From: Acidithiobacillus ferrooxidans ATCC 23270
Lineage (GTDB): Bacteria; Pseudomonadota; Gammaproteobacteria; Acidithiobacillales; Acidithiobacillaceae
Assembly: GCF_000021485.1 (NCBI RefSeq)
Contig: NC_011761.1
Location: forward strand, 774,001 to 838,000
Direction: 5' to 3'
Length of the DNA stretch: 64,000 nt
Of the stretch, positions 1 to 64,000 are shown one piece after another. A program made the position numbers and the translations under genes. How positions within the stretch are numbered: position 1 is the first letter of the stretch; each line of letters starts with the position of its first letter. Under the pieces are notes generated by a model. It did no database searches. It saw only the letters and a list, made by a program, of their open reading frames with translations, and was not told the DNA's origin.

Positions 1-1
1 A

Positions 2-3452
<3,451 letters not shown>

Positions 3453-3459
3453 AAAGATA

Positions 3460-3488
3460 TTTAATGGAATATTTGCTGGGCCATTAAA
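3460..3488 (+). other. Inverted repeat between eno and ftsB
   Basis: An 8-bp inverted repeat (TTTAATGG at 3460-3467, CCATTAAA at 3481-3488) lies in the 55-bp gap between eno and ftsB. It could form an AT-rich hairpin that attenuates or processes the transcript. No long T-run follows, so it is not a strong terminator. Confidence 0.35.
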
Positions 3489-3507
3489 TTTTCGAGGATT
3501 TTGCGGC

Positions 3508-3873
3508 ATGGGTTACCGGGCGCGCGTAAAAAGCTGGATGGATACCGCCAAGGCAGAGCTGCGCCTTGTGGATTTCATGCTTTTAGCCGTGTTGTGTGCC
3601 CTGCAATATCCCCTTTGGTTTGGTGCAGGTAGCTGGTGGAATATGGCGGACCTGCACCAAAAACTGGAAATCAAGCAGGTGATTTTGAAGCAATTGGAAG
3701 CCCGCAATGACCTCCTGGCGGCGCAGGTGGCGAGCCTGCAAACGGGAAGCCGCGCCGTCGAAGAACTGGCTCGCCGCCATCTCGGGATGGTTGGCAAGGG
3801 AGAAGTGTTTGTCTGGGTGATACCCGCCAAAGGCGCCTTCGACGGCGCCCGGACCACCACTCAGGCGTCGTGA
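3508..3873 (+). CDS. ftsB: Septum formation initiator, FtsB-like
   Basis: Small bitopic division protein expected to join FtsL and FtsQ at the septum. The 121-aa product has a short cytoplasmic N-terminus, one membrane segment (about residues 21-41, VDFMLLAVLCALQYPLWFGA) and a periplasmic coiled coil (LHQKLEIKQVILKQLEARN onward), then the conserved VEELARRHLGMVGKGEVF block. The ATG at 3508 has GAGG about ten bases upstream; longer in-frame readings would run back into eno. Position directly after eno is the usual context. Confidence 0.9.
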   Translation: MGYRARVKSWMDTAKAELRLVDFMLLAVLCALQYPLWFGAGSWWNMADLHQKLEIKQVILKQLEARNDLLAAQVASLQTGSRAVEELARRHLGMVGKGEVFVWVIPAKGAFDGARTTTQAS

Positions 3874-3926
3874 ACTGCGTCGGGCGTTTTGCAGGTCCGG
3901 TGGTATAGCCGTCCGGTTATGCTCTG

Positions 3927-4487
3927 TCAGGCGCGATCAATGTAACTGCCATCCACCGTATTCACCCGAATTTTTTCACCCGCGTTCACAAACTGCGGCA
4001 CCATCACCGTAATGCCGGTCTCCATCTGTGCGGATTTGTAGGAACCAGTAGCGGTTTGCCCCTTGATGGAAGGCTCGGCTTCACGCACCTCCAAAATAAC
4101 CACAGGCGGCAATTCAACGCCGATAGGTCGTTCATTGTGGAGGTTGACCTGAATCTCGGTGTTGGGAAGGAGATAACCTGTTTGTCCTTCGAGCAGGTCC
4201 TCACTGAGGATGAGTTGCTCGAAGTTCTCATTATCCATGAAGACATACCCGGTGGCATCGGCATAGAGATACTGCATGGTACGGGGTTCGACGACGGCTT
4301 TCTCCATGGCTTCTCCCGAGCGGAAGCGTGTATTGGACTTGGTGCCTGTCTCGATATTTTTCATCTCGACCTGCACGAAGGCGCCGCCTTTGCCAGGCTT
4401 GACGAAATCGGTTTTGAGTACGCGCCAGAGCCCTTTTTCATATTCGAGAATATTGCCGGGGCGGATATCAAAGGCGGAAATCTTCAT
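3927..4487 (-). CDS. efp: Translation elongation factor P
   Basis: Relieves ribosome stalling at polyproline stretches. The 186-aa length fits EF-P, with N-terminal KOW-like and two OB domains. The loop that reaches the peptidyl-transferase centre reads KPGKGGAF, so the tip residue is lysine (Lys33), the type modified in many bacteria by beta-lysylation or a related reaction; no modification enzyme is seen in the window. The chosen ATG gives MKISAFDIRPGN; a longer in-frame extension lacks EF-P homology and runs antisense into the neighbour. Convergent with ftsB, divergent from the DUF971 gene. Confidence 0.96.
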   Translation of the reverse strand: MKISAFDIRPGNILEYEKGLWRVLKTDFVKPGKGGAFVQVEMKNIETGTKSNTRFRSGEAMEKAVVEPRTMQYLYADATGYVFMDNENFEQLILSEDLLEGQTGYLLPNTEIQVNLHNERPIGVELPPVVILEVREAEPSIKGQTATGSYKSAQMETGITVMVPQFVNAGEKIRVNTVDGSYIDRA

Positions 4488-4577
4488 ACTATAGTCCTTC
4501 TGGGCATTCCCTTTAGAGGGCGTGGATTGTACCCTAGAGGCATATTTCTGACCAGCCCGGTCCCTTGAGAGGTAATC

Positions 4578-4880
4578 ATGTCCGATCCCCGTACCCAGCC
4601 CCTGGAGATTCGCCCCCTCATGATCAGCCGCGTCATGGAAGTCGACTGGGCCGACGGACATACCAGCCGCCTGACCTTTGAACACCTGCGGGTAGAATGC
4701 CCCTGCGCGGAGTGCAAAGGACACACGCCCGATCAGGCGCAGATCGTCACCGGCAAGGAGCATGTGAGCGTTGTGGAGGTGGTGCCGGTAGGCCATTACG
4801 CGGTGCAGTTGCATTTCAGTGATGGCCACAATACCGGGATTTTCACGTGGGAGTATCTGCGCAGGCTGGACGCTGAATGA
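4578..4880 (+). CDS. DUF971 family protein
   Basis: A 100-aa protein matching the DUF971 family, a small domain related to the N-terminal part of gamma-butyrobetaine hydroxylase and also found in proteins linked to Fe-S cluster handling. Key residues are LRVECPCAECKGH (residues 37-49), with three cysteines and a histidine suited to metal binding, and the C-terminal GIFTWEYLRRL typical of the family. Molecular function is unproven. It is divergent from efp (90-bp gap) and 32 bp upstream of uvrC, so probably cotranscribed with uvrC. Confidence 0.85.
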   Translation: MSDPRTQPLEIRPLMISRVMEVDWADGHTSRLTFEHLRVECPCAECKGHTPDQAQIVTGKEHVSVVEVVPVGHYAVQLHFSDGHNTGIFTWEYLRRLDAE

Positions 4881-4912
4881 GCACTGCGGGGATTGGACAG
4901 CTCTGAGATTTT

Positions 4913-6784
4913 ATGGATTTTGAACGGGTAGAGCAGTTCGAGAACACTGACGGTGCCGTGGACAGAGCCTTCGTTCCCGGAGAGTTTCTGCGGACGTTGA
5001 CCAGCCAGCCCGGTATTTATCAGATGTTCGGCCAGGGCAGTCGCCTGCTCTATGTGGGTAAAGCCCGCAATCTCCGGCGCCGCGTGAGCTCCTATTTTCA
5101 GAAGCAGCGCCATACGCCAAAAACGCTGGCGATGTTGGCGCAGGTAACGCGGGTGGAGGTGGTGGTCACCCACACAGAGACGGAAGCGCTGGTGCTGGAG
5201 GCGAATCTGATCAAGCGCCACCACCCGCCTTACAATATCCTGCTGCGCGATGACAAGAGTTACCCCTATCTGTTCATAGAAACCGGTCATGGCACGCCGC
5301 GCATGAGTTTGCACCGGGGGGCGCAGAAGGGCAAAGGGCACTACTTCGGTCCGTATCCGGCCGTTACTGCGTTACGCGAGAGTATGGTGCTATTACAGAA
5401 AGCCTTTCGATTGCGGACCTGTGAGGATCATACTTTTCACCACCGCAGCCGGGCTTGTTTGCAGTTCCAGATTCGTCGTTGCAGCGGCCCTTGTGTTGGG
5501 CATATCAGCGGGGAGGATTACGCGCGGGATGTGGCGGACACGATTCGCTTTCTGGAAGGAAAGAGCGACGAAGCGATTCGCAGTCTGGGGGAGCGTATGC
5601 AAGCGGCGGCTGAGCAACTGGATTTCGAGGAGGCAGCGCGACGCCGTGACCAGATCGCCGCGTTGTCCAAGATTCAGGAGCGTCAGTACGTGGCGCAGGC
5701 GGGTGGCGGCGATTTTGATGTGCTGGCGGCAGCACAAGAGAATGGACAGTGGGTGGTGTACGTCAGTTTTATCCGCAATGGACGGCAGTTGGGTGGGCGC
5801 TCCGTTTTTCCGCGGCATACCGAAGAAGTGCGTGCGCCGGACGTGCTCGCTGCCTTTCTCATGCAGTTCTACAGCGATAAAGAGGTGCCGGGGAATCTGC
5901 TGGTCAATGTGCTGCCGCGTTCACCGACCTCCCTGGCGGAGGCGCTGGGCAGCGAAGCCGGGCACAGGGTCATGATCGATCAGCCCCAGCGCGGTCCACG
6001 CAAGCGCTGGATGGCGTTAGCGCTGACCAACGCCATGGGGGCGTTGCGCCAGAGGACGCAGACGGCCGGCGCGGGACGGCGGCGCATGCTCCTGTTGCAG
6101 GAGCTCTTTCAACTCCCGGAGATACCGCAGCGAGTAGAGTGTTTTGACATCAGTCATACCCGAGGCGAGGTGGCTGTGGCATCTTGTGTGGTTTTCGGTG
6201 ACGATGGGGCACTGAAGAACGAATACCGCCGCTTCAATATTCGCGATATCCGGGGCGGCGACGATTACGCGGCTATGGAGCAGGCCGTCCATCGCCGCTA
6301 TGGGCGGCTGCAGAAAGAGGGCCTGGCCTTGCCGGAGATCGTCTTCATTGACGGTGGTGCCGGACAGGTGGCTCGTGCGCAGGCGGCTCTGGACGCATTG
6401 GAGATCGGTTGCATCCAGTTGTGCGGGGTGGCGAAGGGGACGACGCGGCGCCCAGGGCTGGAGATGCTGCATATCCCCGGGTGGGCGGTCCCGCGGCAAT
6501 TGGACGACGATGATCCGGCACTGCTGGTAATTCAGGAAATCCGCGATGAAGCCCATCGTTTTGCCATTACCGGTCACCGCGCGCGCCGCGGCAAAGCACG
6601 GCAGGAATCCGATCTGGATGGCATCTCCGGGATCGGGCCGAAACGGCGGGTGGCGTTGTTACGCGCATTTGGCGGCTTACGCGGTATTCGTGACGCCGGT
6701 ATGGAGGATTTGCAGCGCGTTGAGGGTATCCATCTGGAGCTCGCGCAGCGGATATATGATTTCTTTCACGTAGGACGTGCCTGA
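4913..6784 (+). CDS. uvrC: Excinuclease ABC subunit C
   Basis: Nuclease of UvrABC nucleotide excision repair, making both incisions around a lesion. In order: GIY-YIG nuclease domain (PGIYQMFGQGSRLLYVGKAR, from about residue 33), UVR domain binding UvrB (QLDFEEAARRRDQIAAL), RNase H-like nuclease domain (VECFDISHTRGEVAVAS and IVFIDGGAGQ), and C-terminal helix-hairpin-helix motifs (ISGIGPKRRVALLRAFGG). The 623-aa length is normal. The ATG is preceded by only a weak ribosome-binding site. pgsA follows after 2 bp, a common pairing. Confidence 0.97.
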   Translation: MDFERVEQFENTDGAVDRAFVPGEFLRTLTSQPGIYQMFGQGSRLLYVGKARNLRRRVSSYFQKQRHTPKTLAMLAQVTRVEVVVTHTETEALVLEANLIKRHHPPYNILLRDDKSYPYLFIETGHGTPRMSLHRGAQKGKGHYFGPYPAVTALRESMVLLQKAFRLRTCEDHTFHHRSRACLQFQIRRCSGPCVGHISGEDYARDVADTIRFLEGKSDEAIRSLGERMQAAAEQLDFEEAARRRDQIAALSKIQERQYVAQAGGGDFDVLAAAQENGQWVVYVSFIRNGRQLGGRSVFPRHTEEVRAPDVLAAFLMQFYSDKEVPGNLLVNVLPRSPTSLAEALGSEAGHRVMIDQPQRGPRKRWMALALTNAMGALRQRTQTAGAGRRRMLLLQELFQLPEIPQRVECFDISHTRGEVAVASCVVFGDDGALKNEYRRFNIRDIRGGDDYAAMEQAVHRRYGRLQKEGLALPEIVFIDGGAGQVARAQAALDALEIGCIQLCGVAKGTTRRPGLEMLHIPGWAVPRQLDDDDPALLVIQEIRDEAHRFAITGHRARRGKARQESDLDGISGIGPKRRVALLRAFGGLRGIRDAGMEDLQRVEGIHLELAQRIYDFFHVGRA

Positions 6785-6786
6785 TT

Positions 6787-7377
6787 GTGATAAAGCGGCT
6801 GCCCAATTTCCTGACCATTCTGCGCATCGGGTTGGTGCCTATTTTCGTGGCGCTCTTCTACTGGGGGGGCGACATGCGCACTTTCGGCGCCACCGGAGTT
6901 TTTGCGGTGGCGGCGATTACCGATTGGGCCGATGGCTACCTCGCCCGGCGTTATCAAGGGGTATCACCTTTCGGTACCTTTCTCGACCCGGTTGCGGATA
7001 AGATCATGGTGGCTACCGCACTGGTGCTCATTGCCTCCTCCGGAGAGATGCCGGCACTCCTGGCCGGTATCCTGATCAGCATCATCGTCGGCCGGGAAAT
7101 TACCGTGTCAGCGTTGCGCGAGTGGATGGCCGAGGTGGGTGAGCGCAAAAAGGTGGCCGTCTCCTGGCTGGGTAAGGCGAAGGCGGCCACGCAGATGATT
7201 TCGATCCTGCTGCTGGTCTACGAGCGCCCGGTGCGGGGATTGTCCGCACGCACTCTGGGGACCGCTCTTCTGATCGTCGCGGCGGCGATGACACTCTGGA
7301 GTATGGTGGGCTACTTGCGCGCCGCCTGGCCCAGCCTGCAGGGCAATAGTGGGGCTCATCTTGACAGGGAGCGGTGA
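6787..7377 (+). CDS. pgsA: CDP-diacylglycerol--glycerol-3-phosphate 3-phosphatidyltransferase
   Basis: Integral membrane enzyme making phosphatidylglycerol phosphate, the committed step to phosphatidylglycerol and cardiolipin. The 196-aa protein has the CDP-alcohol phosphotransferase signature split over DWADGYLARR and GTFLDPVADK (DG..AR...G...D...D), the aspartates that bind Mg2+. Several hydrophobic segments follow. Start is GTG at 6787, 2 bp after the uvrC stop, giving IKRLPNFLTILRIGLVP, the usual N-terminus. Confidence 0.95.
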   Translation: MIKRLPNFLTILRIGLVPIFVALFYWGGDMRTFGATGVFAVAAITDWADGYLARRYQGVSPFGTFLDPVADKIMVATALVLIASSGEMPALLAGILISIIVGREITVSALREWMAEVGERKKVAVSWLGKAKAATQMISILLLVYERPVRGLSARTLGTALLIVAAAMTLWSMVGYLRAAWPSLQGNSGAHLDRER

Positions 7378-7399
7378 CCCCGGTAACCTCTGTGGCCAT

Positions 7400-7474
7400 G
7401 CGGGAATAGCTCAGTGGTAGAGCACAACCTTGCCAAGGTTGGGGTCGCGAGTTCGAGCCTCGTTTCCCGCTCCA
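7400..7474 (+). tRNA. tRNA-Gly (GCC)
   Basis: Complete cloverleaf with acceptor stem GCGGGAA/TTCCCGC, D arm AGCTCAGTGGTAGAGC, anticodon loop TTGCCAA (GCC at 7432-7434), T arm with GTTCGAGCC, discriminator T and encoded CCA. Confidence 0.97.
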
Positions 7475-7481
7475 CAATCGA

Positions 7482-7512
7482 GGGAAAGCGTTCAGTCTTT
7501 CCCTTTTCTTTT
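7482..7512 (+). terminator. Rho-independent terminator between two tRNA genes
   Basis: Perfect 7-bp stem GGGAAAG (7482-7488) / CTTTCCC (7497-7503), 8-nt loop, then TTTTCTTTT. It lies 7 bp after tRNA-Gly and ends 2 bp before tRNA-Cys, so most pgsA/tRNA-Gly transcripts should stop here. tRNA-Cys would then rely on read-through or on a promoter embedded in this short space. Confidence 0.75.
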
Positions 7513-7514
7513 AA

Positions 7515-7588
7515 GGCTGGGTGGCAGAATGGTCATGCAGCGGCCTGCAAAGCCGTGGAAGCCGGTTCGATTCCGGCCCCAGCCTCCA
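7515..7588 (+). tRNA. tRNA-Cys (GCA)
   Basis: Complete cloverleaf: acceptor GGCTGGG/CCCAGCC, anticodon loop CTGCAAA (GCA at 7547-7549), T loop GGTTCGATTCC, encoded CCA. Confidence 0.97.
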
Positions 7589-7691
7589 AACAAAACGTAT
7601 CATCTGGTTTGTTCGGCATGGCTACAGGCTGTCAGATGTCATGCCCAGGACAGAAGACGTGAATCCGACCCCTCTGGAGAAAGTGGCGCCC

Positions 7692-8381
7692 ATGGGAAAT
7701 AGCAAGGAGGCGCTGCTGCTTCGCCTGCACCACACCCCGCTTTTTTCCGCATGGCCCAACGATATGATCGCGCCGCTGCTCGCCCAATCCCAGCCCCTGA
7801 CTCTGGAGTCGGGAGAGATTCTCTTTGCCGAGGGATCGCCAGCCCGATCCTTCTATTTCCTGGCGGTAGGACGAATTAATCTGATTGCGGCAGCGGCCAC
7901 GGGGCAGGAGAAAATTGTCGAAATCATCCAGCCCGATGATCTTTTCGCCGAGGCGGTGGCCTTTCTCGGGGGGCGCTATCCGGTGACGGCGCAGGCCGAT
8001 GCCACGACCACGGTACTGGAGATCCCGCTGGACCTTTTTGTCGCGACTCTGGAGCAGCGGCCATTGTTGATGCGCCAGATGCTGGCGCGCCTCAGTATGC
8101 GCCTGCATTTTCTGGTCAAGGAGCTGCGCCATCTGAGTGTGGAGTCGGCGGAGCAGCGCTTGGCCAGCTATCTGCTGGAGTTGTGTCCGGTAGTCAATAG
8201 CCCCGCTGCCATTGAGCTCCCCGCCAAGAAAGCGGCGGTCGCGGCGCGTTTGGGCTTGACGCCGGAAACGCTGTCGCGGGTGTTGTCCAGAATGCGTAAG
8301 GCAGGACTCATAGAAGTGGAACAACGGACGATCAGCATTCCCGACCCTCTTGCCTTACGGCGCTGGGCCGGCGGGCGCTGA
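7692..8381 (+). CDS. Crp/Fnr family regulator, DNR-like (no Fe-S cysteines)
   Basis: Cyclic-nucleotide-binding-like sensor domain (about residues 20-135, with GEILFAEGSPARSFYFLAVG), a dimer helix and a winged helix-turn-helix (AAVAARLGLTPETLSRVLSR). The recognition helix carries ExxSR (ETLSR), the motif FNR-type proteins use to read TTGAT half sites. Only one cysteine is present (LELCPV), so an FNR [4Fe-4S] cluster is impossible; this resembles DNR/NNR-type NO-responsive regulators. I chose ATG 7692 (GGAG 12 bp upstream); ATG 7641 would add 17 residues. An FNR-type box lies at 11739 before the globin gene. Confidence 0.85.
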   Translation: MGNSKEALLLRLHHTPLFSAWPNDMIAPLLAQSQPLTLESGEILFAEGSPARSFYFLAVGRINLIAAAATGQEKIVEIIQPDDLFAEAVAFLGGRYPVTAQADATTTVLEIPLDLFVATLEQRPLLMRQMLARLSMRLHFLVKELRHLSVESAEQRLASYLLELCPVVNSPAAIELPAKKAAVAARLGLTPETLSRVLSRMRKAGLIEVEQRTISIPDPLALRRWAGGR

Positions 8382-8409
8382 GGCGATGGCATTCGCGTCC
8401 TTTCAGTGT

Positions 8410-8802
8410 TCAGGCCGCATCGGGGGGCGATTTCACCAAGGTCTGTAAAAAATCGCGGAGCACCAACGCGCCGTTGTGTTCCTGGTCGTGGGCTGCATAC
8501 AGCAGAATCAGGGGCGAACCAGCGGCCTGGGTCAGGAGCGCGCGGGCAGTCTCCTGTTGCTCCGCCAGTTCCGCCAGATAACGTTTGCGGAATTCATCCC
8601 AGCGTACCGGATCATGGGCGAACCACTGACGCAGGGCGGTGCTGGGAGTGAGATCTTTGGGCCAGGCGTCCAGCGGGAGGTCGGCCTTGCGCAAGCCGCG
8701 GGGCCAGAGGCGCTCCGCCAGGACGTGATATCCTGCGGGGAGGGGATGCGCGTAAACGCGCCAGGTGGTGATGGCAATGCGCTGAGCGTGGTCCGGAGTC
8801 AT
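8410..8802 (-). CDS. DUF488 family protein
   Basis: 130-aa protein of the DUF488/YeaO group, whose function is unknown. Typical motifs are AERLWPRGLRKADLPLDAW and WPKDLTPSTALRQWF near the N-terminus, and LILLYAAHDQEHNGALVLRDFL at the C-terminus. I took ATG 8802 (MTPDHAQR); an in-frame ATG at 8823 would add seven residues. The gene lies about 45 bp downstream of the FAD oxidoreductase and may be the last gene of the globin cluster. Confidence 0.8.
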   Translation of the reverse strand: MTPDHAQRIAITTWRVYAHPLPAGYHVLAERLWPRGLRKADLPLDAWPKDLTPSTALRQWFAHDPVRWDEFRKRYLAELAEQQETARALLTQAAGSPLILLYAAHDQEHNGALVLRDFLQTLVKSPPDAA

Positions 8803-8845
8803 TTTATGTCCCTGCCCGTTCATTCGGGTCGCCTTCCTTCTGCTT

Positions 8846-10057
8846 TCACCAGTCTCCTATTCGCCCGCGCAATTCCTGGAGATGCACCACGGCTTTTTGC
8901 GCGATCAGGCTGCGGGCTGTCTTTACCTGGTCCCAGACGTTCCAGAGGAGTATGCCGTGGATCTGGTCATCCCGCAGATAGTACACTACGGCCTTGTCTC
9001 CGCCCGGCGAAATATCCGTATAGCAGTCCATGTCACTGCGGCATTCCCCGACGGCCTCGAAGCCGAATTCATAGATGTCGCTGTAGAACATGGATTGATG
9101 CTGAAAATGCACCTCTTTTCCGGCCATGCTAGAACCTGCGGCACGCCCGGTGGCTTCGGCATTATCCCAATGCTCCAGACGCAGAGGTGTGCCCCATACC
9201 GGATCCGGATAGGTGGCGAGGTCACCGGAAACCCATATCCGAGGGTCGCTGCTGCGCATCCCATCGTCCACGCGGACCCCGCCGGGTGCCATCACCAGAC
9301 CTGCGGCCTCCGCCAGGGCGGTCAGGGACAGCATGCCGATGCCATAGGTGATCCAGTCGCAGGAAATCTCCGCGCCGTCCGCGAAGCGGGATATGAGCTG
9401 GCCGGATTCGCTACGCAAGTCCTTGAAATGATGCTCGACATGGAGCTGGACGCCAGCCTCGCGATAGCGGGCGCTGACCTGCTCCATCAAAGGGGGTGGC
9501 AGGACGTGTGCCAACGGGCCTTTCCCGGACACGCAGTAGTGTACCGCAAGACCGGGCTGCAAAGAGAGCGCCACGGCCAGCTCCGCGCCGAGAAAACCAC
9601 CGCCGATCACCAACACGGTTCCACCCTCGGTCGCCCGCGTGTGCAAGCGCCGGTAATCCGCCAGCGAGCGTAAGGAAAATACTCTGTTTTCCAGGCCTGG
9701 CGGGGTGGGCAGCGGGCGGGGCTGTCCACCGGTGGCGAGCAGCAGTTTCTCATAGAAGAAGGTTTTTCCCGCCTTGGTTCCCACTACGCATCTCTCCGGA
9801 TCGAGGTTAATGACCGGATCTCCCAAAGCCAATGTGACACCCAGGGTTTCCCAGTCGGCCGGGCGCTTCAGGGTAATCTCTTCCTCTTTGTCTTTACCCA
9901 GCCATAAACCTTTGGAGAGAGGGGGGCGCTGATAGGGCGGGTCACTTTCTGCGCCCAGCATCAGCAGACTGCCCTGAGGGTCTTGCTTGCGGATGGCACT
10001 CGCCGCACTGGCGGCCGCGGCCCCCGCACCGACTATCAGATAGGTATAACGTTTCAT
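8846..10057 (-). CDS. NAD(P)H:FAD-dependent oxidoreductase, AIF/ferredoxin-reductase-like
   Basis: 403-aa pyridine nucleotide-disulphide oxidoreductase fold: FAD dinucleotide motif YLIVGAGAAAASAASAIR at the N-terminus, the PPYQRPPLSKGLW signature of the AIF/rubredoxin-ferredoxin reductase group (about residues 40-52), NAD(P)H motif VLVIGGGFLGAELAVAL near residue 148, and the second FAD motif IWVSGDLATYPDP. The C-terminal 100 residues form the reductase dimerisation domain. It should move electrons from NAD(P)H to a small redox partner. It lies 81 bp downstream of the 2Fe-2S reductase and the globin, suggesting a respiratory or NO/O2-linked role. Confidence 0.85.
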   Translation of the reverse strand: MKRYTYLIVGAGAAAASAASAIRKQDPQGSLLMLGAESDPPYQRPPLSKGLWLGKDKEEEITLKRPADWETLGVTLALGDPVINLDPERCVVGTKAGKTFFYEKLLLATGGQPRPLPTPPGLENRVFSLRSLADYRRLHTRATEGGTVLVIGGGFLGAELAVALSLQPGLAVHYCVSGKGPLAHVLPPPLMEQVSARYREAGVQLHVEHHFKDLRSESGQLISRFADGAEISCDWITYGIGMLSLTALAEAAGLVMAPGGVRVDDGMRSSDPRIWVSGDLATYPDPVWGTPLRLEHWDNAEATGRAAGSSMAGKEVHFQHQSMFYSDIYEFGFEAVGECRSDMDCYTDISPGGDKAVVYYLRDDQIHGILLWNVWDQVKTARSLIAQKAVVHLQELRGRIGDW

Positions 10058-10138
10058 GCGATTCCCCTTGAGGTAGCTCAGAAGGATGCGTTACATGATT
10101 ATAGCCGGTATGCGTAAAAAGTTTTCTGTTTAGGGCAA

Positions 10139-11131
10139 TCATCCATTAGGTGCAAAAGCATCGAAGTGAATATGGTCATGCCGCACGTCATGGGAGAGCA
10201 GCAGGTCGATGGCGGCTTCTATCATGCCGGGGCTACCGCACAAATATACTTCATGATCCTTCCAGTGGCCGCTGGCGGCAACCGTGGGCAGGAGCCGGTG
10301 GGCGCCGGTCCAAGAGGCATCCTGCCTGTCGGAAAGTGTCGATGTGATGGTGATGTGCGGATATTGTTGTGACCATCTGGTGAGTTCTTCCAGATGATAA
10401 AAGTCGGCCCGTTTCCTGGCGCCGTAAAAAAGATGGATAGGCCGGGTCCGTCCCAAGGCGATACTTTCCTGGATCATCGCCTCAATGGGGGCCAGACCGG
10501 TTCCGGCGGCAATACAGAGCATATCACGGTCATTGTCCGGGCTTAGTGCGAATTCGCCCTGTGCAGCGCCCAGAATTAATGCATCGCCCCTTTGTGCGGT
10601 ATGAAAAAGCCACTGGCTGAATATGCCGCCGGGTAATTCACGGATATGGAAAACCAGTTCTCCGGTGGTACCCGGCGGCGTCGCCATGGAATAGGAACGC
10701 CACTGGTCTGGACGCCCCGGTATCGCGATGCGGGCGTATTGCCCGGTTCGGTAGGGGTAAGGCCGTTCCGGCCGCAGCCGTAACTCCAGCACATTCCAGG
10801 CCAGTGGTGTGAGCTGGGTAATCTCGGTCTTCCAGGTATCTTTCCGAACTACTTCGGCATGCAAACGCAGGTCACTACGTGGATACAGTTTACAGAGAAT
10901 GGCCATGCCAGCGGCACGTTCCGTGGGTAAGAGCAGCAGCGGCATAAAAGGCCCCTGTTCGCTGGCGCCGGACAAAATGGTGCCCTTGCAATCACCACAG
11001 GAACCACTGGCACAGCCATGTTTGATGGAAATTCCGTGTTGTTTCGCCGCTTCGACAATGTTTTGGTGCTCATCCGCCATAAAACGGATGCCGGATGGCT
11101 CCAGACAGATTTCATATTCCATAACGGGCAT
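10139..11131 (-). CDS. 2Fe-2S ferredoxin / FAD-NAD(P)H reductase fusion
   Basis: N-terminal plant-type [2Fe-2S] domain with the ligand pattern CASGSCGDCKG (residues about 35-45) and a later cysteine in MAILCKLYP, followed by an FAD-binding domain (RSYSMATPP) and an NAD(P)H domain (MLCIAAGTGLAPIEAMI, then YLCGSPGMIEA). This order is that of oxygenase reductases and of CDP-6-deoxy-glucoseen reductase. Start ATG 11131 (MPVMEYEI) is preferred; ATG 11122 is possible, and a TTG touching the globin stop would add 18 unrelated residues. Next to the globin it may act as a haem reductase. Confidence 0.85.
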   Translation of the reverse strand: MPVMEYEICLEPSGIRFMADEHQNIVEAAKQHGISIKHGCASGSCGDCKGTILSGASEQGPFMPLLLLPTERAAGMAILCKLYPRSDLRLHAEVVRKDTWKTEITQLTPLAWNVLELRLRPERPYPYRTGQYARIAIPGRPDQWRSYSMATPPGTTGELVFHIRELPGGIFSQWLFHTAQRGDALILGAAQGEFALSPDNDRDMLCIAAGTGLAPIEAMIQESIALGRTRPIHLFYGARKRADFYHLEELTRWSQQYPHITITSTLSDRQDASWTGAHRLLPTVAASGHWKDHEVYLCGSPGMIEAAIDLLLSHDVRHDHIHFDAFAPNG

Positions 11132-11185
11132 ACCCCAAAATAATGGCGCACCTGAGCAACCGGTACGCCAATGGCAAGGTGCCAA

Positions 11186-11647
11186 TCAGACGGCGGGAGG
11201 TACGTCGTCGATGGTCACCGGGACGAAGCGGGAAGGGGCCATGGCCTCGTAGGCTGCCTCGATGCAAACGGTGGAGGCCAGGTTATAAGCCTCGATCCAG
11301 GATTCCGCCATTTCCTGCGTCCAGGCCGCACCCAGGAAATGCTTCAGGGTATTGAGCAGGCTTTTGCCGACAATGGGGTAATGTTCCGGACGGGTATCGT
11401 ATTTGATGTGCCCGATACCGAGTTCTTTCAAATAAGGAACCAGCACTTCCATGGTGTCGATATTGGTGGCGATCAGAATGACGGAATTGAAGAGGCGCAC
11501 CCGCTGCTCAGACATGTCCCCTGGAAACATTTTCCGCACTTCAGGAAAATGGGTGAACATGTAGTTATAAAAATGCTCGGCAACCTGAACGCCTAAGTCC
11601 TTAACAGCGGCGCCGCTGGATTGGATGAGTTGGATATTGATAGCCAT
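11186..11647 (-). CDS. Single-domain globin (Vitreoscilla haemoglobin type)
   Basis: 153-aa globin. B-helix FYNYMF provides the B10 tyrosine; the EF/F region GIGHIKYDTRPEHYPIVG holds the proximal histidine and the HYPIVG block typical of bacterial haemoglobins and flavohaemoglobin haem domains. No flavin domain is attached, but the next gene encodes a separate 2Fe-2S/FAD reductase. Likely roles are NO dioxygenation or O2 supply in microaerobic conditions. GAAGGAG lies 9 bp upstream of the ATG. An FNR-type box at 11739-11752 sits upstream. Confidence 0.9.
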   Translation of the reverse strand: MAINIQLIQSSGAAVKDLGVQVAEHFYNYMFTHFPEVRKMFPGDMSEQRVRLFNSVILIATNIDTMEVLVPYLKELGIGHIKYDTRPEHYPIVGKSLLNTLKHFLGAAWTQEMAESWIEAYNLASTVCIEAAYEAMAPSRFVPVTIDDVPPAV

Positions 11648-11710
11648 CTGTTGTTGCTCCTTCCGGTTGAACCATGGATTTTAACTTCAGAAAAACGCCC
11701 TACGTTTTGC

Positions 11711-11752
11711 AGTTTATCGGGTTGCCGGTGCGCATTCCTTGATTTCGGTCAA
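11711..11752 (-). promoter_or_regulatory. FNR/DNR-type class II promoter of the globin cluster
   Basis: On the plus strand 11739-11752 reads TTGAT-TTCG-GTCAA, one mismatch from TTGAT-N4-ATCAA. Read on the minus strand toward the globin, a -10-like TAAACT lies at 11716-11711. That would put the start site near 11704 and the box centre at -41.5, the standard spacing for FNR-type class II activation. The spacing is counted from the sequence; use of the promoter is inferred. Confidence 0.6.
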
Positions 11753-11773
11753 GTTTGGCTGGGTCACGCCGCT

Positions 11774-12943
11774 CTACGCGTTATCGCGGATAACGGCGGC
11801 GGCGCGTTGCCGGGCACGCCGCAACTCTCCATTGTATATATGGGTTTGATAGCCTCGTATCGGCGTGGTGGTGAGCGGCTTGAGCACAGAATGCTTTTGT
11901 GAGCGCGTCCAGTGAATCCCCGCAACCATGGAGAGTCCGGGCCGCAGTGGATATTGGGCGAGTTCTGCGGCGGATAATGCGATACGTATCGGCACCCGTT
12001 CGACGATATGGATGTAATTTCCGGTGGCATTCTCCGGCGGCAGGATGCCGAAGGCACTACCTGCACCCGGCAATAGTCCCAGGACTTCGCCGTGATAACG
12101 AACATCGCCGCCATAGTAATCACTGGTCAATTGAACGCATTGTCCGGGGTGGACATGCCGCATGGCGGTTTCTTTCACGTTGGCTACGACCCACAAATCA
12201 TTGAGGGGCACCACGGAAAACAGGCGCTGATCTGGGTGCACCATCAGTCCGGGGTAGACGGTGCGCTCCGCGACATAACCCGATACCGGTGCACGGACAA
12301 CTCGGCGTTGCCATTGAATATCGGCCTGTTCAAACTGCGCCGCGGCCTGGCGCACGAGGGGGTTCGTTTGCAGGGTGGTGCCCGCTATGATGGCTTGCGT
12401 GCCTTTTAGCGCCGCTTGGGCCGCCGCTACCTGTGCTGTCGCAGCAGCAATTTCGTTTTGCGTGTCTTCCAGGCGGATGGCGGAAACAGCGCCACTCGGC
12501 AGGGACTGCTTATAGCGGATAAAATCGGCGTTTAATTTGCGGAGTTCGGCGTTTTTGGCACTGACGGTCTGTTGCAGCGCGGTGACCTTGGCGAAATCCC
12601 TGCGTACCTGCCTGACCGTCGCTGCCAGATGCGCCCCTGCTTGCTGTAGGGCGATCTGCGAACGATGGGCCTGAAGGGTAGCCATTACCTGTCCGGCGCG
12701 GACGAATTCGGTATTTTCTACGAGTACCCTGCTGATGGTACCGGCCGTCTGGCTATCCACCGGCGTAATATTGCCGGAGACGTAGGCATCGTTGGTTTCT
12801 ATCCAGTACTGCCCCCGCAAAAACCACCACGCGGCCCATATCAATCCGGCAAGCACAAAAATGAGGGTAACGAGCACCAGCAGCCGGGTGCGTTTTTCCG
12901 GTTGGATGGGAGAACCCGAATGTTCGGGCTTCTGCATGCTCAT
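11774..12943 (-). CDS. EmrA/HlyD-type membrane fusion protein
   Basis: 389-aa periplasmic adaptor of a drug efflux pump. A cytoplasmic N-terminus is followed by one membrane anchor (about residues 20-41, LLVLVTLIFVLAGLIWAAWW), the lipoyl half-motif NDAYVSGNITPVDSQTAGTI, a long alpha-helical hairpin and a beta-barrel domain. It starts inside the stop of the outer-membrane factor (4-bp ATGA overlap) and is the third gene of the MFS-OMF-MFP operon. Confidence 0.92.
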   Translation of the reverse strand: MSMQKPEHSGSPIQPEKRTRLLVLVTLIFVLAGLIWAAWWFLRGQYWIETNDAYVSGNITPVDSQTAGTISRVLVENTEFVRAGQVMATLQAHRSQIALQQAGAHLAATVRQVRRDFAKVTALQQTVSAKNAELRKLNADFIRYKQSLPSGAVSAIRLEDTQNEIAAATAQVAAAQAALKGTQAIIAGTTLQTNPLVRQAAAQFEQADIQWQRRVVRAPVSGYVAERTVYPGLMVHPDQRLFSVVPLNDLWVVANVKETAMRHVHPGQCVQLTSDYYGGDVRYHGEVLGLLPGAGSAFGILPPENATGNYIHIVERVPIRIALSAAELAQYPLRPGLSMVAGIHWTRSQKHSVLKPLTTTPIRGYQTHIYNGELRRARQRAAAVIRDNA

Positions 12944-14373
12944 GCGGGATTCTTCCGCGAGGTATATCCGCCACCCAGCGCTGAATGCAGCAATACCCAG
13001 GATTGCGCATTTTGCATCTTTAAGGCCAGCAGTTGATTTCTTATTTCCGTCTCCTGAATCTGCGCGCCATAGGCTTCTGCTTTATCCGTAATGCCGGAAT
13101 GAAAGGCAGATTCAGCCAGCGCCGTGGTATGCTCGGCGGCGTAAATCATCTGCCGTTGTGCCCGAAGTTTTTGGCGTATCTGTCGCCAGGTGGCCAGCCG
13201 ACCGGCAATCTCGCGCACCGCGCCGAGGATGGTGGCGCGATAATGGTCTTCCGTGGCTATGTATGATGCATTTTTCTCTTTCAGTTGGGCGCGTAATCTC
13301 CCTCCTTCGAAAATCGGCAGAGATATGACTGGGCCAAGGGCATGTGCGAGATTGCCGGGACTGAACAGATCTCCCAGATGAATACTGTTCCATCCCGCAA
13401 ACAGGGCGATATTCACATCGGGATAAAAGGCTGCGCGTGCCGCACCCACCTGTTGCGCCGCGACTTCTGTTTCCCAGCGCGCAGCGACTATATCCGGACG
13501 GTGCGCAATGAGACGTAGGGGCAAATTCCTGGGCATGGTGATCGTGGATAGCGTGGGCAACGGCTCTGCCGGAATATCCCGCCCCCAATCGGGTCCGTGT
13601 CCGACCAGTGCCGCCAATATATAGCGCTGTTGAGCGATGGCTGCCTGCATGTCGGCAACCGACTGGCGTGCCCCTGCGCGCGCCTCTTCCTGCAGATAAA
13701 CAGCGCGGGCATCGCTCAGGCCGTCATGCCAGCGCTGTTGTTCCAGGTGGAGTAAGGAGGTGTGCAGAGCTTCCGCGCGAACCAATTGCCGGAGGCGTTG
13801 TACATCACCCGCCAGCAAAAGGTAGTGCCACGCCAACTGGGTGGAAAGCAATAATTTTGCCTCGGCGTAATCCGCCTGGTGTACGCGTACTTCCCCCAGG
13901 GCGGCGCGTACGCGGTCGCTGTCCCGTCCCCACAAATCCAGGTGATAGCGCATTTCCAGAGGATTGAGAGCACCATAGGTGATGGTTTTGCCATTCAACG
14001 GGGCGTGCAAGCCTTGCCGGGAAAAGTACTCCTGAGTCACCGACGCAGCTGCGGAAAAATGCGGGAGAAGGGCGGCATGCTGGTCTGTCGCAGCCGCTTT
14101 GGCTTGCAGAATGCGCGCACTGGCGACCTGCAGCGAAGGATTGTCGCGCAGCGCTTCGGTGATCAACGTGTTCAGGGCCGGTAGCTGTGCCGAAGTCCAC
14201 CAGTTTGACACGGGCCAGGTACCCGTAAGCACACCATTATGGCCGTCAACGTATGCCAGTGTTCCGCTGATTTGCGTATTCTGCGCCATTTTGCCGCCGG
14301 GGAGGTGCGGCGGTAGGCGTGCGCAGGCGCCGAGCAACAACAACGGTAGGATAAGGGCGATGCGGCGTTTCAT
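12940..14373 (-). CDS. Outer-membrane efflux lipoprotein, NodT/OprM type
   Basis: 477-aa TolC-like channel. The N-terminus MKRRIALILPLLLLGAC is a lipoprotein signal with the acylated cysteine at residue 17. Two OEP repeats follow, with the family segments NPSLQVASARILQAKAAA and NLPLRLIAHRPDIVAARWE. The ATG overlaps the MFS stop by one base (TGATG), and the stop overlaps the EmrA-like start, so all three pump parts are coupled. The upstream in-frame extension lies inside the MFS gene and was not used. Confidence 0.92.
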   Translation of the reverse strand: MKRRIALILPLLLLGACARLPPHLPGGKMAQNTQISGTLAYVDGHNGVLTGTWPVSNWWTSAQLPALNTLITEALRDNPSLQVASARILQAKAAATDQHAALLPHFSAAASVTQEYFSRQGLHAPLNGKTITYGALNPLEMRYHLDLWGRDSDRVRAALGEVRVHQADYAEAKLLLSTQLAWHYLLLAGDVQRLRQLVRAEALHTSLLHLEQQRWHDGLSDARAVYLQEEARAGARQSVADMQAAIAQQRYILAALVGHGPDWGRDIPAEPLPTLSTITMPRNLPLRLIAHRPDIVAARWETEVAAQQVGAARAAFYPDVNIALFAGWNSIHLGDLFSPGNLAHALGPVISLPIFEGGRLRAQLKEKNASYIATEDHYRATILGAVREIAGRLATWRQIRQKLRAQRQMIYAAEHTTALAESAFHSGITDKAEAYGAQIQETEIRNQLLALKMQNAQSWVLLHSALGGGYTSRKNPA

Positions 14374-15917
14374 CAGGGTTCCACCAGTTCTTCCAGCGCC
14401 TGGCGCACCCGGACATCCGGTTCGGCGAAAACCACCCGTTTGGCCAACAATAATAGACCGGCCACGATCAGAAATCCCCATGCGGCGATGTAAAATATTT
14501 CATTGAAAGCGAGCATTGCAGCATGGTGTGTTATGTAGTCGGATGTTCTCGCATTTTTCACGGAGGTGTTGAGCATGGATGTTATCGTTCCGCCGTTTTC
14601 GGCGAGAAAATGCGCGTGAAGAATCATCCTTCTGTCGAATAGAGTGGCTATTATCGGAATGCCCATGGCCTGTCCAGACACCCGCAGCAGATTTAAGAAG
14701 GCAGTGCCACGCATTTCGGCGGCTCCACGCAATCCGGAAAGCGCGATGGCGATCAACGCCGGGAATAGACCGCCCAGAAACATGCCCACAAGTATCTGCG
14801 GCCAGAGCAATTCATCAAAAGAAGCTGTCCGATTGTAGGAAGAAACCCAGAAACTGCCTGCCGAAAATCCCAGCAGGGAAATCATCCCGAGTATGCGCGC
14901 ATCAATGTGATTCAAAAAACGCTGGGTGAGCGTGGCACTAAGTTTTGAGAAGATAGCCATGGGCAATAATAAAAGGCCGACCATCCATGCGGAATAGCCC
15001 ATGGTCAACTGAAATCCAACAATATAGAGCGCCATAGTGCCCTGAAAAAAGAGGGCAGTAATAAATAGGCCGATTGCGCCGATCAGGAAATTACGGCGCC
15101 GCAGAAAGCGCAGTTCCAGCAAGGGGTGGGCGCTGTGCCATTCCCAGAGCGCGAAGAAAACAAGCGCGGCAGCGCCGATAGTCGTCAGAAAAATGATGGT
15201 ATTGGAACGCCACCAACTGATGATTTCGCCGGAATTGAGTGCAGACTCCAGCGCTGCCAAGGCGATCAGCAGGAAAATCAGCCCCGGCCAGTCTAATGGC
15301 GGATGGCGATGGTCCGCTTCACGCCCGACCAGAAGAATCGCACTGATCAAGGCGACCGCGACGGCAATGGGCATGTTGAGGTAAAACAGCCAACGCCAAC
15401 CCAGGGCGTCGGTGATCCAGCCCCCGATGGTCGGCCCCAAGGTGAACGGTGTGATGGCCGCGACGCCCCAGAGAGTGAGGCCAATATTGCGCCGTTGTGG
15501 CGTGTAGTGGCGCAGGATGACACCAAGTGAGATGGGAATGGTCAATCCGCCCGCATAACCCTGGACGATGCGCGCGGCCAAAAACCAGTCGTAATTGCTG
15601 GTCTGGGCGCATACGGCGGAAGCCAGGGCAAAGGCGAGGAAGGCGCCGAGCAGGCTACGCATCTCCCCCCAGCGGTTCAGAAACCACGTCGCGGTGGGAA
15701 AGGCCAGTGCCATGGCCAGGAAAAAATTCGCCTGGGTCCAGTCTGCATAAGCGGGATTGACGCCCAGACTCCCGGCAACACGGGGGATCATGGGCAGATA
15801 GGCCCCGGTGTTGAAGAGTACGAGGAGGTGACCCAGCCCGATCGCCAGGTTGAGGAGTATCACCATGGACGCGCTGAGCGCTGGTATCTGGGAGGCGATG
15901 CGGAGCGAGGATGTCAC
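14373..15917 (-). CDS. DHA2-family MFS multidrug transporter, EmrB/QacA type
   Basis: 514-aa inner-membrane proton-driven exporter with 14 predicted membrane spans. Motifs are WTQANFFLAMALAFPTATWF and FLNRWGEMRSL (motif A region), and the motif C-like GVAAITPFTLGPTIGGWITD around residue 155. With the following lipoprotein channel and EmrA-like adaptor it forms a complete tripartite pump. The gene is divergent from a LysR regulator across a 105-bp region containing a palindromic operator. Confidence 0.93.
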   Translation of the reverse strand: MTSSLRIASQIPALSASMVILLNLAIGLGHLLVLFNTGAYLPMIPRVAGSLGVNPAYADWTQANFFLAMALAFPTATWFLNRWGEMRSLLGAFLAFALASAVCAQTSNYDWFLAARIVQGYAGGLTIPISLGVILRHYTPQRRNIGLTLWGVAAITPFTLGPTIGGWITDALGWRWLFYLNMPIAVAVALISAILLVGREADHRHPPLDWPGLIFLLIALAALESALNSGEIISWWRSNTIIFLTTIGAAALVFFALWEWHSAHPLLELRFLRRRNFLIGAIGLFITALFFQGTMALYIVGFQLTMGYSAWMVGLLLLPMAIFSKLSATLTQRFLNHIDARILGMISLLGFSAGSFWVSSYNRTASFDELLWPQILVGMFLGGLFPALIAIALSGLRGAAEMRGTAFLNLLRVSGQAMGIPIIATLFDRRMILHAHFLAENGGTITSMLNTSVKNARTSDYITHHAAMLAFNEIFYIAAWGFLIVAGLLLLAKRVVFAEPDVRVRQALEELVEP

Positions 15918-15973
15918 GGGCGGTAGCGTTTGCTATTTATCGAAAGACGCAGCGATAATGCGGCCCGTGTATA

Positions 15974-16011
15974 TATAGGTCAAATTGGAAATTTATAACT
16001 AACCTATAGGT
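15974..16011. promoter_or_regulatory. Putative LysR operator between efflux operon and regulator
   Basis: TATAGGT (15974-15980) and ACCTATA (16002-16008) form a 7-bp inverted repeat 28 bp apart centre to centre. The right arm is itself part of a perfect 10-bp palindrome ACCTATAGGT (16002-16011). Location between divergent efflux and LysR genes fits a recognition/activation site pair. Inferred from symmetry and position only. Confidence 0.55.
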
Positions 16012-16022
16012 GATGACGATAT

Positions 16023-16946
16023 ATGGATACCGAGCTTTTGCTGACTTTTCTAACGGTAGCCCGGTCCGGGGGCATCAGTGCGGCGGCCAGGGTGCTGCAC
16101 CGCAGTCAACCGGCGGTGACGGAGCGTTTACAGAAACTCACCCAGCAAGTGGGGGAACCGCTCACCATGCGCAGCGGCCGGGGTATTCGCCTCACGCCGG
16201 CCGGGGAGGCGCTGCTCTCCACCGCTCAGCGGATGCGCGATGTGGTCGACGAATTTGACGACATCGTGTTGCGCCGACAGCGCCTGCAAAACGGCGTGCT
16301 GCGTATCGCCGCGACCAATACGGTGGCCAATTATTTTCTGCCACAGCGTCTGGTGGCCTTTCAGCGCCAGTTCCCCGATGTGGAACTCCAACTGCGCGGT
16401 GGCATCATCAACTGGTCGGACATCTCGTTGTCCGACTGGGATTTGTTCTTTCTGGAAGGTGGGCTGGATCTGGAAGGGTTGCCTTCCTACTATACGGTAA
16501 CGCCATGGTTACACGATGAAATCATGACGATTTTCCCGGAGGGGCACCCATTGCTGGCGCAAGACGACCTCACCCTGGAAAGCCTCATGTCCTACCCCAT
16601 GATCTGGCGGGAACGCGCCTCTGGCATTCGCCGCTCCGTGGAGCAGGTGTTTCATGATGCGCACTTAACGCCCAAACAATCCATCGAAGTGACCGGTGTC
16701 GAGGCGGTGGGTGCCGCCGTGGATGCAGGACTGGGCATCGGGTTTGTGACTGCCGCAGCCTTGCGCTTCCGAAAAGACTGGCGCGTCCATGTGCGCCGCT
16801 TACCGTCACCTCATGGCATTCAATGGACACTGTATATGGCCCGACCGCAGCCTATTTATCAGTCCCATACCATCCGGGCATTTCTGCAATTTCTGGATGC
16901 GGACGCAGTGCATGCTTCAGACACCGCAGCCGCATCGCCGCCTTAA
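16023..16946 (+). CDS. LysR-family transcriptional regulator
   Basis: 307-aa regulator: N-terminal winged helix-turn-helix (LLTFLTVARSGGISAAARVL, then HRSQPAVTERLQKLTQQVG), linker helix, then a periplasmic-binding-type effector domain. Full length for the family. Divergent from the tripartite efflux operon, so it most likely controls it in response to a pump substrate; the effector cannot be deduced. Its stop overlaps that of the convergent 88-aa gene. Confidence 0.9.
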   Translation: MDTELLLTFLTVARSGGISAAARVLHRSQPAVTERLQKLTQQVGEPLTMRSGRGIRLTPAGEALLSTAQRMRDVVDEFDDIVLRRQRLQNGVLRIAATNTVANYFLPQRLVAFQRQFPDVELQLRGGIINWSDISLSDWDLFFLEGGLDLEGLPSYYTVTPWLHDEIMTIFPEGHPLLAQDDLTLESLMSYPMIWRERASGIRRSVEQVFHDAHLTPKQSIEVTGVEAVGAAVDAGLGIGFVTAAALRFRKDWRVHVRRLPSPHGIQWTLYMARPQPIYQSHTIRAFLQFLDADAVHASDTAAASPP

Positions 16947-17209
16947 GCGTCTTGCTCTTCCGCCGACGCCGTTACGGGGATCATGGACTCCGCCGCGTCG
17001 ATCACCCCACGCTCGGCCTCCAGTACATCCCCCTTGGCACGTTCCCGCTCCACCAGGCTGACGATCCGGGCCACCTGCGCGGGTTTTACCGCAAGGTACT
17101 CGGCTATCGCCTTGATGTCTTCCTTCAGTTGCGCCTGTATGGAGTTGATGCCCTCCCGGCGATTGATGATGTCTTCTATGGCCTCGCGGGCCTTGTGATC
17201 CAGTTCCAC
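16943..17209 (-). CDS. Conserved small helical protein, unknown function
   Basis: 88-aa mostly helical, charged protein (ELDHKAREAIEDIINRREG; KEDIKAIAEYLAVKPAQVAR). The central part looks like a small helix-turn-helix or coiled-coil DNA-associated protein, but I cannot assign it to a family with certainty; a GapR/DUF2312-like fold was considered. Start is GTG with AAGGAG five bases upstream. Its TAA stop overlaps the LysR stop on the opposite strand. It is 62 bp downstream of another small minus-strand gene. Confidence 0.6.
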   Translation of the reverse strand: MELDHKAREAIEDIINRREGINSIQAQLKEDIKAIAEYLAVKPAQVARIVSLVERERAKGDVLEAERGVIDAAESMIPVTASAEEQDA

Positions 17210-17271
17210 AGTAACTCCTTGATTTGCCGCGTGTGATCGGCCCTAAAGCCATTTTTGCCCGGCGCAGTTTA

Positions 17272-17496
17272 TCACGGCTGCGCTGTAAAAGGCTCCGTAG
17301 CGGGTTGGTCTTGTGCGGTGCGCTGGAAGGTGGCCGTTTGCGGAATCTGCTGAAGTACCACAGACTCCATAGAGGATGTCGGACCAGGCTGATAACCTTT
17401 GTCCTGATGTCCCAGCCAGAGGCCAATCAGCGCGCCAAAGGCCAGAATGCCCGCCGTCTTGGGCCGGAACTGCGATGCGGAATGATGGGGTGCCAT
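17272..17496 (-). CDS. Small single-pass membrane protein
   Basis: 74 aa, with one hydrophobic segment (AGILAFGALIGLWLG, about residues 15-29) after a short basic N-terminus and a polar C-terminal tail rich in Gln, Pro and Thr. A near-perfect ribosome-binding site (AAGGAGG, six bases from the ATG) supports it as a real gene. It may be cotranscribed with the 88-aa gene downstream. No family recognised. Confidence 0.55.
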   Translation of the reverse strand: MAPHHSASQFRPKTAGILAFGALIGLWLGHQDKGYQPGPTSSMESVVLQQIPQTATFQRTAQDQPATEPFTAQP

Positions 17497-17564
17497 GTGA
17501 TGCCTCCTTCGGCATTGACTGTATAAAAATACAGTACACGCTGAAGGGACTCATTGCAAGTGCG

Positions 17565-18202
17565 ATGGTGGTGGGTGTGGAGTCGATTCACCCCCAAGCG
17601 TTGCTGGCCCAGGTGTTGGAACGGGCCAATCTGCAACGCGCATTGAAGCAAGTGCGCCAGAACAAAGGCGCGCCGGGCATTGACGGCATGAGCGTCGATG
17701 AATTACCGGACTACCTCCGCCACCACTGGCCGGAAATTCGCGCGCAATTGGAGGCAGGCCATAGAACCGCAAGTTTCTGGGCTTCACGGTCAGCCGCAAC
17801 GGAGCTAGGCTGAAGGTGGCCGACAAGGCCATCGCAAAGCTGAAGAACCGGGTGCGGGAACTGACCCGTCGTACGCGAGGCAACAACATTGGCGTTATCG
17901 TGGCAGATCTGAGGAAAGTCCTGCTTGGTTGGAAAGCGTATTTCGGCATTGCCGAGGTACTGAGCCCTCTGCGCGACATCGACAAGTGGGTACGACGCAA
18001 GTTACGTTACTATCTCTGGAAACAATGGGGGCCGGCGGGCTACAGGGAACTACGCAAGCGCGGCGTGTCTGTGCGCGAAGCGTGGAATACCAGTAAGTCG
18101 GCACACGGTCCATGGCGGCCGTCGAAGACGCCGGCATTGGCTATTGCGCTACCATGGCGCTACCTCAATAACTTGGGACTACCCAGCCTTGCGGCCCGGT
18201 AA
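17565..18202 (+). pseudogene. Group II intron reverse transcriptase/maturase, internally deleted
   Basis: The first about 65 codons encode the N-terminus of a group II intron RT (LLAQVLERANLQRALKQVRQ, NKGAPGIDGMSVDEL). Near 17760 the reading jumps to the far C-terminus in another frame: RKFLGFTVSRNGARLKVADK and the maturase/X domain (VLLGWKAYFG, LRYYLWKQWGP, ALPWRYLNNLGLPSLAAR). The whole catalytic core including YxDD is missing, so the protein is dead. The C-terminal region resembles group IIC-attC intron enzymes. The 5' intron RNA is also absent, because only about 70 bp separate the fragment from the neighbouring gene. Confidence 0.85.
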
Positions 18203-18217
18203 GCATTCAATTCATCG

Positions 18218-18286
18218 ACCCGCCGGATACGTGATCCGTACGTCCGATGGTGTGGGAGGGGCCGTGAGGCTTCTTCCTATCCCGAT
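18218..18286 (+). ncRNA. Group II intron domain V and 3' end remnant
   Basis: Directly after the RT remnant, CCGCCGGATACG-TGATC-CGTACGTCCGATGG folds into the 34-nt-type domain V hairpin, followed by GTGTGGGAGGGG and a domain VI-like hairpin (GAGGGGCC...GGCTTCTTCC). The intron probably ends at about 18285 (CTATCCCGAT). It cannot splice alone because the 5' domains are missing. The next bases read TTAGGC, like an integron core site. Confidence 0.65.
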
Positions 18287-18316
18287 TAGGCCCCTTAAAG
18301 CGCAGGTTGACGAGGC

Positions 18317-18332
18317 GTACGTTAATACGTAC
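18317..18332. promoter_or_regulatory. Inverted repeat upstream of YefM/YoeB
   Basis: GTACGT-TAAT-ACGTAC, a perfect 6-bp inverted repeat with a 4-bp spacer, 30 bp before the antitoxin ATG. Probable autoregulatory operator of the toxin-antitoxin complex. Inferred from position and symmetry. Confidence 0.5.
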
Positions 18333-18362
18333 TATTAAGATTTCTCCATTCGGAAAACGAAG

Positions 18363-18605
18363 ATGTCCACCCTCACTGCAAGCGAAGCACGCGCCAACCT
18401 ATATCGGCTCATTGACCAAGCCGCTGAGTCACATCAGCCCATTTATATCGCCGGAAAGCGGACAAGTGCGGTCCTTCTCTCCACGGAAGATTGGGAAGCA
18501 ATCCAAGAAACACTATACCTCCTTTCCGTTCCGGGCATGCGCGAATCTATCAAGGAGGGTATGGCTGAGCCCCTTAGCAAGAGCAATATGGACCTCAAGT
18601 GGTGA
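18363..18605 (+). CDS. yefM: YefM-family antitoxin
   Basis: 80-aa Phd/YefM antitoxin: N-terminal DNA-binding fold (LTASEARANLYRLIDQAAES), the IAGKRTSAVLLSTEDWEAIQET block and a C-terminal toxin-binding tail (GMRESIKEGMAEPLSKSNMD). It should bind and neutralise YoeB and repress its own promoter. Its stop overlaps the toxin start by several bases. The pair lies between a group II intron remnant and an attC-like site, suggesting it arrived as an integron cassette. Confidence 0.93.
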   Translation: MSTLTASEARANLYRLIDQAAESHQPIYIAGKRTSAVLLSTEDWEAIQETLYLLSVPGMRESIKEGMAEPLSKSNMDLKW

Positions 18606-18865
18606 GTTGGCAGGTGGTCTATTCGAAACACGCGCAGAAGGATGCGAAGAAGCTGGCGGCTGCTGGCTTAAAAAACAACGCAATAGAACTCCTGGCCGTT
18701 CTTGCCGCCGATCCATTTCAGAACCCGCCACCCTACGAGAATCTCGTAGGCGACCTCGCCGGCGCGTATTCACGACGCATCAACATTCAGCATCGTTTGG
18801 TTTATGAAGTCTTTCCAAAGGAGCGAGTGGTTCGCGTGTTGCGCATGTGGACGCACTATGAGTGA
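18599..18865 (+). CDS. yoeB: YoeB-family toxin (ribosome-dependent mRNA endonuclease)
   Basis: 88-aa RelE-superfamily toxin that cuts mRNA in the ribosomal A site. Conserved residues include PYENLVGDLAGAYSRRINIQ, HRLVYEV and the C-terminal HYE ending, where the catalytic histidine and tyrosine sit. Start is GTG at 18599, inside the antitoxin coding end, so translation is coupled. An attC-like site begins 6 bp after the stop. Confidence 0.93.
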   Translation: MVSWQVVYSKHAQKDAKKLAAAGLKNNAIELLAVLAADPFQNPPPYENLVGDLAGAYSRRINIQHRLVYEVFPKERVVRVLRMWTHYE

Positions 18866-18870
18866 AAGAG

Positions 18871-18937
18871 GCCCAATCCATCGTTACAGGGGACGCTCCG
18901 CCTATCGGCGGCGCGTCCCTGAACTTCGGCGTTGGGC
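18871..18937 (+). repeat. Putative integron attC site
   Basis: 67 bp: GCCCAAT at the left and GTTGGGC at the right match the RYYYAAC/GTTRRRY core sites with one base off. Inside, GTTACAGGGGACGC pairs with GCGTCCCTGAAC leaving two unpaired bases (A and G), like the extrahelical bases of attC. The centre GCCTATCGGC closes the hairpin. Its position right after the YoeB stop is that of a gene cassette. Confidence 0.6.
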
Positions 18938-19070
18938 GCCGTGAAACGTATTTCGTCGCTTGCTTAGCCCCGGCGTCAGCCTGGTTGTCGCCGCCAGGCT
19001 GGAGAGGTATAGCCGCAAAAATACGCTACAATATTGGGACGTCATGGACGCCGATCAGGGGGAGTGGGGG

Positions 19071-19475
19071 ATGCGCGATCTGGAAGACATTATGTGGATG
19101 CAAGCCATAGACATGTTGGAGCGTGCGGAACGCTTGCAGCGGCGCTTCTTTCAGCCGGCCCCGTCGGGTCGCCAGCCAGCCTGGCAGCCGCCCATGGATG
19201 TCTTTGAGAGCAGTGGTGGGCTGCAGATTGTCGTGGCATTGCCCGGCGTTAGCCCGGAGGAGGTACAGGTAATCTTCAGCGGCAACGTCCTGATAGTGAG
19301 TGGTCAACGTCGGCTTTCCGCAGAACTGCAAACGGGGCATATCCATCGTCTGGAGATCCCCTACGGCGTTTTCGACCGGCGCCTGCAGATTCCCGATGGC
19401 TTGACGTTGCAGGGCTGGGAAATGCGCGATGGCTGTCTCCATTTGTCCTTTCGCCGGCAAAGGGGTATGAAATGA
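19071..19475 (+). CDS. Hsp20/alpha-crystallin family small heat-shock protein
   Basis: 134-aa holdase chaperone. The alpha-crystallin domain spans about residues 40-130 (PPMDVFESSGGLQIVVALPG, VSPEEVQVIFSGNVLIVSGQ, ending in LHLSFRR). The start at 19071 has GGGGGAG upstream; an in-frame ATG at 19044 would follow a -10-like TACAAT (19027-19032) by only about 12 bp, leaving little leader. The stop overlaps the lon ATG (ATGA), so Hsp20 and Lon are coupled. Confidence 0.9.
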   Translation: MRDLEDIMWMQAIDMLERAERLQRRFFQPAPSGRQPAWQPPMDVFESSGGLQIVVALPGVSPEEVQVIFSGNVLIVSGQRRLSAELQTGHIHRLEIPYGVFDRRLQIPDGLTLQGWEMRDGCLHLSFRRQRGMK

Positions 19476-21838
19476 ACGATACGCACACGGAGGCGCGCGA
19501 AAGCAGCAAACTGGTATTACCGGAGGATGTCCTGCCGGTGCTGCCCATGCGCAATCTTGTCCTCTTCCCGGGAGTGGTTCTGCCCCTCGGTATCGGCCGC
19601 GCGCAATCGGTGGCGGCGGCCCAGGAGGCCATCCGCCAGGAGCGCCCCATTGCCTTGCTCTTGCAAAAGGATCCAGAAAATGACGCACCGGGTCCCGATG
19701 ATCTTTACCCGGTGGGTACGGTGGCCGCCGTCCTGCGCTATGTGACCACCGGGGATGGCGGCCACCACCTCATTGCTCAGGGAGAGGGCCGTTTCCGGGT
19801 GCGCGAATTTTTGCCGGATTATCCCTTTCTGGCGGCCCGTATCGAACGTCTGGAGGAAACCACTGCCACCGGTTCGGAGCTGGATGCCCGCGTCCTGCAC
19901 TTGCGCCAGCAGGCCACCGAAGCCCTCGCTCTCCTGCCGCAGGTGCCTCAGGAGTTGGCCCAGGCCATCGCCCACGTGGAGCAGCCCGGGGCACTGGCGG
20001 ATCTGATCGCCAACTTTCTCGATCTCAAGCCCGAGGAGCGCCAGCAGATTCTGGAAAATCTTGACGTGCGCAGCCGTCTGGAACAGATCTCGCAGTTTTT
20101 GGGCTATCGCATCGAGGTCCTGAAGCTTACCCACAAGATTGGCGAGCAGACCAAGGAGGTCATGGATCGCCGCCAGCGTGAGTATTTCCTGCGCGAGCAA
20201 CTCAAGGCCATTCAGCAAGAGTTGGGGGAAGGCGAGGAGGGCAACGGTGAGATGGAGGCTCTGGGTCATGCCATTGACGAGGCGCACTTGCCCGCCGAGG
20301 CGGAGGCGGTGGCCCGCAAGGAGTTGCGTCGCCTGCAGCGGATGCCCGAAGGGGCCGGCGAGTATGGCATGGTGCGTAGTTATATCGACGCCATTCTGGC
20401 CCTCCCCTGGAGCAAGGAGACAGAGGAGCGCATCGACATCGGGGAAGCGCGGGGCATTCTCGACGAGGATCACTACGACCTCGACAAGATCAAGCGGCGC
20501 ATCCTGGAGCATCTGGCGGTGCATCGCCTGAATTCCAGCGGCAAGAGTCCCATTCTCTGCTTCGTGGGGCCGCCGGGGGTGGGCAAGACCTCTCTGGGCC
20601 AGAGCATCGCCCGCGCCATGGGGCGCAAGTTTGTGCGCGTGAGCCTGGGCGGCGTCCATGACGAGGCGGAGATCCGCGGCCATCGGCGCACCTATATCGG
20701 CGCCCTGCCGGGCAACATCCTTCAAGCCCTGGGCAAGGTGGAGGTGCGCAATCCGGTGATGCTCCTGGATGAGATCGACAAGCTCGGCGCCGGTGGTTTC
20801 CACGGCGATCCCGCTGCCGCCCTGCTGGAAGTGCTGGATCCGGAGCAGAACCGTACCTTTCGCGACACCTATCTGGCCATGCCCTTTGATCTCAGCCACG
20901 TCTTTTTCATCGCCACGGCCAATATCCTGGATACCATCCCCGGCCCCCTGCGGGACCGCATGGAAATCATCACGCTCTCGGGTTATACGGAGGAGGACAA
21001 GATGCATATCGCTTCCCGCTACCTCCTGCCCCGGCAGCGGGAAGCGGCGGGCCTGACGGCGGAGCAATTGGTGCTGGAAGAAGATACCTTGCTGGCCCTC
21101 ATCCGCGGCTATACCCGCGAGGCCGGCTGCCGCAACCTGGAGCGGGAGCTGGGGGCCATTTGCCGCTGGGTGGCGGTGCGCGTCGCCGAGGGCAGCAGCA
21201 GCGGGATGCAGGTTCGTCCCGATGATCTGGTCACTGTTCTTGGTCCTCCGCACTTTGAAAGCGAAGTTGCCTCGCGGGTGGCCCTCCCCGGCGTGGCCAC
21301 CGGTCTGGCCTGGACGCCGGTGGGCGGGGATATCCTCTTCATCGAGGCCAGCAAGAGCCCGGGCAACGGCCGCCTCATCCTGACCGGCCAGCTCGGCGAC
21401 GTCATGAAGGAGAGCGCCCAGGCGGCCATGAGTCTGGTCAAGGCGCGGGCGGCGGACTGGCAGATTGCCCAGGAGAGCATCGACAAGAGCGATATCCATA
21501 TCCACATCCCCGCCGGTGCCATCCCCAAGGATGGTCCCAGCGCGGGGGTGACTCTTGCTGTGGCGCTGATCTCCTTGCTCACCGGCCGCAAGGTGCGGCC
21601 GGATGTGGCCATGACCGGCGAGATCAGTCTGCGTGGCCTGGTTCTACCCGTAGGCGGGATCAAGGAAAAGGTCCTGGCGGCGCTGCGTGCCGGTATTCAC
21701 ACGGTGCTATTGCCGGCACGCAATCGCCGGGATTACGAAGACATCCCCGAGAACGCCCGGCAACAACTTACCTTCATCTGGATAGAACGGGTGGAAGATG
21801 CAGTGGCGCAGGCGCTGGAAATGGGCCAGGAAAGGTAA
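19472..21838 (+). CDS. lon: ATP-dependent protease Lon (first of two in the window)
   Basis: 788-aa LonA protease degrading misfolded and regulatory proteins. N-terminal substrate domain (VLPVLPMRNLVLFPGVVLPL), AAA+ domain with Walker [12 protein letters not shown] near residue 370 and Walker B VMLLDEIDKLG, and protease domain with Ser690 in PKDGPSAG and Lys733 in GGIKEKVLAAL. All catalytic residues are present. It is coupled to an Hsp20 gene, unlike the second Lon at 53960 in the clpX-lon-hupB context, so it is probably a stress-specialised paralogue. Confidence 0.95.
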   Translation: MNDTHTEARESSKLVLPEDVLPVLPMRNLVLFPGVVLPLGIGRAQSVAAAQEAIRQERPIALLLQKDPENDAPGPDDLYPVGTVAAVLRYVTTGDGGHHLIAQGEGRFRVREFLPDYPFLAARIERLEETTATGSELDARVLHLRQQATEALALLPQVPQELAQAIAHVEQPGALADLIANFLDLKPEERQQILENLDVRSRLEQISQFLGYRIEVLKLTHKIGEQTKEVMDRRQREYFLREQLKAIQQELGEGEEGNGEMEALGHAIDEAHLPAEAEAVARKELRRLQRMPEGAGEYGMVRSYIDAILALPWSKETEERIDIGEARGILDEDHYDLDKIKRRILEHLAVHRLNSSGKSPILCFVGPPGVGKTSLGQSIARAMGRKFVRVSLGGVHDEAEIRGHRRTYIGALPGNILQALGKVEVRNPVMLLDEIDKLGAGGFHGDPAAALLEVLDPEQNRTFRDTYLAMPFDLSHVFFIATANILDTIPGPLRDRMEIITLSGYTEEDKMHIASRYLLPRQREAAGLTAEQLVLEEDTLLALIRGYTREAGCRNLERELGAICRWVAVRVAEGSSSGMQVRPDDLVTVLGPPHFESEVASRVALPGVATGLAWTPVGGDILFIEASKSPGNGRLILTGQLGDVMKESAQAAMSLVKARAADWQIAQESIDKSDIHIHIPAGAIPKDGPSAGVTLAVALISLLTGRKVRPDVAMTGEISLRGLVLPVGGIKEKVLAALRAGIHTVLLPARNRRDYEDIPENARQQLTFIWIERVEDAVAQALEMGQER

Positions 21839-21909
21839 GGTATCTGAGTCGTGTGACCGGCCTTGCCATCCGGATGCGGATGGTCCGTAAAGTCCGTCGG
21901 GCACAAATA

Positions 21910-21943
21910 AAGCACTTGGCCGTTAAGCCAGGTGCTTGTTTTT
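21910..21943 (+). terminator. Rho-independent terminator after lon
   Basis: 11-bp stem AAGCACTTGGC (21910-21920) / GCCAGGTGCTT (21927-21937) with one G-T pair, followed by GTTTTT. The T-run is shared with the left copy of the island's 24-bp attachment repeat. Confidence 0.8.
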
Positions 21944-21959
21944 ATGGTGCCGGCAAGAG
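21936..21959 (+). repeat. Island attachment repeat, left copy (att)
   Basis: 24 bp identical to 31834-31857. It contains the last 15 nt of the tRNA-Thr(CGT) gene (minus strand, ending in CCA) plus 9 bp of its 3' flank. The full tRNA is at the other copy, which is the standard geometry for integration into a tRNA 3' end. Confidence 0.85.
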
Positions 21960-22115
21960 TGTTGCGTGATGCCCGGTGTGCGGGACGAATAGCTGGTTTG
22001 CGGGCGGCGCTTGAGTCGTGGTTCCCTTGGTTTCAGGTGCCTGTTGCAGGAAAACAATAGTTGCGAGAATCAATAAAACTCCCATGATTGTAAATTTTCT
22101 GGTTTTAGTCGCCAT
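21942..22115 (-). CDS. Small membrane-anchored hypothetical protein
   Basis: 57 aa with a basic N-terminus (ATKTRKFT), one hydrophobic segment (IMGVLLILATIVFL, about residues 10-23) and a Pro/Thr-rich tail. Its last codons and stop lie inside the left attachment repeat, so the coding end was created by integration. Weak ribosome-binding site (GAAGAAGA). No family recognised; could be spurious. Confidence 0.35.
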   Translation of the reverse strand: MATKTRKFTIMGVLLILATIVFLQQAPETKGTTTQAPPANQLFVPHTGHHATLLPAP

Positions 22116-22453
22116 GCGATCTTCTTCGAGTGTCCCACCATCAACGAAGAATACCGCCAGGCATGGCTGTTTGTCTTGCATCCCATGATTTCGGCCTCGG
22201 TAACGTTCCTGTGGATAACTTTTCACACTCTCAAAGCCACCCCGTCCCATTCCCTGCCATTCCCGATAATTTATCTAAGAGCTTATTAAATCGTGGTTTT
22301 ACGCATTTTTTTCCAGATTCATAAAGTAACATGGCGTTATCCGTGAAATAGATGCAAGGCGATGAAAAACATGCGAGAAAGTTCTTACATGAGCTGGAAA
22401 TGTGACTATAATAACGATAGCGGGAGGTTTCGTTACTCCACTAAACCCGCACT
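22116..22453. other. Non-coding or degenerate stretch within the island
   Basis: 338 bp with no reading frame I can support on either strand. AT-rich, containing several stops in all frames near 22260-22440. No hairpin, repeat or recognisable gene fragment seen. Confidence 0.4.
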
Positions 22454-23101
22454 TCAATGCAAAAAGCGGGTATGGAAGTATTGATAAAGGACTACGACAT
22501 GGGGAACCCCGACTTTCGGTCCAAAGAATCGCGCGACAAAATCGCAGTCTTTCCCTGGAGCGGTAATACCTACCCCGCGCAGATCCAGCCTCTGCAACAC
22601 GGTCATATCGGGATGGATGGCGCGAACCTGCGCTTCGTCGCGAAAAAGCACGACATAGTCGTCGCCCGCCAGCACCGCGAGGGGCTTTTATCCCAACGCA
22701 TTTTCCATCAACGGGAGCGTTTCCACTGGATGCAAGGGTCGCAGCGGGAAATCCATGGAGAGCTGCCCTTCAGGCATTTTTTTGACCCGCAATATGCCAC
22801 TACGAGTCTCAAAGGCAATCTCGTCTCCCGGAAATCCGCGCTCCTGAAAGAGCACATGCGCTGTTGCCAGGGTGGCATGACCGCACAAATCCACTTCAAC
22901 CACCGGTGTGAACCATCGTAAATGGAAGGTACCGGGGTTTTTCGCCGGGACATAAAAGGCGGTCTCGGAGAGATGGTTCTCTTCGGCAATGGCTTGCATG
23001 ATCGCATCGGGAAGCCATTGGTCCAGAGGAACAACGGCCCCCGGATTGCCGGAAAAAACCTGGTGACTAAAGGCATCGACCTAGTACTGCATCAGCTTCA
23101 T
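22454..23101 (-). pseudogene. PhzF-family isomerase, broken by two nonsense codons and truncation
   Basis: Reading from ATG 23101 gives MKLMQY, a TAG where homologues usually have Gln, then VDAFSHQVFSGNPGAVVPLD and the family motifs NHLSETAFYV and VEVDLCGHATLATAHVLF. A second in-frame stop (TAA) follows ENALG, after which the frame continues as LAVLAGDDYVVLFRDEAQVR to DFVARFFGPKVGVP. The remaining C-terminal part is absent. All pieces are in one frame, so decay began with point mutations and a 3' deletion. Confidence 0.85.
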
Positions 23102-23106
23102 GGTAT

Positions 23107-23583
23107 TCACCTTCTGAGGAATCGCATCATTTGTACCTCGCCCATATACTCTGCGTCCATTCGAACGGCCTCTGGCTCCAGTGCGAAATCCACAAAGCCC
23201 AGCGATCGATACAGATCTCGCGCCCGCTGGTTTCGCTCCAGAACGGTCAGATGAATGCACCGTAAATCGTCGATGCCCTGTGTTCGAGAAAGTACCTCTA
23301 GTAACAGCGAGTTACCGACGCCACGGCCAGCCACCTCCGACGCAACGAGCATGCGAAAAAGTAGCGCCTTATGCCGCAACTTCACACCGCGATCTCGCTC
23401 CAGACTGACAATCCAGACCAGTGCATTTTTCTCGAAAGCACCCAAGGTTAAGCGGTCTTCCGCTCCTCGCGTGGGGATCTCCGCGGGGACATCGTCTCCT
23501 GCAGCTATGCGGAAACACTGTGCATGTTGTTGCAAGGCATCCCGCCAAAGTGCACGGTAAGCGGGATCGTCATCCTGCCGCAA
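23107..23583 (-). CDS. GNAT-family N-acetyltransferase
   Basis: About 158 aa. The acetyl-CoA-binding region reads VASEVAGRGVGNSLLLEVLS and the C-terminal part has LTVLERNQRARDLYRSLGF, typical of GNAT enzymes. The only workable start is TTG 23583; the frame is open further upstream (LRTLLVRKLRQ) with no ATG or GTG, so the natural N-terminus may be lost. The substrate is unknown. It lies 5 bp upstream of the broken phzF and may once have been in its operon. Confidence 0.65.
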   Translation of the reverse strand: MRQDDDPAYRALWRDALQQHAQCFRIAAGDDVPAEIPTRGAEDRLTLGAFEKNALVWIVSLERDRGVKLRHKALLFRMLVASEVAGRGVGNSLLLEVLSRTQGIDDLRCIHLTVLERNQRARDLYRSLGFVDFALEPEAVRMDAEYMGEVQMMRFLRR

Positions 23584-23788
23584 TTTCCGAACGAGAAGGG
23601 TGCGCAGATCATGCCGTTGACTCTTATCACACAGGCTCGCAGTCTTATGTCTTGGAACCGCCCTGTTTTCACTTGTTCATGAACCCTTTTACTGTAGCAT
23701 AAGTTCTTGAAAAAAGTATTATCCAATGTTTATAAACGTGATGACTAGACAAGCAATAGCCGAAAATTCATGCGAGGTCTCTGAGCGA

Positions 23789-24334
23789 TTATTGGCCCCC
23801 CGCTCGCTTGTCAGGCGTTCTGTGATGCTGTGCCCAGGTCTTGGCTGACAATTGGGTGTAGGTAGCTTTTTGTGCCGGATTGAGCAAAGCATAGCCCTGG
23901 AGATGATAGGGAACCATTTCCCATGCCAATTGCGTTTCCGCTTTTCCAACGCGGATGATGTCGCTTTTTATCATTGCCAAGGTCGGATGTGCGGTAGAGG
24001 CGTCCTTTTTGTATTTGTCATATGCGTGCTGCAAAGCACTGCTATCCTCAATGGTGCGCATAGCCATCTCATTCTTGAGCTGAACTTCCCCCTGGATTTG
24101 CCTAGGTGTCAAGCGAAACGCAGATTTGTTCTTCAATATCCAGTAAGGTCCTGGATGATATCTTTTGAAAACAGAAGAAAAATCCAGAGAATGAGTTCGA
24201 AAATACTGTTGGGCCTGTTTTTTTTGACTAGGGCTCATTCTTGCGAGCTGACCTAAAGACAAGGCATAGGCAGAGGAAGTGCTCAGCAACAGGATGGCTG
24301 TGATACTCGGCAGCAATACTTTTATAGACTTCAT
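23789..24334 (-). CDS. Periplasmic protein, Spy/CpxP-like or heavy-metal-sensor-like
   Basis: 181 aa with a Sec signal peptide (KSIKVLLPSITAILLLSTSS, then AYALS). The mature part is helical, with FRLTPRQIQGEVQLKNEM and LLNPAQKATYTQL, resembling the LTxxQ repeats of Spy/CpxP-type periplasmic chaperones and metal sensors. The assignment is by resemblance only. GAGG lies 9 bases before the ATG at 24334. Confidence 0.6.
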   Translation of the reverse strand: MKSIKVLLPSITAILLLSTSSAYALSLGQLARMSPSQKKQAQQYFRTHSLDFSSVFKRYHPGPYWILKNKSAFRLTPRQIQGEVQLKNEMAMRTIEDSSALQHAYDKYKKDASTAHPTLAMIKSDIIRVGKAETQLAWEMVPYHLQGYALLNPAQKATYTQLSAKTWAQHHRTPDKRAGGQ

Positions 24335-24475
24335 CGGGAAAACCTCATAAGTAAATGACTCCAGATAAAGCCGGGAGATTTGATTCGTGAGCCGCTTAAA
24401 GCAGCTTATAAGGGAGAGCAATGCGTCCCCAAGTCTTGACGCTACTGCAGCGTGGCCCAAGTCCATGGCTCCGTC

Positions 24476-24805
24476 AAGTGCGCATTCCGGCGATCGTGGG
24501 CAGTGATTCCGCTGATCGTGGGCACCCCCGAAAAGCGTACATTCTGGTCACCGCCATTTTATCCCCAGGTGGTCACGATGGGTCAACTTTTGGGGTGTCG
24601 CGTCCATCACTGCGACGACGCAGGGAGTCCCCCTTCAGCTCCAGTCGGTGAGCACTCTGCAGCAGTCGGTCCAGTACCGCATCGGCCACGGTAGGCTCGC
24701 CCAGATATTCGTGCCAATGATTCACTGAACCGCCCCGTAATGGCTGGCCATATCCTGATAGCTGCGGTTGATTTCGGGTTCGTATCATAGCGACTAGTCT
24801 CGGAA
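24476..24805 (-). mobile_element. IS21-family insertion sequence remnant (istA-istB fusion scar)
   Basis: On the minus strand a short IstA-like piece (PEINRSYQDMASHYGAV) runs directly into the C-terminus of IstB (NHWHEYLGEPTVADAVLDRL, LLQSAHRLELKGDSLRR) in a different frame. Everything between is deleted. Beyond the IstB end lie two 19-bp terminal repeats at 24484-24502 and 24506-24524, as in IS21-type ends. No function remains. Confidence 0.7.
24484..24524. repeat. Tandem terminal repeats of the IS21 remnant
   Basis: Two copies of ATTCCGSYGATCGTGGGCA with a 22-bp period (17 of 19 identical). Such repeated sites near the ends of IS21-type elements are transposase-binding sites. Confidence 0.6.
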
Positions 24806-24850
24806 TATAAAAACCCCGTCAGAATTCCCATCGTTTAGGCTGAGCGAAGG

Positions 24851-24857
24851 GTTAGGT
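24851..24857 (-). repeat. Integron-like core site at the 3' end of the GNAT gene
   Basis: On the minus strand ACCTAAC fits RYYYAAC, and its TAA is the stop codon of the acetyltransferase gene, a frequent arrangement in integron cassettes. The following CCTTCGCTCA looks like the start of an attC arm, but the rest is lost before the IS21 remnant. Confidence 0.45.
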
Positions 24858-25364
24858 GTCAATTCTGCAGACGTAGCGTACTTCTTGAAGCTGCTGACCA
24901 CCGCACTCGAGTTCCTGCGGAGGCAGGGTGCCTGCCACGAATCCGATAGCCTTGTAGAAGCGGATGGCTTGCTCGTTTTCCGTAAATACCCACAGGCTAC
25001 ACGTGCTGTAGCCTTGCTGAGACAAGAGTTCTCGCGCCCGTAGCCACAGCTGACGCCCAACCCCTTTGAACCAACTGTTTGGTGCCACATACATGGCCCA
25101 CAGCTCCGCTTGAGAGGATGGTGCATCCTTATCTCGGCAAGCACCGAACGACACCCAGCCAAGAACGGTCCCGCCATCCTTAGCAACGAGAATCTCTGTT
25201 TGCCCAGATTCGATAATGTTCTTCCACATCGCCTCCCGTTTCTCGACTGACAAGGAAGCGAGATAATCCGCAGGTAGGATTCGCGAGTAGGCCGAGCGCC
25301 ATGCATCGACATGAATCTCGGCGACAGCGCGAACGTCGGACAGCGTGGCATGGTCGATGTTCAT
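24852..25364 (-). CDS. GNAT-family N-acetyltransferase, possible integron cassette
   Basis: 170 aa, complete GNAT fold: N-terminal ATLSDVRAVAEIHVDAWRSA, acetyl-CoA loop region LWAMYVAPNSWFKGVGRQLW, and CSLWVFTENEQAIRFYKAIG. The substrate is unknown. The ATG lies 4 bp after a GTTAGGC core site and the stop lies within an RYYYAAC core site, so the gene has the borders of an integron gene cassette. It is read in the opposite direction to YefM/YoeB, the other cassette-like unit in this window. Confidence 0.88.
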   Translation of the reverse strand: MNIDHATLSDVRAVAEIHVDAWRSAYSRILPADYLASLSVEKREAMWKNIIESGQTEILVAKDGGTVLGWVSFGACRDKDAPSSQAELWAMYVAPNSWFKGVGRQLWLRARELLSQQGYSTCSLWVFTENEQAIRFYKAIGFVAGTLPPQELECGGQQLQEVRYVCRIDT

Positions 25365-25368
25365 TGAC

Positions 25369-25375
25369 GCCTAAC
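25369..25375 (-). repeat. Integron-like core site upstream of the GNAT gene
   Basis: On the minus strand CTTCAAGC-GTTAGGC, fitting the L'/R' end of an attC site (GTTRRRY) immediately before the acetyltransferase start. Confidence 0.45.
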
Positions 25376-25419
25376 GCTTGAAGCAACCTTTACCGTCAGA
25401 TCAAAGGCAATGGCGAACA

Positions 25420-25623
25420 CTAGCGGGCCTCTGGATCGTCTAGGGCGTCTTTAAGGGGGTACTCCAACCGTTCCCCTGTCTGCGGCACCTCGATCTCGAC
25501 GGTCCAGCCCTTCACAGTGTCATGGCCTTCCTTGAGTATCTGGTATGGAATCCCAAACGGCCCGAACTGGCGGAATGTCCCAATCAGCTCAGGGTGTGGA
25601 AACCCTGCGATATTTGGCTGCAT
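25420..25623 (-). CDS. DUF5397-like small protein
   Basis: 67 aa with an excellent ribosome-binding site (AGGAGGG, 5 bases before ATG 25623). The sequence GTFRQFGPFGIPYQIL, WTVEIEVPQTGERLEYPL and the ending DALDDPEAR resemble a small family of uncharacterised proteins (DUF5397) often found near toxin-antitoxin or mobile genes. Function unknown. It may be the cassette preceding the GNAT gene. Confidence 0.6.
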   Translation of the reverse strand: MQPNIAGFPHPELIGTFRQFGPFGIPYQILKEGHDTVKGWTVEIEVPQTGERLEYPLKDALDDPEAR

Positions 25624-25690
25624 AGGTACCCTCCTAATTTCATGGTTGTATAGTACATTTTCTAGCAGAGGCGGCACAGCGTTTTGGCTG

Positions 25691-25969
25691 TTACCACGGC
25701 CACCACTTTTTTCTTTTGTGAGAAGGCGCAGGTTGCTCTTGAGGTTGATGTATCAGTGCTTGCATCTGTTGTTGGGATCGCTCTAGCCGCTCCTGCGTAT
25801 GCGGTAATTCCGCTCGTACGGATCTGTGCGGGGGGCGGTGGGTAACTACTGTCTCTACCGCGACCGATCGAGCAGCGACTGGGGCAGCAGATCGCCGCAA
25901 CGATACACGGCGGTGGAGTGTCTTGGGAGGTCGGTCGAAGACTGGGGCCCGCGATTTAAAACTCTCCAT
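25691..25969 (-). CDS. Hypothetical protein, doubtful
   Basis: 92 aa, very Arg/Pro/Gln-rich, ending in KRKKWWPW. It overlaps the end of the LysR gene by 14 bp and has a weak ribosome-binding site. No family recognised; could be a degenerate tail of another gene. Confidence 0.3.
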   Translation of the reverse strand: MESFKSRAPVFDRPPKTLHRRVSLRRSAAPVAARSVAVETVVTHRPPHRSVRAELPHTQERLERSQQQMQALIHQPQEQPAPSHKRKKWWPW

Positions 25970-26627
25970 TTCCTGCTTGGGCGGGGGCGGCTTCTGCTAG
26001 CAACCAATCCCGAAAGGTAGTCAGCTTGGGCAAACTGGCACATTCAGGTCGATACACGACGTAGTACGCCAGTGCGGATGCAAAGTCGATGTCTGGGAAC
26101 AGTCTGACTAGACGCCCACTTGCCAAGTCGTCGCGTGCCATGACGCTGCGCGCCAGCGCCACACCATGTCCCTCGATCGCCGCCTGCAGTACCGCAGCGG
26201 AATTATTGATCCGCATGCCCCGTTGAGTGATGACGTCCGTCACGCCGGCTTTTTTCATCCATGCTTCCCAGGTTGGGAACGCTGTGTGTCGGTCCATCGA
26301 CAAGTCGTGGATCAAGGTTTCCTGGGCCAAGTCAGCGGGCTTTTGCAAGCGCCAATGCTCACGCAGCAGTATCCCCAAAGTGAGCCGATCAAACCCGGCA
26401 CGGATATCTGGCAGTGCCCGCTCGGCAGCCTCCGTGGGAATGAGCCGCACACGGCCACTGCTGCCGCGCACGAAGAGGGGCGTTCCCAGCCAGTCCTCCA
26501 GCGAGCGCACGAGTTGGCCAACTGCTGCTGCCGTGACGTTGAGTTCGGCCGCCGCCGCAGAAAAGCTTTGGTGGCGGGCGCTGGCCTCGAAGGCGCGCAG
26601 AGCATTCAGATGGACTGGTGACTTCAT
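25956..26627 (-). CDS. GcvA-like LysR regulator with in-frame internal deletion
   Basis: 223 aa against about 300 for the family. The DNA-binding domain is intact (LNALRAFEASARHQSFSAAA, AAAVGQLVRSLEDWLGTPLF), but after GFDRLTLG the sequence jumps to LLREHWRLQKPADLAQETL, losing about 75 residues of effector subdomain 1. The C-terminal part (INNSAAVLQAAIEGHGVALA) is normal. It could still bind DNA, but effector control is probably lost. Divergent from an SDR gene, with a 7-bp inverted repeat between them. Confidence 0.75.
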   Translation of the reverse strand: MKSPVHLNALRAFEASARHQSFSAAAAELNVTAAAVGQLVRSLEDWLGTPLFVRGSSGRVRLIPTEAAERALPDIRAGFDRLTLGILLREHWRLQKPADLAQETLIHDLSMDRHTAFPTWEAWMKKAGVTDVITQRGMRINNSAAVLQAAIEGHGVALARSVMARDDLASGRLVRLFPDIDFASALAYYVVYRPECASLPKLTTFRDWLLAEAAPAQAGNGEF

Positions 26628-26646
26628 ATCGATAAAGTTTTTCTTT

Positions 26647-26682
26647 CAATGACTGATGCTTTATATAGTTTGTCTGTCATTG
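26647..26682. promoter_or_regulatory. Inverted repeat between LysR and SDR genes
   Basis: CAATGAC (26647-26653) and GTCATTG (26676-26682), perfect 7-bp arms 29 bp apart centre to centre, in the intergenic region between the divergent LysR and SDR genes. Probable LysR operator. Confidence 0.5.
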
Positions 26683-26824
26683 GGAACACGAGAATAATAG
26701 CAACTATTCCGAAAGTGCTTCGGTGAGGCAGCCGAAGGCGCGGCAATGTCGCCGTCTTCGGAATCAACAGTTTTTCTTCTCTTCACCCTCCGCCGACTGG
26801 CGGGCCTACAGAGAGGATTTCAAG

Positions 26825-27269
26825 ATGAGCAATCAATTCAAGGGTAAGAAGCTGCTGGTCGTCGGCGGCACCAGTGGCATGGGCATGCAGATCGCGTGCA
26901 CCGTGCTGGCCGACGGCATCTGCGTCGTCATCGCAGGCTATCGCGGCCACGCCGTCCTCGGCGTACTCGATGGCCAAAGCCGGCCTGCACTCCCTGACCC
27001 GGCACCTGGCCATGGAACTGGCCGACAAGAACATCCGTGTCAACGCGGTGTCGCTGACCGTGGTGCAGATCCCGATCTACGAAGGCTTCATTCCCAAGGC
27101 CGAAGTCCAGAGGGCACTGCAGGGGTTCAACAGCTTCCACCCGATCGGCCGCGTGGGCACGCCGCAGGATGTGGCGGAAGTGGTGGCCTTCCTGCTGTCG
27201 GACAAGGCAGCCTGGGTCACTGGCGCCGTCTGGGATGTCGATGGCAGTGTGATGACTGGCCGCAACTAA
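26825..27269 (+). pseudogene. Short-chain dehydrogenase/reductase, internally deleted
   Basis: A good ribosome-binding site (GAGGA) precedes [20 protein letters not shown], the N-terminal NAD(P)-binding motif. Near 26935 the frame changes and the sequence continues as [20 protein letters not shown] with the catalytic YxxxK, then [14 protein letters not shown] and the C-terminus [12 protein letters not shown]. About 110 codons are missing and the halves are out of frame. Confidence 0.85.
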
Positions 27270-27437
27270 TGTTTCGCATGCAGGCGCTTTGTTTGAACGC
27301 AGGTGCTGCGCTGACCTACTTCGGCACGTGTTGTCAAGGCCTACCAGCAACTGCCCGCCAAGTAAGCCGTATTGACAGGGAGCGGCCGCTATCGCCTGGA
27401 CGGGCAATGCCGCTGTCCCTCCGTTTGGATAACCATC

Positions 27438-28106
27438 ATGCTGATCAATGCTGATTTCACCCGCCGCGCCATCGTGGCGCCCGACGAGTACCAATGGGTC
27501 GCATCCCCCCAGGGAGGGGTCGAGCGGGTGATGCTGGATCGCGTGGGCGCGGAGAAAGCCCGTGCTACCAGCATAGTACGGTATGCGCCCGAGTCCTATT
27601 TTCCCGCGCACCCGCACCCGGGAGGCGAGGAAATCCTGGTACTGTCCGGAACATTCTCCGAAGGAGACCGGCATTACCCGGCAGGCTGGTATCTGCGCAA
27701 CCCGCCCGGCTCCAGTCATCAGCCCTCCAGCGCCGAGGGCGCTGTCATTTTCGTCAAACTCCAGCAGATGCCGGATGGCGAGCAGCGCAGTGTTCGCATC
27801 GACACGCGAGACTTGGCCAATTGGCATCGCCAGGGTGCGCGTGAAGTGTGCCCGTTGTTCGCGGCTGCTGGCGAGCAGGTCAGCCTGCAGCGTCTGGCGG
27901 CTGGTGAAAGGATTCTCGATGAGTCGTCGGAGGGCGCTGAGATCCTGGTTATGTCAGGCGCGGTGATGCTGGAGGGGAAGCTCTACGAGCGGGGCAGTTG
28001 GTTGCGACTGCCTGCATGTGAGCCTGCGACGCCTCATGCTGGCGATCAAGGTGCCACCGTGTACCTCAAGACAGGCCATTTGTCCGACGTGGCGGTAGCA
28101 GTATGA
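27438..28106 (+). CDS. ChrR-like cupin domain protein (two cupin units)
   Basis: 222 aa. The N-terminal half holds a metal-binding cupin motif FPAHPHPGGEEILVLSG...GSSHQPSS, similar to the C-terminal domain of anti-sigma factor ChrR; a second, less conserved unit occupies the C-terminal half (GERILDESSEGAEILVMSG). The zinc anti-sigma domain of ChrR is absent and no sigma factor is nearby, so it is more likely a metabolic or sensing cupin. Its stop overlaps the amine oxidase ATG, implying a joint role. Confidence 0.8.
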   Translation: MLINADFTRRAIVAPDEYQWVASPQGGVERVMLDRVGAEKARATSIVRYAPESYFPAHPHPGGEEILVLSGTFSEGDRHYPAGWYLRNPPGSSHQPSSAEGAVIFVKLQQMPDGEQRSVRIDTRDLANWHRQGAREVCPLFAAAGEQVSLQRLAAGERILDESSEGAEILVMSGAVMLEGKLYERGSWLRLPACEPATPHAGDQGATVYLKTGHLSDVAVAV

Positions 28107-29266
28107 GCCGGCGTAGCGCACGCATCGTCATCGTCGGCGCCGGTTTGAGCGGCCTGTACGCGGCATACCTCCTCGCGCGCCAGGGCGTGACGGATTACGT
28201 GGTGCTGGAAGCACGGGAGGCGCTTGGTGGCCGTATTGCCTCTGCTGACGCCTCGGGACAGGTCGTTTCCCACGGGGTGATGCAGGCAAGCACCGCTGAC
28301 CGCTTCGATCTGGGCCCCGCCTGGTTCTGGCCCGGCTATCAGCGCGAGCTCGGGCACCTGATCGAAGAACTGGGACTGGAAATCTTCGAGCAGTTCGAGG
28401 CCGGTGACATGGTGGTCGAGCGTTCGCCACAGAAGGCCCCCGTGCGCGTGCGTGGCTACGTGAATTCGCCAGCGTCCATGCGCCTGACAGGCGGCATGGG
28501 CCGCTTGATCGAAACGCTGCACCGCATGCTGAACCCAGCCAGTGTCCTGACCGGCCATACGGTGCGTCGACTGCACAAAAACGATGACCATGTCGTCGTG
28601 GAAAGCGTCGCTGCCAGCGGCCATACCGTGACGTGGCATGCCGAGCACGTCCTGCTGGCGCTACCGCCTCGTCTGATCGAAAGCACCATCGCCTTCGAGC
28701 CAGCCTTGCCGGAAACGCTCGCCCGGCAATGGCGCGACACGGCCACCTGGATGGCGCCGCACGCCAAGTACATCGCCATCTATGACACCCCGTTCTGGCG
28801 GGAACAGGGATTGTCAGGAGAGGGCCGCAGTGCACGCGGGCCGATGGGCGAGATCCACGACGCCTCCATGCCCAACGGCAGTGCTGCGCTGTTTGGTTTC
28901 CTGGGCGTGCCGGCGCGCGTGCGCAGCACCGTCTCTGACGAGGTCATGCGCACGCATTGCCGTGCGCAGTTCGTCCGGATGTTCGGACCCGACGCGGCGA
29001 CGCCCAAGGCCGAAATCATCAAGGACTGGGCGCAAGACCCGCGCACCGCCACGGCCACGGATCGCGATGCGAGTGGCCAGCATGCTCACGCGCCTGCGTC
29101 CAAAGCCATATCAGGACCGTGGCAGGGGTGCCTCACGGGCATCGCCAGCGAGTGGTCGCCGCAGTTTCCTGGCTATCTCGCTGGGGCTGTCGAAGCGGCA
29201 GGCCTGGGTGTGCAGGCACTGGCATTTGGGACGTCCCGCGCTGAATTCAATGAGGAGTTGACATGA
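28103..29266 (+). CDS. FAD-dependent amine oxidase (monoamine oxidase-like)
   Basis: 387 aa. N-terminal FAD motif IVIVGAGLSGLYAAYLLARQ with the ribose-binding acid and GGRI in VVLEAREALGGRIASADA. The middle and C-terminal parts fit flavin-containing amine oxidases (MGRLIETLHRML, then SEWSPQFPGYLAGAVEAAG). It should oxidise an amine to an aldehyde or imine with release of H2O2. It overlaps the cupin gene upstream and a truncated SDR downstream by four bases each, the remains of an operon. Confidence 0.85.
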   Translation: MSRRSARIVIVGAGLSGLYAAYLLARQGVTDYVVLEAREALGGRIASADASGQVVSHGVMQASTADRFDLGPAWFWPGYQRELGHLIEELGLEIFEQFEAGDMVVERSPQKAPVRVRGYVNSPASMRLTGGMGRLIETLHRMLNPASVLTGHTVRRLHKNDDHVVVESVAASGHTVTWHAEHVLLALPPRLIESTIAFEPALPETLARQWRDTATWMAPHAKYIAIYDTPFWREQGLSGEGRSARGPMGEIHDASMPNGSAALFGFLGVPARVRSTVSDEVMRTHCRAQFVRMFGPDAATPKAEIIKDWAQDPRTATATDRDASGQHAHAPASKAISGPWQGCLTGIASEWSPQFPGYLAGAVEAAGLGVQALAFGTSRAEFNEELT

Positions 29267-29382
29267 GATTGCAAGGCAAGACAGCACTGATCACCGGAGC
29301 CACCAGCGGCATCGGTCTGGCGACTGCCGAATTGTTTCTGCGAGAAGGAGCGGGAGCATGGGCAGCAGTTTCTTATGCCTGA
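29263..29382 (+). pseudogene. Short-chain dehydrogenase, N-terminal stub
   Basis: Starts ATGA-overlapped with the amine oxidase: RLQGKTALITGATSGIGLAT with the Rossmann TGxxxGIG motif, then leaves homology after LFLREGAG and stops at 29382. About 200 residues are lost to a deletion that fused it to an aminotransferase fragment. Confidence 0.85.
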
Positions 29383-29600
29383 GCAGCGTGCCGCCGATCT
29401 GTTGCCGATGTGGGTCGCCGATATGGATTTCCGTGTTGCACCGCCGATTATTGATGCGTTGCGCACCGAGGCGGAGATGGGGGTTCTAGGCTACGGTGGC
29501 ACACCGGTCAGGTGTTCTCGCAACCCGGTGATATCCTGTGCTGGTACAGACGCCGGTGTACTTTCATTTTTTAAACGACGTCATTGCCAACGGGCGCCGA
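29354..29600 (+). pseudogene. MalY/PatB-type aminotransferase (C-S lyase) fragments
   Basis: First piece: PEQRAADLLPMWVADMDFRV with the MWVADMDF signature of PatB/MalY PLP enzymes, to GVLGYGGTP. After a deletion a second piece reads QVFSQPGD and, in a shifted frame, LVQTPVYFHFLNDVIANGRR. The C-terminal PLP-lysine region is absent. Confidence 0.75.
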
Positions 29601-29749
29601 CTGGGTCTTTGGTAAAGGCGCACGGCATCTACCGCGAGCAGCCTTATGTCGGGTTATTCGCGTAACCAACGGATTCTATTGCACAAGCCATTTTCTGAAA
29701 AAGTTACTAATATGCCTAGTAATCAATGTGTTGCGTTTTTTCAAAACCG

Positions 29750-30360
29750 AAATCCCGACAAAAGGCTGCTAGTAAAAAACCCACGGCGCAGGAAAGGGAC
29801 CTTGGGAATATCCGACGCATCTGCCGGGATTACGGGGAAATGGCTTTAGCAAAAATGGATGGTCCCGCTTTGTCCGGCATCGTCCGGCAATGGCAAGGGG
29901 CGGGCCTCAGCGCCAATACCATCCGCATTTATTTGGCGAATATTTCCCATCTCTACAACATCGCCCGCAAGGAATGGGGCATGACAGATTTAGTCAACCC
30001 CGTAGAACTGGTCCGCAGACCTCGGCTGTCCCAGGGGCGGGACAGGCGGCTGGTAGGGGATGAGGAAGCCCGGTTACTGGCGGCCTGTTCAGACACGAAC
30101 CCGGAACTGGCGGACATTGTGACCTTCGCCATCGAGACCGCCATGCGTCAGGGGGAAATTCTGGGGCTGGAATAGCGGCACGTATACTGGCTGGACCACA
30201 CCGTGTACCTGCCCGATACCAAGAACGGCACGTCCAGAGTGGGCCCTTGTCGGAACGTGCGGAACAGGTTTTACAGCGGCAGCAGCAACGGGGAACAGCC
30301 CAGAACGGTAAAGTCTGGAGGTACACCAACGACGGCATGCGGGCCAGCTACACGAAAGCC
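29750..30360 (+). pseudogene. Tyrosine-recombinase integrase of the island, degenerate
   Basis: The core-binding region (LSANTIRIYLANISHLYNIA, EWGMTDLVNPVELVRRPRL) and the first catalytic arginine in AIETAMRQGEILGLE are visible. Then comes an in-frame TAG (30173-30175), continued by YWLDHTVYLPDTKNGTSR, a +1 shift near 30245, and SERAEQVLQRQQQRG...WRYTNDGMRASYTKAIA. The C-terminal HxxR and tyrosine are missing, as is a proper N-terminus. It probably mediated integration at tRNA-Thr, 1.5 kb away. Confidence 0.85.
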
Positions 30361-30367
30361 ATTGCGT

Positions 30368-30661
30368 GTGGTCCGTGTCATTGGGCCAGTCTATGGGACT
30401 GGTGTCCGGTCCCGCAATCTCATCGGCAATCTTCTGGGTGGTGTCCGCGCCCTCTTCGGCGGCAAGCAGGCGGGCTATCTCAACATGATTGCTCAGACCC
30501 GCGATGATGCCCTGGAACAACTGGCCGAGCATGCCCGGTCCCTTGGGGCCAATGCGGTACTGGGGATGCGCTTTGATTCCGGCGAATTTGACGCCGGGCA
30601 GGGGCAGGCCATGAATGAGGTCACGGCGTATGGGACGGCGGTAGTGGTGGAAGTGCTATGA
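30368..30661 (+). CDS. YbjQ/UPF0145-like heavy-metal-binding domain, N-terminally truncated
   Basis: The 97-residue sequence VIGPVYGTGVRSRNLIGNLL, GGKQAGYLNMIAQTRDDALE and ANAVLGMRFDSGEFDAG to the C-terminus matches the YbjQ family. About 20 N-terminal residues are replaced by integrase remnant. GTG 30368 is the only possible local start and lacks a clear ribosome-binding site, so it is probably a fragment. Confidence 0.6.
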   Translation: MVRVIGPVYGTGVRSRNLIGNLLGGVRALFGGKQAGYLNMIAQTRDDALEQLAEHARSLGANAVLGMRFDSGEFDAGQGQAMNEVTAYGTAVVVEVL

Positions 30662-30908
30662 GTAATCACGCAGAGCTACTGCAGACGTGGTTGGCGAAAT
30701 CGACCGACCGAGAAGACGCTTGAACAAAATGCTCGTCTCGTGGCTGAAACGCATGAACTGGCTGAGAGCAACAAAATTTTTGTCGAAAGCGAAGGACCAG
30801 TCGATGCGGGCGTTTTGACGCACCGTATCGGCCTGATGGCCGCGTGGCCTTTAGGCTACTTATTATGGTACGCTTAACCGGTCTTTTAGAGGCTATGAGG
30901 GACTTTCC

Positions 30909-31163
30909 ATGACCCACGTCATTCTTGCCGATGTTGCTGCCAGTGTTTCCGAACTCAAAAAGAACCCTATGGGAACCGTGGCCGCAGGAGAAGGGGCTAC
31001 TGTGGCCATTCTCAACCGCAACGAACCGGCTTTTTACTGTGTCCCAGCCGCTACCTATGCTGCGCTTCTGGAACATCTGGAAAATTTGGAGCTGAACGCT
31101 TTGGCGGAAAGCCGTCTGAAGGATGGCCAAACCCCGATCAAGGTGTCGCTGGATGCCTTATGA
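30909..31163 (+). CDS. Phd/YefM-family antitoxin (StbD/RelB-like)
   Basis: 84 aa. The N-terminal part ILADVAASVSELKKNPMGTV and AILNRNEPAFYCVPAATYAA is the StbD/YafN-like antitoxin pattern; the C-terminal part (LELNALAESRLKDGQTPIKV) should wrap the toxin. It overlaps the toxin gene by 11 bp. It is within the tRNA-Thr island, where a TA pair would favour retention. Confidence 0.88.
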   Translation: MTHVILADVAASVSELKKNPMGTVAAGEGATVAILNRNEPAFYCVPAATYAALLEHLENLELNALAESRLKDGQTPIKVSLDAL

Positions 31164-31434
31164 GCTCACTTTCCATCCCTCCGCCCTCAAAGAATGGCAG
31201 GCCTTGGACCATAGCGTCCGTGCCCCATTCAAAAAGAAACTGGCAGAACGCTTAGTGCACCCACGCGTCCCTTCCGCTCAACTGCATGGCCACCCGGATC
31301 GCTATAAGATCAAACTCCGCAGCATAGGCTATCGCTTGATCTACCAAGTGATGGAAACGGAAGTCCAAGTGTTGGTCCTGGCGGTAGGCAAGCGGGAAGG
31401 CTCTGTCGCCTATCACAAGGCCAAAGGACGCTAA
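31153..31434 (+). CDS. RelE/StbE-family toxin
   Basis: 93 aa. PYELTFHPSALKEWQALDHS at the N-terminus, VPSAQLHGHPDRYKIKLRSI and GYRLIYQV in the core, and the C-terminal VGKREGSVAYHKA are the RelE/StbE pattern. The enzyme would cleave mRNA on the ribosome. ATG 31153 lies within the antitoxin end; a start at 31123 would add ten unrelated residues. Confidence 0.9.
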   Translation: MPYELTFHPSALKEWQALDHSVRAPFKKKLAERLVHPRVPSAQLHGHPDRYKIKLRSIGYRLIYQVMETEVQVLVLAVGKREGSVAYHKAKGR

Positions 31435-31833
31435 CCCATGCCAGCCCCCATCGGTGGCCGAGAACGACACACCCAAGACCGGATCACTCACCTCTTCCAG
31501 CACACCCAGGCCATCCTTGGTCCATTCCATGTCCTTGGGCCGACTCTCACCCACCTTTTGGCTATTCAAACAGCGATTTTTACAGCGGCATAGACTGGTG
31601 GGCAACCAAAGGTGGCACCAGCACTCCGTAAAAATCTTTCCGCTTCGGATCATCTGAGTGGGGACCAACCAGAAACGAAGTGTCCTCCGTTAATGCAAAA
31701 TCGACAGGCGGTGGACAATCCCCCAGGTCCTCTTCGGTAATTGGGCTGGCTCGACTTGTAACGCTGATTGAATCGGCATGTCACAAATTCGTCACACAAA
31801 GAAAAAAATAATACGAATAATAAATATAACTCT
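31435..31833. other. Non-coding or degenerate stretch before the tRNA
   Basis: About 400 bp without a supportable gene on either strand; a minus-strand open frame exists but overlaps the RelE gene and shows no family motif. The last 60 bp are AT-rich (AAAAAAATAATACGAATAAT). Confidence 0.4.
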
Positions 31834-31857
31834 TTGTTTTTATGGTGCCGGCAAGAG
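31834..31857 (-). repeat. Island attachment repeat, right copy (att)
   Basis: 24 bp identical to 21936-21959. It covers the 3'-terminal 15 nt of the tRNA-Thr gene (31843-31857) and the 9 bp beyond it. Confidence 0.85.
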
Positions 31858-31918
31858 GAGTCGAACCTCCGACCTACCGATTACGAATCGGTTGCTCTAC
31901 CAACTGAGCTACGCCGGC
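31843..31918 (-). tRNA. tRNA-Thr (CGT)
   Basis: Complete 76-nt cloverleaf on the minus strand: acceptor GCCGGCG/TGCCGGC, D arm GCTCAGTTGGTAGAGC, anticodon loop TTCGTAA (CGT, plus-strand 31883-31885), T arm GGTTCGACTCC, encoded CCA. It is the integration target of the island to its left. Confidence 0.96.
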
Positions 31919-31976
31919 GTGGGCGCGATTGTACCTGTCACTGGGCCTGGCGACAAGAATCCACCGCGCTTGGTGG

Positions 31977-33200
31977 TCAGGCGGTCTTCTCTGCCTCTTC
32001 GGGTAACTCTTCTCGACGATGGATGAAGAAGCCCTTGAGATAGTTGCTTTCCGGTACCGCCGGGTGAACGGGGTGATCCATATCCTGACTGCCTTCGCCG
32101 ATGATCTGGTAGTCCCCACGCTGGGGGGCAAAAGCGATCTGGCTGAGCAGCGTTTCCCGGCTCAGGTGATGCGAGCAGGATGCCGAGAACAGGATGCCGC
32201 CGGGGGTCAGCAGGCGCATGGCCATGTCGTTGAAACGGCGATAGGCGATGCTGCCTTCCTTGAAATCCTTCTTCGATTTGATCAGGGCCGGGGGGTCCAG
32301 GACGATGAGATCGAACTGCTCACCGCGGTCGCGTAAATTATGCAGCGTCTCCATGGCATCGCCGTGAATGCTGTGCAAGCCCTCAACCTCGTTGCGTCGG
32401 GCGTTTTCTTCGAGGATCGCCAGGGCCGGTGCCGAACTGTCCACAGCGGTGACGGCGCTTGCCCCGGCCTTGGCCAGGGGGATGGCAAAGCCGCCAAGAT
32501 AGGCGAAACAGTCCAACACCCGGCGCCCCTGGGCAAAGTCCCGCAAGCGGCGTCGATTGGCGCGATGGTCATAAAACCAGCCGGTTTTTTGCCCGCCGCG
32601 GGGGTCAACCTGGAACAGACAGTCGTTTTCCCAAACCTCCAGCCGCTCCGGGATATGCCCGAAAAGGACTTCGACGCGGTCTTCCAACCCTTCCAGTCGC
32701 CGCGCCGCGCCGCTGGCCTTCAGCAAAATGCCCGCCGGGCGCAGCAGACCCTGCAAAGCCGCCGTGATCAGGGGCAAATCGCGATCCATGCCGAGACTAC
32801 CTGCCTGTAGCACCAGATGGTCCTCATAGCGGTCGATAACCAGGCCCGGCAAACCATCGCCTTCACCATGCACCAGGCGATAGAAAGGCGCACCGAACAG
32901 ACGCTCCCGCATCCGCAAAGCCTGCTGCAAGCGGCTGCGATAAAAGCCCTCGTCGATGCGGACATGCGGGTCACGGCTCAACAAGCGCGCACAGAGCAGG
33001 GTATGAGGATTGACGTGGGCGAGCCCCAGGGCCTTACCCTGGGCGTCTTCCATCCGGCAGACGCTGCCTGGAGTGACGGCGGTGAGGGGGGTTTTCTGGA
33101 CATCGATTTCGTTGCTGTAGACCCATAGATGACCGGCGCGGAGGCGGCGATCCTCCTTGGGACGCAGGCGAAGAATGGGGTATGGGTTAGCAGAAGACAT
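31977..33200 (-). CDS. rlmI: Class I SAM-dependent rRNA methyltransferase, RlmI-like
   Basis: 407 aa. N-terminal PUA-like domain (RLRPKEDRRLRAGHLWVYSN), a middle EEHEE-type domain, and a Rossmann methyltransferase domain with GWFYDHRANR, VLDCFAYLGGFAIPLAKAGA (SAM motif I) and the catalytic-type LIVLDPPALIKSKKDF. The C-terminal SASCSHHLS fits 23S rRNA m5C methyltransferase RlmI. ATG 33200 starts just before the PUA domain; the longer frame overlaps the mtnA leader. Exact rRNA site not proven. Confidence 0.88.
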   Translation of the reverse strand: MSSANPYPILRLRPKEDRRLRAGHLWVYSNEIDVQKTPLTAVTPGSVCRMEDAQGKALGLAHVNPHTLLCARLLSRDPHVRIDEGFYRSRLQQALRMRERLFGAPFYRLVHGEGDGLPGLVIDRYEDHLVLQAGSLGMDRDLPLITAALQGLLRPAGILLKASGAARRLEGLEDRVEVLFGHIPERLEVWENDCLFQVDPRGGQKTGWFYDHRANRRRLRDFAQGRRVLDCFAYLGGFAIPLAKAGASAVTAVDSSAPALAILEENARRNEVEGLHSIHGDAMETLHNLRDRGEQFDLIVLDPPALIKSKKDFKEGSIAYRRFNDMAMRLLTPGGILFSASCSHHLSRETLLSQIAFAPQRGDYQIIGEGSQDMDHPVHPAVPESNYLKGFFIHRREELPEEAEKTA

Positions 33201-33354
33201 GAGTGGACCTGATGGTGAAAGCGGGAGTGCCCCGGAAACATGGGGTCTGGACGTTCCGGCGCATTTTACAGACTTTTCAACTGCCCGTATATTGAGCACA
33301 CCATACTGCGGTGTTCCGCTCCCGACCGACCTGGTATCTTGCCGAGGAGGATAT

Positions 33355-34407
33355 GTGTCCAGTGCCGACCAAATTCGTGCCATCCGTTGGGAGGAGGGTC
33401 AGCTCTGCCTTCTCGATCAGAGGCTGTTGCCGCAGCAGGAAACCTGGTTGAAGCTCAGTGATTATCGCGCGGTGGCGGTGGCGATTCGGCAGATGGTAGT
33501 GCGTGGTGCGCCGGCAATCGGCATTACCGCGGCTTATGCCATGGCACTGGCCGTGCGCGAGGCGAGCACACATACGGACTGGCAGGCACGCCTGCTGAGT
33601 GCCGCCGACGAGATCAAGGCGGCACGACCGACGGCGGTGAATCTCGCTTGGGCGACGGACCGGCAACTGGCATTGGCGCAATCGGTGTCTACCGCGGGAC
33701 AGGCCGTTGCCGCGCTTTTACAGGCCGCTCATGACTTGCTCCGCGATGATATCGCCGATAACCAGCGTCTGGGCCGTTATGGCGCGGAGCTCTTGCCGGC
33801 GGAGGGTGGCATCCTCACCCACTGCAATACGGGCAGTCTGGCGACCGGCGGATATGGCACGGCACTGGGCGTGATTCGTGCAGGGATTTCTGCGGGTAAG
33901 CAGCTCCATATCTATGCTGACGAAACCAGGCCTTGGCTGCAGGGCGCGCGCCTCACCGCCTGGGAGTTGCAGAAGGACGGTATTCCCTTCCATCTCCATG
34001 CCGACAGCGCCGCGGCCTATCTGATGCAGCAGGGCCTGATCCATGCGGTGATCGTTGGTGCCGACCGCATTGCCGCCAATGGCGACACGGCGAACAAAAT
34101 TGGCACCTACAGCCTTGCCGTATTGGCGCAATATCATCAGATTCCTTTCTATGTCGCGGCGCCTTTGAGTACGGTGGACTTCGCCATGCCCGATGGCGGC
34201 GGCATCGTCATCGAAGAGCGCCCCGCCGCCGAGGTGCAGCAGTGTGCGGGCCACGTGGTGGCACCCGAAGGTGTCGAAGTGCGCAATCCGGCTTTTGATG
34301 TCACCCCCGCCAGTCTGATCACCGCCATTATCACCGAGCGCGGCGTGGCGCGCCCAGGGTTTCCGGTGGCGCTCCAGGCGTTGGCCGCTGGCCACATGCA
34401 GGCTTAG
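33355..34407 (+). CDS. mtnA: Methylthioribose-1-phosphate isomerase
   Basis: 350-aa enzyme of the methionine salvage pathway, converting methylthioribose 1-phosphate to methylthioribulose 1-phosphate. It belongs to the eIF2B-alpha/beta/delta fold, with VVRGAPAIGITAAYAMALAV, THCNTGSLATGGYGTALGVI with the catalytic cysteine, and VGADRIAANGDTANKIGTYS with the catalytic aspartate. The start is GTG 33355 with GAGGAGG four bases upstream. Divergent from rlmI and 56 bp before gyrA. Confidence 0.94.
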   Translation: MSSADQIRAIRWEEGQLCLLDQRLLPQQETWLKLSDYRAVAVAIRQMVVRGAPAIGITAAYAMALAVREASTHTDWQARLLSAADEIKAARPTAVNLAWATDRQLALAQSVSTAGQAVAALLQAAHDLLRDDIADNQRLGRYGAELLPAEGGILTHCNTGSLATGGYGTALGVIRAGISAGKQLHIYADETRPWLQGARLTAWELQKDGIPFHLHADSAAAYLMQQGLIHAVIVGADRIAANGDTANKIGTYSLAVLAQYHQIPFYVAAPLSTVDFAMPDGGGIVIEERPAAEVQQCAGHVVAPEGVEVRNPAFDVTPASLITAIITERGVARPGFPVALQALAAGHMQA

Positions 34408-34463
34408 CCCTGCTGTGGCATAATGCCGTGTTGAAAAAATAATCAGGGGTACTCAGTCTCCAC

Positions 34464-37001
34464 ATGATCGAATTCGCCAAAGAAACCATTCCTGTCAGTC
34501 TCGAAAAGGAGATGCGCCAGTCCTACCTCGATTACGCCATGAGCGTGATCGTCGGTCGTGCCCTGCCGGACGCCCGCGACGGCCTCAAGCCAGTGCATCG
34601 TCGTGTGCTCTTCGCCATGCACGAGATGAGCAACGATTGGAACAAACCCTACAAGAAGTCGGCGCGTGTCGTCGGCGATGTCATCGGTAAATACCATCCC
34701 CACGGCGATACCGCTGTCTATGACACGATGGTGCGGATGGCGCAGGACTTTTCCATGCGCTACCCGCTCATCGACGGGCAGGGTAACTTTGGTTCGGTGG
34801 ATGGCGACAGCCCCGCCGCCATGCGCTACACCGAAGTGCGTATGTCCCGCATTGCCCACGAGATGCTGGCGGATCTGGAAAAGGAGACCGTTGATTTCGG
34901 CCCCAACTACGATGAAAAGGAGATGGAACCGCTGGTCATGCCAGCGCGTATCCCCAATCTGCTGATCAATGGCTCGGCGGGCATCGCGGTCGGTATGGCC
35001 ACCAATATCCCGCCCCACAATCTGACGGAAGTGATCAGTGCCTGTCTGGCGCTGGTGGATGATCCCGAGACTCCGGATGAAGACCTGTTTACCTTGGTCC
35101 CGGCGCCGGATTTCCCGACGGCAGGTTTCATTCATGGCCGTGCCGGCAGTATCGAAGCCTACCGCACCGGGCGGGGCCGCGTGGTCATGCGCGCGCGCTG
35201 TGAGTTCGAGACGGACAAAAAATCCAACCGGCAGAGCATCATCGTCACCGAACTGCCCTATCAGGTGAATAAGGCCAAGCTCATCGAGCGCATCGCCGAG
35301 ATGGTCAAGGAAAAGCGTCTGGAAGGCATCAGTGACCTGCGCGATGAGTCCGACAAGTCGGGTATGCGTATCGCCATTGAACTCAAACGGGATGCCAATG
35401 CCGATGTGGTGTTGAATAATCTTTACCAGCACACGGTCATGCAGAGCGTGTTCAATATCAATATGGTGGCGCTGCTGGACGGGGCACCGCGGACCCTCGG
35501 TCTGCGCGATCTGCTGCAGGCCTTCATCCAGCATCGCCGCGAGGTGGTCACCCGGCGCACCGTCTTCGAGCTGAAGAAGGCGCGCGATCGCGCCCATATC
35601 CTGGAAGGCCTGGCGGTGGCGCTGGTCAATCTGGACCCGCTCATCAGCCTGATCCGGGCGGCGGCCAGCCCGGCGGAAGCCAAGGCGCAGATGCTGGCGA
35701 AGTCCTGGGAGCCGGGCATGGTCGCGGCGCTGCTGGTCGAACGTGGAGAGCCCTCGGAGGGGATGCACGCGGACGGATATCATCTGTCCGAATTGCAGGC
35801 CCAGGCCATTCTCGATTTGCGTTTGCACCGTCTGACGGGGCTGGAGCAGGACAAAATCCGCGATGAATATCTGGCCTTGCTGGATCGTATCCGCGAGTTG
35901 CTGGAGATTCTCGGCTCGAAGACTCGGCTCATGGAGGTCATCCGCGAAGAGCTGGTGGCTATCCGCGATCAATACGGGGATGCCCGGCGCAGCGAGATCG
36001 TGGCGGATACCGGTGATATTTCGACGGAAGATCTGATTACCGAAGAGGAAATGGTGGTGACCTTCACCCACGCCGGTTATATCAAGGCGCAGCCGGTGAC
36101 GGTCTTCAATGCCCAGAGACGGGGTGGCAAGGGCAAGATGGCCACCACCACCAAAGAAGAGGACTTTGTCGAACGCATGTTCTGCGCTTCGACCCATGCC
36201 TATTGTTTGTTCTTCAGCAATCTCGGTAAAGTCTTCTGGCAAAAAGTGTATCAGTTGCCGCAGGCAGGTCGTGGCGCCAAGGGCAAGCCCATCGTCAACA
36301 TGCTGTCGCTGGCGCCCACGGAGCGCATCACCGCCGTGCTGCCGGTGCGTGACTTTACCGAGGGCCAGTTTGTCTGCATGGTTACCTCCCTGGGCGTCGT
36401 CAAAAAGACACCGGTCATGGAGTATTCCCGGCCGCGTAGTCAGGGGATCAATGCCATCAACCTGGATCCCGGTGATCGTCTGGTCGCCGTTGGCCTCTCT
36501 GACGGGCAGCGCGAGTTCATGCTCTTTACCCGGCACGGCATGGCGGTGCGCTTCCCCGAGGCGAAGGTTCGGGCCATGGGTCGCAATGCCCGGGGCGTGC
36601 GCGGCATCAGTCTGGAAGAGAATGATCGGGTGATTTCGGCACAGTGGGTGGACTCCAGTCAGGTGATCCTTACCACTACGGCCAATGGGTACGGTAAATT
36701 GACGAAAGTGGACGAATACCGCCGCACCAACCGGGGCGGGAAGGGCGTCATTGCCATCCAGACCAACGAGCGTAATGGCGATGTGGTCGGCGCGCTGGCG
36801 GTAACGGAGCGGGATGAATTGATGCTGGTCTCCGACCACGGCACCCTGATCCGCATCGCGGTGAACAGCATCCGCCGCACCGGCCGGAATGCGCAGGGGG
36901 TGCGTTTGATTAATCTGGGCGAGGGTGAACAACTCGCGGGACTGGCATTGATTGCCGATACGGACGAAGAGGAGGGGGAGCAGACCGATCTGCCCCAGTA
37001 A
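34464..37001 (+). CDS. gyrA: DNA gyrase subunit A
   Basis: 845-aa breakage-reunion subunit of gyrase. The quinolone-resistance region reads [20 protein letters not shown]: Thr at the position of E. coli Ser83, with Asp87 kept. The catalytic tyrosine is in [10 protein letters not shown]. The GyrA box QRRGGKG starts the C-terminal DNA-wrapping beta-pinwheel. It heads a long rightward gene run; serC begins 7 bp after its stop. Confidence 0.98.
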
Positions 37002-37008
37002 ATGCACC

Positions 37009-38097
37009 ATGAATCAAACTATTTTCAATTTCAGCGCTGGTCCCGCGGTTTTGCCCCACGTGGTTCTGGAACAGGTTCAGGCAGAGCTCCTGGATTGGCA
37101 TGGCAGCGGCATGTCGGTCATGGAAATGAGCCATCGTGGTCCTGAATTCATGAAGATCGCCGCCGAGGCTGAGCAGGATCTTCGTGATCTCCTGGACATT
37201 CCGGCCAATTACAAGATTCTGTTTTTGCAGGGCGGAGCGACGCTGCAATTTGCCATGGTTCCACTTAATCTGATGCGCGGTCATGGCAAGGCCAGCTATG
37301 TACAGACGGGAATCTGGTCCAAGAAAGCGATTGCGGAAGCTCGGCGCTTTACTGCGGTGGAGATTGCCGCCAGCAACGAGGATCGTCACGCCAGCTACGT
37401 GCCCATGCAGGCGGACTGGCAGGTCAGCCCGGACACTGCGTATGTGCACATCACCGGGAATGAAACCATCGGCGGCGTGGAGTTCGACTTCATTCCGGAT
37501 CTGGGCGATATTCCGCTGGTCAGCGATGCCTCTTCCCATATTCTTTCCAAGCCCACGGATGTCAGCCGTTTCGGTCTGATATATGCTGGCGCGCAGAAAA
37601 ATATCGGCCCCGCTGGACTGACCCTGGTCATCGTCCGTGATGACCTCCTCGGCCACGCACCGGCAAACACCGCCACCATGCTGGATTACGCCGTCTATGC
37701 CAAAGAGGAATCCATGCATAATACGCCGCCGACCTTCGCCATCTATGTCGCCGGTCTGGTTTTCAAGTGGCTCAAACAGCTCGGCGGCCTTGAAAGGATG
37801 GCGGAGATCAACGCACGAAAGGCCCGGTTGCTCTATGACGCCATCGATGAATCCCGTGGGTTTTATGCCAACCCGGTGGAAACCCGCAATCGCTCACGCA
37901 TGAATGTGCCTTTTACGCTGGCGGATGCGGCCATGGATGAAGCCTTTCTCAAGGGCGCCAGGAGTCATGGCTTGATCCAGCTCAAGGGACACCGCTCGGT
38001 GGGCGGCATGCGCGCCTCCATTTACAACGCGATGCCGGAGGCTGGCGTACAGATCCTGGCGGACTACCTGCGGGACTTCGCCCGCCAGCACGGTTGA
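37009..38097 (+). CDS. serC: Phosphoserine aminotransferase
   Basis: 362-aa PLP enzyme forming phosphoserine in serine synthesis and also acting in pyridoxal 5'-phosphate synthesis. N-terminal IFNFSAGPAVLPHVVLEQVQ, FLQGGATLQFAMVP for phosphate/PLP binding and the Schiff-base lysine in IYAGAQKNIGPAGL. Start ATG 37009 is 7 bp beyond the gyrA stop. The stop precedes serA, the previous step of the same pathway. Confidence 0.97.
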   Translation: MNQTIFNFSAGPAVLPHVVLEQVQAELLDWHGSGMSVMEMSHRGPEFMKIAAEAEQDLRDLLDIPANYKILFLQGGATLQFAMVPLNLMRGHGKASYVQTGIWSKKAIAEARRFTAVEIAASNEDRHASYVPMQADWQVSPDTAYVHITGNETIGGVEFDFIPDLGDIPLVSDASSHILSKPTDVSRFGLIYAGAQKNIGPAGLTLVIVRDDLLGHAPANTATMLDYAVYAKEESMHNTPPTFAIYVAGLVFKWLKQLGGLERMAEINARKARLLYDAIDESRGFYANPVETRNRSRMNVPFTLADAAMDEAFLKGARSHGLIQLKGHRSVGGMRASIYNAMPEAGVQILADYLRDFARQHG

Positions 38098-38108
38098 GGA
38101 GCGCCACC

Positions 38109-39692
38109 ATGCCAGCCGTTTTGATCGCCGATAAAATGTCAGCACGTGCGGTAGAAATATTTCACGAACGTGGTATCGCCGTGGAGGTGAAAACCGGTCT
38201 GGGCAAAGAGGCACTTTGCGCGATCATCGGTCAGTACGACGGTTTGGCGATACGCTCGGCGACCAACGTGGATGCCGACGTGCTCGCCGCTGCCAGTCGC
38301 CTGAAGGTGGTGGGGCGGGCTGGTATTGGCGTGGACAATGTCGATATCCATGCGGCCAGCAAACGCGGCGTGATCGTCATGAATACCCCCTATGGCAACA
38401 CGGTGACGACCGCGGAGCATGCCATCGCCTTGATGATGGCGGCGGCACGGATGATCCCCCAGGCCACCATGAGCCTGAAGGCGGGGCAGTGGGAAAAATC
38501 CCGTTTCCAGGGGGTCGAACTCTACCAGAAGACCCTGGGCGTCATCGGCACGGGCAATATCGGTTCGCTGGTGATTGCCCGTGCCCAAGGTCTGGGGATG
38601 CGGGTCATCGCCTACGATCCCTATCTCTCCAAAATCCGTGCGGCCGATCTCGGCGTGGAACTGGTGGAGATGGATACGCTGCTGGCCCGCGCCGATTTTT
38701 TAACGGTCCATACGCCGCTGACGGATGCTACCCGTAACCTTTTCCGTGCCGAGACCTTCGCCAAAATGAAGCCGGGTGCCATTCTGGTGAATGCCGCACG
38801 TGGCTGCATCGTGGATGAGGCAGCCCTGTACGATGCCTTGAAATCCGGGCACTTGCGCGCTGCGGCTCTGGATGTTTTCTGCAAGGAACCGGTGCATGGC
38901 GACAATCCCTTGCTGGAACTGGACAACTTCATCTGTACGCCGCACCTCGGGGCTTCCACCGAAGAGGCACAGGTCAATGTCGCTATCCAGGTGGCCGAGC
39001 AGATCAGCGCCTATCTGTTGCGCGGCGTGGTCCAGAATGCGGTCAATCTGCCTTCCGTCAAAGAGGAGGAATTGCTGCTGTTGCAGCCCTACCTCAATCT
39101 CGGAGAGCGGCTCGGACTGGTTCTGGGGCAACTGGCAGGTTCCGGGCTGCGCGAAGTGGTGATCGAATATGCCGGCGAAGTTGCCGAACTCAATACGGCG
39201 GCCCTCACCACCGCCATTCTCAAGGGCATTCTGCAGAGTGCCCTGCCGGAAACCATCAATGCCGTCAACGCCCCGGTTCTCGCCAAGGAGCGCGGCATAG
39301 GCATCGAAACCCGCAAACGCGAATCAGCCGACGAACTGCGCGCCCGGATCGCGGTGACGCTGCGCATGGATCAGGGTGAGCGGGTGGCGGTGGGAACCCT
39401 GGTTCATGAGCATCAGGCCCGTCTGGTTCAACTGGATGGTATCGACGTGGAAATGCCTCTGGCGGGGGATCTGCTCTATATCCAGAATCGTGACGAGCCC
39501 GGTCTGATCGGGCGCATCGGTGGGTTGCTGGGCGCAGCGGGCATCAATATTGCGCAATTTCACCTGGGCCGCGAAAAACCGGCGGGGGCAGCACTCTCCT
39601 TCATTGCCGTCGACCAACCGCTGACGGAAGTGTTGCTGGAGCAGGTTGCCTCCCTTCCGGGAGTCTTGGCGGCCCGCATGTTGCGGTTATGA
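38109..39692 (+). CDS. serA: D-3-phosphoglycerate dehydrogenase
   Basis: 527-aa first enzyme of serine synthesis. NAD-binding motif LGVIGTGNIGSLVIARAQGL, catalytic His region in ICTPHLGASTEEAQVNVAIQ and the substrate motif NAARGCIVDEAAL. Beyond the catalytic domains are an intervening domain and a C-terminal ACT domain (DEPGLIGRIGGLLGAAGINI) for serine feedback, as in the long-form enzyme. ATG 38109 has GAGGAG nine bases upstream. The stop overlaps the pheA ATG. Confidence 0.96.
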   Translation: MPAVLIADKMSARAVEIFHERGIAVEVKTGLGKEALCAIIGQYDGLAIRSATNVDADVLAAASRLKVVGRAGIGVDNVDIHAASKRGVIVMNTPYGNTVTTAEHAIALMMAAARMIPQATMSLKAGQWEKSRFQGVELYQKTLGVIGTGNIGSLVIARAQGLGMRVIAYDPYLSKIRAADLGVELVEMDTLLARADFLTVHTPLTDATRNLFRAETFAKMKPGAILVNAARGCIVDEAALYDALKSGHLRAAALDVFCKEPVHGDNPLLELDNFICTPHLGASTEEAQVNVAIQVAEQISAYLLRGVVQNAVNLPSVKEEELLLLQPYLNLGERLGLVLGQLAGSGLREVVIEYAGEVAELNTAALTTAILKGILQSALPETINAVNAPVLAKERGIGIETRKRESADELRARIAVTLRMDQGERVAVGTLVHEHQARLVQLDGIDVEMPLAGDLLYIQNRDEPGLIGRIGGLLGAAGINIAQFHLGREKPAGAALSFIAVDQPLTEVLLEQVASLPGVLAARMLRL

Positions 39693-40765
39693 AAAACCCG
39701 GAACTGGCGGCCCTGCGTAAGGCCATCGATCAGGTGGATCAGCAGTTCCTGCAACTGCTCGGCGAGCGGGGCCGGCTTGCGCAGCAGGTGGGTGCCGTCA
39801 AACAGGCTGCGGGCGAAGTGAATTTTTACCATCCAGACCGTGAGTCGGAGATTCTCCGTCGGGTCATGGCCGATAACCCTGGGCCCTTTTCCAGTGAACA
39901 GGTTGCCATCATTTTCCGGGAGATCATCTCTGCAGGCCTGGCCCTGGAGCAACCCCTGCAAGTGGCCTATCTTGGACCCGCCGGCACGTTTTCGCAGATC
40001 GCGGCGCAGAAGCATTTCGGGCGCGCGGCCGTTCTGCAGCCCACCGCGGGGATCGCCGAGATTTTCCGCCTGGTGGACAGTGACCAGGCCCGGTTCGGTG
40101 TGGTGCCGGTGGAGAACAGCACTGAAGGTTCCGTCAATCTCAGTCTGGATCTGCTCCTGGATTACCCCTTGCAGATCTGCGGCGAGGTCCAGTTACGCAT
40201 CGTCCATAATCTGGTGGCCAAGGTGCCCATCTCCACCGTTCGCCGTGTCTACGTTCATTATCAGACCAGGGCCCAGTGCCGTCAGTGGCTCGCGACCCAT
40301 TTGCCGCAGGCGGAATTGGTGGATGTGGCCAGCAACGCGGTTGCCGCGGAACGGGCTGCGACAGATGCCGATGGCAGCGCCATTTCCACGACCCTCGCCG
40401 CGGAAGCGTACGGCCTCGACATTCTGGTCGCGGGGATCGAAGACAACCCGGAGAACACCACCCGTTTTCTGATCATTGGCAAAATCCATACGCGACCTAC
40501 GGGGAATGACAAGACCAGCCTGGTGGTAGCCGGCGCCAATCGTCCGGGGAGTCTGCATGCGTTGCTGTCACCGCTGGCCGACGCGGGCATCAGTCTGACG
40601 CGCATCGAGTCACGGCCGGCACGCTCGGCCATCTGGGAGTACGTCTTTTATCTCGACTTGCTTGGCCATTGTCAGGATGCCGCCATCGCTCCGGTGCTGG
40701 ATGTTCTCGCGCAACAGGCATCCTTTTGCCGTTGTCTCGGCAGTTATCCCCGGGCGGTATTTTGA
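39689..40765 (+). CDS. pheA: Chorismate mutase / prephenate dehydratase
   Basis: 358-aa bifunctional P-protein of phenylalanine synthesis. The N-terminal chorismate mutase helix begins LAALRKAIDQVDQQFLQLLG; the dehydratase domain has YLGPAGTFSQIAAQKHFG and VPVENSTEGSVNLSLDLLL; the C-terminal ACT domain (GANRPGSLHALLSPLADAGI) with ESRP binds phenylalanine for feedback. Overlaps serA by four bases. Confidence 0.96.
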   Translation: MKNPELAALRKAIDQVDQQFLQLLGERGRLAQQVGAVKQAAGEVNFYHPDRESEILRRVMADNPGPFSSEQVAIIFREIISAGLALEQPLQVAYLGPAGTFSQIAAQKHFGRAAVLQPTAGIAEIFRLVDSDQARFGVVPVENSTEGSVNLSLDLLLDYPLQICGEVQLRIVHNLVAKVPISTVRRVYVHYQTRAQCRQWLATHLPQAELVDVASNAVAAERAATDADGSAISTTLAAEAYGLDILVAGIEDNPENTTRFLIIGKIHTRPTGNDKTSLVVAGANRPGSLHALLSPLADAGISLTRIESRPARSAIWEYVFYLDLLGHCQDAAIAPVLDVLAQQASFCRCLGSYPRAVF

Positions 40766-40766
40766 A

Positions 40767-41864
40767 ATGTGCAATAGCTATCTGGAATATACGGCGGCGG
40801 GTGTGTCCGATCTGCGTCCCTATCAGCCGGGCAAACCCTTGGCGGAACTGGAACGGGAACTGGGTATCCGTGACGCCATCAAGCTGGCCTCCAATGAAAA
40901 TCCGTTAGGTCCGAGCCCTCTGGCGCTGGCAGCCGTCCGCGAGGTGTTGCCCGCCCTGGCGCAGTACCCCGAAGGGTCGGCTCCGGAGTTGCGCGCGCTG
41001 CTGGCCCGTCAGCTCGATCTGGACCCTGGGCAATTTATTTTCGGCAACGGTTCTGATCAGGTGGTGGAGCTTGCGGTGCGTGCCCTTGCCGGGCCGGGTA
41101 CGGAGGTGATTGTCTCGCAGTATGCCTTTGCCGCCTATGCCATTGCCGCGCAGGCCAGTGGTGCGACTGTACGGGTCGCCCCGGCGCGGGATTACGGTCA
41201 TGACCTGGATGCCATGGCCAGTCTGCTCAACGCCAATACCCGGCTGGTTTTTATCGCCAATCCCAATAATCCCACGGGTACGTATCTTACGGCGGACGCC
41301 CTGGAGACCTTTATCGACAGCGTGCCTTCCCATGCGCTGGTGGTGCTGGACGAAGCCTACCTGGAACTGATGGACGCGGCGGATTATCCGGATGGCAGAC
41401 GGTGGCTGCGGCGTTTCGGTAACCTGATGCTTACCCGTACGTTTTCCAAGGCCTATGGGCTGGCGGGTCTGCGTTGCGGTTACGGCATCGGCCACCCCGA
41501 CCTGATGGCGGTGCTGGAGCGGGTTCGTCAGCCCTTCAACGTCAATACGCTGGCGCAGGTGGCGGCGCATGCCGCGCTTACGGATCGCGCCCATCTGCAG
41601 GCCACCCTGGCCAACAACCGTCAGGGGATCGTGGCCCTCCGCGATGGATTGTGCAATCTTGGATTGACAATTCTGCCGCCTGCAGGCAACTTTACCGCCT
41701 TCGCCGTGCCGGGAGGTGGACAGCGCGTCTATGAGGCCCTGCTGCTTCGGGGGGTGATCGTCCGGCCGCTTACCCCTTACGGCATGCCGGATCATCTGCG
41801 GGTCAGTGTTGGCCTGCCGGTGGAAAACCAACGTTTTCTTACAATGCTGGGCGAGGTCCTGTAA
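40767..41864 (+). CDS. hisC: Histidinol-phosphate / aromatic aminotransferase
   Basis: 365-aa class II PLP aminotransferase. IKLASNENPLGPSPLALAAV, FIANPNNPTGTYLTADAL, VVLDEAYLEL and the PLP lysine in RTFSKAYGLAGLRCGYGIG. Its place between pheA and aroF/tyrA suggests a role in phenylalanine/tyrosine as well as histidine synthesis, as known for similarly placed HisC proteins. Starts 1 bp after the pheA stop. Confidence 0.94.
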   Translation: MCNSYLEYTAAGVSDLRPYQPGKPLAELERELGIRDAIKLASNENPLGPSPLALAAVREVLPALAQYPEGSAPELRALLARQLDLDPGQFIFGNGSDQVVELAVRALAGPGTEVIVSQYAFAAYAIAAQASGATVRVAPARDYGHDLDAMASLLNANTRLVFIANPNNPTGTYLTADALETFIDSVPSHALVVLDEAYLELMDAADYPDGRRWLRRFGNLMLTRTFSKAYGLAGLRCGYGIGHPDLMAVLERVRQPFNVNTLAQVAAHAALTDRAHLQATLANNRQGIVALRDGLCNLGLTILPPAGNFTAFAVPGGGQRVYEALLLRGVIVRPLTPYGMPDHLRVSVGLPVENQRFLTMLGEVL

Positions 41865-41868
41865 CCCT

Positions 41869-42885
41869 ATGATCGTTATCGTCAAACCGCAAGCCACCGC
41901 AGAGCAGATGGAGCATCTGTTGGAGCGTATCCGCCAGTACGGTCTGCAGCCCATGGTCAGTACCGGCTCTGAGCGCACCGTGGTGGGCCTGTTGGGGGAC
42001 GAGCGCTTGCTGCCTGACGGCGCACTGGAATCCTTGCCCGCCGTGGAACAGGTCATGCCCATTCTCAAGCCCTACAAGCTCGTCAGCCGCGAGTTCAAAT
42101 CCACCGATACGGTCATTGAAGTGCGGGGGATCCCCATCGGTGGCAGGCAGATTCAGGTGATCGCAGGCCCCTGCTCGGTTGAAACGCCCGAGCAGATGCG
42201 CAGTTCCGCAGAAGCCGTCAAGGCGGCGGGGTGCCGTCTGATGCGTGGCGGGGCATTCAAACCCCGTACCAGTCCCTACACTTTTCAGGGCGTGGGTGAC
42301 GAGGGCTTGGATTATTTCCGGACCGCTGCAGATGCCGCCGGTCTGCCCATTGTTACCGAACTGATGGATGTCCGCAAGATTGATCTATTTCTGGAAAAAG
42401 GAGTGGACATCATCCAGATCGGTACGCGCAACATGCAGAATTTTGATCTCCTCAAGGAAGTCGGTCGCCTGGACGTGCCGGTCATCCTCAAGCGTGGCCT
42501 GAGCGCCACCATAAAGGAATGGCTCATGGCGGCAGAATATATCGCCGCCCACGGCAACCACAGGATTATTTTTGCCGAACGTGGCATCCGTACCTTTGAA
42601 ACGGCCTATCGCAACGTCCTCGACGTCACGGCCATACCGGTTCTCAAGCGAGAGACCCACCTGCCGGTCATCGTCGATCCCAGTCACGCGGGTGGTAAAG
42701 CCTGGCTCGTGCCGCAATTATCCAAGGCGGCCATTGCGGCGGGTGCAGATGGTTTGTTGGTGGAGTCGCATCCCTGCCCCGAAGAAGCCTGGTGTGATGC
42801 CGATCAGGCTCTGAGTCCGGAGCAACTCACGACGCTGATGGGCGATCTGCGCAGGATTGCCGAGGCCATTGGCCGCGAACTCTAG
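41869..42885 (+). CDS. aroF: 3-deoxy-7-phosphoheptulonate synthase, type I-beta
   Basis: 338-aa DAHP synthase, entry step of the shikimate pathway. The N-terminal ferredoxin-like regulatory domain (VIVKPQATAEQMEHLLERIR) precedes the TIM barrel with VIAGPCSVETPEQM, LMRGGAFKPRTSPYTFQG and VIVDPSHAGGKAWLVP. This is the Bacillus/Thermotoga-like class rather than the E. coli AroFGH class. ATG 41869 is 4 bp beyond the hisC stop. Confidence 0.95.
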   Translation: MIVIVKPQATAEQMEHLLERIRQYGLQPMVSTGSERTVVGLLGDERLLPDGALESLPAVEQVMPILKPYKLVSREFKSTDTVIEVRGIPIGGRQIQVIAGPCSVETPEQMRSSAEAVKAAGCRLMRGGAFKPRTSPYTFQGVGDEGLDYFRTAADAAGLPIVTELMDVRKIDLFLEKGVDIIQIGTRNMQNFDLLKEVGRLDVPVILKRGLSATIKEWLMAAEYIAAHGNHRIIFAERGIRTFETAYRNVLDVTAIPVLKRETHLPVIVDPSHAGGKAWLVPQLSKAAIAAGADGLLVESHPCPEEAWCDADQALSPEQLTTLMGDLRRIAEAIGREL

Positions 42886-42886
42886 C

Positions 42887-43762
42887 ATGCCGGACGTCCC
42901 CTTCCAGCGAATCGTCATCGTCGGCCTGGGCCTGATGGGCGGCAGTATCGCCAAGGCCCTGCGCAGCAGGGGCTTCGCCGGATCGCTGGTGGGTGTGGTC
43001 GTCGATGCGCAAGCGGTTCGGCGACTGCGTTCTGCGGCAAAGTATTGGCGGATCAGCCTGACCTGCGAACCGGAACCGGCGTTGCGAAATGCCGATCTGG
43101 TGCTGCTCGCCACCCCTCCGCAAATCGCCCTGCGGCAGTTGCCGGAACTGGTACGCCATATATCTGCTACGGGGATGGTCAGCGATGTCGCCAGCATCAA
43201 GACGCCGGTGGCGCAACTGGGCCGTCAGTTGCTGGGAGATCGCTTTATCCCGGGGCATCCCGTGGTGGGTGGGGAAAAAACCGGATTTGCGGCAGCGCGG
43301 AAAAATCTTTATCAGGGCGCGCGCGTCATCCTGACGCCCCTGCCGGAACAGGCTCCCGCCGCGCTGGACGCGGTGTGCGGTTTCTGGCAATGCCTCGGTG
43401 CGACCGTTTCGCAAATGACGCCGGAGGCGCATGACCAGGCTCTTGCCGCGACCAGCCATCTGCCTCATCTGCTGGCCTTTGCCTACATGGCGGGCCTGGC
43501 GGATCAGGTCCCCGCTCTGCGGGATCTCGCCGGCGGCGGTCTGCGTGATTTTTCCCGGATAGCGGCCTCTGACCCCGATCTCTGGACTGCCATCCTCTCG
43601 GAGAATCGATCGGCCGTCGTACAGCATCTGAAGGCGTTGCAGGAAAATCTCGACACTGTCCGGCAGATGCTCGCAGGGGACGACACACGCACCCTGAAAG
43701 CCTTTCTGAAGCAGGGCCGCGCCTGCCGTCAACAGTTTCAATTTCCTCCGCTAACCTACTGA
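42887..43762 (+). CDS. tyrA: Prephenate/arogenate dehydrogenase
   Basis: 291-aa NAD(P)-dependent enzyme of tyrosine synthesis. Rossmann motif IVIVGLGLMGGSIAKALRSR, then VLLATPPQIALRQLPEL, and HPVVGGEKTGFAAARKNLY around the substrate site. No chorismate mutase domain is fused. Starts 1 bp after the aroF stop. The specificity between prephenate and arogenate cannot be read here. Confidence 0.94.
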   Translation: MPDVPFQRIVIVGLGLMGGSIAKALRSRGFAGSLVGVVVDAQAVRRLRSAAKYWRISLTCEPEPALRNADLVLLATPPQIALRQLPELVRHISATGMVSDVASIKTPVAQLGRQLLGDRFIPGHPVVGGEKTGFAAARKNLYQGARVILTPLPEQAPAALDAVCGFWQCLGATVSQMTPEAHDQALAATSHLPHLLAFAYMAGLADQVPALRDLAGGGLRDFSRIAASDPDLWTAILSENRSAVVQHLKALQENLDTVRQMLAGDDTRTLKAFLKQGRACRQQFQFPPLTY

Positions 43763-43765
43763 ATC

Positions 43766-45067
43766 ATGACTCGATATCTCGTTCGTCCAGGCAGTCGGCT
43801 TGCCGGCCGTTTCCCGGTCCCGGGAGACAAATCCATTTCCCACCGTGCGGTCATTCTCGGGGCGCTTGCTGAAGGTGTCACTGAAGTGGAGGGGTTGCTG
43901 GAGGGCGCCGATGTGCTGGCCACCATCGCCGCTTTTCGCAGCATGGGGGTGCAGATGGAAGGCCCCGATAAAGGGCATCTGCGCATTCATGGGGCTGGCC
44001 TGCAGGGGCTGCGCGCGCCCGTTGTTCCTCTGGATTGCGGGAATTCCGGTACCGCCATGCGTCTCTTGGCGGGAGTGCTGGCCGGACAGCCTTTCCCCAG
44101 CACCCTGGTTGGCGACGCCAGTTTGCAGAAGCGGCCCATGGGCCGCATTCTGAACCCGTTGCGTGCCATGGGCGCGGAAATCGCCGCCCAGGATGGCAGG
44201 GCACCTTTACATATTCATGGGCGGCCCCTGCACGGCATCGACTATGCCCTGCCGGTGGCGAGCGCCCAGGTCAAATCCGCCGTGTTGTTGGCCGGACTGT
44301 ATGCCGACGGACAAACCTGCGTGACCGAGCCCGCACCCACCCGCGATCACAGCGAGCGGATGCTGCAAGGTTTTGGCCAACCGGTGGAGCGTCATGGCCC
44401 GCGCGCCTGCCTGCGCGGCGGTGGCCGGTTGTGCGGGCAGGCGCTGCAGGTGCCGGGCGATATTTCGTCGGCCGCGTTCTTCCTGCTCGGCGCCACCATC
44501 GCGCCGGGCTCCGATCTCACCCTGGAAGGAGTTGGTATCAATCCGACCCGGACCGGTATCATCGAAATCCTCACCCGCATGGGCGCCCGGATCGATCTGA
44601 CGGCCTTGCGTGAAGTGGGCGGTGAGCCAGTCGCTGATATCCGCGTTCGCTATGCACCATTGCAAGGTATCGCTATCCCACCTCGGCTGGTACCTCTGGC
44701 TATCGATGAATTCCCCGCGCTGTTCATAGCGGCGGCGTGTGCGAAGGGGCAGACGGTGATTACCGGTGCCGAGGAACTCCGTGTCAAGGAAAGCGACCGC
44801 ATCGCGGTAATGGCTGGAGGGCTGCGCGCGCTGGGTGCTACGGTAGAAGAGCGTGTGGATGGCGCCATTATCAGCGGATCAGCGCTGCTGGGCGGCCGGG
44901 TGGACAGTCATGGGGATCATCGTATTGCGATGGCTTTTGCCATGGCCGCACTGGTGGCGCAGGGGGATATGGAAATCCTGGACTGTGCCAATGTGGCGAC
45001 GTCCTTTCCGAGTTTTCCCGCGCTGGCGCAGCAGGCGGGGCTGCTGCTGGAGGTGGCAAGCGCATGA
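43766..45067 (+). CDS. aroA: 3-phosphoshikimate 1-carboxyvinyltransferase (EPSP synthase)
   Basis: 433-aa enzyme adding PEP to shikimate 3-phosphate. PGDKSISHRAVILGALAEG binds substrate; DCGNSGTAMRLLAGVLAGQP carries the NSGT loop. In this loop Ala occurs after Thr (SGTAMR) as in class I E. coli-type enzymes, while SISHRAVILGALAEG resembles class II enzymes, so class is not assigned. Stop overlaps the cmk ATG. Confidence 0.96.
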   Translation: MTRYLVRPGSRLAGRFPVPGDKSISHRAVILGALAEGVTEVEGLLEGADVLATIAAFRSMGVQMEGPDKGHLRIHGAGLQGLRAPVVPLDCGNSGTAMRLLAGVLAGQPFPSTLVGDASLQKRPMGRILNPLRAMGAEIAAQDGRAPLHIHGRPLHGIDYALPVASAQVKSAVLLAGLYADGQTCVTEPAPTRDHSERMLQGFGQPVERHGPRACLRGGGRLCGQALQVPGDISSAAFFLLGATIAPGSDLTLEGVGINPTRTGIIEILTRMGARIDLTALREVGGEPVADIRVRYAPLQGIAIPPRLVPLAIDEFPALFIAAACAKGQTVITGAEELRVKESDRIAVMAGGLRALGATVEERVDGAIISGSALLGGRVDSHGDHRIAMAFAMAALVAQGDMEILDCANVATSFPSFPALAQQAGLLLEVASA

Positions 45068-45744
45068 ATATCGTCCCCGTCATCACCCTGGATGGGCCCG
45101 GCGGGGTCGGTAAGGGCACGCTGGGTCGTCTCTTGGCCCATGATCTGGGTTGGCATCTGCTGGACAGCGGCGCTATATACCGCGCGCTGGCGCTGGCGGC
45201 GCAACGTGCCGGACTGGATGCAGATAACGAAACAGCCCTGTCCGGGCTGGCGCGTACCTTGCCGCTGGGTTTTCGCGGCGCCGCCGACGAAACCCATGTG
45301 CTACTCGGAGGGGAAGTTGTGGATGCGGAAATCCGCACCCCTGAAGTCAGCGCGCTGACCTCACGGATTGCGGCAATTCCTGCGGTTCGTGCGGCCTTGT
45401 TGCAACGGCAGCGGGATTTTCGCCGGGCACCGGGACTGGTGGCCGATGGCCGGGATATGGGGACGGTGGTTTTTCCGGACGCACCGCTCAAGGTGTTTCT
45501 TACCGCCAGTGCCGAAGAGCGCGGTAAGCGCCGTCTGAATCAGTTGATGGAACAGGGTATTAGTGCTAGTCTCGCCACAGTTGTGGCGGAAATTGCGGAA
45601 CGCGATGCCCGGGACCAGCAGCGCAGCGTGGCACCGCTCCGGCCCGCGCCCGATGCAAAGATCCTGGATACCAGCGAACAAAGCGTTTCCGACACATACA
45701 GGGTCCTGCAAAGCTGGGTTCGATCTGCTTTTCAGGAAAATTGA
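45064..45744 (+). CDS. cmk: Cytidylate kinase
   Basis: 226-aa nucleoside monophosphate kinase phosphorylating CMP/dCMP. P-loop GPGGVGKGTLGRLLA at residues 11-25, LLDSGAIYRALALAA and VADGRDMGTVVFPDAPLKVF as in bacterial Cmk. Coupled to aroA by a 4-bp overlap. rpsA follows, the usual partner. Confidence 0.95.
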   Translation: MNIVPVITLDGPGGVGKGTLGRLLAHDLGWHLLDSGAIYRALALAAQRAGLDADNETALSGLARTLPLGFRGAADETHVLLGGEVVDAEIRTPEVSALTSRIAAIPAVRAALLQRQRDFRRAPGLVADGRDMGTVVFPDAPLKVFLTASAEERGKRRLNQLMEQGISASLATVVAEIAERDARDQQRSVAPLRPAPDAKILDTSEQSVSDTYRVLQSWVRSAFQEN

Positions 45745-45821
45745 AACCGCCATTCATGGCATCGAGCAGTGATTCAAGGGGCGCCCATGGCGTGCCCGGT
45801 AAATGAGGCCTACTGAAATTT

Positions 45822-47528
45822 ATGACCACCCCTAACGCTGAAATGCTTGTTGAACCCAGTTTTGCCGAGATGTTTGAAGAAAGCCAGAGCACCCAGGGCC
45901 TCAAGCCCGGCGAGTTGCTCACCGGCATCGTGACCCGCGTCGATAACGACTTTGTCATCGTTGACGTGGGCCTCAAGTCTGAAGGGCCGATTCCTGCCGA
46001 GCAGTTCCGCAATGCGGAAGGCGAAATAGAGGTGAAGGTCGGGGACTCCGTAGAGGTCTGTCTGGAGTTGGTGGAAGACGGTATGGGCGAAACCCGTCTC
46101 TCCCGTGAAAAAGCCCGCCGAGCCAAGACCTGGGTCGACCTGGAGAAGTCCTTCAACGACAACGCCGTGGTACATGGCTTCCTCACCGGCAAGGTGAAAG
46201 GTGGTTTCACCGTCAGTATCGACGGTGTGCGTGCCTTCCTGCCCGGCTCTCTGGTCGACGTGCGCCCGGTACGGGATGTGGCGTATCTCGAAGGCAAAGA
46301 CCTCGAGATGAAGATCATCAAGCTGGACCGCAAGCGCAACAACGTGGTGGTCTCCCGCCGTGCGGTGGTCGAGCAGGAACAGAGCGTGGAACGCGGCGCA
46401 CTGCTCGAAAGCATTCAGGAAGGCGCGGTCCTCGAGGGCGTGGTCAAGAACCTCACCGATTACGGCGCGTTTATCGACCTGGGTGGTATCGACGGCCTGC
46501 TGCATATCACCGATATGGGCTGGCGCCGGGTCAAGCATCCCAGCGAAGTGGTCACCGTGGGCGGTGAAGTGCGTGTTCTGGTCCTGAAGTTCGACCGCGA
46601 GCGCGGCCGTATCTCTCTCGGTATGAAGCAGCTGGGTGAAGACCCCTGGCGCGATATCGCCCGCCGTTATCCGGAGGCCACCCGAATTTTCGGTAAGGTC
46701 ACCAACGTTACGGATTACGGCGCGTTCGTCGAGATCGAGGAAGGTGTCGAAGGTTTGGTGCATGTCTCCGAAATCGACTGGACCAACAAGAACATCAATC
46801 CGGCCAAGGCCCTGCATGTCGGCCAGGAAGTCGAAGTGATGATCCTGGATATCGACGAAGAGCGCCGCCGCATTTCGCTGGGTATCAAACAGTGCCTGCC
46901 CAATCCGTGGGACGACTTCGCACAGAACTTCCAGAAGGGCGATCGTGTCTCCGGTCAGATCAAGAGTATTACCGACTTCGGCGTGTTCGTCGGTCTGGAT
47001 GGTGGTATCGACGGCCTGATCCATCTTTCCGATCTCGCCTGGGACCGTACCGGCGAAGAAGCGGTACGGGACTTCAAGAAAGGCGATACTCTGGATGCGG
47101 TGGTTCTCAGCATTGATCCGGAGCGGGAGCGTATCAGTCTGGGCGTCAAGCAGATGGAAACCGATCCGTTCATCCAGTTTGTGGTGGCCAATGAAAAGGG
47201 CGCCTTGGTGGAAGGTGAGGTGATTTCGGTGGACAGCCGTGGTGCTGAGATTCGGCTTGGCGAGGGCGTGGAAGGATTCCTGCCCCATCGTGAACTGGCG
47301 CGTGGTGTGACCTTGTCAGCCGGGGATAAGATCGAAGTCAGCATTGCGATGGTGGACCGCAAGAACCGTACCCTGACGCTCAGCACCAAGGCTCGGGAAG
47401 CCGCCGTTTCCCAGGAAGATCAAACAGCGGCGGTACAGCAATATGCGCGTAGTGCGGCGACGGGCACCACCAGTCTGGGCGATCTGATCAAAGAACAGCT
47501 CAAGCGTAAGCAGGAAGAAGAAAGTTAA
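45822..47528 (+). CDS. rpsA: 30S ribosomal protein S1
   Basis: 568 aa, six S1 RNA-binding repeats; clear ones include [60 protein letters not shown] and [20 protein letters not shown]. It brings mRNAs with structured or weak leaders to the 30S subunit. Length is normal for proteobacteria. Confidence 0.97.
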
Positions 47529-47532
47529 GCGC

Positions 47533-47604
47533 AAGCCTTCTCTCCGGATCATGTGCTGATCGGGAATATGGGTAACTGAGGTGGCGTCAGGGAAAGGCTT
47601 TTTT
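47533..47604 (+). terminator. Possible terminator after rpsA
   Basis: AAGCCTT (47533-47539) can pair with AAGGCTT (47594-47600), followed by TTTT; the intervening 54 bases are partly self-complementary (CCGGATCA / TGATCGGG). The long loop makes this a weak call. Confidence 0.35.
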
Positions 47605-47684
47605 GAAGCGTTAACCTGCCGCTTGCCTTTTTGATTTTATGATGTCCTGTCAATTCACCATTCTTTGTAAGAAGCTAATAAACC

Positions 47685-47990
47685 ATGACTAAATCAGAAT
47701 TGATCAAAAACATCAGCGCACAATATCCGCACTTGAGTGTTCGTGATATTGAAATGGCTACCCGTCAGATGCTCGATTATCTGAGCGACGCGCTGGCTGA
47801 AGGGGAACGTATTGAAATTCGTGGTTTCGGAAGTTTTTCCATGCATGTGCGCCCTGCCAAGCAGGGGCGTAATCCGAAAACGGGAGAGCCGGTTCTGGTG
47901 CCTGAAAAGCGGGTTCCGCATTTCAAGCCGGGCAAGGAGCTCCGTGAGCAGGTTGATTACCCGGAAGCGGTTGCGGGTGGCAAGGCTTAA
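47685..47990 (+). CDS. ihfB: Integration host factor, beta subunit
   Basis: 101-aa DNA-bending protein of the HU/IHF family: [40 protein letters not shown] with the beta-arm region, and [15 protein letters not shown]. Pairs with IHF-alpha, which is not in the window. Conserved position after rpsA and before lapB. Confidence 0.94.
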
Positions 47991-48003
47991 TTGACGGTTC
48001 GGC

Positions 48004-49161
48004 GTGGTGGATACCGTCGTCGTCCTCGTCCTGCTGTTGGCGATCGCGCTGGGCGTCTGGATCGGTCGGGTTACTTCTCCGCGAAAACCTGTGCCGGATG
48101 TCCCGGACACGATTCCCGAAATTTACATTCAGGGACTCAACCATCTCCTCAGTGAGCGCAATGATGAGGCGGTGGAGGTTTTTCTGGATGCCCTGCGGCA
48201 ACACCCCGAAAGCGTTGATATTCTACTCGCCTTGGGGCGACTCTTCCGGCGCCGCGGAGAGTTGGAGCGCGCCTTGCGGGTACATCAGTACCTTCTGGAT
48301 CAGCCGGCGCTGGCATCTGATTTGCGGCAGAGTGTACTCTTCGAGATTGCACAGGATTACCTCAAGGCCGGGATTCTCGATCGGGCCGAGTCCATCCTCA
48401 AAGAACTACTGGATCGTCAACCCGACCATTTGGAGGGCCTTGCCACGCTTGCCGAGTTGTACGAACTGGGCAGCGAGTGGGCCAAGTCTATCGCCGTGCG
48501 TCAGCAGTTGCACAAAACGGGTACGCAGGGCCAGCGTCCGGTGATTGCCATGCTCTACGGTGAGCTCGCCGAGCAGTCTTTGCTCGCGGGAAAAGCAGAG
48601 CAGGCAGGGGTCTTTTTAGGGATGGCGCGCAAGGAGGACCCGGAGAATCCACGGGCATTGGTGGTCGGCGGGCGTATCGCCTTTGACCGGCAGAACTGGG
48701 ACGATGCCTTCGATCTCTGGAGAAAACTGCTGGATTCTCGGGTGGAGTCCGTAGTCCTGCTGGTTCTGGAACCATTTTTGAGCGTTTTACCACATGTTGC
48801 GAATGGCGTGGATGCGCAAAAGGCACGGGAACGCCTGTTGAATATGTGTCGTTCGCCGCTGGCGGTAAAACTTCTGGCGCATGCCCTGCAGGGCGTTGAA
48901 GGAACCTTGGCGGCGACAACGTATTTAAGGCATCTGCTATTGCGGCAGCCGGACATGCGGGTGATGCAGGTTCTGTTGGAACTGGATCCCGAGGCGCCAG
49001 ATCCAACATTGTATCCCGTTATGGCGATGGCAGTCAGAGGACTTTCGGTAGAACCGGCGGTTTTCCATTGTCAGTCCTGTGGTTATCAGAGTCCTCAGTA
49101 TTATTGGCGTTGCCCTAGTTGCCGTCAGTGGGGCACTTTTTCCGGAGGGTGCAGCTTGTGA
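48004..49161 (+). CDS. lapB: Lipopolysaccharide assembly protein B (YciM)
   Basis: 385-aa inner-membrane-anchored adaptor that in E. coli helps FtsH degrade LpxC and so limits LPS synthesis. N-terminal membrane helix ([19 protein letters not shown]), then TPR repeats ([40 protein letters not shown]), then a rubredoxin-like zinc knuckle [18 protein letters not shown] at the C-terminus. Start GTG 48004, or GTG 48007. Stop overlaps the pyrF start. Confidence 0.92.
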
Positions 49162-49880
49162 TTTCTCCGCTCATCATTGCGTTGGATTATGCGGATGAAC
49201 GCGATGCCCTGATTTTGGCGGATCAACTTGATCCCGCCCAGTGCCGGGTCAAAGTAGGCAAGGAACTTTTCACTGCAAGTGGCCCCTCCATTGTGGAGCG
49301 TCTGCAGGAACGGGGTTTCGACGTATTCCTGGACCTCAAGTTTCACGATATCCCGCAGACTGTTGCCAAAGCCTGCAGGGCGGCATCCCGGCTCGGCGTA
49401 TGGATGCTCAATGTTCACGCCAGCGGTGGTAGTGCCATGCTGCGCGCAGCGCGTGAAGCCGTGGAAGACGGCGGCGGAACCCGGCGCCCGCTTCTGATTG
49501 CGGTGACGGTGCTCACCAGTATGGACGATGACGCGCTGCACGAAGTAGGGGTGAACAGTTCGGTGGTGGAGCAGGTTGGGCGTCTGGCGACACTGGCTGC
49601 GGCATGTGCACTGGATGGCCTCGTCTGTTCCGCGCTGGAGGCGGACCGTCTGCGCAATGTGCTGCCTGAGCTTCTGCGGGTGACTCCGGGGATTCGACCC
49701 GCGCAGTACGCGGAGGACGATCAACGACGTATCATGACGCCTGCGGCGGCACTGGCAGCGGGTTCGGACTTTCTGGTGGTAGGCCGGCCGGTCACGGCTG
49801 CGGTGGACCCGGCGCGGGCTCTCGGCCAGATATTGAATGAGTTGGTGGCTAAACCCGGCGATTCGCGGGAACCCGGCTGA
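49158..49880 (+). CDS. pyrF: Orotidine 5'-phosphate decarboxylase
   Basis: 240-aa TIM-barrel enzyme making UMP. The catalytic DxKxxD motif is in [13 protein letters not shown]. The signature VTPGIRPAQ binds phosphate. Start GTG 49158 ([15 protein letters not shown]) overlaps the lapB stop, with GGAGGG upstream. pyrE follows after 66 bp, joining the last two steps of UMP synthesis. Confidence 0.96.
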
Positions 49881-49946
49881 TATGCCGGATGGAGGCGGTG
49901 CTATGGCTGTCCCCCGCATCATACTAACCATGGAGAAGAAATTACT

Positions 49947-50534
49947 GTGACTGCAGACGAAGTGGTGGCGCTGTACAAAGAAGACGGGGCGCTGCTCCAT
50001 GGACATTTTCTGTTATCCTCCGGGCTGCATAGCGATACCTACCTGCAGTCGGCCAGGGTGCTGCAATATCCTGGGCACGCTGCGCGACTGTGTGCGGCGA
50101 TGGTGGCGGGTATTCCTGATGATCTGCGGCGGCGCATCTCCTGTGTCGTGGGGCCAGCCATGGGTGCGGTTCTGGTATCCTACGAATGCGGCCGTGCGCT
50201 GGGGGTACGCAGCCTGTTTACCGAACGGGAAGCCGGGCAGATGGTGCTGCGCCGGGGCTTTGTGCTGGCGCCGGGTGAGGGTGTCCTGGTGGTCGAAGAT
50301 ATTACGACGACAGGGGGCTCGACGCGGGAATGTATGGCGGCTGTTACCGCAGCAGGTGGGCAGGTATTGGCGGCATCAGCGATCATTGACCGCAGTTCGG
50401 GATTCAGCGATTTTGACGGCGCACCATTTTTCCCCCTATTGAAGCTCCCCGTGCTTACCTGGGAAGCTGCCGCCTGCCCTCTCTGCGCGGCAGGTGGAAC
50501 GCCCGTCAAACCAGGGAGCCGTGGTCTGTCCTGA
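49947..50534 (+). CDS. pyrE: Orotate phosphoribosyltransferase
   Basis: 195-aa enzyme joining orotate and PRPP. PRPP-binding motif GVLVVEDITTTGGSTRECM; VVGPAMGAVLVSYECGRALG supplies the binding loop. Start is GTG 49947 with GGAG about 11 bases upstream. The C-terminus carries CPLCAAG, seen in the longer OPRT class found outside enterobacteria. Confidence 0.93.
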   Translation: MTADEVVALYKEDGALLHGHFLLSSGLHSDTYLQSARVLQYPGHAARLCAAMVAGIPDDLRRRISCVVGPAMGAVLVSYECGRALGVRSLFTEREAGQMVLRRGFVLAPGEGVLVVEDITTTGGSTRECMAAVTAAGGQVLAASAIIDRSSGFSDFDGAPFFPLLKLPVLTWEAAACPLCAAGGTPVKPGSRGLS

Positions 50535-50607
50535 CCTTGAGGGGCGGGCGGCTTGTGTTTACTATCGACGTATAGGCTTAGATAAAATGCAAAAGAAGGA
50601 TCAGTTC

Positions 50608-51891
50608 ATGCAAATTTCGACACCGGAGGCTGCGCCTCTGGAAAGACACATCCATGTGACCATTCCCGCCAGCGAAGTGGAGAGCGGGGTTTCCCAGCGT
50701 CTGCGTAACAAGGCCCGCTCCGCACGTTTGCCGGGTTTCCGGCCCGGCAAGGCGCCCATGACACTCATCGAACGCCATTATGGTTCCGATGCCCTGATGG
50801 AGACCTTCGACCATCTTATCAACGAACGCTATTCTCAGGCGGTGCGTGACGAATCTTTACGTCCGGTTGGAAGACCGGAAGTGCAGGTCGAGAAAGGTGG
50901 CCGCGGCGAGGACCTCGTGTTTACGGCCGTGGTAGAGGTATATCCCGAATTTGATCCGCAGGTGCCGGACGCCACCGTTATCCGCAAGACGGCTGAAGTG
51001 ACGGATGCTGACGTGGATGCCACCATAGATATCATGCGTCAGCAGCGGCGTTTTTATGTGTCCGCCGAGCGTCCTGCCCAGGACGAAGATCGGGTCACCG
51101 TGGATTTTCAGGGGACCATCGATGGTGTCCCCATGGCGGGTGGCGATGTGACTAATTATTCCGTGGTGCTGGGCTCCGGCCGCTTGCTGCCGGATATCGA
51201 ACAGGGATTGCTGGGGATGTCCGCGGGAGAAGACCGGACCGTCGCGGTGCAGTTTCCGGCAGAATATCATGTGGCGGAGCTCGCCGGCCAAGCCGCCCAG
51301 TTCCATCTGCAGGTCCGGGAAGTGGCGGCGCCCCAGTTGCCCGAAGTGGATGCGGCTTTTGCCCTGGCGCTGGGTATCGAGGATGGAGACGTTGCCGTAT
51401 TACGGCAGGAAGTGCGGGAAAATCTCGAACGTGAAGCGCAGCGGATCAGCCGCGGCCAGGTAAAAGCGCAGATTCTGGACCTGGTAGTGGCGAGCAACCA
51501 CCCCGATTTGCCCAGGCAAATGATCGGGCAGGAGCTGGAGCGTTTGCAAAAAGACGCCAATGCAGCGGCCGGTGGCGATCTGGACGCGCTGGCCAGGCGC
51601 CGGGTGGTGCTCGGCCTGGTGTTGTCGGAAATCGTCCGGCGTGAAAAGCTGCGGGCATCCCCGGCGGAAGTCACTCAGGTTATCCGGGATATGTCCGAGC
51701 AGTATGAAGACCCGGAACAGTTCATAAGCTGGTACCGTAGTAATCCCGAGCAGATGGAGCAGGCCGAAGCCCTGGTGCTGGAAGACAAAGTGGTGGCATG
51801 GCTTCTGGAGCGTGTTAAAGTGAGTGACGAGGCCGTCAGCTTTAACCAGCTCATCGGCCGGGCGCCGACAGGTGAAACAAACGCGGAATAA
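50608..51891 (+). CDS. tig: Trigger factor
   Basis: 427-aa ribosome-associated chaperone. Ribosome-binding motif GFRPGKAPM with the preceding RLPGFRPGK, a PPIase/FKBP domain (DRVTVDFQGTIDGVPMAGGD, FPAEYHVAELAGQAAQFHL) and the C-terminal chaperone arms. ATG 50608 has GAAGGA eight bases upstream; ATG 50587 would add seven residues. First gene of tig-clpP-clpX-lon-hupB. Confidence 0.95.
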   Translation: MQISTPEAAPLERHIHVTIPASEVESGVSQRLRNKARSARLPGFRPGKAPMTLIERHYGSDALMETFDHLINERYSQAVRDESLRPVGRPEVQVEKGGRGEDLVFTAVVEVYPEFDPQVPDATVIRKTAEVTDADVDATIDIMRQQRRFYVSAERPAQDEDRVTVDFQGTIDGVPMAGGDVTNYSVVLGSGRLLPDIEQGLLGMSAGEDRTVAVQFPAEYHVAELAGQAAQFHLQVREVAAPQLPEVDAAFALALGIEDGDVAVLRQEVRENLEREAQRISRGQVKAQILDLVVASNHPDLPRQMIGQELERLQKDANAAAGGDLDALARRRVVLGLVLSEIVRREKLRASPAEVTQVIRDMSEQYEDPEQFISWYRSNPEQMEQAEALVLEDKVVAWLLERVKVSDEAVSFNQLIGRAPTGETNAE

Positions 51892-51936
51892 CCGGTGTCC
51901 GACGCTGGCCCGTGTCAACAGACAGGAGCATGGATT

Positions 51937-52581
51937 ATGTGGAAACAGACTGGAGACCAGATGGCGCCCGCCGTACAGGGGCTGGGATATGTGCCCATGG
52001 TGGTCGAGCAGACCGGACGCGGTGAGCGGTCCTATGACATTTACTCCCGTCTGCTCAAGGAGCGGGTGGTTTTTCTGGTGGGCCAGGTGGAAGACATGAT
52101 GGCCAACCTGGTGGTCGCCCAGTTGCTTTTTCTGGAGGCGGAAAATCCCGATAAAGATATCGCGCTATATATCAACAGCCCGGGAGGCTCTGTCACGGCT
52201 GGCATGGCGATTTATGACACGATGCAGTTTGTTCGCCCGAAGATCAGTACGGTCTGCATCGGTCAGGCGGCGAGCATGGGCGCCGTGTTGCTGGCCGCCG
52301 GCGCCGAAGGCAAGCGTTATGCGTTGCCTAACGCACGGATCATGCTGCACCAGCCCTCCGGCGGTTTTCAGGGGCAGGCGCATGATATCGAAATTCATAC
52401 CAAAGAGATTCTGCGTATCCGGGAGCGGCTCAATGATATTCTGGTCCATCATACCGGGCAGGGCCGGGAACGCATCGAGCAGGATCTCGACAGAGACTTT
52501 TTCATGTCGGCCGAAGAGGCCCAAACCTACCATCTTGTGGACGCCGTGATCAGTCATCGCGGTGAAAACGAGACCGCCTGA
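51937..52581 (+). CDS. clpP: ATP-dependent Clp protease proteolytic subunit
   Basis: 214-aa serine protease forming the ClpXP chamber. Catalytic Ser in [14 protein letters not shown], His in [16 protein letters not shown], Asp in the [11 protein letters not shown] region. The start at 51937 has CAGGAG nine bases upstream. clpX follows after 18 bp. Confidence 0.97.
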
Positions 52582-52599
52582 ACAGGCAGGAGAACAGCT

Positions 52600-53871
52600 A
52601 TGGCTGGAAAGCATGAGGGAAGCGGGGAAAAGACGCTCTATTGTTCGTTCTGTGGCAAGAGCCAGCACGAAGTCCGCAAGCTGATCGCCGGTCCTTCGGT
52701 ATTCATCTGTGACGAATGCATCGAGTTGTGCAATGACATCGTCAAGGACGAGATACTGGACGACCACAGCGAGGCTCAGGACAAGCTGCCCAAGCCCATG
52801 GAAATCCGTAAAACGCTGGATGATTACGTCATTGGTCAGGATGTTGCCAAAAAAGTCTTGTCCGTGGCGGTTTACAATCATTACAAGCGACTGGAACATG
52901 GCGGCAAGGACAATGAGGTGGAGCTGGATAAGAGCAACATCCTGCTCATCGGCCCCACCGGTTCGGGCAAGACCCTGCTGGCGCAGACCCTGGCGCGCCT
53001 CCTGAACGTGCCCTTTGCCATGGCCGATGCCACGACACTCACGGAGGCCGGCTATGTCGGTGAGGATGTCGAAAACATCATTCAGAAACTGCTGCAGAAG
53101 TGTGACTACGATGTGGAAAAGGCGCAGACCGGCATCGTCTATATCGATGAGATCGACAAGATCACCCGCAAGTCCGAGAACCCCTCCATCACCCGTGATG
53201 TTTCCGGTGAAGGCGTGCAGCAGGCGTTACTCAAGCTGATTGAAGGGACGGTGGCCTCGGTTCCGCCACAAGGCGGCCGCAAACACCCGCAACAGGAGTT
53301 CCTGCAGGTGGACACCCGGCATATCCTCTTCATCTGTGGTGGTGCCTTTGCGGGTCTGGAGAAGTCGGTCTCCGCGCGTCTGGAGAAGGGCGGTATGGGC
53401 TTCAATGCGCCCCTCAAGCGCCGCGACAAGGAAGCGACCGCCGCCATGCTGATGCAGAATCTGGAGCCGGAAGACCTGGTGCGTTATGGCCTGATTCCGG
53501 AGTTCGTCGGGCGTCTGCCCATTCTGGCGCTGCTGGAAGAGCTGGACGAAGAGGCCCTCATTTCCATCCTCACCGATCCAAAGAATGCCTTGGTGAAGCA
53601 GTACCAGAAGCTTTTTGCCCTGGAAGGCGTGACCCTGGAGTTCCGCACCGAGGCGTTGCGCGCCATTGCCAAAAAGGCACTGGCCCGCAAGACCGGGGCA
53701 CGTGGTTTGCGTTCCATTCTTGAGCAGATTCTGCTGGATACGATGTACGAATTGCCCTCTATGAGTGGCGTGAAAAAGGTGGTGGTGGATGCCGCCGTCG
53801 TGGAAAGCGGCACGAAGCCGCTGCTGGTTTACGATGATGCTGCCAAGGTGGATATGTCTCATCCGGCCTGA
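52600..53871 (+). CDS. clpX: ATP-dependent Clp protease ATP-binding subunit ClpX
   Basis: 423-aa AAA+ unfoldase. N-terminal C4 zinc domain [20 protein letters not shown] then CDECIELC; Walker [21 protein letters not shown]; Walker [10 protein letters not shown]; pore region and IGF-type loop for ClpP docking follow, and [16 protein letters not shown] is the sensor region. Standard length. Confidence 0.97.
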
Positions 53872-53959
53872 AGCCGGGCGGGGATAGTCCTTGAAATGCC
53901 CCATCGACGACCCCATCTGCGTTGCTATTGGTAGTAATCACCTGCTTTTGGAGTAGACC

Positions 53960-56395
53960 GTGGCCAAAATCGATAGAAGTCTCCTGGTGGAAGAGGAAGC
54001 ACAGATGGTGCCGGTGTTGCCTCTGCGCGATGTTGTGGTGTTTCCGTTCATGGTAATCCCGCTTTTCGTGGGGCGGGCAAAGTCGATTCGCGCCCTGGAA
54101 GATGCGATGTCTGGTGAAAAGCAGATTCTGCTGGTATCGCAAAAAAATGCCGCGGACGATGACCCTCAACCGGAGAATATTTACCGGATCGGTACGCTGG
54201 CGACGATTCTGCAGTTGCTCAAGTTGCCCGATGGTACGGTCAAGGTGCTGGTCGAAGGTACGGACCGGGCTAAAATCGTATCTTTCCTGCCGGCGGAGGA
54301 ATCCCTGCGCGCTCAGGTACAGATCGTGGCCAGTGGTGCGGCAAATGATCGTGAGCTGGAAGCGCTCATGCGTTCGGTCAGCGCCCAGTTCGAGGCCTAT
54401 GTCAAGCTGAACAAAAAAATCCCCCCGGAGATTCTATCCACCCTGGCGAGCATGGATGATCCCGCACGACTGGCCGACACCGTTGCGGCCCATCTCGGCC
54501 TCAAACTCGAAGAAAAGCAGGAAATTCTGGAGAAGGCGGACACCCGCGCCCGGCTGGAGCATCTGCTGGGCATGATGGAGTCTGAAATCGACCTGCTGCA
54601 GGTGGAAAAGCGCATCCGCGGTCGGGTCAAGCGGCAGATGGAAAAGAGTCAGCGCGAGTATTATCTGAATGAGCAGATGAAGGCTATTCAGAAAGAGCTG
54701 GGTGATCTGTCCGAAGAGGGCGGTGGTGAGTTGGATGAGCTGGCACGTAAAATCGACAAGGCTGGGATGCCGAAGGATGTACGGGCCAAGGCCGACGCCG
54801 AGTTGAAAAAACTGCGGATGATGAGCCCCATGTCGGCAGAGGCAACCGTGGTGCGCAACTATATCGACTGGCTGGTGGGGGTGCCGTGGCGTAAACGCAG
54901 CAAAATCACCAAGGATCTCAAGCGGGCCAAGGCCATTCTCGATGCGGATCATTACGGCCTGGAAGACGTCAAGGAGCGCATTCTCGAATATCTTGCCGTA
55001 CAGGAACGGGTCGGCAACAGCCGCGGTCCCATCCTGTGTCTGGTGGGTCCCCCCGGCGTGGGCAAGACCAGCCTGGGGCGCTCCATCGCTGCGGCGACCG
55101 GACGTAAATTCGTGCGGATGTCCTTGGGTGGTGTGCGCGACGAAGCGGAAATCCGCGGACATCGGCGCACCTACATCGGGGCCCTGCCGGGTAAAATCAT
55201 CCAGAGCCTGGCCAAGATTGCTACGCGCAATCCGCTGATGTTGTTGGATGAAGTGGATAAGATGGCGATGGATTTCCGGGGGGATCCGGCCTCCGCGCTT
55301 CTGGAAGTGCTGGATCCCGAGCAGAACGCGACGTTCAGCGACCATTACCTGGAAGTGGACTTCAATCTGTCCGAGGTGATGTTCGTTACCACGGCGAACA
55401 CACTCAATATCCCGGCCCCATTGATGGACCGCATGGAGGTAATCCGGATCTCCGGATACACCGAAGACGAAAAGATCCACATCGCCACCAAGTATCTTCT
55501 GCCCAAGCAGATAGAAAAGGCGGGGTTGCAGGACGGGGAAATGCAGGTGTCCCAAACCGTCATCCGGGATATCATCCGTTACTACACGCGGGAAGCGGGT
55601 GTGCGTAATCTGGAACGGGAACTCGCACGCATTTGCCGGAAGGTGGTAAAGGAACTCCTGCTCGACAAAAAGCGCACGCGTGTGCAGGTTTCGGATCGCA
55701 ATCTGGACAAGTATCTCGGGGTGCGCCGCTTCGACTTTGGCAAGGCGGAAAAGGAAAACCGTATCGGTGAGGTCACCGGACTGGCCTGGACTGAGGTGGG
55801 TGGTGAGTTGCTGAGTATCGAGGCGGTGGTCGTGCCGGGTCGCGGCAAGCTGCTGATCACCGGTAAGCTGGGCGATGTCATGCAAGAATCCATCCAGGCG
55901 GCCATGAGTGTGGTTCGTGCGCGGTCGCGGGCGCTGGGCATTCCCGCAGATTTTTACCAGAACCATGACTTCCATATCCATGTGCCGGAAGGCGCCACGC
56001 CAAAAGACGGGCCCAGCGCAGGCATCGGCATGGCCACTGCCTTGGTATCGGCACTGACCAATATTCCGGTACATGCCACGGTCGCCATGACCGGGGAGAT
56101 CACGCTGCGCGGCGAGGTCCTGCCCATCGGTGGGTTAAAGGAGAAGTTGCTTGCGGCACATCGCGGCGGCATCAGTACGGTCTTGATTCCGGCGGAGAAT
56201 GAAAAGGATCTGCAGGAAATCCCCAAAAACGTGCGTGATGCGCTGACCATCAAGGTGGTGCGGTGGATTGACGAGGTTCTGGCGATCGCGCTGGAGTCTT
56301 CGCCGACACCTTTGCCGCCTGAAAGCGGCGGCGACGTGCTGGTTGGTGTGGTGCCCGGCAAAGAGTCTTCCGAGGACAAGGCCATGGCACATTAG
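53960..56395 (+). CDS. lon: ATP-dependent protease Lon (second copy, canonical context)
   Basis: 811-aa LonA: N-terminal LON domain ([20 protein letters not shown]), Walker [21 protein letters not shown], Walker [10 protein letters not shown], catalytic Ser686 in PKDGPSAG and lysine in [15 protein letters not shown]. Start is GTG 53960 with TTTTGGAG upstream. This copy has the conserved clpX-lon-hupB setting and is the housekeeping Lon; the paralogue at 19472 is paired with Hsp20. Confidence 0.97.
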
Positions 56396-56402
56396 AGGCG
56401 AT

Positions 56403-56609
56403 ATGAGGGCTCATTCCCGCAATTTTAATAACGGAGAACGAGTCCAGAATGCGGCGATATCCAATGTTGATGTCCCTGATGGTGATGATTCCGGTGGGAA
56501 GGTCTGGCCGTCCTTTGTGACGTTGGGCATTTTATGCACTTTCTTGACAATCCTTTTTTTACCCTGCTCTAACGTTTTCTGGATAGAGTTGATGCGCAGT
56601 TATACCTAG
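56403..56609 (+). CDS. Doubtful small ORF between lon and hupB
   Basis: 68 codons starting 7 bp after lon, with one hydrophobic stretch ([20 protein letters not shown]). No good ribosome-binding site and no family. It overlaps the hupB promoter, so it is more likely leader DNA than a gene. Confidence 0.2.
56544..56573 (+). promoter_or_regulatory. Sigma-70-type promoter of hupB
   Basis: TTGACA (56544-56549), 18-bp spacer, TCTAAC (56568-56573). The -35 is perfect; it would give hupB its own strong promoter with a leader of about 60 nt. Confidence 0.5.
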
Positions 56610-56638
56610 TAACCGAGTCCATAACAGGAGAAAGAAAT

Positions 56639-56911
56639 ATGAATAAATCGGAGTTGATCGAGAAGATTGCAGAAGAAGCTGGCGTGACCCGTGCCGCCGC
56701 CGGCCATACTCTGGATGCGCTTGTCAAGGTGGTTACTGACGCGCTCAAGGCTGGTGATCAGGTAACTCTGGTCGGTTTCGGTTCATTTCTTGTTTCCAGC
56801 CGTGAGGCGCGCAAAGGCCGTAATCCCGCTACCGGCGCGGAAATCATGATCGCCGCAAGTCGCACGCCTAAATTTAAGGCTGGTAAAGCGTTGCGTGATG
56901 CAGTAAACTAG
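56639..56911 (+). CDS. hupB: DNA-binding protein HU-beta
   Basis: 90-aa nucleoid protein. [40 protein letters not shown] with the DNA-embracing arm, and [15 protein letters not shown] at the C-terminus. AGGAGAAAG lies before the ATG. Second HU/IHF-family gene in the window after ihfB. Confidence 0.96.
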
Positions 56912-56923
56912 CGCGTCTGGTTT

Positions 56924-56999
56924 GGGCGGTTAGCTCAGTTGGTAGAGCGTCGGCTTTACACGCCGAATGTCGGGGGTTCGAGCCCCTCACCGCCCACCA
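56924..56999 (+). tRNA. tRNA-Val (TAC)
   Basis: Complete 76-nt cloverleaf: acceptor GGGCGGT/ACCGCCC, anticodon loop CTTTACA (TAC at 56957-56959), T loop GGTTCGAGCC, encoded CCA. Starts 12 bp after hupB. Confidence 0.97.
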
Positions 57000-57010
57000 C
57001 CAATTTTATT

Positions 57011-57087
57011 GGGGTGGTAGTTCAGTTGGTTAGAATGCCGGCCTGTCACGCCGGAGGTCGCGGGTTCGAGCCCCGTCCGCCCCGCCA
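57011..57087 (+). tRNA. tRNA-Asp (GTC)
   Basis: Complete 77-nt cloverleaf: acceptor GGGGTGG/CCGCCCC, anticodon loop CTGTCAC (GTC at 57045-57047), T loop GGTTCGAGCC, encoded GCCA end. Eleven bases after tRNA-Val, probably cotranscribed. Confidence 0.97.
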
Positions 57088-57095
57088 ATGCGAGT

Positions 57096-57125
57096 AAGGC
57101 GACCCTTTTGGGGCGCCTTTTTTTA
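57096..57125 (+). terminator. Rho-independent terminator after tRNA-Val/tRNA-Asp
   Basis: AAGGCGACCC-TTTT-GGGGCGCCTT stem-loop (one mismatch) followed by seven T residues. Confidence 0.8.
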
Positions 57126-57253
57126 TGTCGGTATTGCGCGGTGGCGTGAATACCGATATCCGCCAATAGAACTGTTCAGGTGTTTTCTAAAATTAGTTGT
57201 TGGAGCCGTCTTTAGCCTGTTTTTTGGTGTTCCGGTTTTCGGGGGATATATTT

Positions 57254-58823
57254 ATGATGGAAACGTTTCGGAATTTCGGCAGATCGTGGGTGGCAAAATC
57301 ACTCATGGTTTTAATCGCGTTGTCTTTCGTGCTTTGGGGCGTAAGCGGGTATTTATTCTCCGGACACTCAACCTCATCTGTCGTGGCGACGGTGGATGGC
57401 CAGAAGATCAGCGATGCCGCATTTCAGAAACGTATGAAAGATGCCCTGGCGCGTTATAGCCATATTTTCGGTGCAACGACGGCGGCGAAGATGGCGGCGG
57501 ATAGGAGCTTCGGTCTGGAGGTGCTTAATGGTTTGATTGACAATATGCTTTTGGGCATGGAGGCGGGTCGTCTGGGCTTGCAGGTGCCCGATGCTGCGTT
57601 GGCGAAAAAAATCGAATCCATTCCAGCCTTTCAGGAGAAGGGCGCTTTTTCCAAAAATCTTTACCAGAAATTGCTGGCTGCCAATGGAATGACACCGGCA
57701 CAGTTTGAAGACATGCTGCGGGAAAGCATGCGTCTGGAGCAGTTGCAAGTCGTTCCTCAGGTTATAGCCACGGCATCGAAGGTCGAGGCCACCCGGATTT
57801 GGGCTTGGTCACAGGAGTACCGTGATGTCAGCACGGTAGATATCCGGGATAGCGACTTTGCTGCGGCCGCCAGGCCAACGGCTACCCAGGTGGCCGATTA
57901 CTACCATGCCCACATGGATCAATTCCGGTTGCCGGCGCAGGTGCAGGTACAGTATGTGGTGCTGGGGCCGAAGGATTTTGTCGCCAAGAGTGGCGCTCCG
58001 ACCAGCCCGGCGGTCAGTTCTCCCCCTGTAGCGACCCCACATCCCGCTGTTGCTGTTAATAGTTCTGCTGAAAACGCCTTCCAGGCCCAAGTGGAGAATT
58101 TCAAGGATCGCCTGTTCAGCAGCCCCGATGGGTTGAACGCGGTTGCCAAAGCCTATGGCCTGACGGTTCAGGAAAGTGGCGTACTTACCGCTGGCCAGGT
58201 GCTTACCAAAGGACCTTTTTCCGACGCCAAAGCGCTTGATCTGGCGTTTAGCAAGGCGGTGCTCGCCGGAAAAAATAGCACGGCGCTCACCTTGGCGAAC
58301 GGGGATTTGCTGGCGGTGCATCTGCTTCACTATACGCCAGGTAGTGTCCAACCCCTGAGTGCCGTCGCAGGAGCCATTACGGCAAAACTAAGCACGGAAA
58401 AGGCGGAGCAACTGGCCCAGAAGAAAGCGCAGGCATTGCTGACCGCGGCGCGTCAGGCGAAAGATATGAACATGCTGACAGACCATGGCGCCTATCCGCT
58501 GCATGCGTACCGCGATGTAACCATACGTAATGCGCTGGGGTTGGATAAAGCGGTGTTGGAGGCGGCTTTCACGGCGCCCGCACCGGTTGGCGGTGTCCCC
58601 TCCATGGATATGGTGAAGACGTCGTCGGGCTACCAGATTTTTGCCGTTACACGCGTAACTGCCCCTGCCGCAGCGGCCATAAATCCCAAAGTGACGGCGC
58701 AAATTCGTGCCTCTTCTGGAGGAGCAAAGGGGCCGTCTACTGTCGACCGCCTATCTGAAGGACTTGCGGGAACATGCCAGGGTGAAGATCAACAATGCAC
58801 AGTTGGCGCAGATTGCGCGTTGA
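57254..58823 (+). pseudogene. ppiD: PpiD-like periplasmic folding chaperone, apparent C-terminal frameshift
   Basis: Membrane-anchored chaperone/PPIase: N-terminal METFRNFGRSWVAKSLMVLI and one membrane helix, SurA-like N domain (VVATVDGQKISDAAFQKRMK), a region with VQYVVLGPKDF, and C-terminal PpiD repeats. Near 58712 the expected ending LLEEQRGRLLSTAYLKDLRE, then HARVKINNAQLAQIAR and TGA at 58823, is in the +1 frame. In the uncorrected frame the protein runs 155 bases further and overlaps the convergent PAP2 gene. Either a real mutation or a sequence error; otherwise the gene looks intact. Confidence 0.85.
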
Positions 58824-58834
58824 TCCCCGGTTCG

Positions 58835-59437
58835 CTATCGCCGTCCTTCCCGGTCTTGGGAATGACCTGTAGGGGCGGTCAGCCGTTGCAGCAGAGCGGC
58901 CAGCGCAGCGCTGAACATACCGATCAGGGCGCCGCCAAGCACATCGGCGGGGAAATGTGCGCCGACCGCCATGCGTGACCATGCCACCAGCACCGCATAC
59001 ACCGCAGCGGGTATCCACAGGATTTTGGAGGCCTTTCCCAGGAGCAGGCTGCCGACGAGCAGAAAGGCCATTGCCGCATGGCCGGAGGGAAAGCTGTGCC
59101 AATATTCCGGCCTTCCCACCACATGTACCGACAGAGACCCAAGTGCAACCACGGGGCGGGGATAAGCGAGCCCTGATTTGAGCGCCACGACGATCAGCCA
59201 CACGGCCAACTCACCGACGGCGAAATCCCAGACAACAGCAAAGGGCAGCGTCAGGGGCCTTAGCCGGAAGATCACCACGAGCAGGGCCATCCAGACGGGA
59301 AAATAAGCAGGCTGGGCAACCCACGATACCATCTCCATGGCCGCTGAAAGCATCGGCGTATCACTCAGGTGATTCACCGCCAGAAAGATGCGGTCATTCC
59401 ACCCGTACCATGTATACCATTCCGGCTGCGGGAGCAT
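58835..59437 (-). CDS. PAP2-superfamily membrane phosphatase
   Basis: 200 aa with about six membrane segments. The three acid-phosphatase motifs are complete: KSGLAYPRP (KxxxxxxRP), the PSGH of SFPSGHAAMAFLLV, and SRMAVGAHFPADVLGGA (SRxxxxxHxxxD). Likely dephosphorylates undecaprenyl pyrophosphate or another lipid phosphate at the outer face of the inner membrane. ATG 59437 is 12 bp past the DUF4337 stop; a TTG at 59476 would overlap that gene. Confidence 0.88.
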   Translation of the reverse strand: MLPQPEWYTWYGWNDRIFLAVNHLSDTPMLSAAMEMVSWVAQPAYFPVWMALLVVIFRLRPLTLPFAVVWDFAVGELAVWLIVVALKSGLAYPRPVVALGSLSVHVVGRPEYWHSFPSGHAAMAFLLVGSLLLGKASKILWIPAAVYAVLVAWSRMAVGAHFPADVLGGALIGMFSAALAALLQRLTAPTGHSQDREGRR

Positions 59438-59448
59438 CGTGGACAACG

Positions 59449-60027
59449 TCAGCTCATACCCAGGGCGACAAGCCAAAGTCCGACCCCGCCCAGAGCACTG
59501 AGCATGGCCATGCCGAAAAGCCAGACCCTTCCAGTCAAGGCCGTGATAGAGGCCAGTGAGATGGCGATTTGTAAAAAGATCATCGCAATGGCCATATCGT
59601 TATGTGGTTTGTTCAATTGCTCCGAACGCATATTGGCCGCTGTGGAAAGTTGCTCCAGTTGCCGGGCTTCGGCCTGAACGGTCTTTTTCTGGCCCGTATA
59701 TTTGATGATTTCCTTCTGGTAAGGCCCTGCCTGATTCTGCGGAGTCAGATCCACAGCCAGTTGCATGAGGTGCTCTTTGGTGCTGATGGCCTGGTAGTAG
59801 TTCCACTGGTCCGTCGCCTTGGCTTTCTCCAGCACCGCCTCGTTCTTGGCCAGCAACACCTCGTTCATCAGATGAGTCCCCTGATAACTGACAACCGCGC
59901 CGATGGTGGCCAGCAGCGCGGTGAAGATGGCCACCCACTGACTGAGGGAATGCTTGTGGGCGGGGGGTTCGGCAGCCACATGAGCGGCTTCTTCGTGCGG
60001 GGCATGGGTGTGCAGAGATTCGCTCAT
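59449..60027 (-). CDS. DUF4337-family membrane protein
   Basis: 192 aa. Polar His-rich N-terminus (HTHAPHEEAAHVAA), one membrane helix (WVAIFTALLATIGAVVSYQG), a helical domain (LAKNEAVLEKAKATDQWNYY; YTGQKKTVQAEARQLEQL), and one or two C-terminal membrane segments (IAMIFLQIAISLASITALTG, WLFGMAMLSALGGVGLWLVA). It matches DUF4337; function unknown. ATG 60027 has AAGGA upstream. Upstream of and probably cotranscribed with the PAP2 gene. Confidence 0.8.
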   Translation of the reverse strand: MSESLHTHAPHEEAAHVAAEPPAHKHSLSQWVAIFTALLATIGAVVSYQGTHLMNEVLLAKNEAVLEKAKATDQWNYYQAISTKEHLMQLAVDLTPQNQAGPYQKEIIKYTGQKKTVQAEARQLEQLSTAANMRSEQLNKPHNDMAIAMIFLQIAISLASITALTGRVWLFGMAMLSALGGVGLWLVALGMS

Positions 60028-60161
60028 GGATTTTGTCCTTTTCACTGGAATGGTTGGCGTAGGGAACCGGAAGGCCCTGCGGCGCCGCAATTATCCTCTA
60101 TCGCCGCAATTCTGCCTAGCAGTCACACGGCAGGCCCATATCTTCAGGAAACCTGCTCAGA

Positions 60162-60167
60162 TATAAT
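60162..60167 (+). promoter_or_regulatory. -10-like TATAAT upstream of kup remnant and NRAMP gene
   Basis: Perfect TATAAT at 60162-60167 with a weak -35 (TATCTT, 60139-60144, 17-bp spacing). It may be the surviving promoter of a lost kup gene, now able to drive the transporter at 60332. Confidence 0.3.
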
Positions 60168-60179
60168 CCGCGCAATTCT

Positions 60180-60248
60180 GTTATGTTCTTCGGGGATATC
60201 GGCACGAGCCCCCTTTATACCCTCAGCTCCGTCTTTTTCCTCCCTGGG
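60180..60248 (+). pseudogene. Fragment of Kup potassium transporter N-terminus
   Basis: In the frame of ATG 60183: MFFGDIGTSPLYTLSSVF, the GDIGTSPLYT signature that opens Kup-family K+ transporters. Only about 22 codons remain before the sequence diverges. The rest of the gene, about 600 codons, is gone. Confidence 0.65.
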
Positions 60249-60331
60249 CGACCTTGCCCATGGTGGTGATCTCGGGCATATTGACCTGACCGGTCGGCCA
60301 GCTTATAAAACGCCCACTCAGGAGGGGAACG

Positions 60332-61702
60332 ATGTCCGTCATACCAGAACTTCACGGAGCCTCCAGCGAGGCGGATGTGTTGCAGCAATTGCCCGAGGAC
60401 GTGCGGGAGCGCATCAAGGATCGCTGGCGGATTTATCAACTCCGCCATCATCCCTCCTGGTGGCGGAGGCTGACGCTGTTTTTGAGCCTGATCGGGCCGG
60501 GTATCCTGGTGATGATCGCCGACAACGATGCCGGAGGCGTGATTACCTATGCCCAGACCGGAGCGATGTATGGTATCGGTTTCTTCGTTCCCTTCCTGCT
60601 GCTCATGATCCCGGTGGCCTATGTGGTGCAGGAGATGACCGTGCGTCTTGGCGCGGTGACTCACCGGGGACATGCCGAGATGATCTGGGGGCGTTATGGC
60701 GCTTTCTGGGGGGTGTTTTCGCTGCTGGATCTGACGGTGGCGAATATCCTGACCCTGGTGACGGAGTTTATCGGTATCCGGGTCGGTATGAGCGTGTTTT
60801 CTGTGCCGCCGGTTCTTTCGGTCGCTGTGGCCTGGACCTTTCTCGCCGGGACCATGATCTTTCTGCATTATAACACCTGGGAGCGGCTGGCATTGTGGAT
60901 TGCCGCGGGCAATATCGTATTTGTGCCCCTGGCTATCGCGGCGCACCCGGACTGGGGCCAGGTTATTGCTGCGGTGGGCAACTGGCACATTCCGGTGGGG
61001 ACTGCGGTAGGCGCCTTTACCTATGTCGTACTCGCCAATCTCGGAACGACGATCGCGCCGTGGATGCTCTTTTTTCAGCAGTCCTCGGTGGTCGACAAGG
61101 GCCTTACGGTCAATGACATCCCCAGTGGCCAGGCCGATACCGCCTTCGGAAGCCTTTCCATGGGTATCATCGCCATTGCCATCGTCATTTTGACGGGTAC
61201 TCTGGCGTATGGGCACCTCAATACCGCCCAGTTTGACATCCAGGCGATCCTCCATCTGTTACGAGAGAGCAGCCTCGGTAGTGTCGGGACCGCATTGTTC
61301 GCTCTGGGCCTCGTCGAGTCGGGGCTGATTGCGGCCATTGCCATTACGGCAAGTACTTCCTGGGCGGTGGGCGAGGCACTCAAGCTGCCCCGAAGTCTGA
61401 ACCTTCGGCCGCAACGGGCCTTGCCCTTTTATCTGTCCGGTATCCTGAGCGCCGGGATGGCTGCTCTGGTGGTGCTGATTCCTCAAATCCCACTGGGTTT
61501 TCTGAACCTGACCGTACAGGTAATCGCTTCCATATTCATGCCTGCGGCGATGTTGTTTTTGCTCATGCTGCTGAATGATCGCGAGATCATGGGGAGCTAT
61601 GTGAACCGGCGCTGGCAAAATTATTCAGCATTCGCCATCGTTGGTTTCCTTATTCTGGCCAATGCCGTTTATGGCTATACCGTCGTCTTCCCGTCCGCCT
61701 GA
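60332..61702 (+). CDS. NRAMP-family metal transporter, atypical binding motifs
   Basis: 456 aa, about 11 membrane segments after a soluble N-terminus. The first helix carries DNDAGGVITYAQTGAMYG where classical MntH/NRAMP proteins have DPGN; helix 6 reads GTTIAPWMLFFQQSSVVDKG where the classical motif is MPH. The fold is clearly NRAMP (LSLIGPGILVMIA). The altered ligands suggest a different ion or mechanism, perhaps Mg2+ as in NRAMP-related transporters; this is inference. GGAGGGG precedes the ATG. A small membrane protein follows, 10 bp after the stop. Confidence 0.88.
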   Translation: MSVIPELHGASSEADVLQQLPEDVRERIKDRWRIYQLRHHPSWWRRLTLFLSLIGPGILVMIADNDAGGVITYAQTGAMYGIGFFVPFLLLMIPVAYVVQEMTVRLGAVTHRGHAEMIWGRYGAFWGVFSLLDLTVANILTLVTEFIGIRVGMSVFSVPPVLSVAVAWTFLAGTMIFLHYNTWERLALWIAAGNIVFVPLAIAAHPDWGQVIAAVGNWHIPVGTAVGAFTYVVLANLGTTIAPWMLFFQQSSVVDKGLTVNDIPSGQADTAFGSLSMGIIAIAIVILTGTLAYGHLNTAQFDIQAILHLLRESSLGSVGTALFALGLVESGLIAAIAITASTSWAVGEALKLPRSLNLRPQRALPFYLSGILSAGMAALVVLIPQIPLGFLNLTVQVIASIFMPAAMLFLLMLLNDREIMGSYVNRRWQNYSAFAIVGFLILANAVYGYTVVFPSA

Positions 61703-61712
61703 GGAGCTTTGT

Positions 61713-61913
61713 ATGCATTCTAAAGAAGACTTTCATTCCGCGGCGACACCGGAATTTCTGGCGTTTCTGGAAGATGAAGTCCATCAGGAGCCCAAACCGC
61801 TGACCCGTGCGCCGATCCGGGGATGGATACAGGTAGCCTTCTGGGGGCTGCGTATTTACATCGCGGTCATGCTGATCATGGTGGCCATCGGTTTTGCGCG
61901 TGGCATACATTGA
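61713..61913 (+). CDS. Small single-pass membrane protein linked to NRAMP transporter
   Basis: 66 aa: acidic N-terminus (FLAFLEDEVHQEPKPLTRAP) and one membrane helix (AFWGLRIYIAVMLIMVAIGF). Strong GAGGAG ribosome-binding site. Starts 10 bp after the transporter and ends over the start of the MFS gene. It may be an accessory subunit of the transporter. No family recognised. Confidence 0.7.
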   Translation: MHSKEDFHSAATPEFLAFLEDEVHQEPKPLTRAPIRGWIQVAFWGLRIYIAVMLIMVAIGFARGIH

Positions 61914-63373
61914 CATCCTCATCAACGCCCGTTTCCGCATCTACTTTTCGTCTGGACTGGCCGGCAAAAGTCATTTTCTTCGCCATCCTGTCGTCCATTT
62001 TTTTGGCGGCGATGGACCAGACCGTGGTCTCCACCGCCCTGCCGACCATCGCCCGCGATCTCCATGGCCTGGCCAAACTACCCTGGATCGTGACCGCTTA
62101 TCTGCTGACCTCCACCGTCTGTTTGCCGGTATACGGTAAACTGGGGGATCTTCTGGGGCGCAAGTATCTCCTGCAATCGGCAGTGTTGCTGTTTTTGGCA
62201 GGATCGGTTTTGTCCGGCCAGGCGCAAACCATTGACGAGCTGATGGTGTTCCGGGCCTTGCAGGGGATTGGCGGTGGCGGTTTGCTGGTGACCGCCATCG
62301 CCTCCATCTCGGACTTCATTCCCATCACCCAGCGCAGCCGTTATCAGGGGCTGGTGGGCGCCGCTTTTGGTCTCGCGACCTTGGTCGGGCCCTTTCTCGG
62401 TGGCTTTATCGTGGAGACCATGGGCTGGCGTTGGATATTCTATATCAATGTGCCCATCGGTATATTTTCCTTTTTCGTCATCGGCTTCGCCTTTCCCAGA
62501 CCGAAAACGGCCGAAAAGGTGCGGATGGATGTACCGGGAACGGTCCTGCTGACCACCAGCCTGAGCGCCCTGGTGTTATTTGCCAGCGTGTCCGGGACGG
62601 TGTTGCCCTGGGATTCCGCCGGACCATGGCTTCTTCTCGCCGCGGGGCTGAGCGCGTTCGGCGGATTTATACGGATCGAGCGGCATCATCCGGAACCTCT
62701 GTTGCCGCTCGCTTTTTTTCGTTTCAGAACTTTTTCGCTGAGTGTAATCATCTCTTTTTTTGTCGGGGTGGCGATGCTCGGTTCCGTCAGCTTTCTGCCC
62801 ATTTATTTGCAGGATGTGCGTGGTTTCTCGCCGACTGCCTCCGGTCTGGAACTGCTATTTTTGCTCCTGGGCATGTTGGCAATGTCGGTGCTGACCGGGC
62901 GCCGGATCAGCCGGACTCAGCGTTATCGGGAGTTTCCCATCGCCGGCGCCCTGCTCATCACCCTAGCGCTTGGGCTGCTTTCCATGCTCGGGCAGCATAC
63001 GCCCATGTGGCGCATCGACGCGGTACTGGTGCTGCTGGGACTGGGGCTGGGCACGACCATGCAGGTCTTGGTGCTCTCTGCCCAGCTTGCGGTGCCGCAC
63101 CGCCACCTGGGGGTGGCGACGTCAACCGTCACCCTGTTCCGTTCCATGGGCGGCACTCTGGGGGTTGCGGCTTTCGGCGCGGTGTTTTCTGCCTTTTTGG
63201 CGGGGGGATCTCACGGTTATGCCCAGGAGGGGGCGCCTGCCCTGATCGTCCAGACGCTGCATGCGGACTTTTTGATCGCAGCGCTGTTCAGCTTTGCCGC
63301 ATCGGTCTGTGCGTGGTTTTTGGAGGATATGCACGTGCTCGTCAAGCGCCGGGATGCCCTCGATCGAGGGTGA
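61910..63373 (+). CDS. DHA2-family MFS multidrug transporter
   Basis: 487-aa 14-span exporter. FLAAMDQTVVSTALPTIARD is the D1-type motif of the DHA2 family; LPVYGKLGDLLGRKYLL is motif A; LVGAAFGLATLVGPFLGGFI is motif C. A TTG start at 61910 overlapping the previous stop (TTGA) best fits the N-terminus; the frame stays open upstream but is antagonistic to the small gene. Its stop overlaps the hflD stop on the other strand (TGATCA). Confidence 0.9.
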   Translation: MTSSSTPVSASTFRLDWPAKVIFFAILSSIFLAAMDQTVVSTALPTIARDLHGLAKLPWIVTAYLLTSTVCLPVYGKLGDLLGRKYLLQSAVLLFLAGSVLSGQAQTIDELMVFRALQGIGGGGLLVTAIASISDFIPITQRSRYQGLVGAAFGLATLVGPFLGGFIVETMGWRWIFYINVPIGIFSFFVIGFAFPRPKTAEKVRMDVPGTVLLTTSLSALVLFASVSGTVLPWDSAGPWLLLAAGLSAFGGFIRIERHHPEPLLPLAFFRFRTFSLSVIISFFVGVAMLGSVSFLPIYLQDVRGFSPTASGLELLFLLLGMLAMSVLTGRRISRTQRYREFPIAGALLITLALGLLSMLGQHTPMWRIDAVLVLLGLGLGTTMQVLVLSAQLAVPHRHLGVATSTVTLFRSMGGTLGVAAFGAVFSAFLAGGSHGYAQEGAPALIVQTLHADFLIAALFSFAASVCAWFLEDMHVLVKRRDALDRG

Positions 63374-64000
63374 TCATCGAGTAAGCTGAGGATGGGTGGC
63401 GAGTAATTCTTCCGCTTCCTGACAGAGCGCGCGTCGCTCGAGAATGGTGGCGGGCAGACGGCCGCCCGCCTGCCGCCACAGAACGGCCGCACGGATGCCG
63501 CTGAGGAGGAGGGTGCGGATGCGTGCGGCATCGTCCGGGTCGCTCAGGAAACGGCTCTCTCCGCTGACGATGATGCGCGGGCGGAGAATGCCGATGGCCT
63601 CGGTGTACGTCTGGGCGAGCCCGGCAACGATGCTGCGCTGCATCGGATCAGCAAAGTGGGCGATCTGGCGTTGGGCCTGCTCGACGCCTTCCTGGACGCG
63701 CCGGGTGGCCGAGGCGTTTTTGAGGAGGCGCTTGCCGAGGGTGGTCAGCGCCATGCTGTAGCGCAGCAGTTCGGCCTCCCGGGCGTTGCCGGGGCCGCGT
63801 TGCAGCAGCGGGCAGAGCAGCGCCAGAGAGTGACGCAGGCTGTCGATATCGCCCAGGGCACGCAGGCTGTCCTTGCTGTCCAGCGCCAGAACGCTCCTGA
63901 TGCAGGTCTGCAGCAGGTCTCCGGGTTGTGCGCCATTACGCGCGATGTCTTGCACCAGCAGGGCGCTGCGCAGGACACCGGCGAGGCCCAGGGCGCGGTC
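63374..64000 (-). CDS. hflD: High-frequency lysogenisation protein HflD, 5'-truncated by window edge
   Basis: About 208 residues visible, reading DRALGLAGVLRSALLVQDIA onward to the C-terminus, with QTYTEAIGILRPRIIVSGES near the C-terminus as in the HflD/DUF489 family. The protein is peripheral to the inner membrane; in E. coli it binds phage lambda CII. The beginning lies past the right edge, where mnmA is usually found upstream. Confidence 0.92.
   Translation of the reverse strand, partial: DRALGLAGVLRSALLVQDIARNGAQPGDLLQTCIRSVLALDSKDSLRALGDIDSLRHSLALLCPLLQRGPGNAREAELLRYSMALTTLGKRLLKNASATRRVQEGVEQAQRQIAHFADPMQRSIVAGLAQTYTEAIGILRPRIIVSGESRFLSDPDDAARIRTLLLSGIRAAVLWRQAGGRLPATILERRALCQEAEELLATHPQLTR

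Follow-up and report, generated by a model that had tools for sequence, protein, structure and literature searches.

A conserved DNR/FNR-type box and its likely regulator at the globin operon of Acidithiobacillus ferrooxidans

Which regulator, and which signal, govern the single-domain globin gene of Acidithiobacillus ferrooxidans ATCC 23270, the sole match of its kind in a genome made of a single chromosome of 2,982,397 bases? The question arose from a sequence-only reading of a 64,000-nucleotide stretch of that chromosome (hereafter the window), which placed an FNR-type box exactly at −41.5 of the globin promoter, in class II geometry, and suggested NO or oxygen control of the globin and two reductases by a regulator encoded nearby. 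The globin gene, the two reductase genes and a DUF488 gene lie in a row on the same strand and form a putative operon (Table 1). The core of the finding has been in print since 2005: Rodionov et al. predicted site, regulator and operon in A. ferrooxidans (PMC1274295), and in the passages of that paper drawn on here the arrangement, in a species of the same name, is an operon cgb-COG0543-COG0446 with a candidate DNR site in front and a dnr paralogue clustered with it, a second dnr paralogue being divergent from hcp-COG0543. The discussion of the same paper once assigns HcpR, not DNR, to the cgb gene. What goes beyond those passages here is the comparative evidence for the −41.5 geometry, the arguments against FNR, an enlarged NO-linked regulon, copies on plasmids and a probable connection with the globin most induced in pyrite biofilms. 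A literature search covering open-licence papers, mostly by their titles, found no experimental test of the globin promoter.

Table 1. Features of the globin locus, in window coordinates
Feature	Position	Strand	Remark
DNR-like CRP/FNR-family regulator gene, paralogue A	7692..8381	+	PETLSR recognition helix; one Cys
DUF488 protein gene	8410..8823	-	last in the putative operon
Pyridine nucleotide-disulfide oxidoreductase gene, ferredoxin reductase-like	8846..10057	-	probably AFE_0859 (basis given in the text)
[2Fe-2S]/FAD/NAD reductase gene, MmoC/BenC-like	10139..11122	-	start codon chosen by eye
Single-domain globin gene	11186..11647	-	probably AFE_0861 (basis given in the text)
Predicted +1	11704	-	from the −10 only; 57-base leader to the globin ATG
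−10 hexamer TAAACT	11711..11716	-	22 bp downstream of the box; xA...T here in 21/21 flank-diverged promoters, TA...T in 15/21
DNR/FNR-type box TTGACCGAAATCAA	11739..11752	-	globin operon operator (candidate); TTGAYN4RTCAA exact in 32/33 distinct globin upstream regions

The TTGAT-N4-GTCAA motif was found where it had been claimed, as TTGATTTCGGTCAA on the plus strand and, read from 11752 to 11739, as TTGACCGAAATCAA on the globin strand, where the neighbouring bases give C-TTGACCGAAATCAA-GGA. It is the single exact occurrence of TTGATN4GTCAA in the window, for which 0.11 were expected and of which 11 of 100 shuffled windows held a copy. Allowing up to one mismatch, TTGATN4ATCAA gave 2 matches against 1.51 expected. 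By themselves, these window statistics lend the box weak support. With TAAACT set at −12 to −7, the predicted +1 falls on 11704 and the centre of the box at −41.5; this placement, taken alone, is circular, because the +1 derives from the −10. A scan of 11600–11850 gave no sigma-70 −35/−10 pair above its threshold, as would be expected of an activator-dependent promoter.

Comparison with related promoters was more informative. Family and order together supplied 33 distinct globin upstream regions of 200 bp, and TTGAYN4RTCAA was exact in 32 of them; the one lacking it belongs to G030, a genome of the same order and another family. These regions exclude four tblastn rows, three of a single truncated globin in G020 and one of G030 with 1 upstream base. 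Thinning to less than 85% identity across the box plus 30 bp to either side left 21 promoters with diverged flanks, in which TTGA and TCAA are invariant while most flanking columns are near random. The three bases that follow TCAA read G, G and A, in 20, 21 and 20 promoters respectively. At the fifth base of the box 18 promoters have C instead of T, and the base just before the box agrees with the C of the DNR consensus in 17 and is A in 4. Two more letters are invariant, an A and a T, the second and sixth of a hexamer that lies 22 bp from the box. This xA...T stands 22 bp past the box in 21 of 21 promoters; no other spacing between 8 and 44 has it in more than 4 of 21. The same 22-bp spacing being conserved in related promoters, most of the circularity is removed: the −41.5 of the sequence-only reading was circular in that it came from the −10, a weakness that the promoter comparison does not share. 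The box is real, and the class II FNR/DNR geometry proposed for it, with a box near −41.5, a −10 and no −35 required, is supported by the fixed spacing together with the absence of a sigma-70 pair over threshold.

In the whole genome, TTGAYN4RTCAA alone proved a weak guide to sites: it occurs 13 times and its reverse twice, and several of the 13 fall within long ORFs. The full pattern TTGAYN4RTCAAGG-N20-TANNNT has exactly two exact matches, at the globin and hcp promoters, and each of the two adjoins one DNR-like gene. With up to two mismatches the full pattern gave 9 matches against 4 reversed, so only the exact ones stand out. Across 29 genomes of the family, the pattern with the first −10 base left free matched exactly 58 times, in 26 genomes, and its reverse never. 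The three genomes without sites (G015, G023 and G027) are the three without globin, and none of them has an intact DNR-like gene. Of the 26 globin-bearing genomes, 25 had DNR-like genes; the remaining one, G028, which is 61% complete, has globin and box and no regulator match. Orthologues of DNR and FNR were counted as present at E<1e-40, a threshold set once the tables had been inspected; DNR genes cut at contig ends (G010, G013 and G014) were counted as present, and G015, with fragments only of both genes, was scored as lacking DNR and having FNR.

The loci themselves fall into several arrangements. Globin and regulator genes are divergent, with the box between them, at ten loci of other genera, where one of the regulators reads in two frames; at 13 loci of the window's genus, counting the window itself, the regulator gene is downstream and convergent. 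Nine fetched loci carry no regulator within the stretch, namely extra globin copies in G004 (two), G011 and G013, and the loci of G001, G006, G017, G028 and G030. The last of these genomes has globin in triplicate; two copies sit at contig ends, and the alignment of every copy contains a single internal TGA. The relatives of the window globin in named records are mostly from Acidithiobacillus.

The nearby regulator had been described as cysteine-free, FNR-like and equipped with an ETLSR helix that reads TTGAT, 3.4 kb from the box. The gene for paralogue A is convergent with the globin operon, 3.36 kb from the box, and the helix is there; the protein is not cysteine-free, having one Cys, at residue 165, and none at the N-terminus. 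Its architecture is a cNMP-binding domain followed by HTH_Crp_2. Like DNR, it has no Fe-S cysteine cluster, the N-terminal cluster cysteines of Fe-S FNR being absent, and it combines an E-T-x-S-R helix with a site resembling CTTGATnnnnATCAAG. Its best solved-structure match is DNR itself (3dkw, E 6e-31, top of 73 matched sequences), closely followed by two other chains at 9e-31 and 1e-30. The E-T-[LF]-S-R helix occurs in 42 of 43 aligned rows, some genes giving two rows, and the 43rd ends before the helix. An N-terminal HH shared with DNR, considered as a clue to haem binding, was dropped, HH being found in just 2 of the 43 related rows; many rows are cut there, and those reaching the N-terminus mostly have R-Q, R-E or R-R at that position. 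The DNR likeness, the absence of sites, globin and intact regulator from the same 3 of 29 genomes and the divergent gene pairs all argue for the nearby regulator as cognate, as had been proposed, and a DNR-like protein is the likely regulator of the box.

The genome has four genes above the HTH_Crp_2 cut-off. Two of them are DNR-like, paralogue A in the window (E-T-L-S-R) and paralogue C beside hcp (E-T-F-S-R), and their products are 56% identical. Either A or C could act at the globin box, as both have the same class of helix and as the globin is accompanied on plasmids by a regulator of the hcp type. In a tree of 34 rows, the C type (3 rows) falls outside a 23-row group of A and its counterparts from other genera, with support of 99/99. 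The split between A and C thus looks older than a recent duplication, although with long outgroup branches the root is unsure; by contrast, the paralogues are called recently duplicated in the relevant passage of PMC1274295. A second DNR-like copy in G026 (L116, 8391–9013) reads in two frames, suggesting a frameshift. In the window, two tRNA genes (7400–7471 and 7515–7585) lie between a gene ending at 7377 and the gene for paralogue A.

From the box, its spacing and conservation, the gene order and the co-occurrence of genes and sites we infer a mechanism that, as a whole, we regard as the best explanation and as probable: the box would be the operator of a class II promoter at which a DNR-like regulator acts in response to an NO-type signal. 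The promoter would be an activator-dependent sigma-70 promoter serving an operon of globin, [2Fe-2S]/FAD reductase, NAD-linked reductase and DUF488 genes. A dimer of A, or of the paralogue beside hcp, would most likely contact both half-sites with its ETLSR helix, at a centre of −41.5. Once bound, it would bring RNA polymerase to a promoter in which a −10 can be recognised and a −35 cannot. NO, or a reactive nitrogen species related to it, is the most likely signal; the operon's products most likely oxidise NO with NAD(P)H electrons, which the two reductases would feed in.

The genes found at the other sites of the family bear on the signal. By position, 34 of the 58 sites are globin promoters. 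The remaining 24 lie before hcp (8), hemerythrin-domain genes (6), DUF2249 genes (3), thioredoxin genes (2) and five others: a CCG (cysteine-rich) protein gene, a nitronate monooxygenase gene, a CCG-like ORF recognised by eye and without a Pfam match, one site without an ORF and one unassigned. Genes at these 24 sites were named by Pfam for representatives, 8 of 10 proteins matching a family, and otherwise by ORF or sequence likeness. DUF2249 presumably corresponds to COG4309. The latter has been placed in NO-responsive regulons (PMC1274295).

A comparable gene set was found on plasmids. Plasmid p1 of A. ferrooxidans YNTRS-40 (NZ_CP040512.1) carries, within about 20 kb (ca. 7.4–27.4 kb) and with other genes interspersed, NO-linked genes that comprise efflux genes, globin, a reductase, thioredoxin, hemerythrins, DUF2249, DUF488, a C-type regulator, hcp, a reductase and NnrS. 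The p1 regulator is 98% identical to the C type. The class II pattern stands before globin and hcp on p1; the p1 box before DUF2249 has no −10 letters at 22 bp. Globin and regulator occur together on three A. ferrooxidans plasmids, and pTF5 carries the regulator–hcp part.

Among the alternatives, the one that survives best leaves the DNR-like regulator at the box and changes the cue, to low O2, sulfide or another haem ligand, with the globin serving that stress. We consider it unlikely. One point in its favour comes from the globin. H80, Y27, Q48 and Y90, which we take to be the haem His, distal Tyr, distal Gln and proximal Tyr of an NO dioxygenase, are invariant in 29 of 29 distinct globins, and yet Ala132 aligns with a Glu of Vitreoscilla haemoglobin, presumably the proximal-triad Glu (H23), and is Ala in all 28 rows with a letter there. 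Because Ala stands where Vitreoscilla haemoglobin has Glu, NO dioxygenation by the globin is likely rather than assured; a nearby Glu could still serve in place of the missing one. Comparison with the flavohaemoglobin Hmp gives a similar picture of partial likeness: the globin matches the Hmp model over residues 4–131 and the neighbouring reductase matches the C-terminal half, both far below the whole-protein cut-off, whereas here globin and reductase are separate genes, not a fusion, and a [2Fe-2S] domain is added, besides the Glu-to-Ala change relative to Vitreoscilla haemoglobin. Against a cue other than NO stand the predicted targets across the family, which are largely NO-linked (hcp, hemerythrin, DUF2249), and the plasmid copy with NnrS after hcp. 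As to the sensor, Dnr of Pseudomonas aeruginosa is described as NO-activated through haem (PMC12403760), and by analogy the DNR-like relatives considered here may be activated by NO in the same way.

Less probable still is that Fe-S FNR binds the box and places the operon under oxygen control. FNR of this species, published as AFE_0270, is reported to drive an E. coli FNR promoter (PMC6659574). The FNR-like gene of the genome, which encodes N-terminal cysteines, is a separate gene at 244 kb and is most likely that published FNR. It also encodes E..SR in the helix, the reported FNR consensus is TTGAT-N4-ATCAA, and one exact TTGAYN4RTCAA (243960–243973) lies just downstream of the gene. These points favour FNR, but its distribution and the flanks of the sites do not. 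The FNR orthologue is absent from 10 of the 29 family genomes, all 10 with globin, which favours the DNR branch and NO, the likelier signal, over oxygen; the box is exact in all nine FNR-less genomes with a readable globin upstream region. Conversely, FNR is present in all three genomes lacking globin, sites and intact DNR, in one of them in part, and in 16 of the 26 with globin. In Fisher tests that ignore relatedness, globin was associated with DNR at p=0.001 and with FNR at p=0.53. The globin box is flanked by C...G, as in the DNR consensus CTTGATnnnnATCAAG, in contrast to the site beside the FNR-like gene (A...A) and to one that closely precedes a gene recognised by eye as molybdopterin oxidoreductase-like (G000:C1:1930074–1930087, A...T). 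These last two sites may be true FNR targets. Since its orthologue fails to track the box, FNR was set aside as the main reading. A chance box, with the globin expressed from another promoter, is compatible with the shuffles and the near-expected one-mismatch count of the window, as a motif of ten fixed bases can arise at random, but is contradicted by the conservation in 32 of 33 regions and by the spacing in 21 of 21 promoters, and we give it next to no credence.

The preferred reading, in which a DNR-like regulator probably responds to NO, has parallels elsewhere. DNR of P. aeruginosa and P. stutzeri belongs to the same CRP/FNR family and shares the site consensus, in addition to the structural match above; unlike the predicted regulon here, whose targets are globin and hcp, it serves nir, nor and nos of denitrification. 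NssR of Campylobacter jejuni likewise belongs to the CRP/FNR family and activates a single-domain globin, Cgb, which protects against NO, and its site is given as TTAACnnnnGTTAA, not TTGAY..RTCAA (PMC1274295).

The locus may also bear on growth on pyrite. In a proteomic study, a globin was the most induced protein in A. ferrooxidans pyrite biofilms and AFE_0859 was also increased in the biofilm cells (PMC6450195); the globin rise was ascribed mainly to the handling of oxygen and ROS, with NO dioxygenase activity mentioned as well. The window globin is probably this globin, AFE_0861, and the oxidoreductase two genes along probably AFE_0859. We infer the identity from the globin being the sole one in the genome, from the matching oxidoreductase and from the tag number: provided that AFE_0270 is the 244-kb gene, scaling tags to position in simple proportion gives about AFE_0868 at 785 kb.

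On this basis we propose, tentatively and as a possibility that we would not yet favour, that these acidophiles have redeployed a small DNR regulon away from denitrification, as a portable cassette for NO defence (globin, Hcp, hemerythrin, DUF2249 and NnrS), partly plasmid-borne, which through the box makes the globin the most induced protein in pyrite biofilms. If so, the biofilm signal would be NO or another ligand of a DNR-like sensor, and not the oxygen radicals mainly proposed in print. The proposal would account, in a way that can be tested, for the strongest change in any protein reported for A. ferrooxidans pyrite biofilms, whose cells matter in bioleaching and acid mine drainage, and the comparison of promoters takes the computational prediction of 2005 to a sharply conserved promoter architecture.

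Elsewhere in the window, at 17224–18202, ORFs resembling a broken group II intron reverse transcriptase/maturase were recognised by eye.
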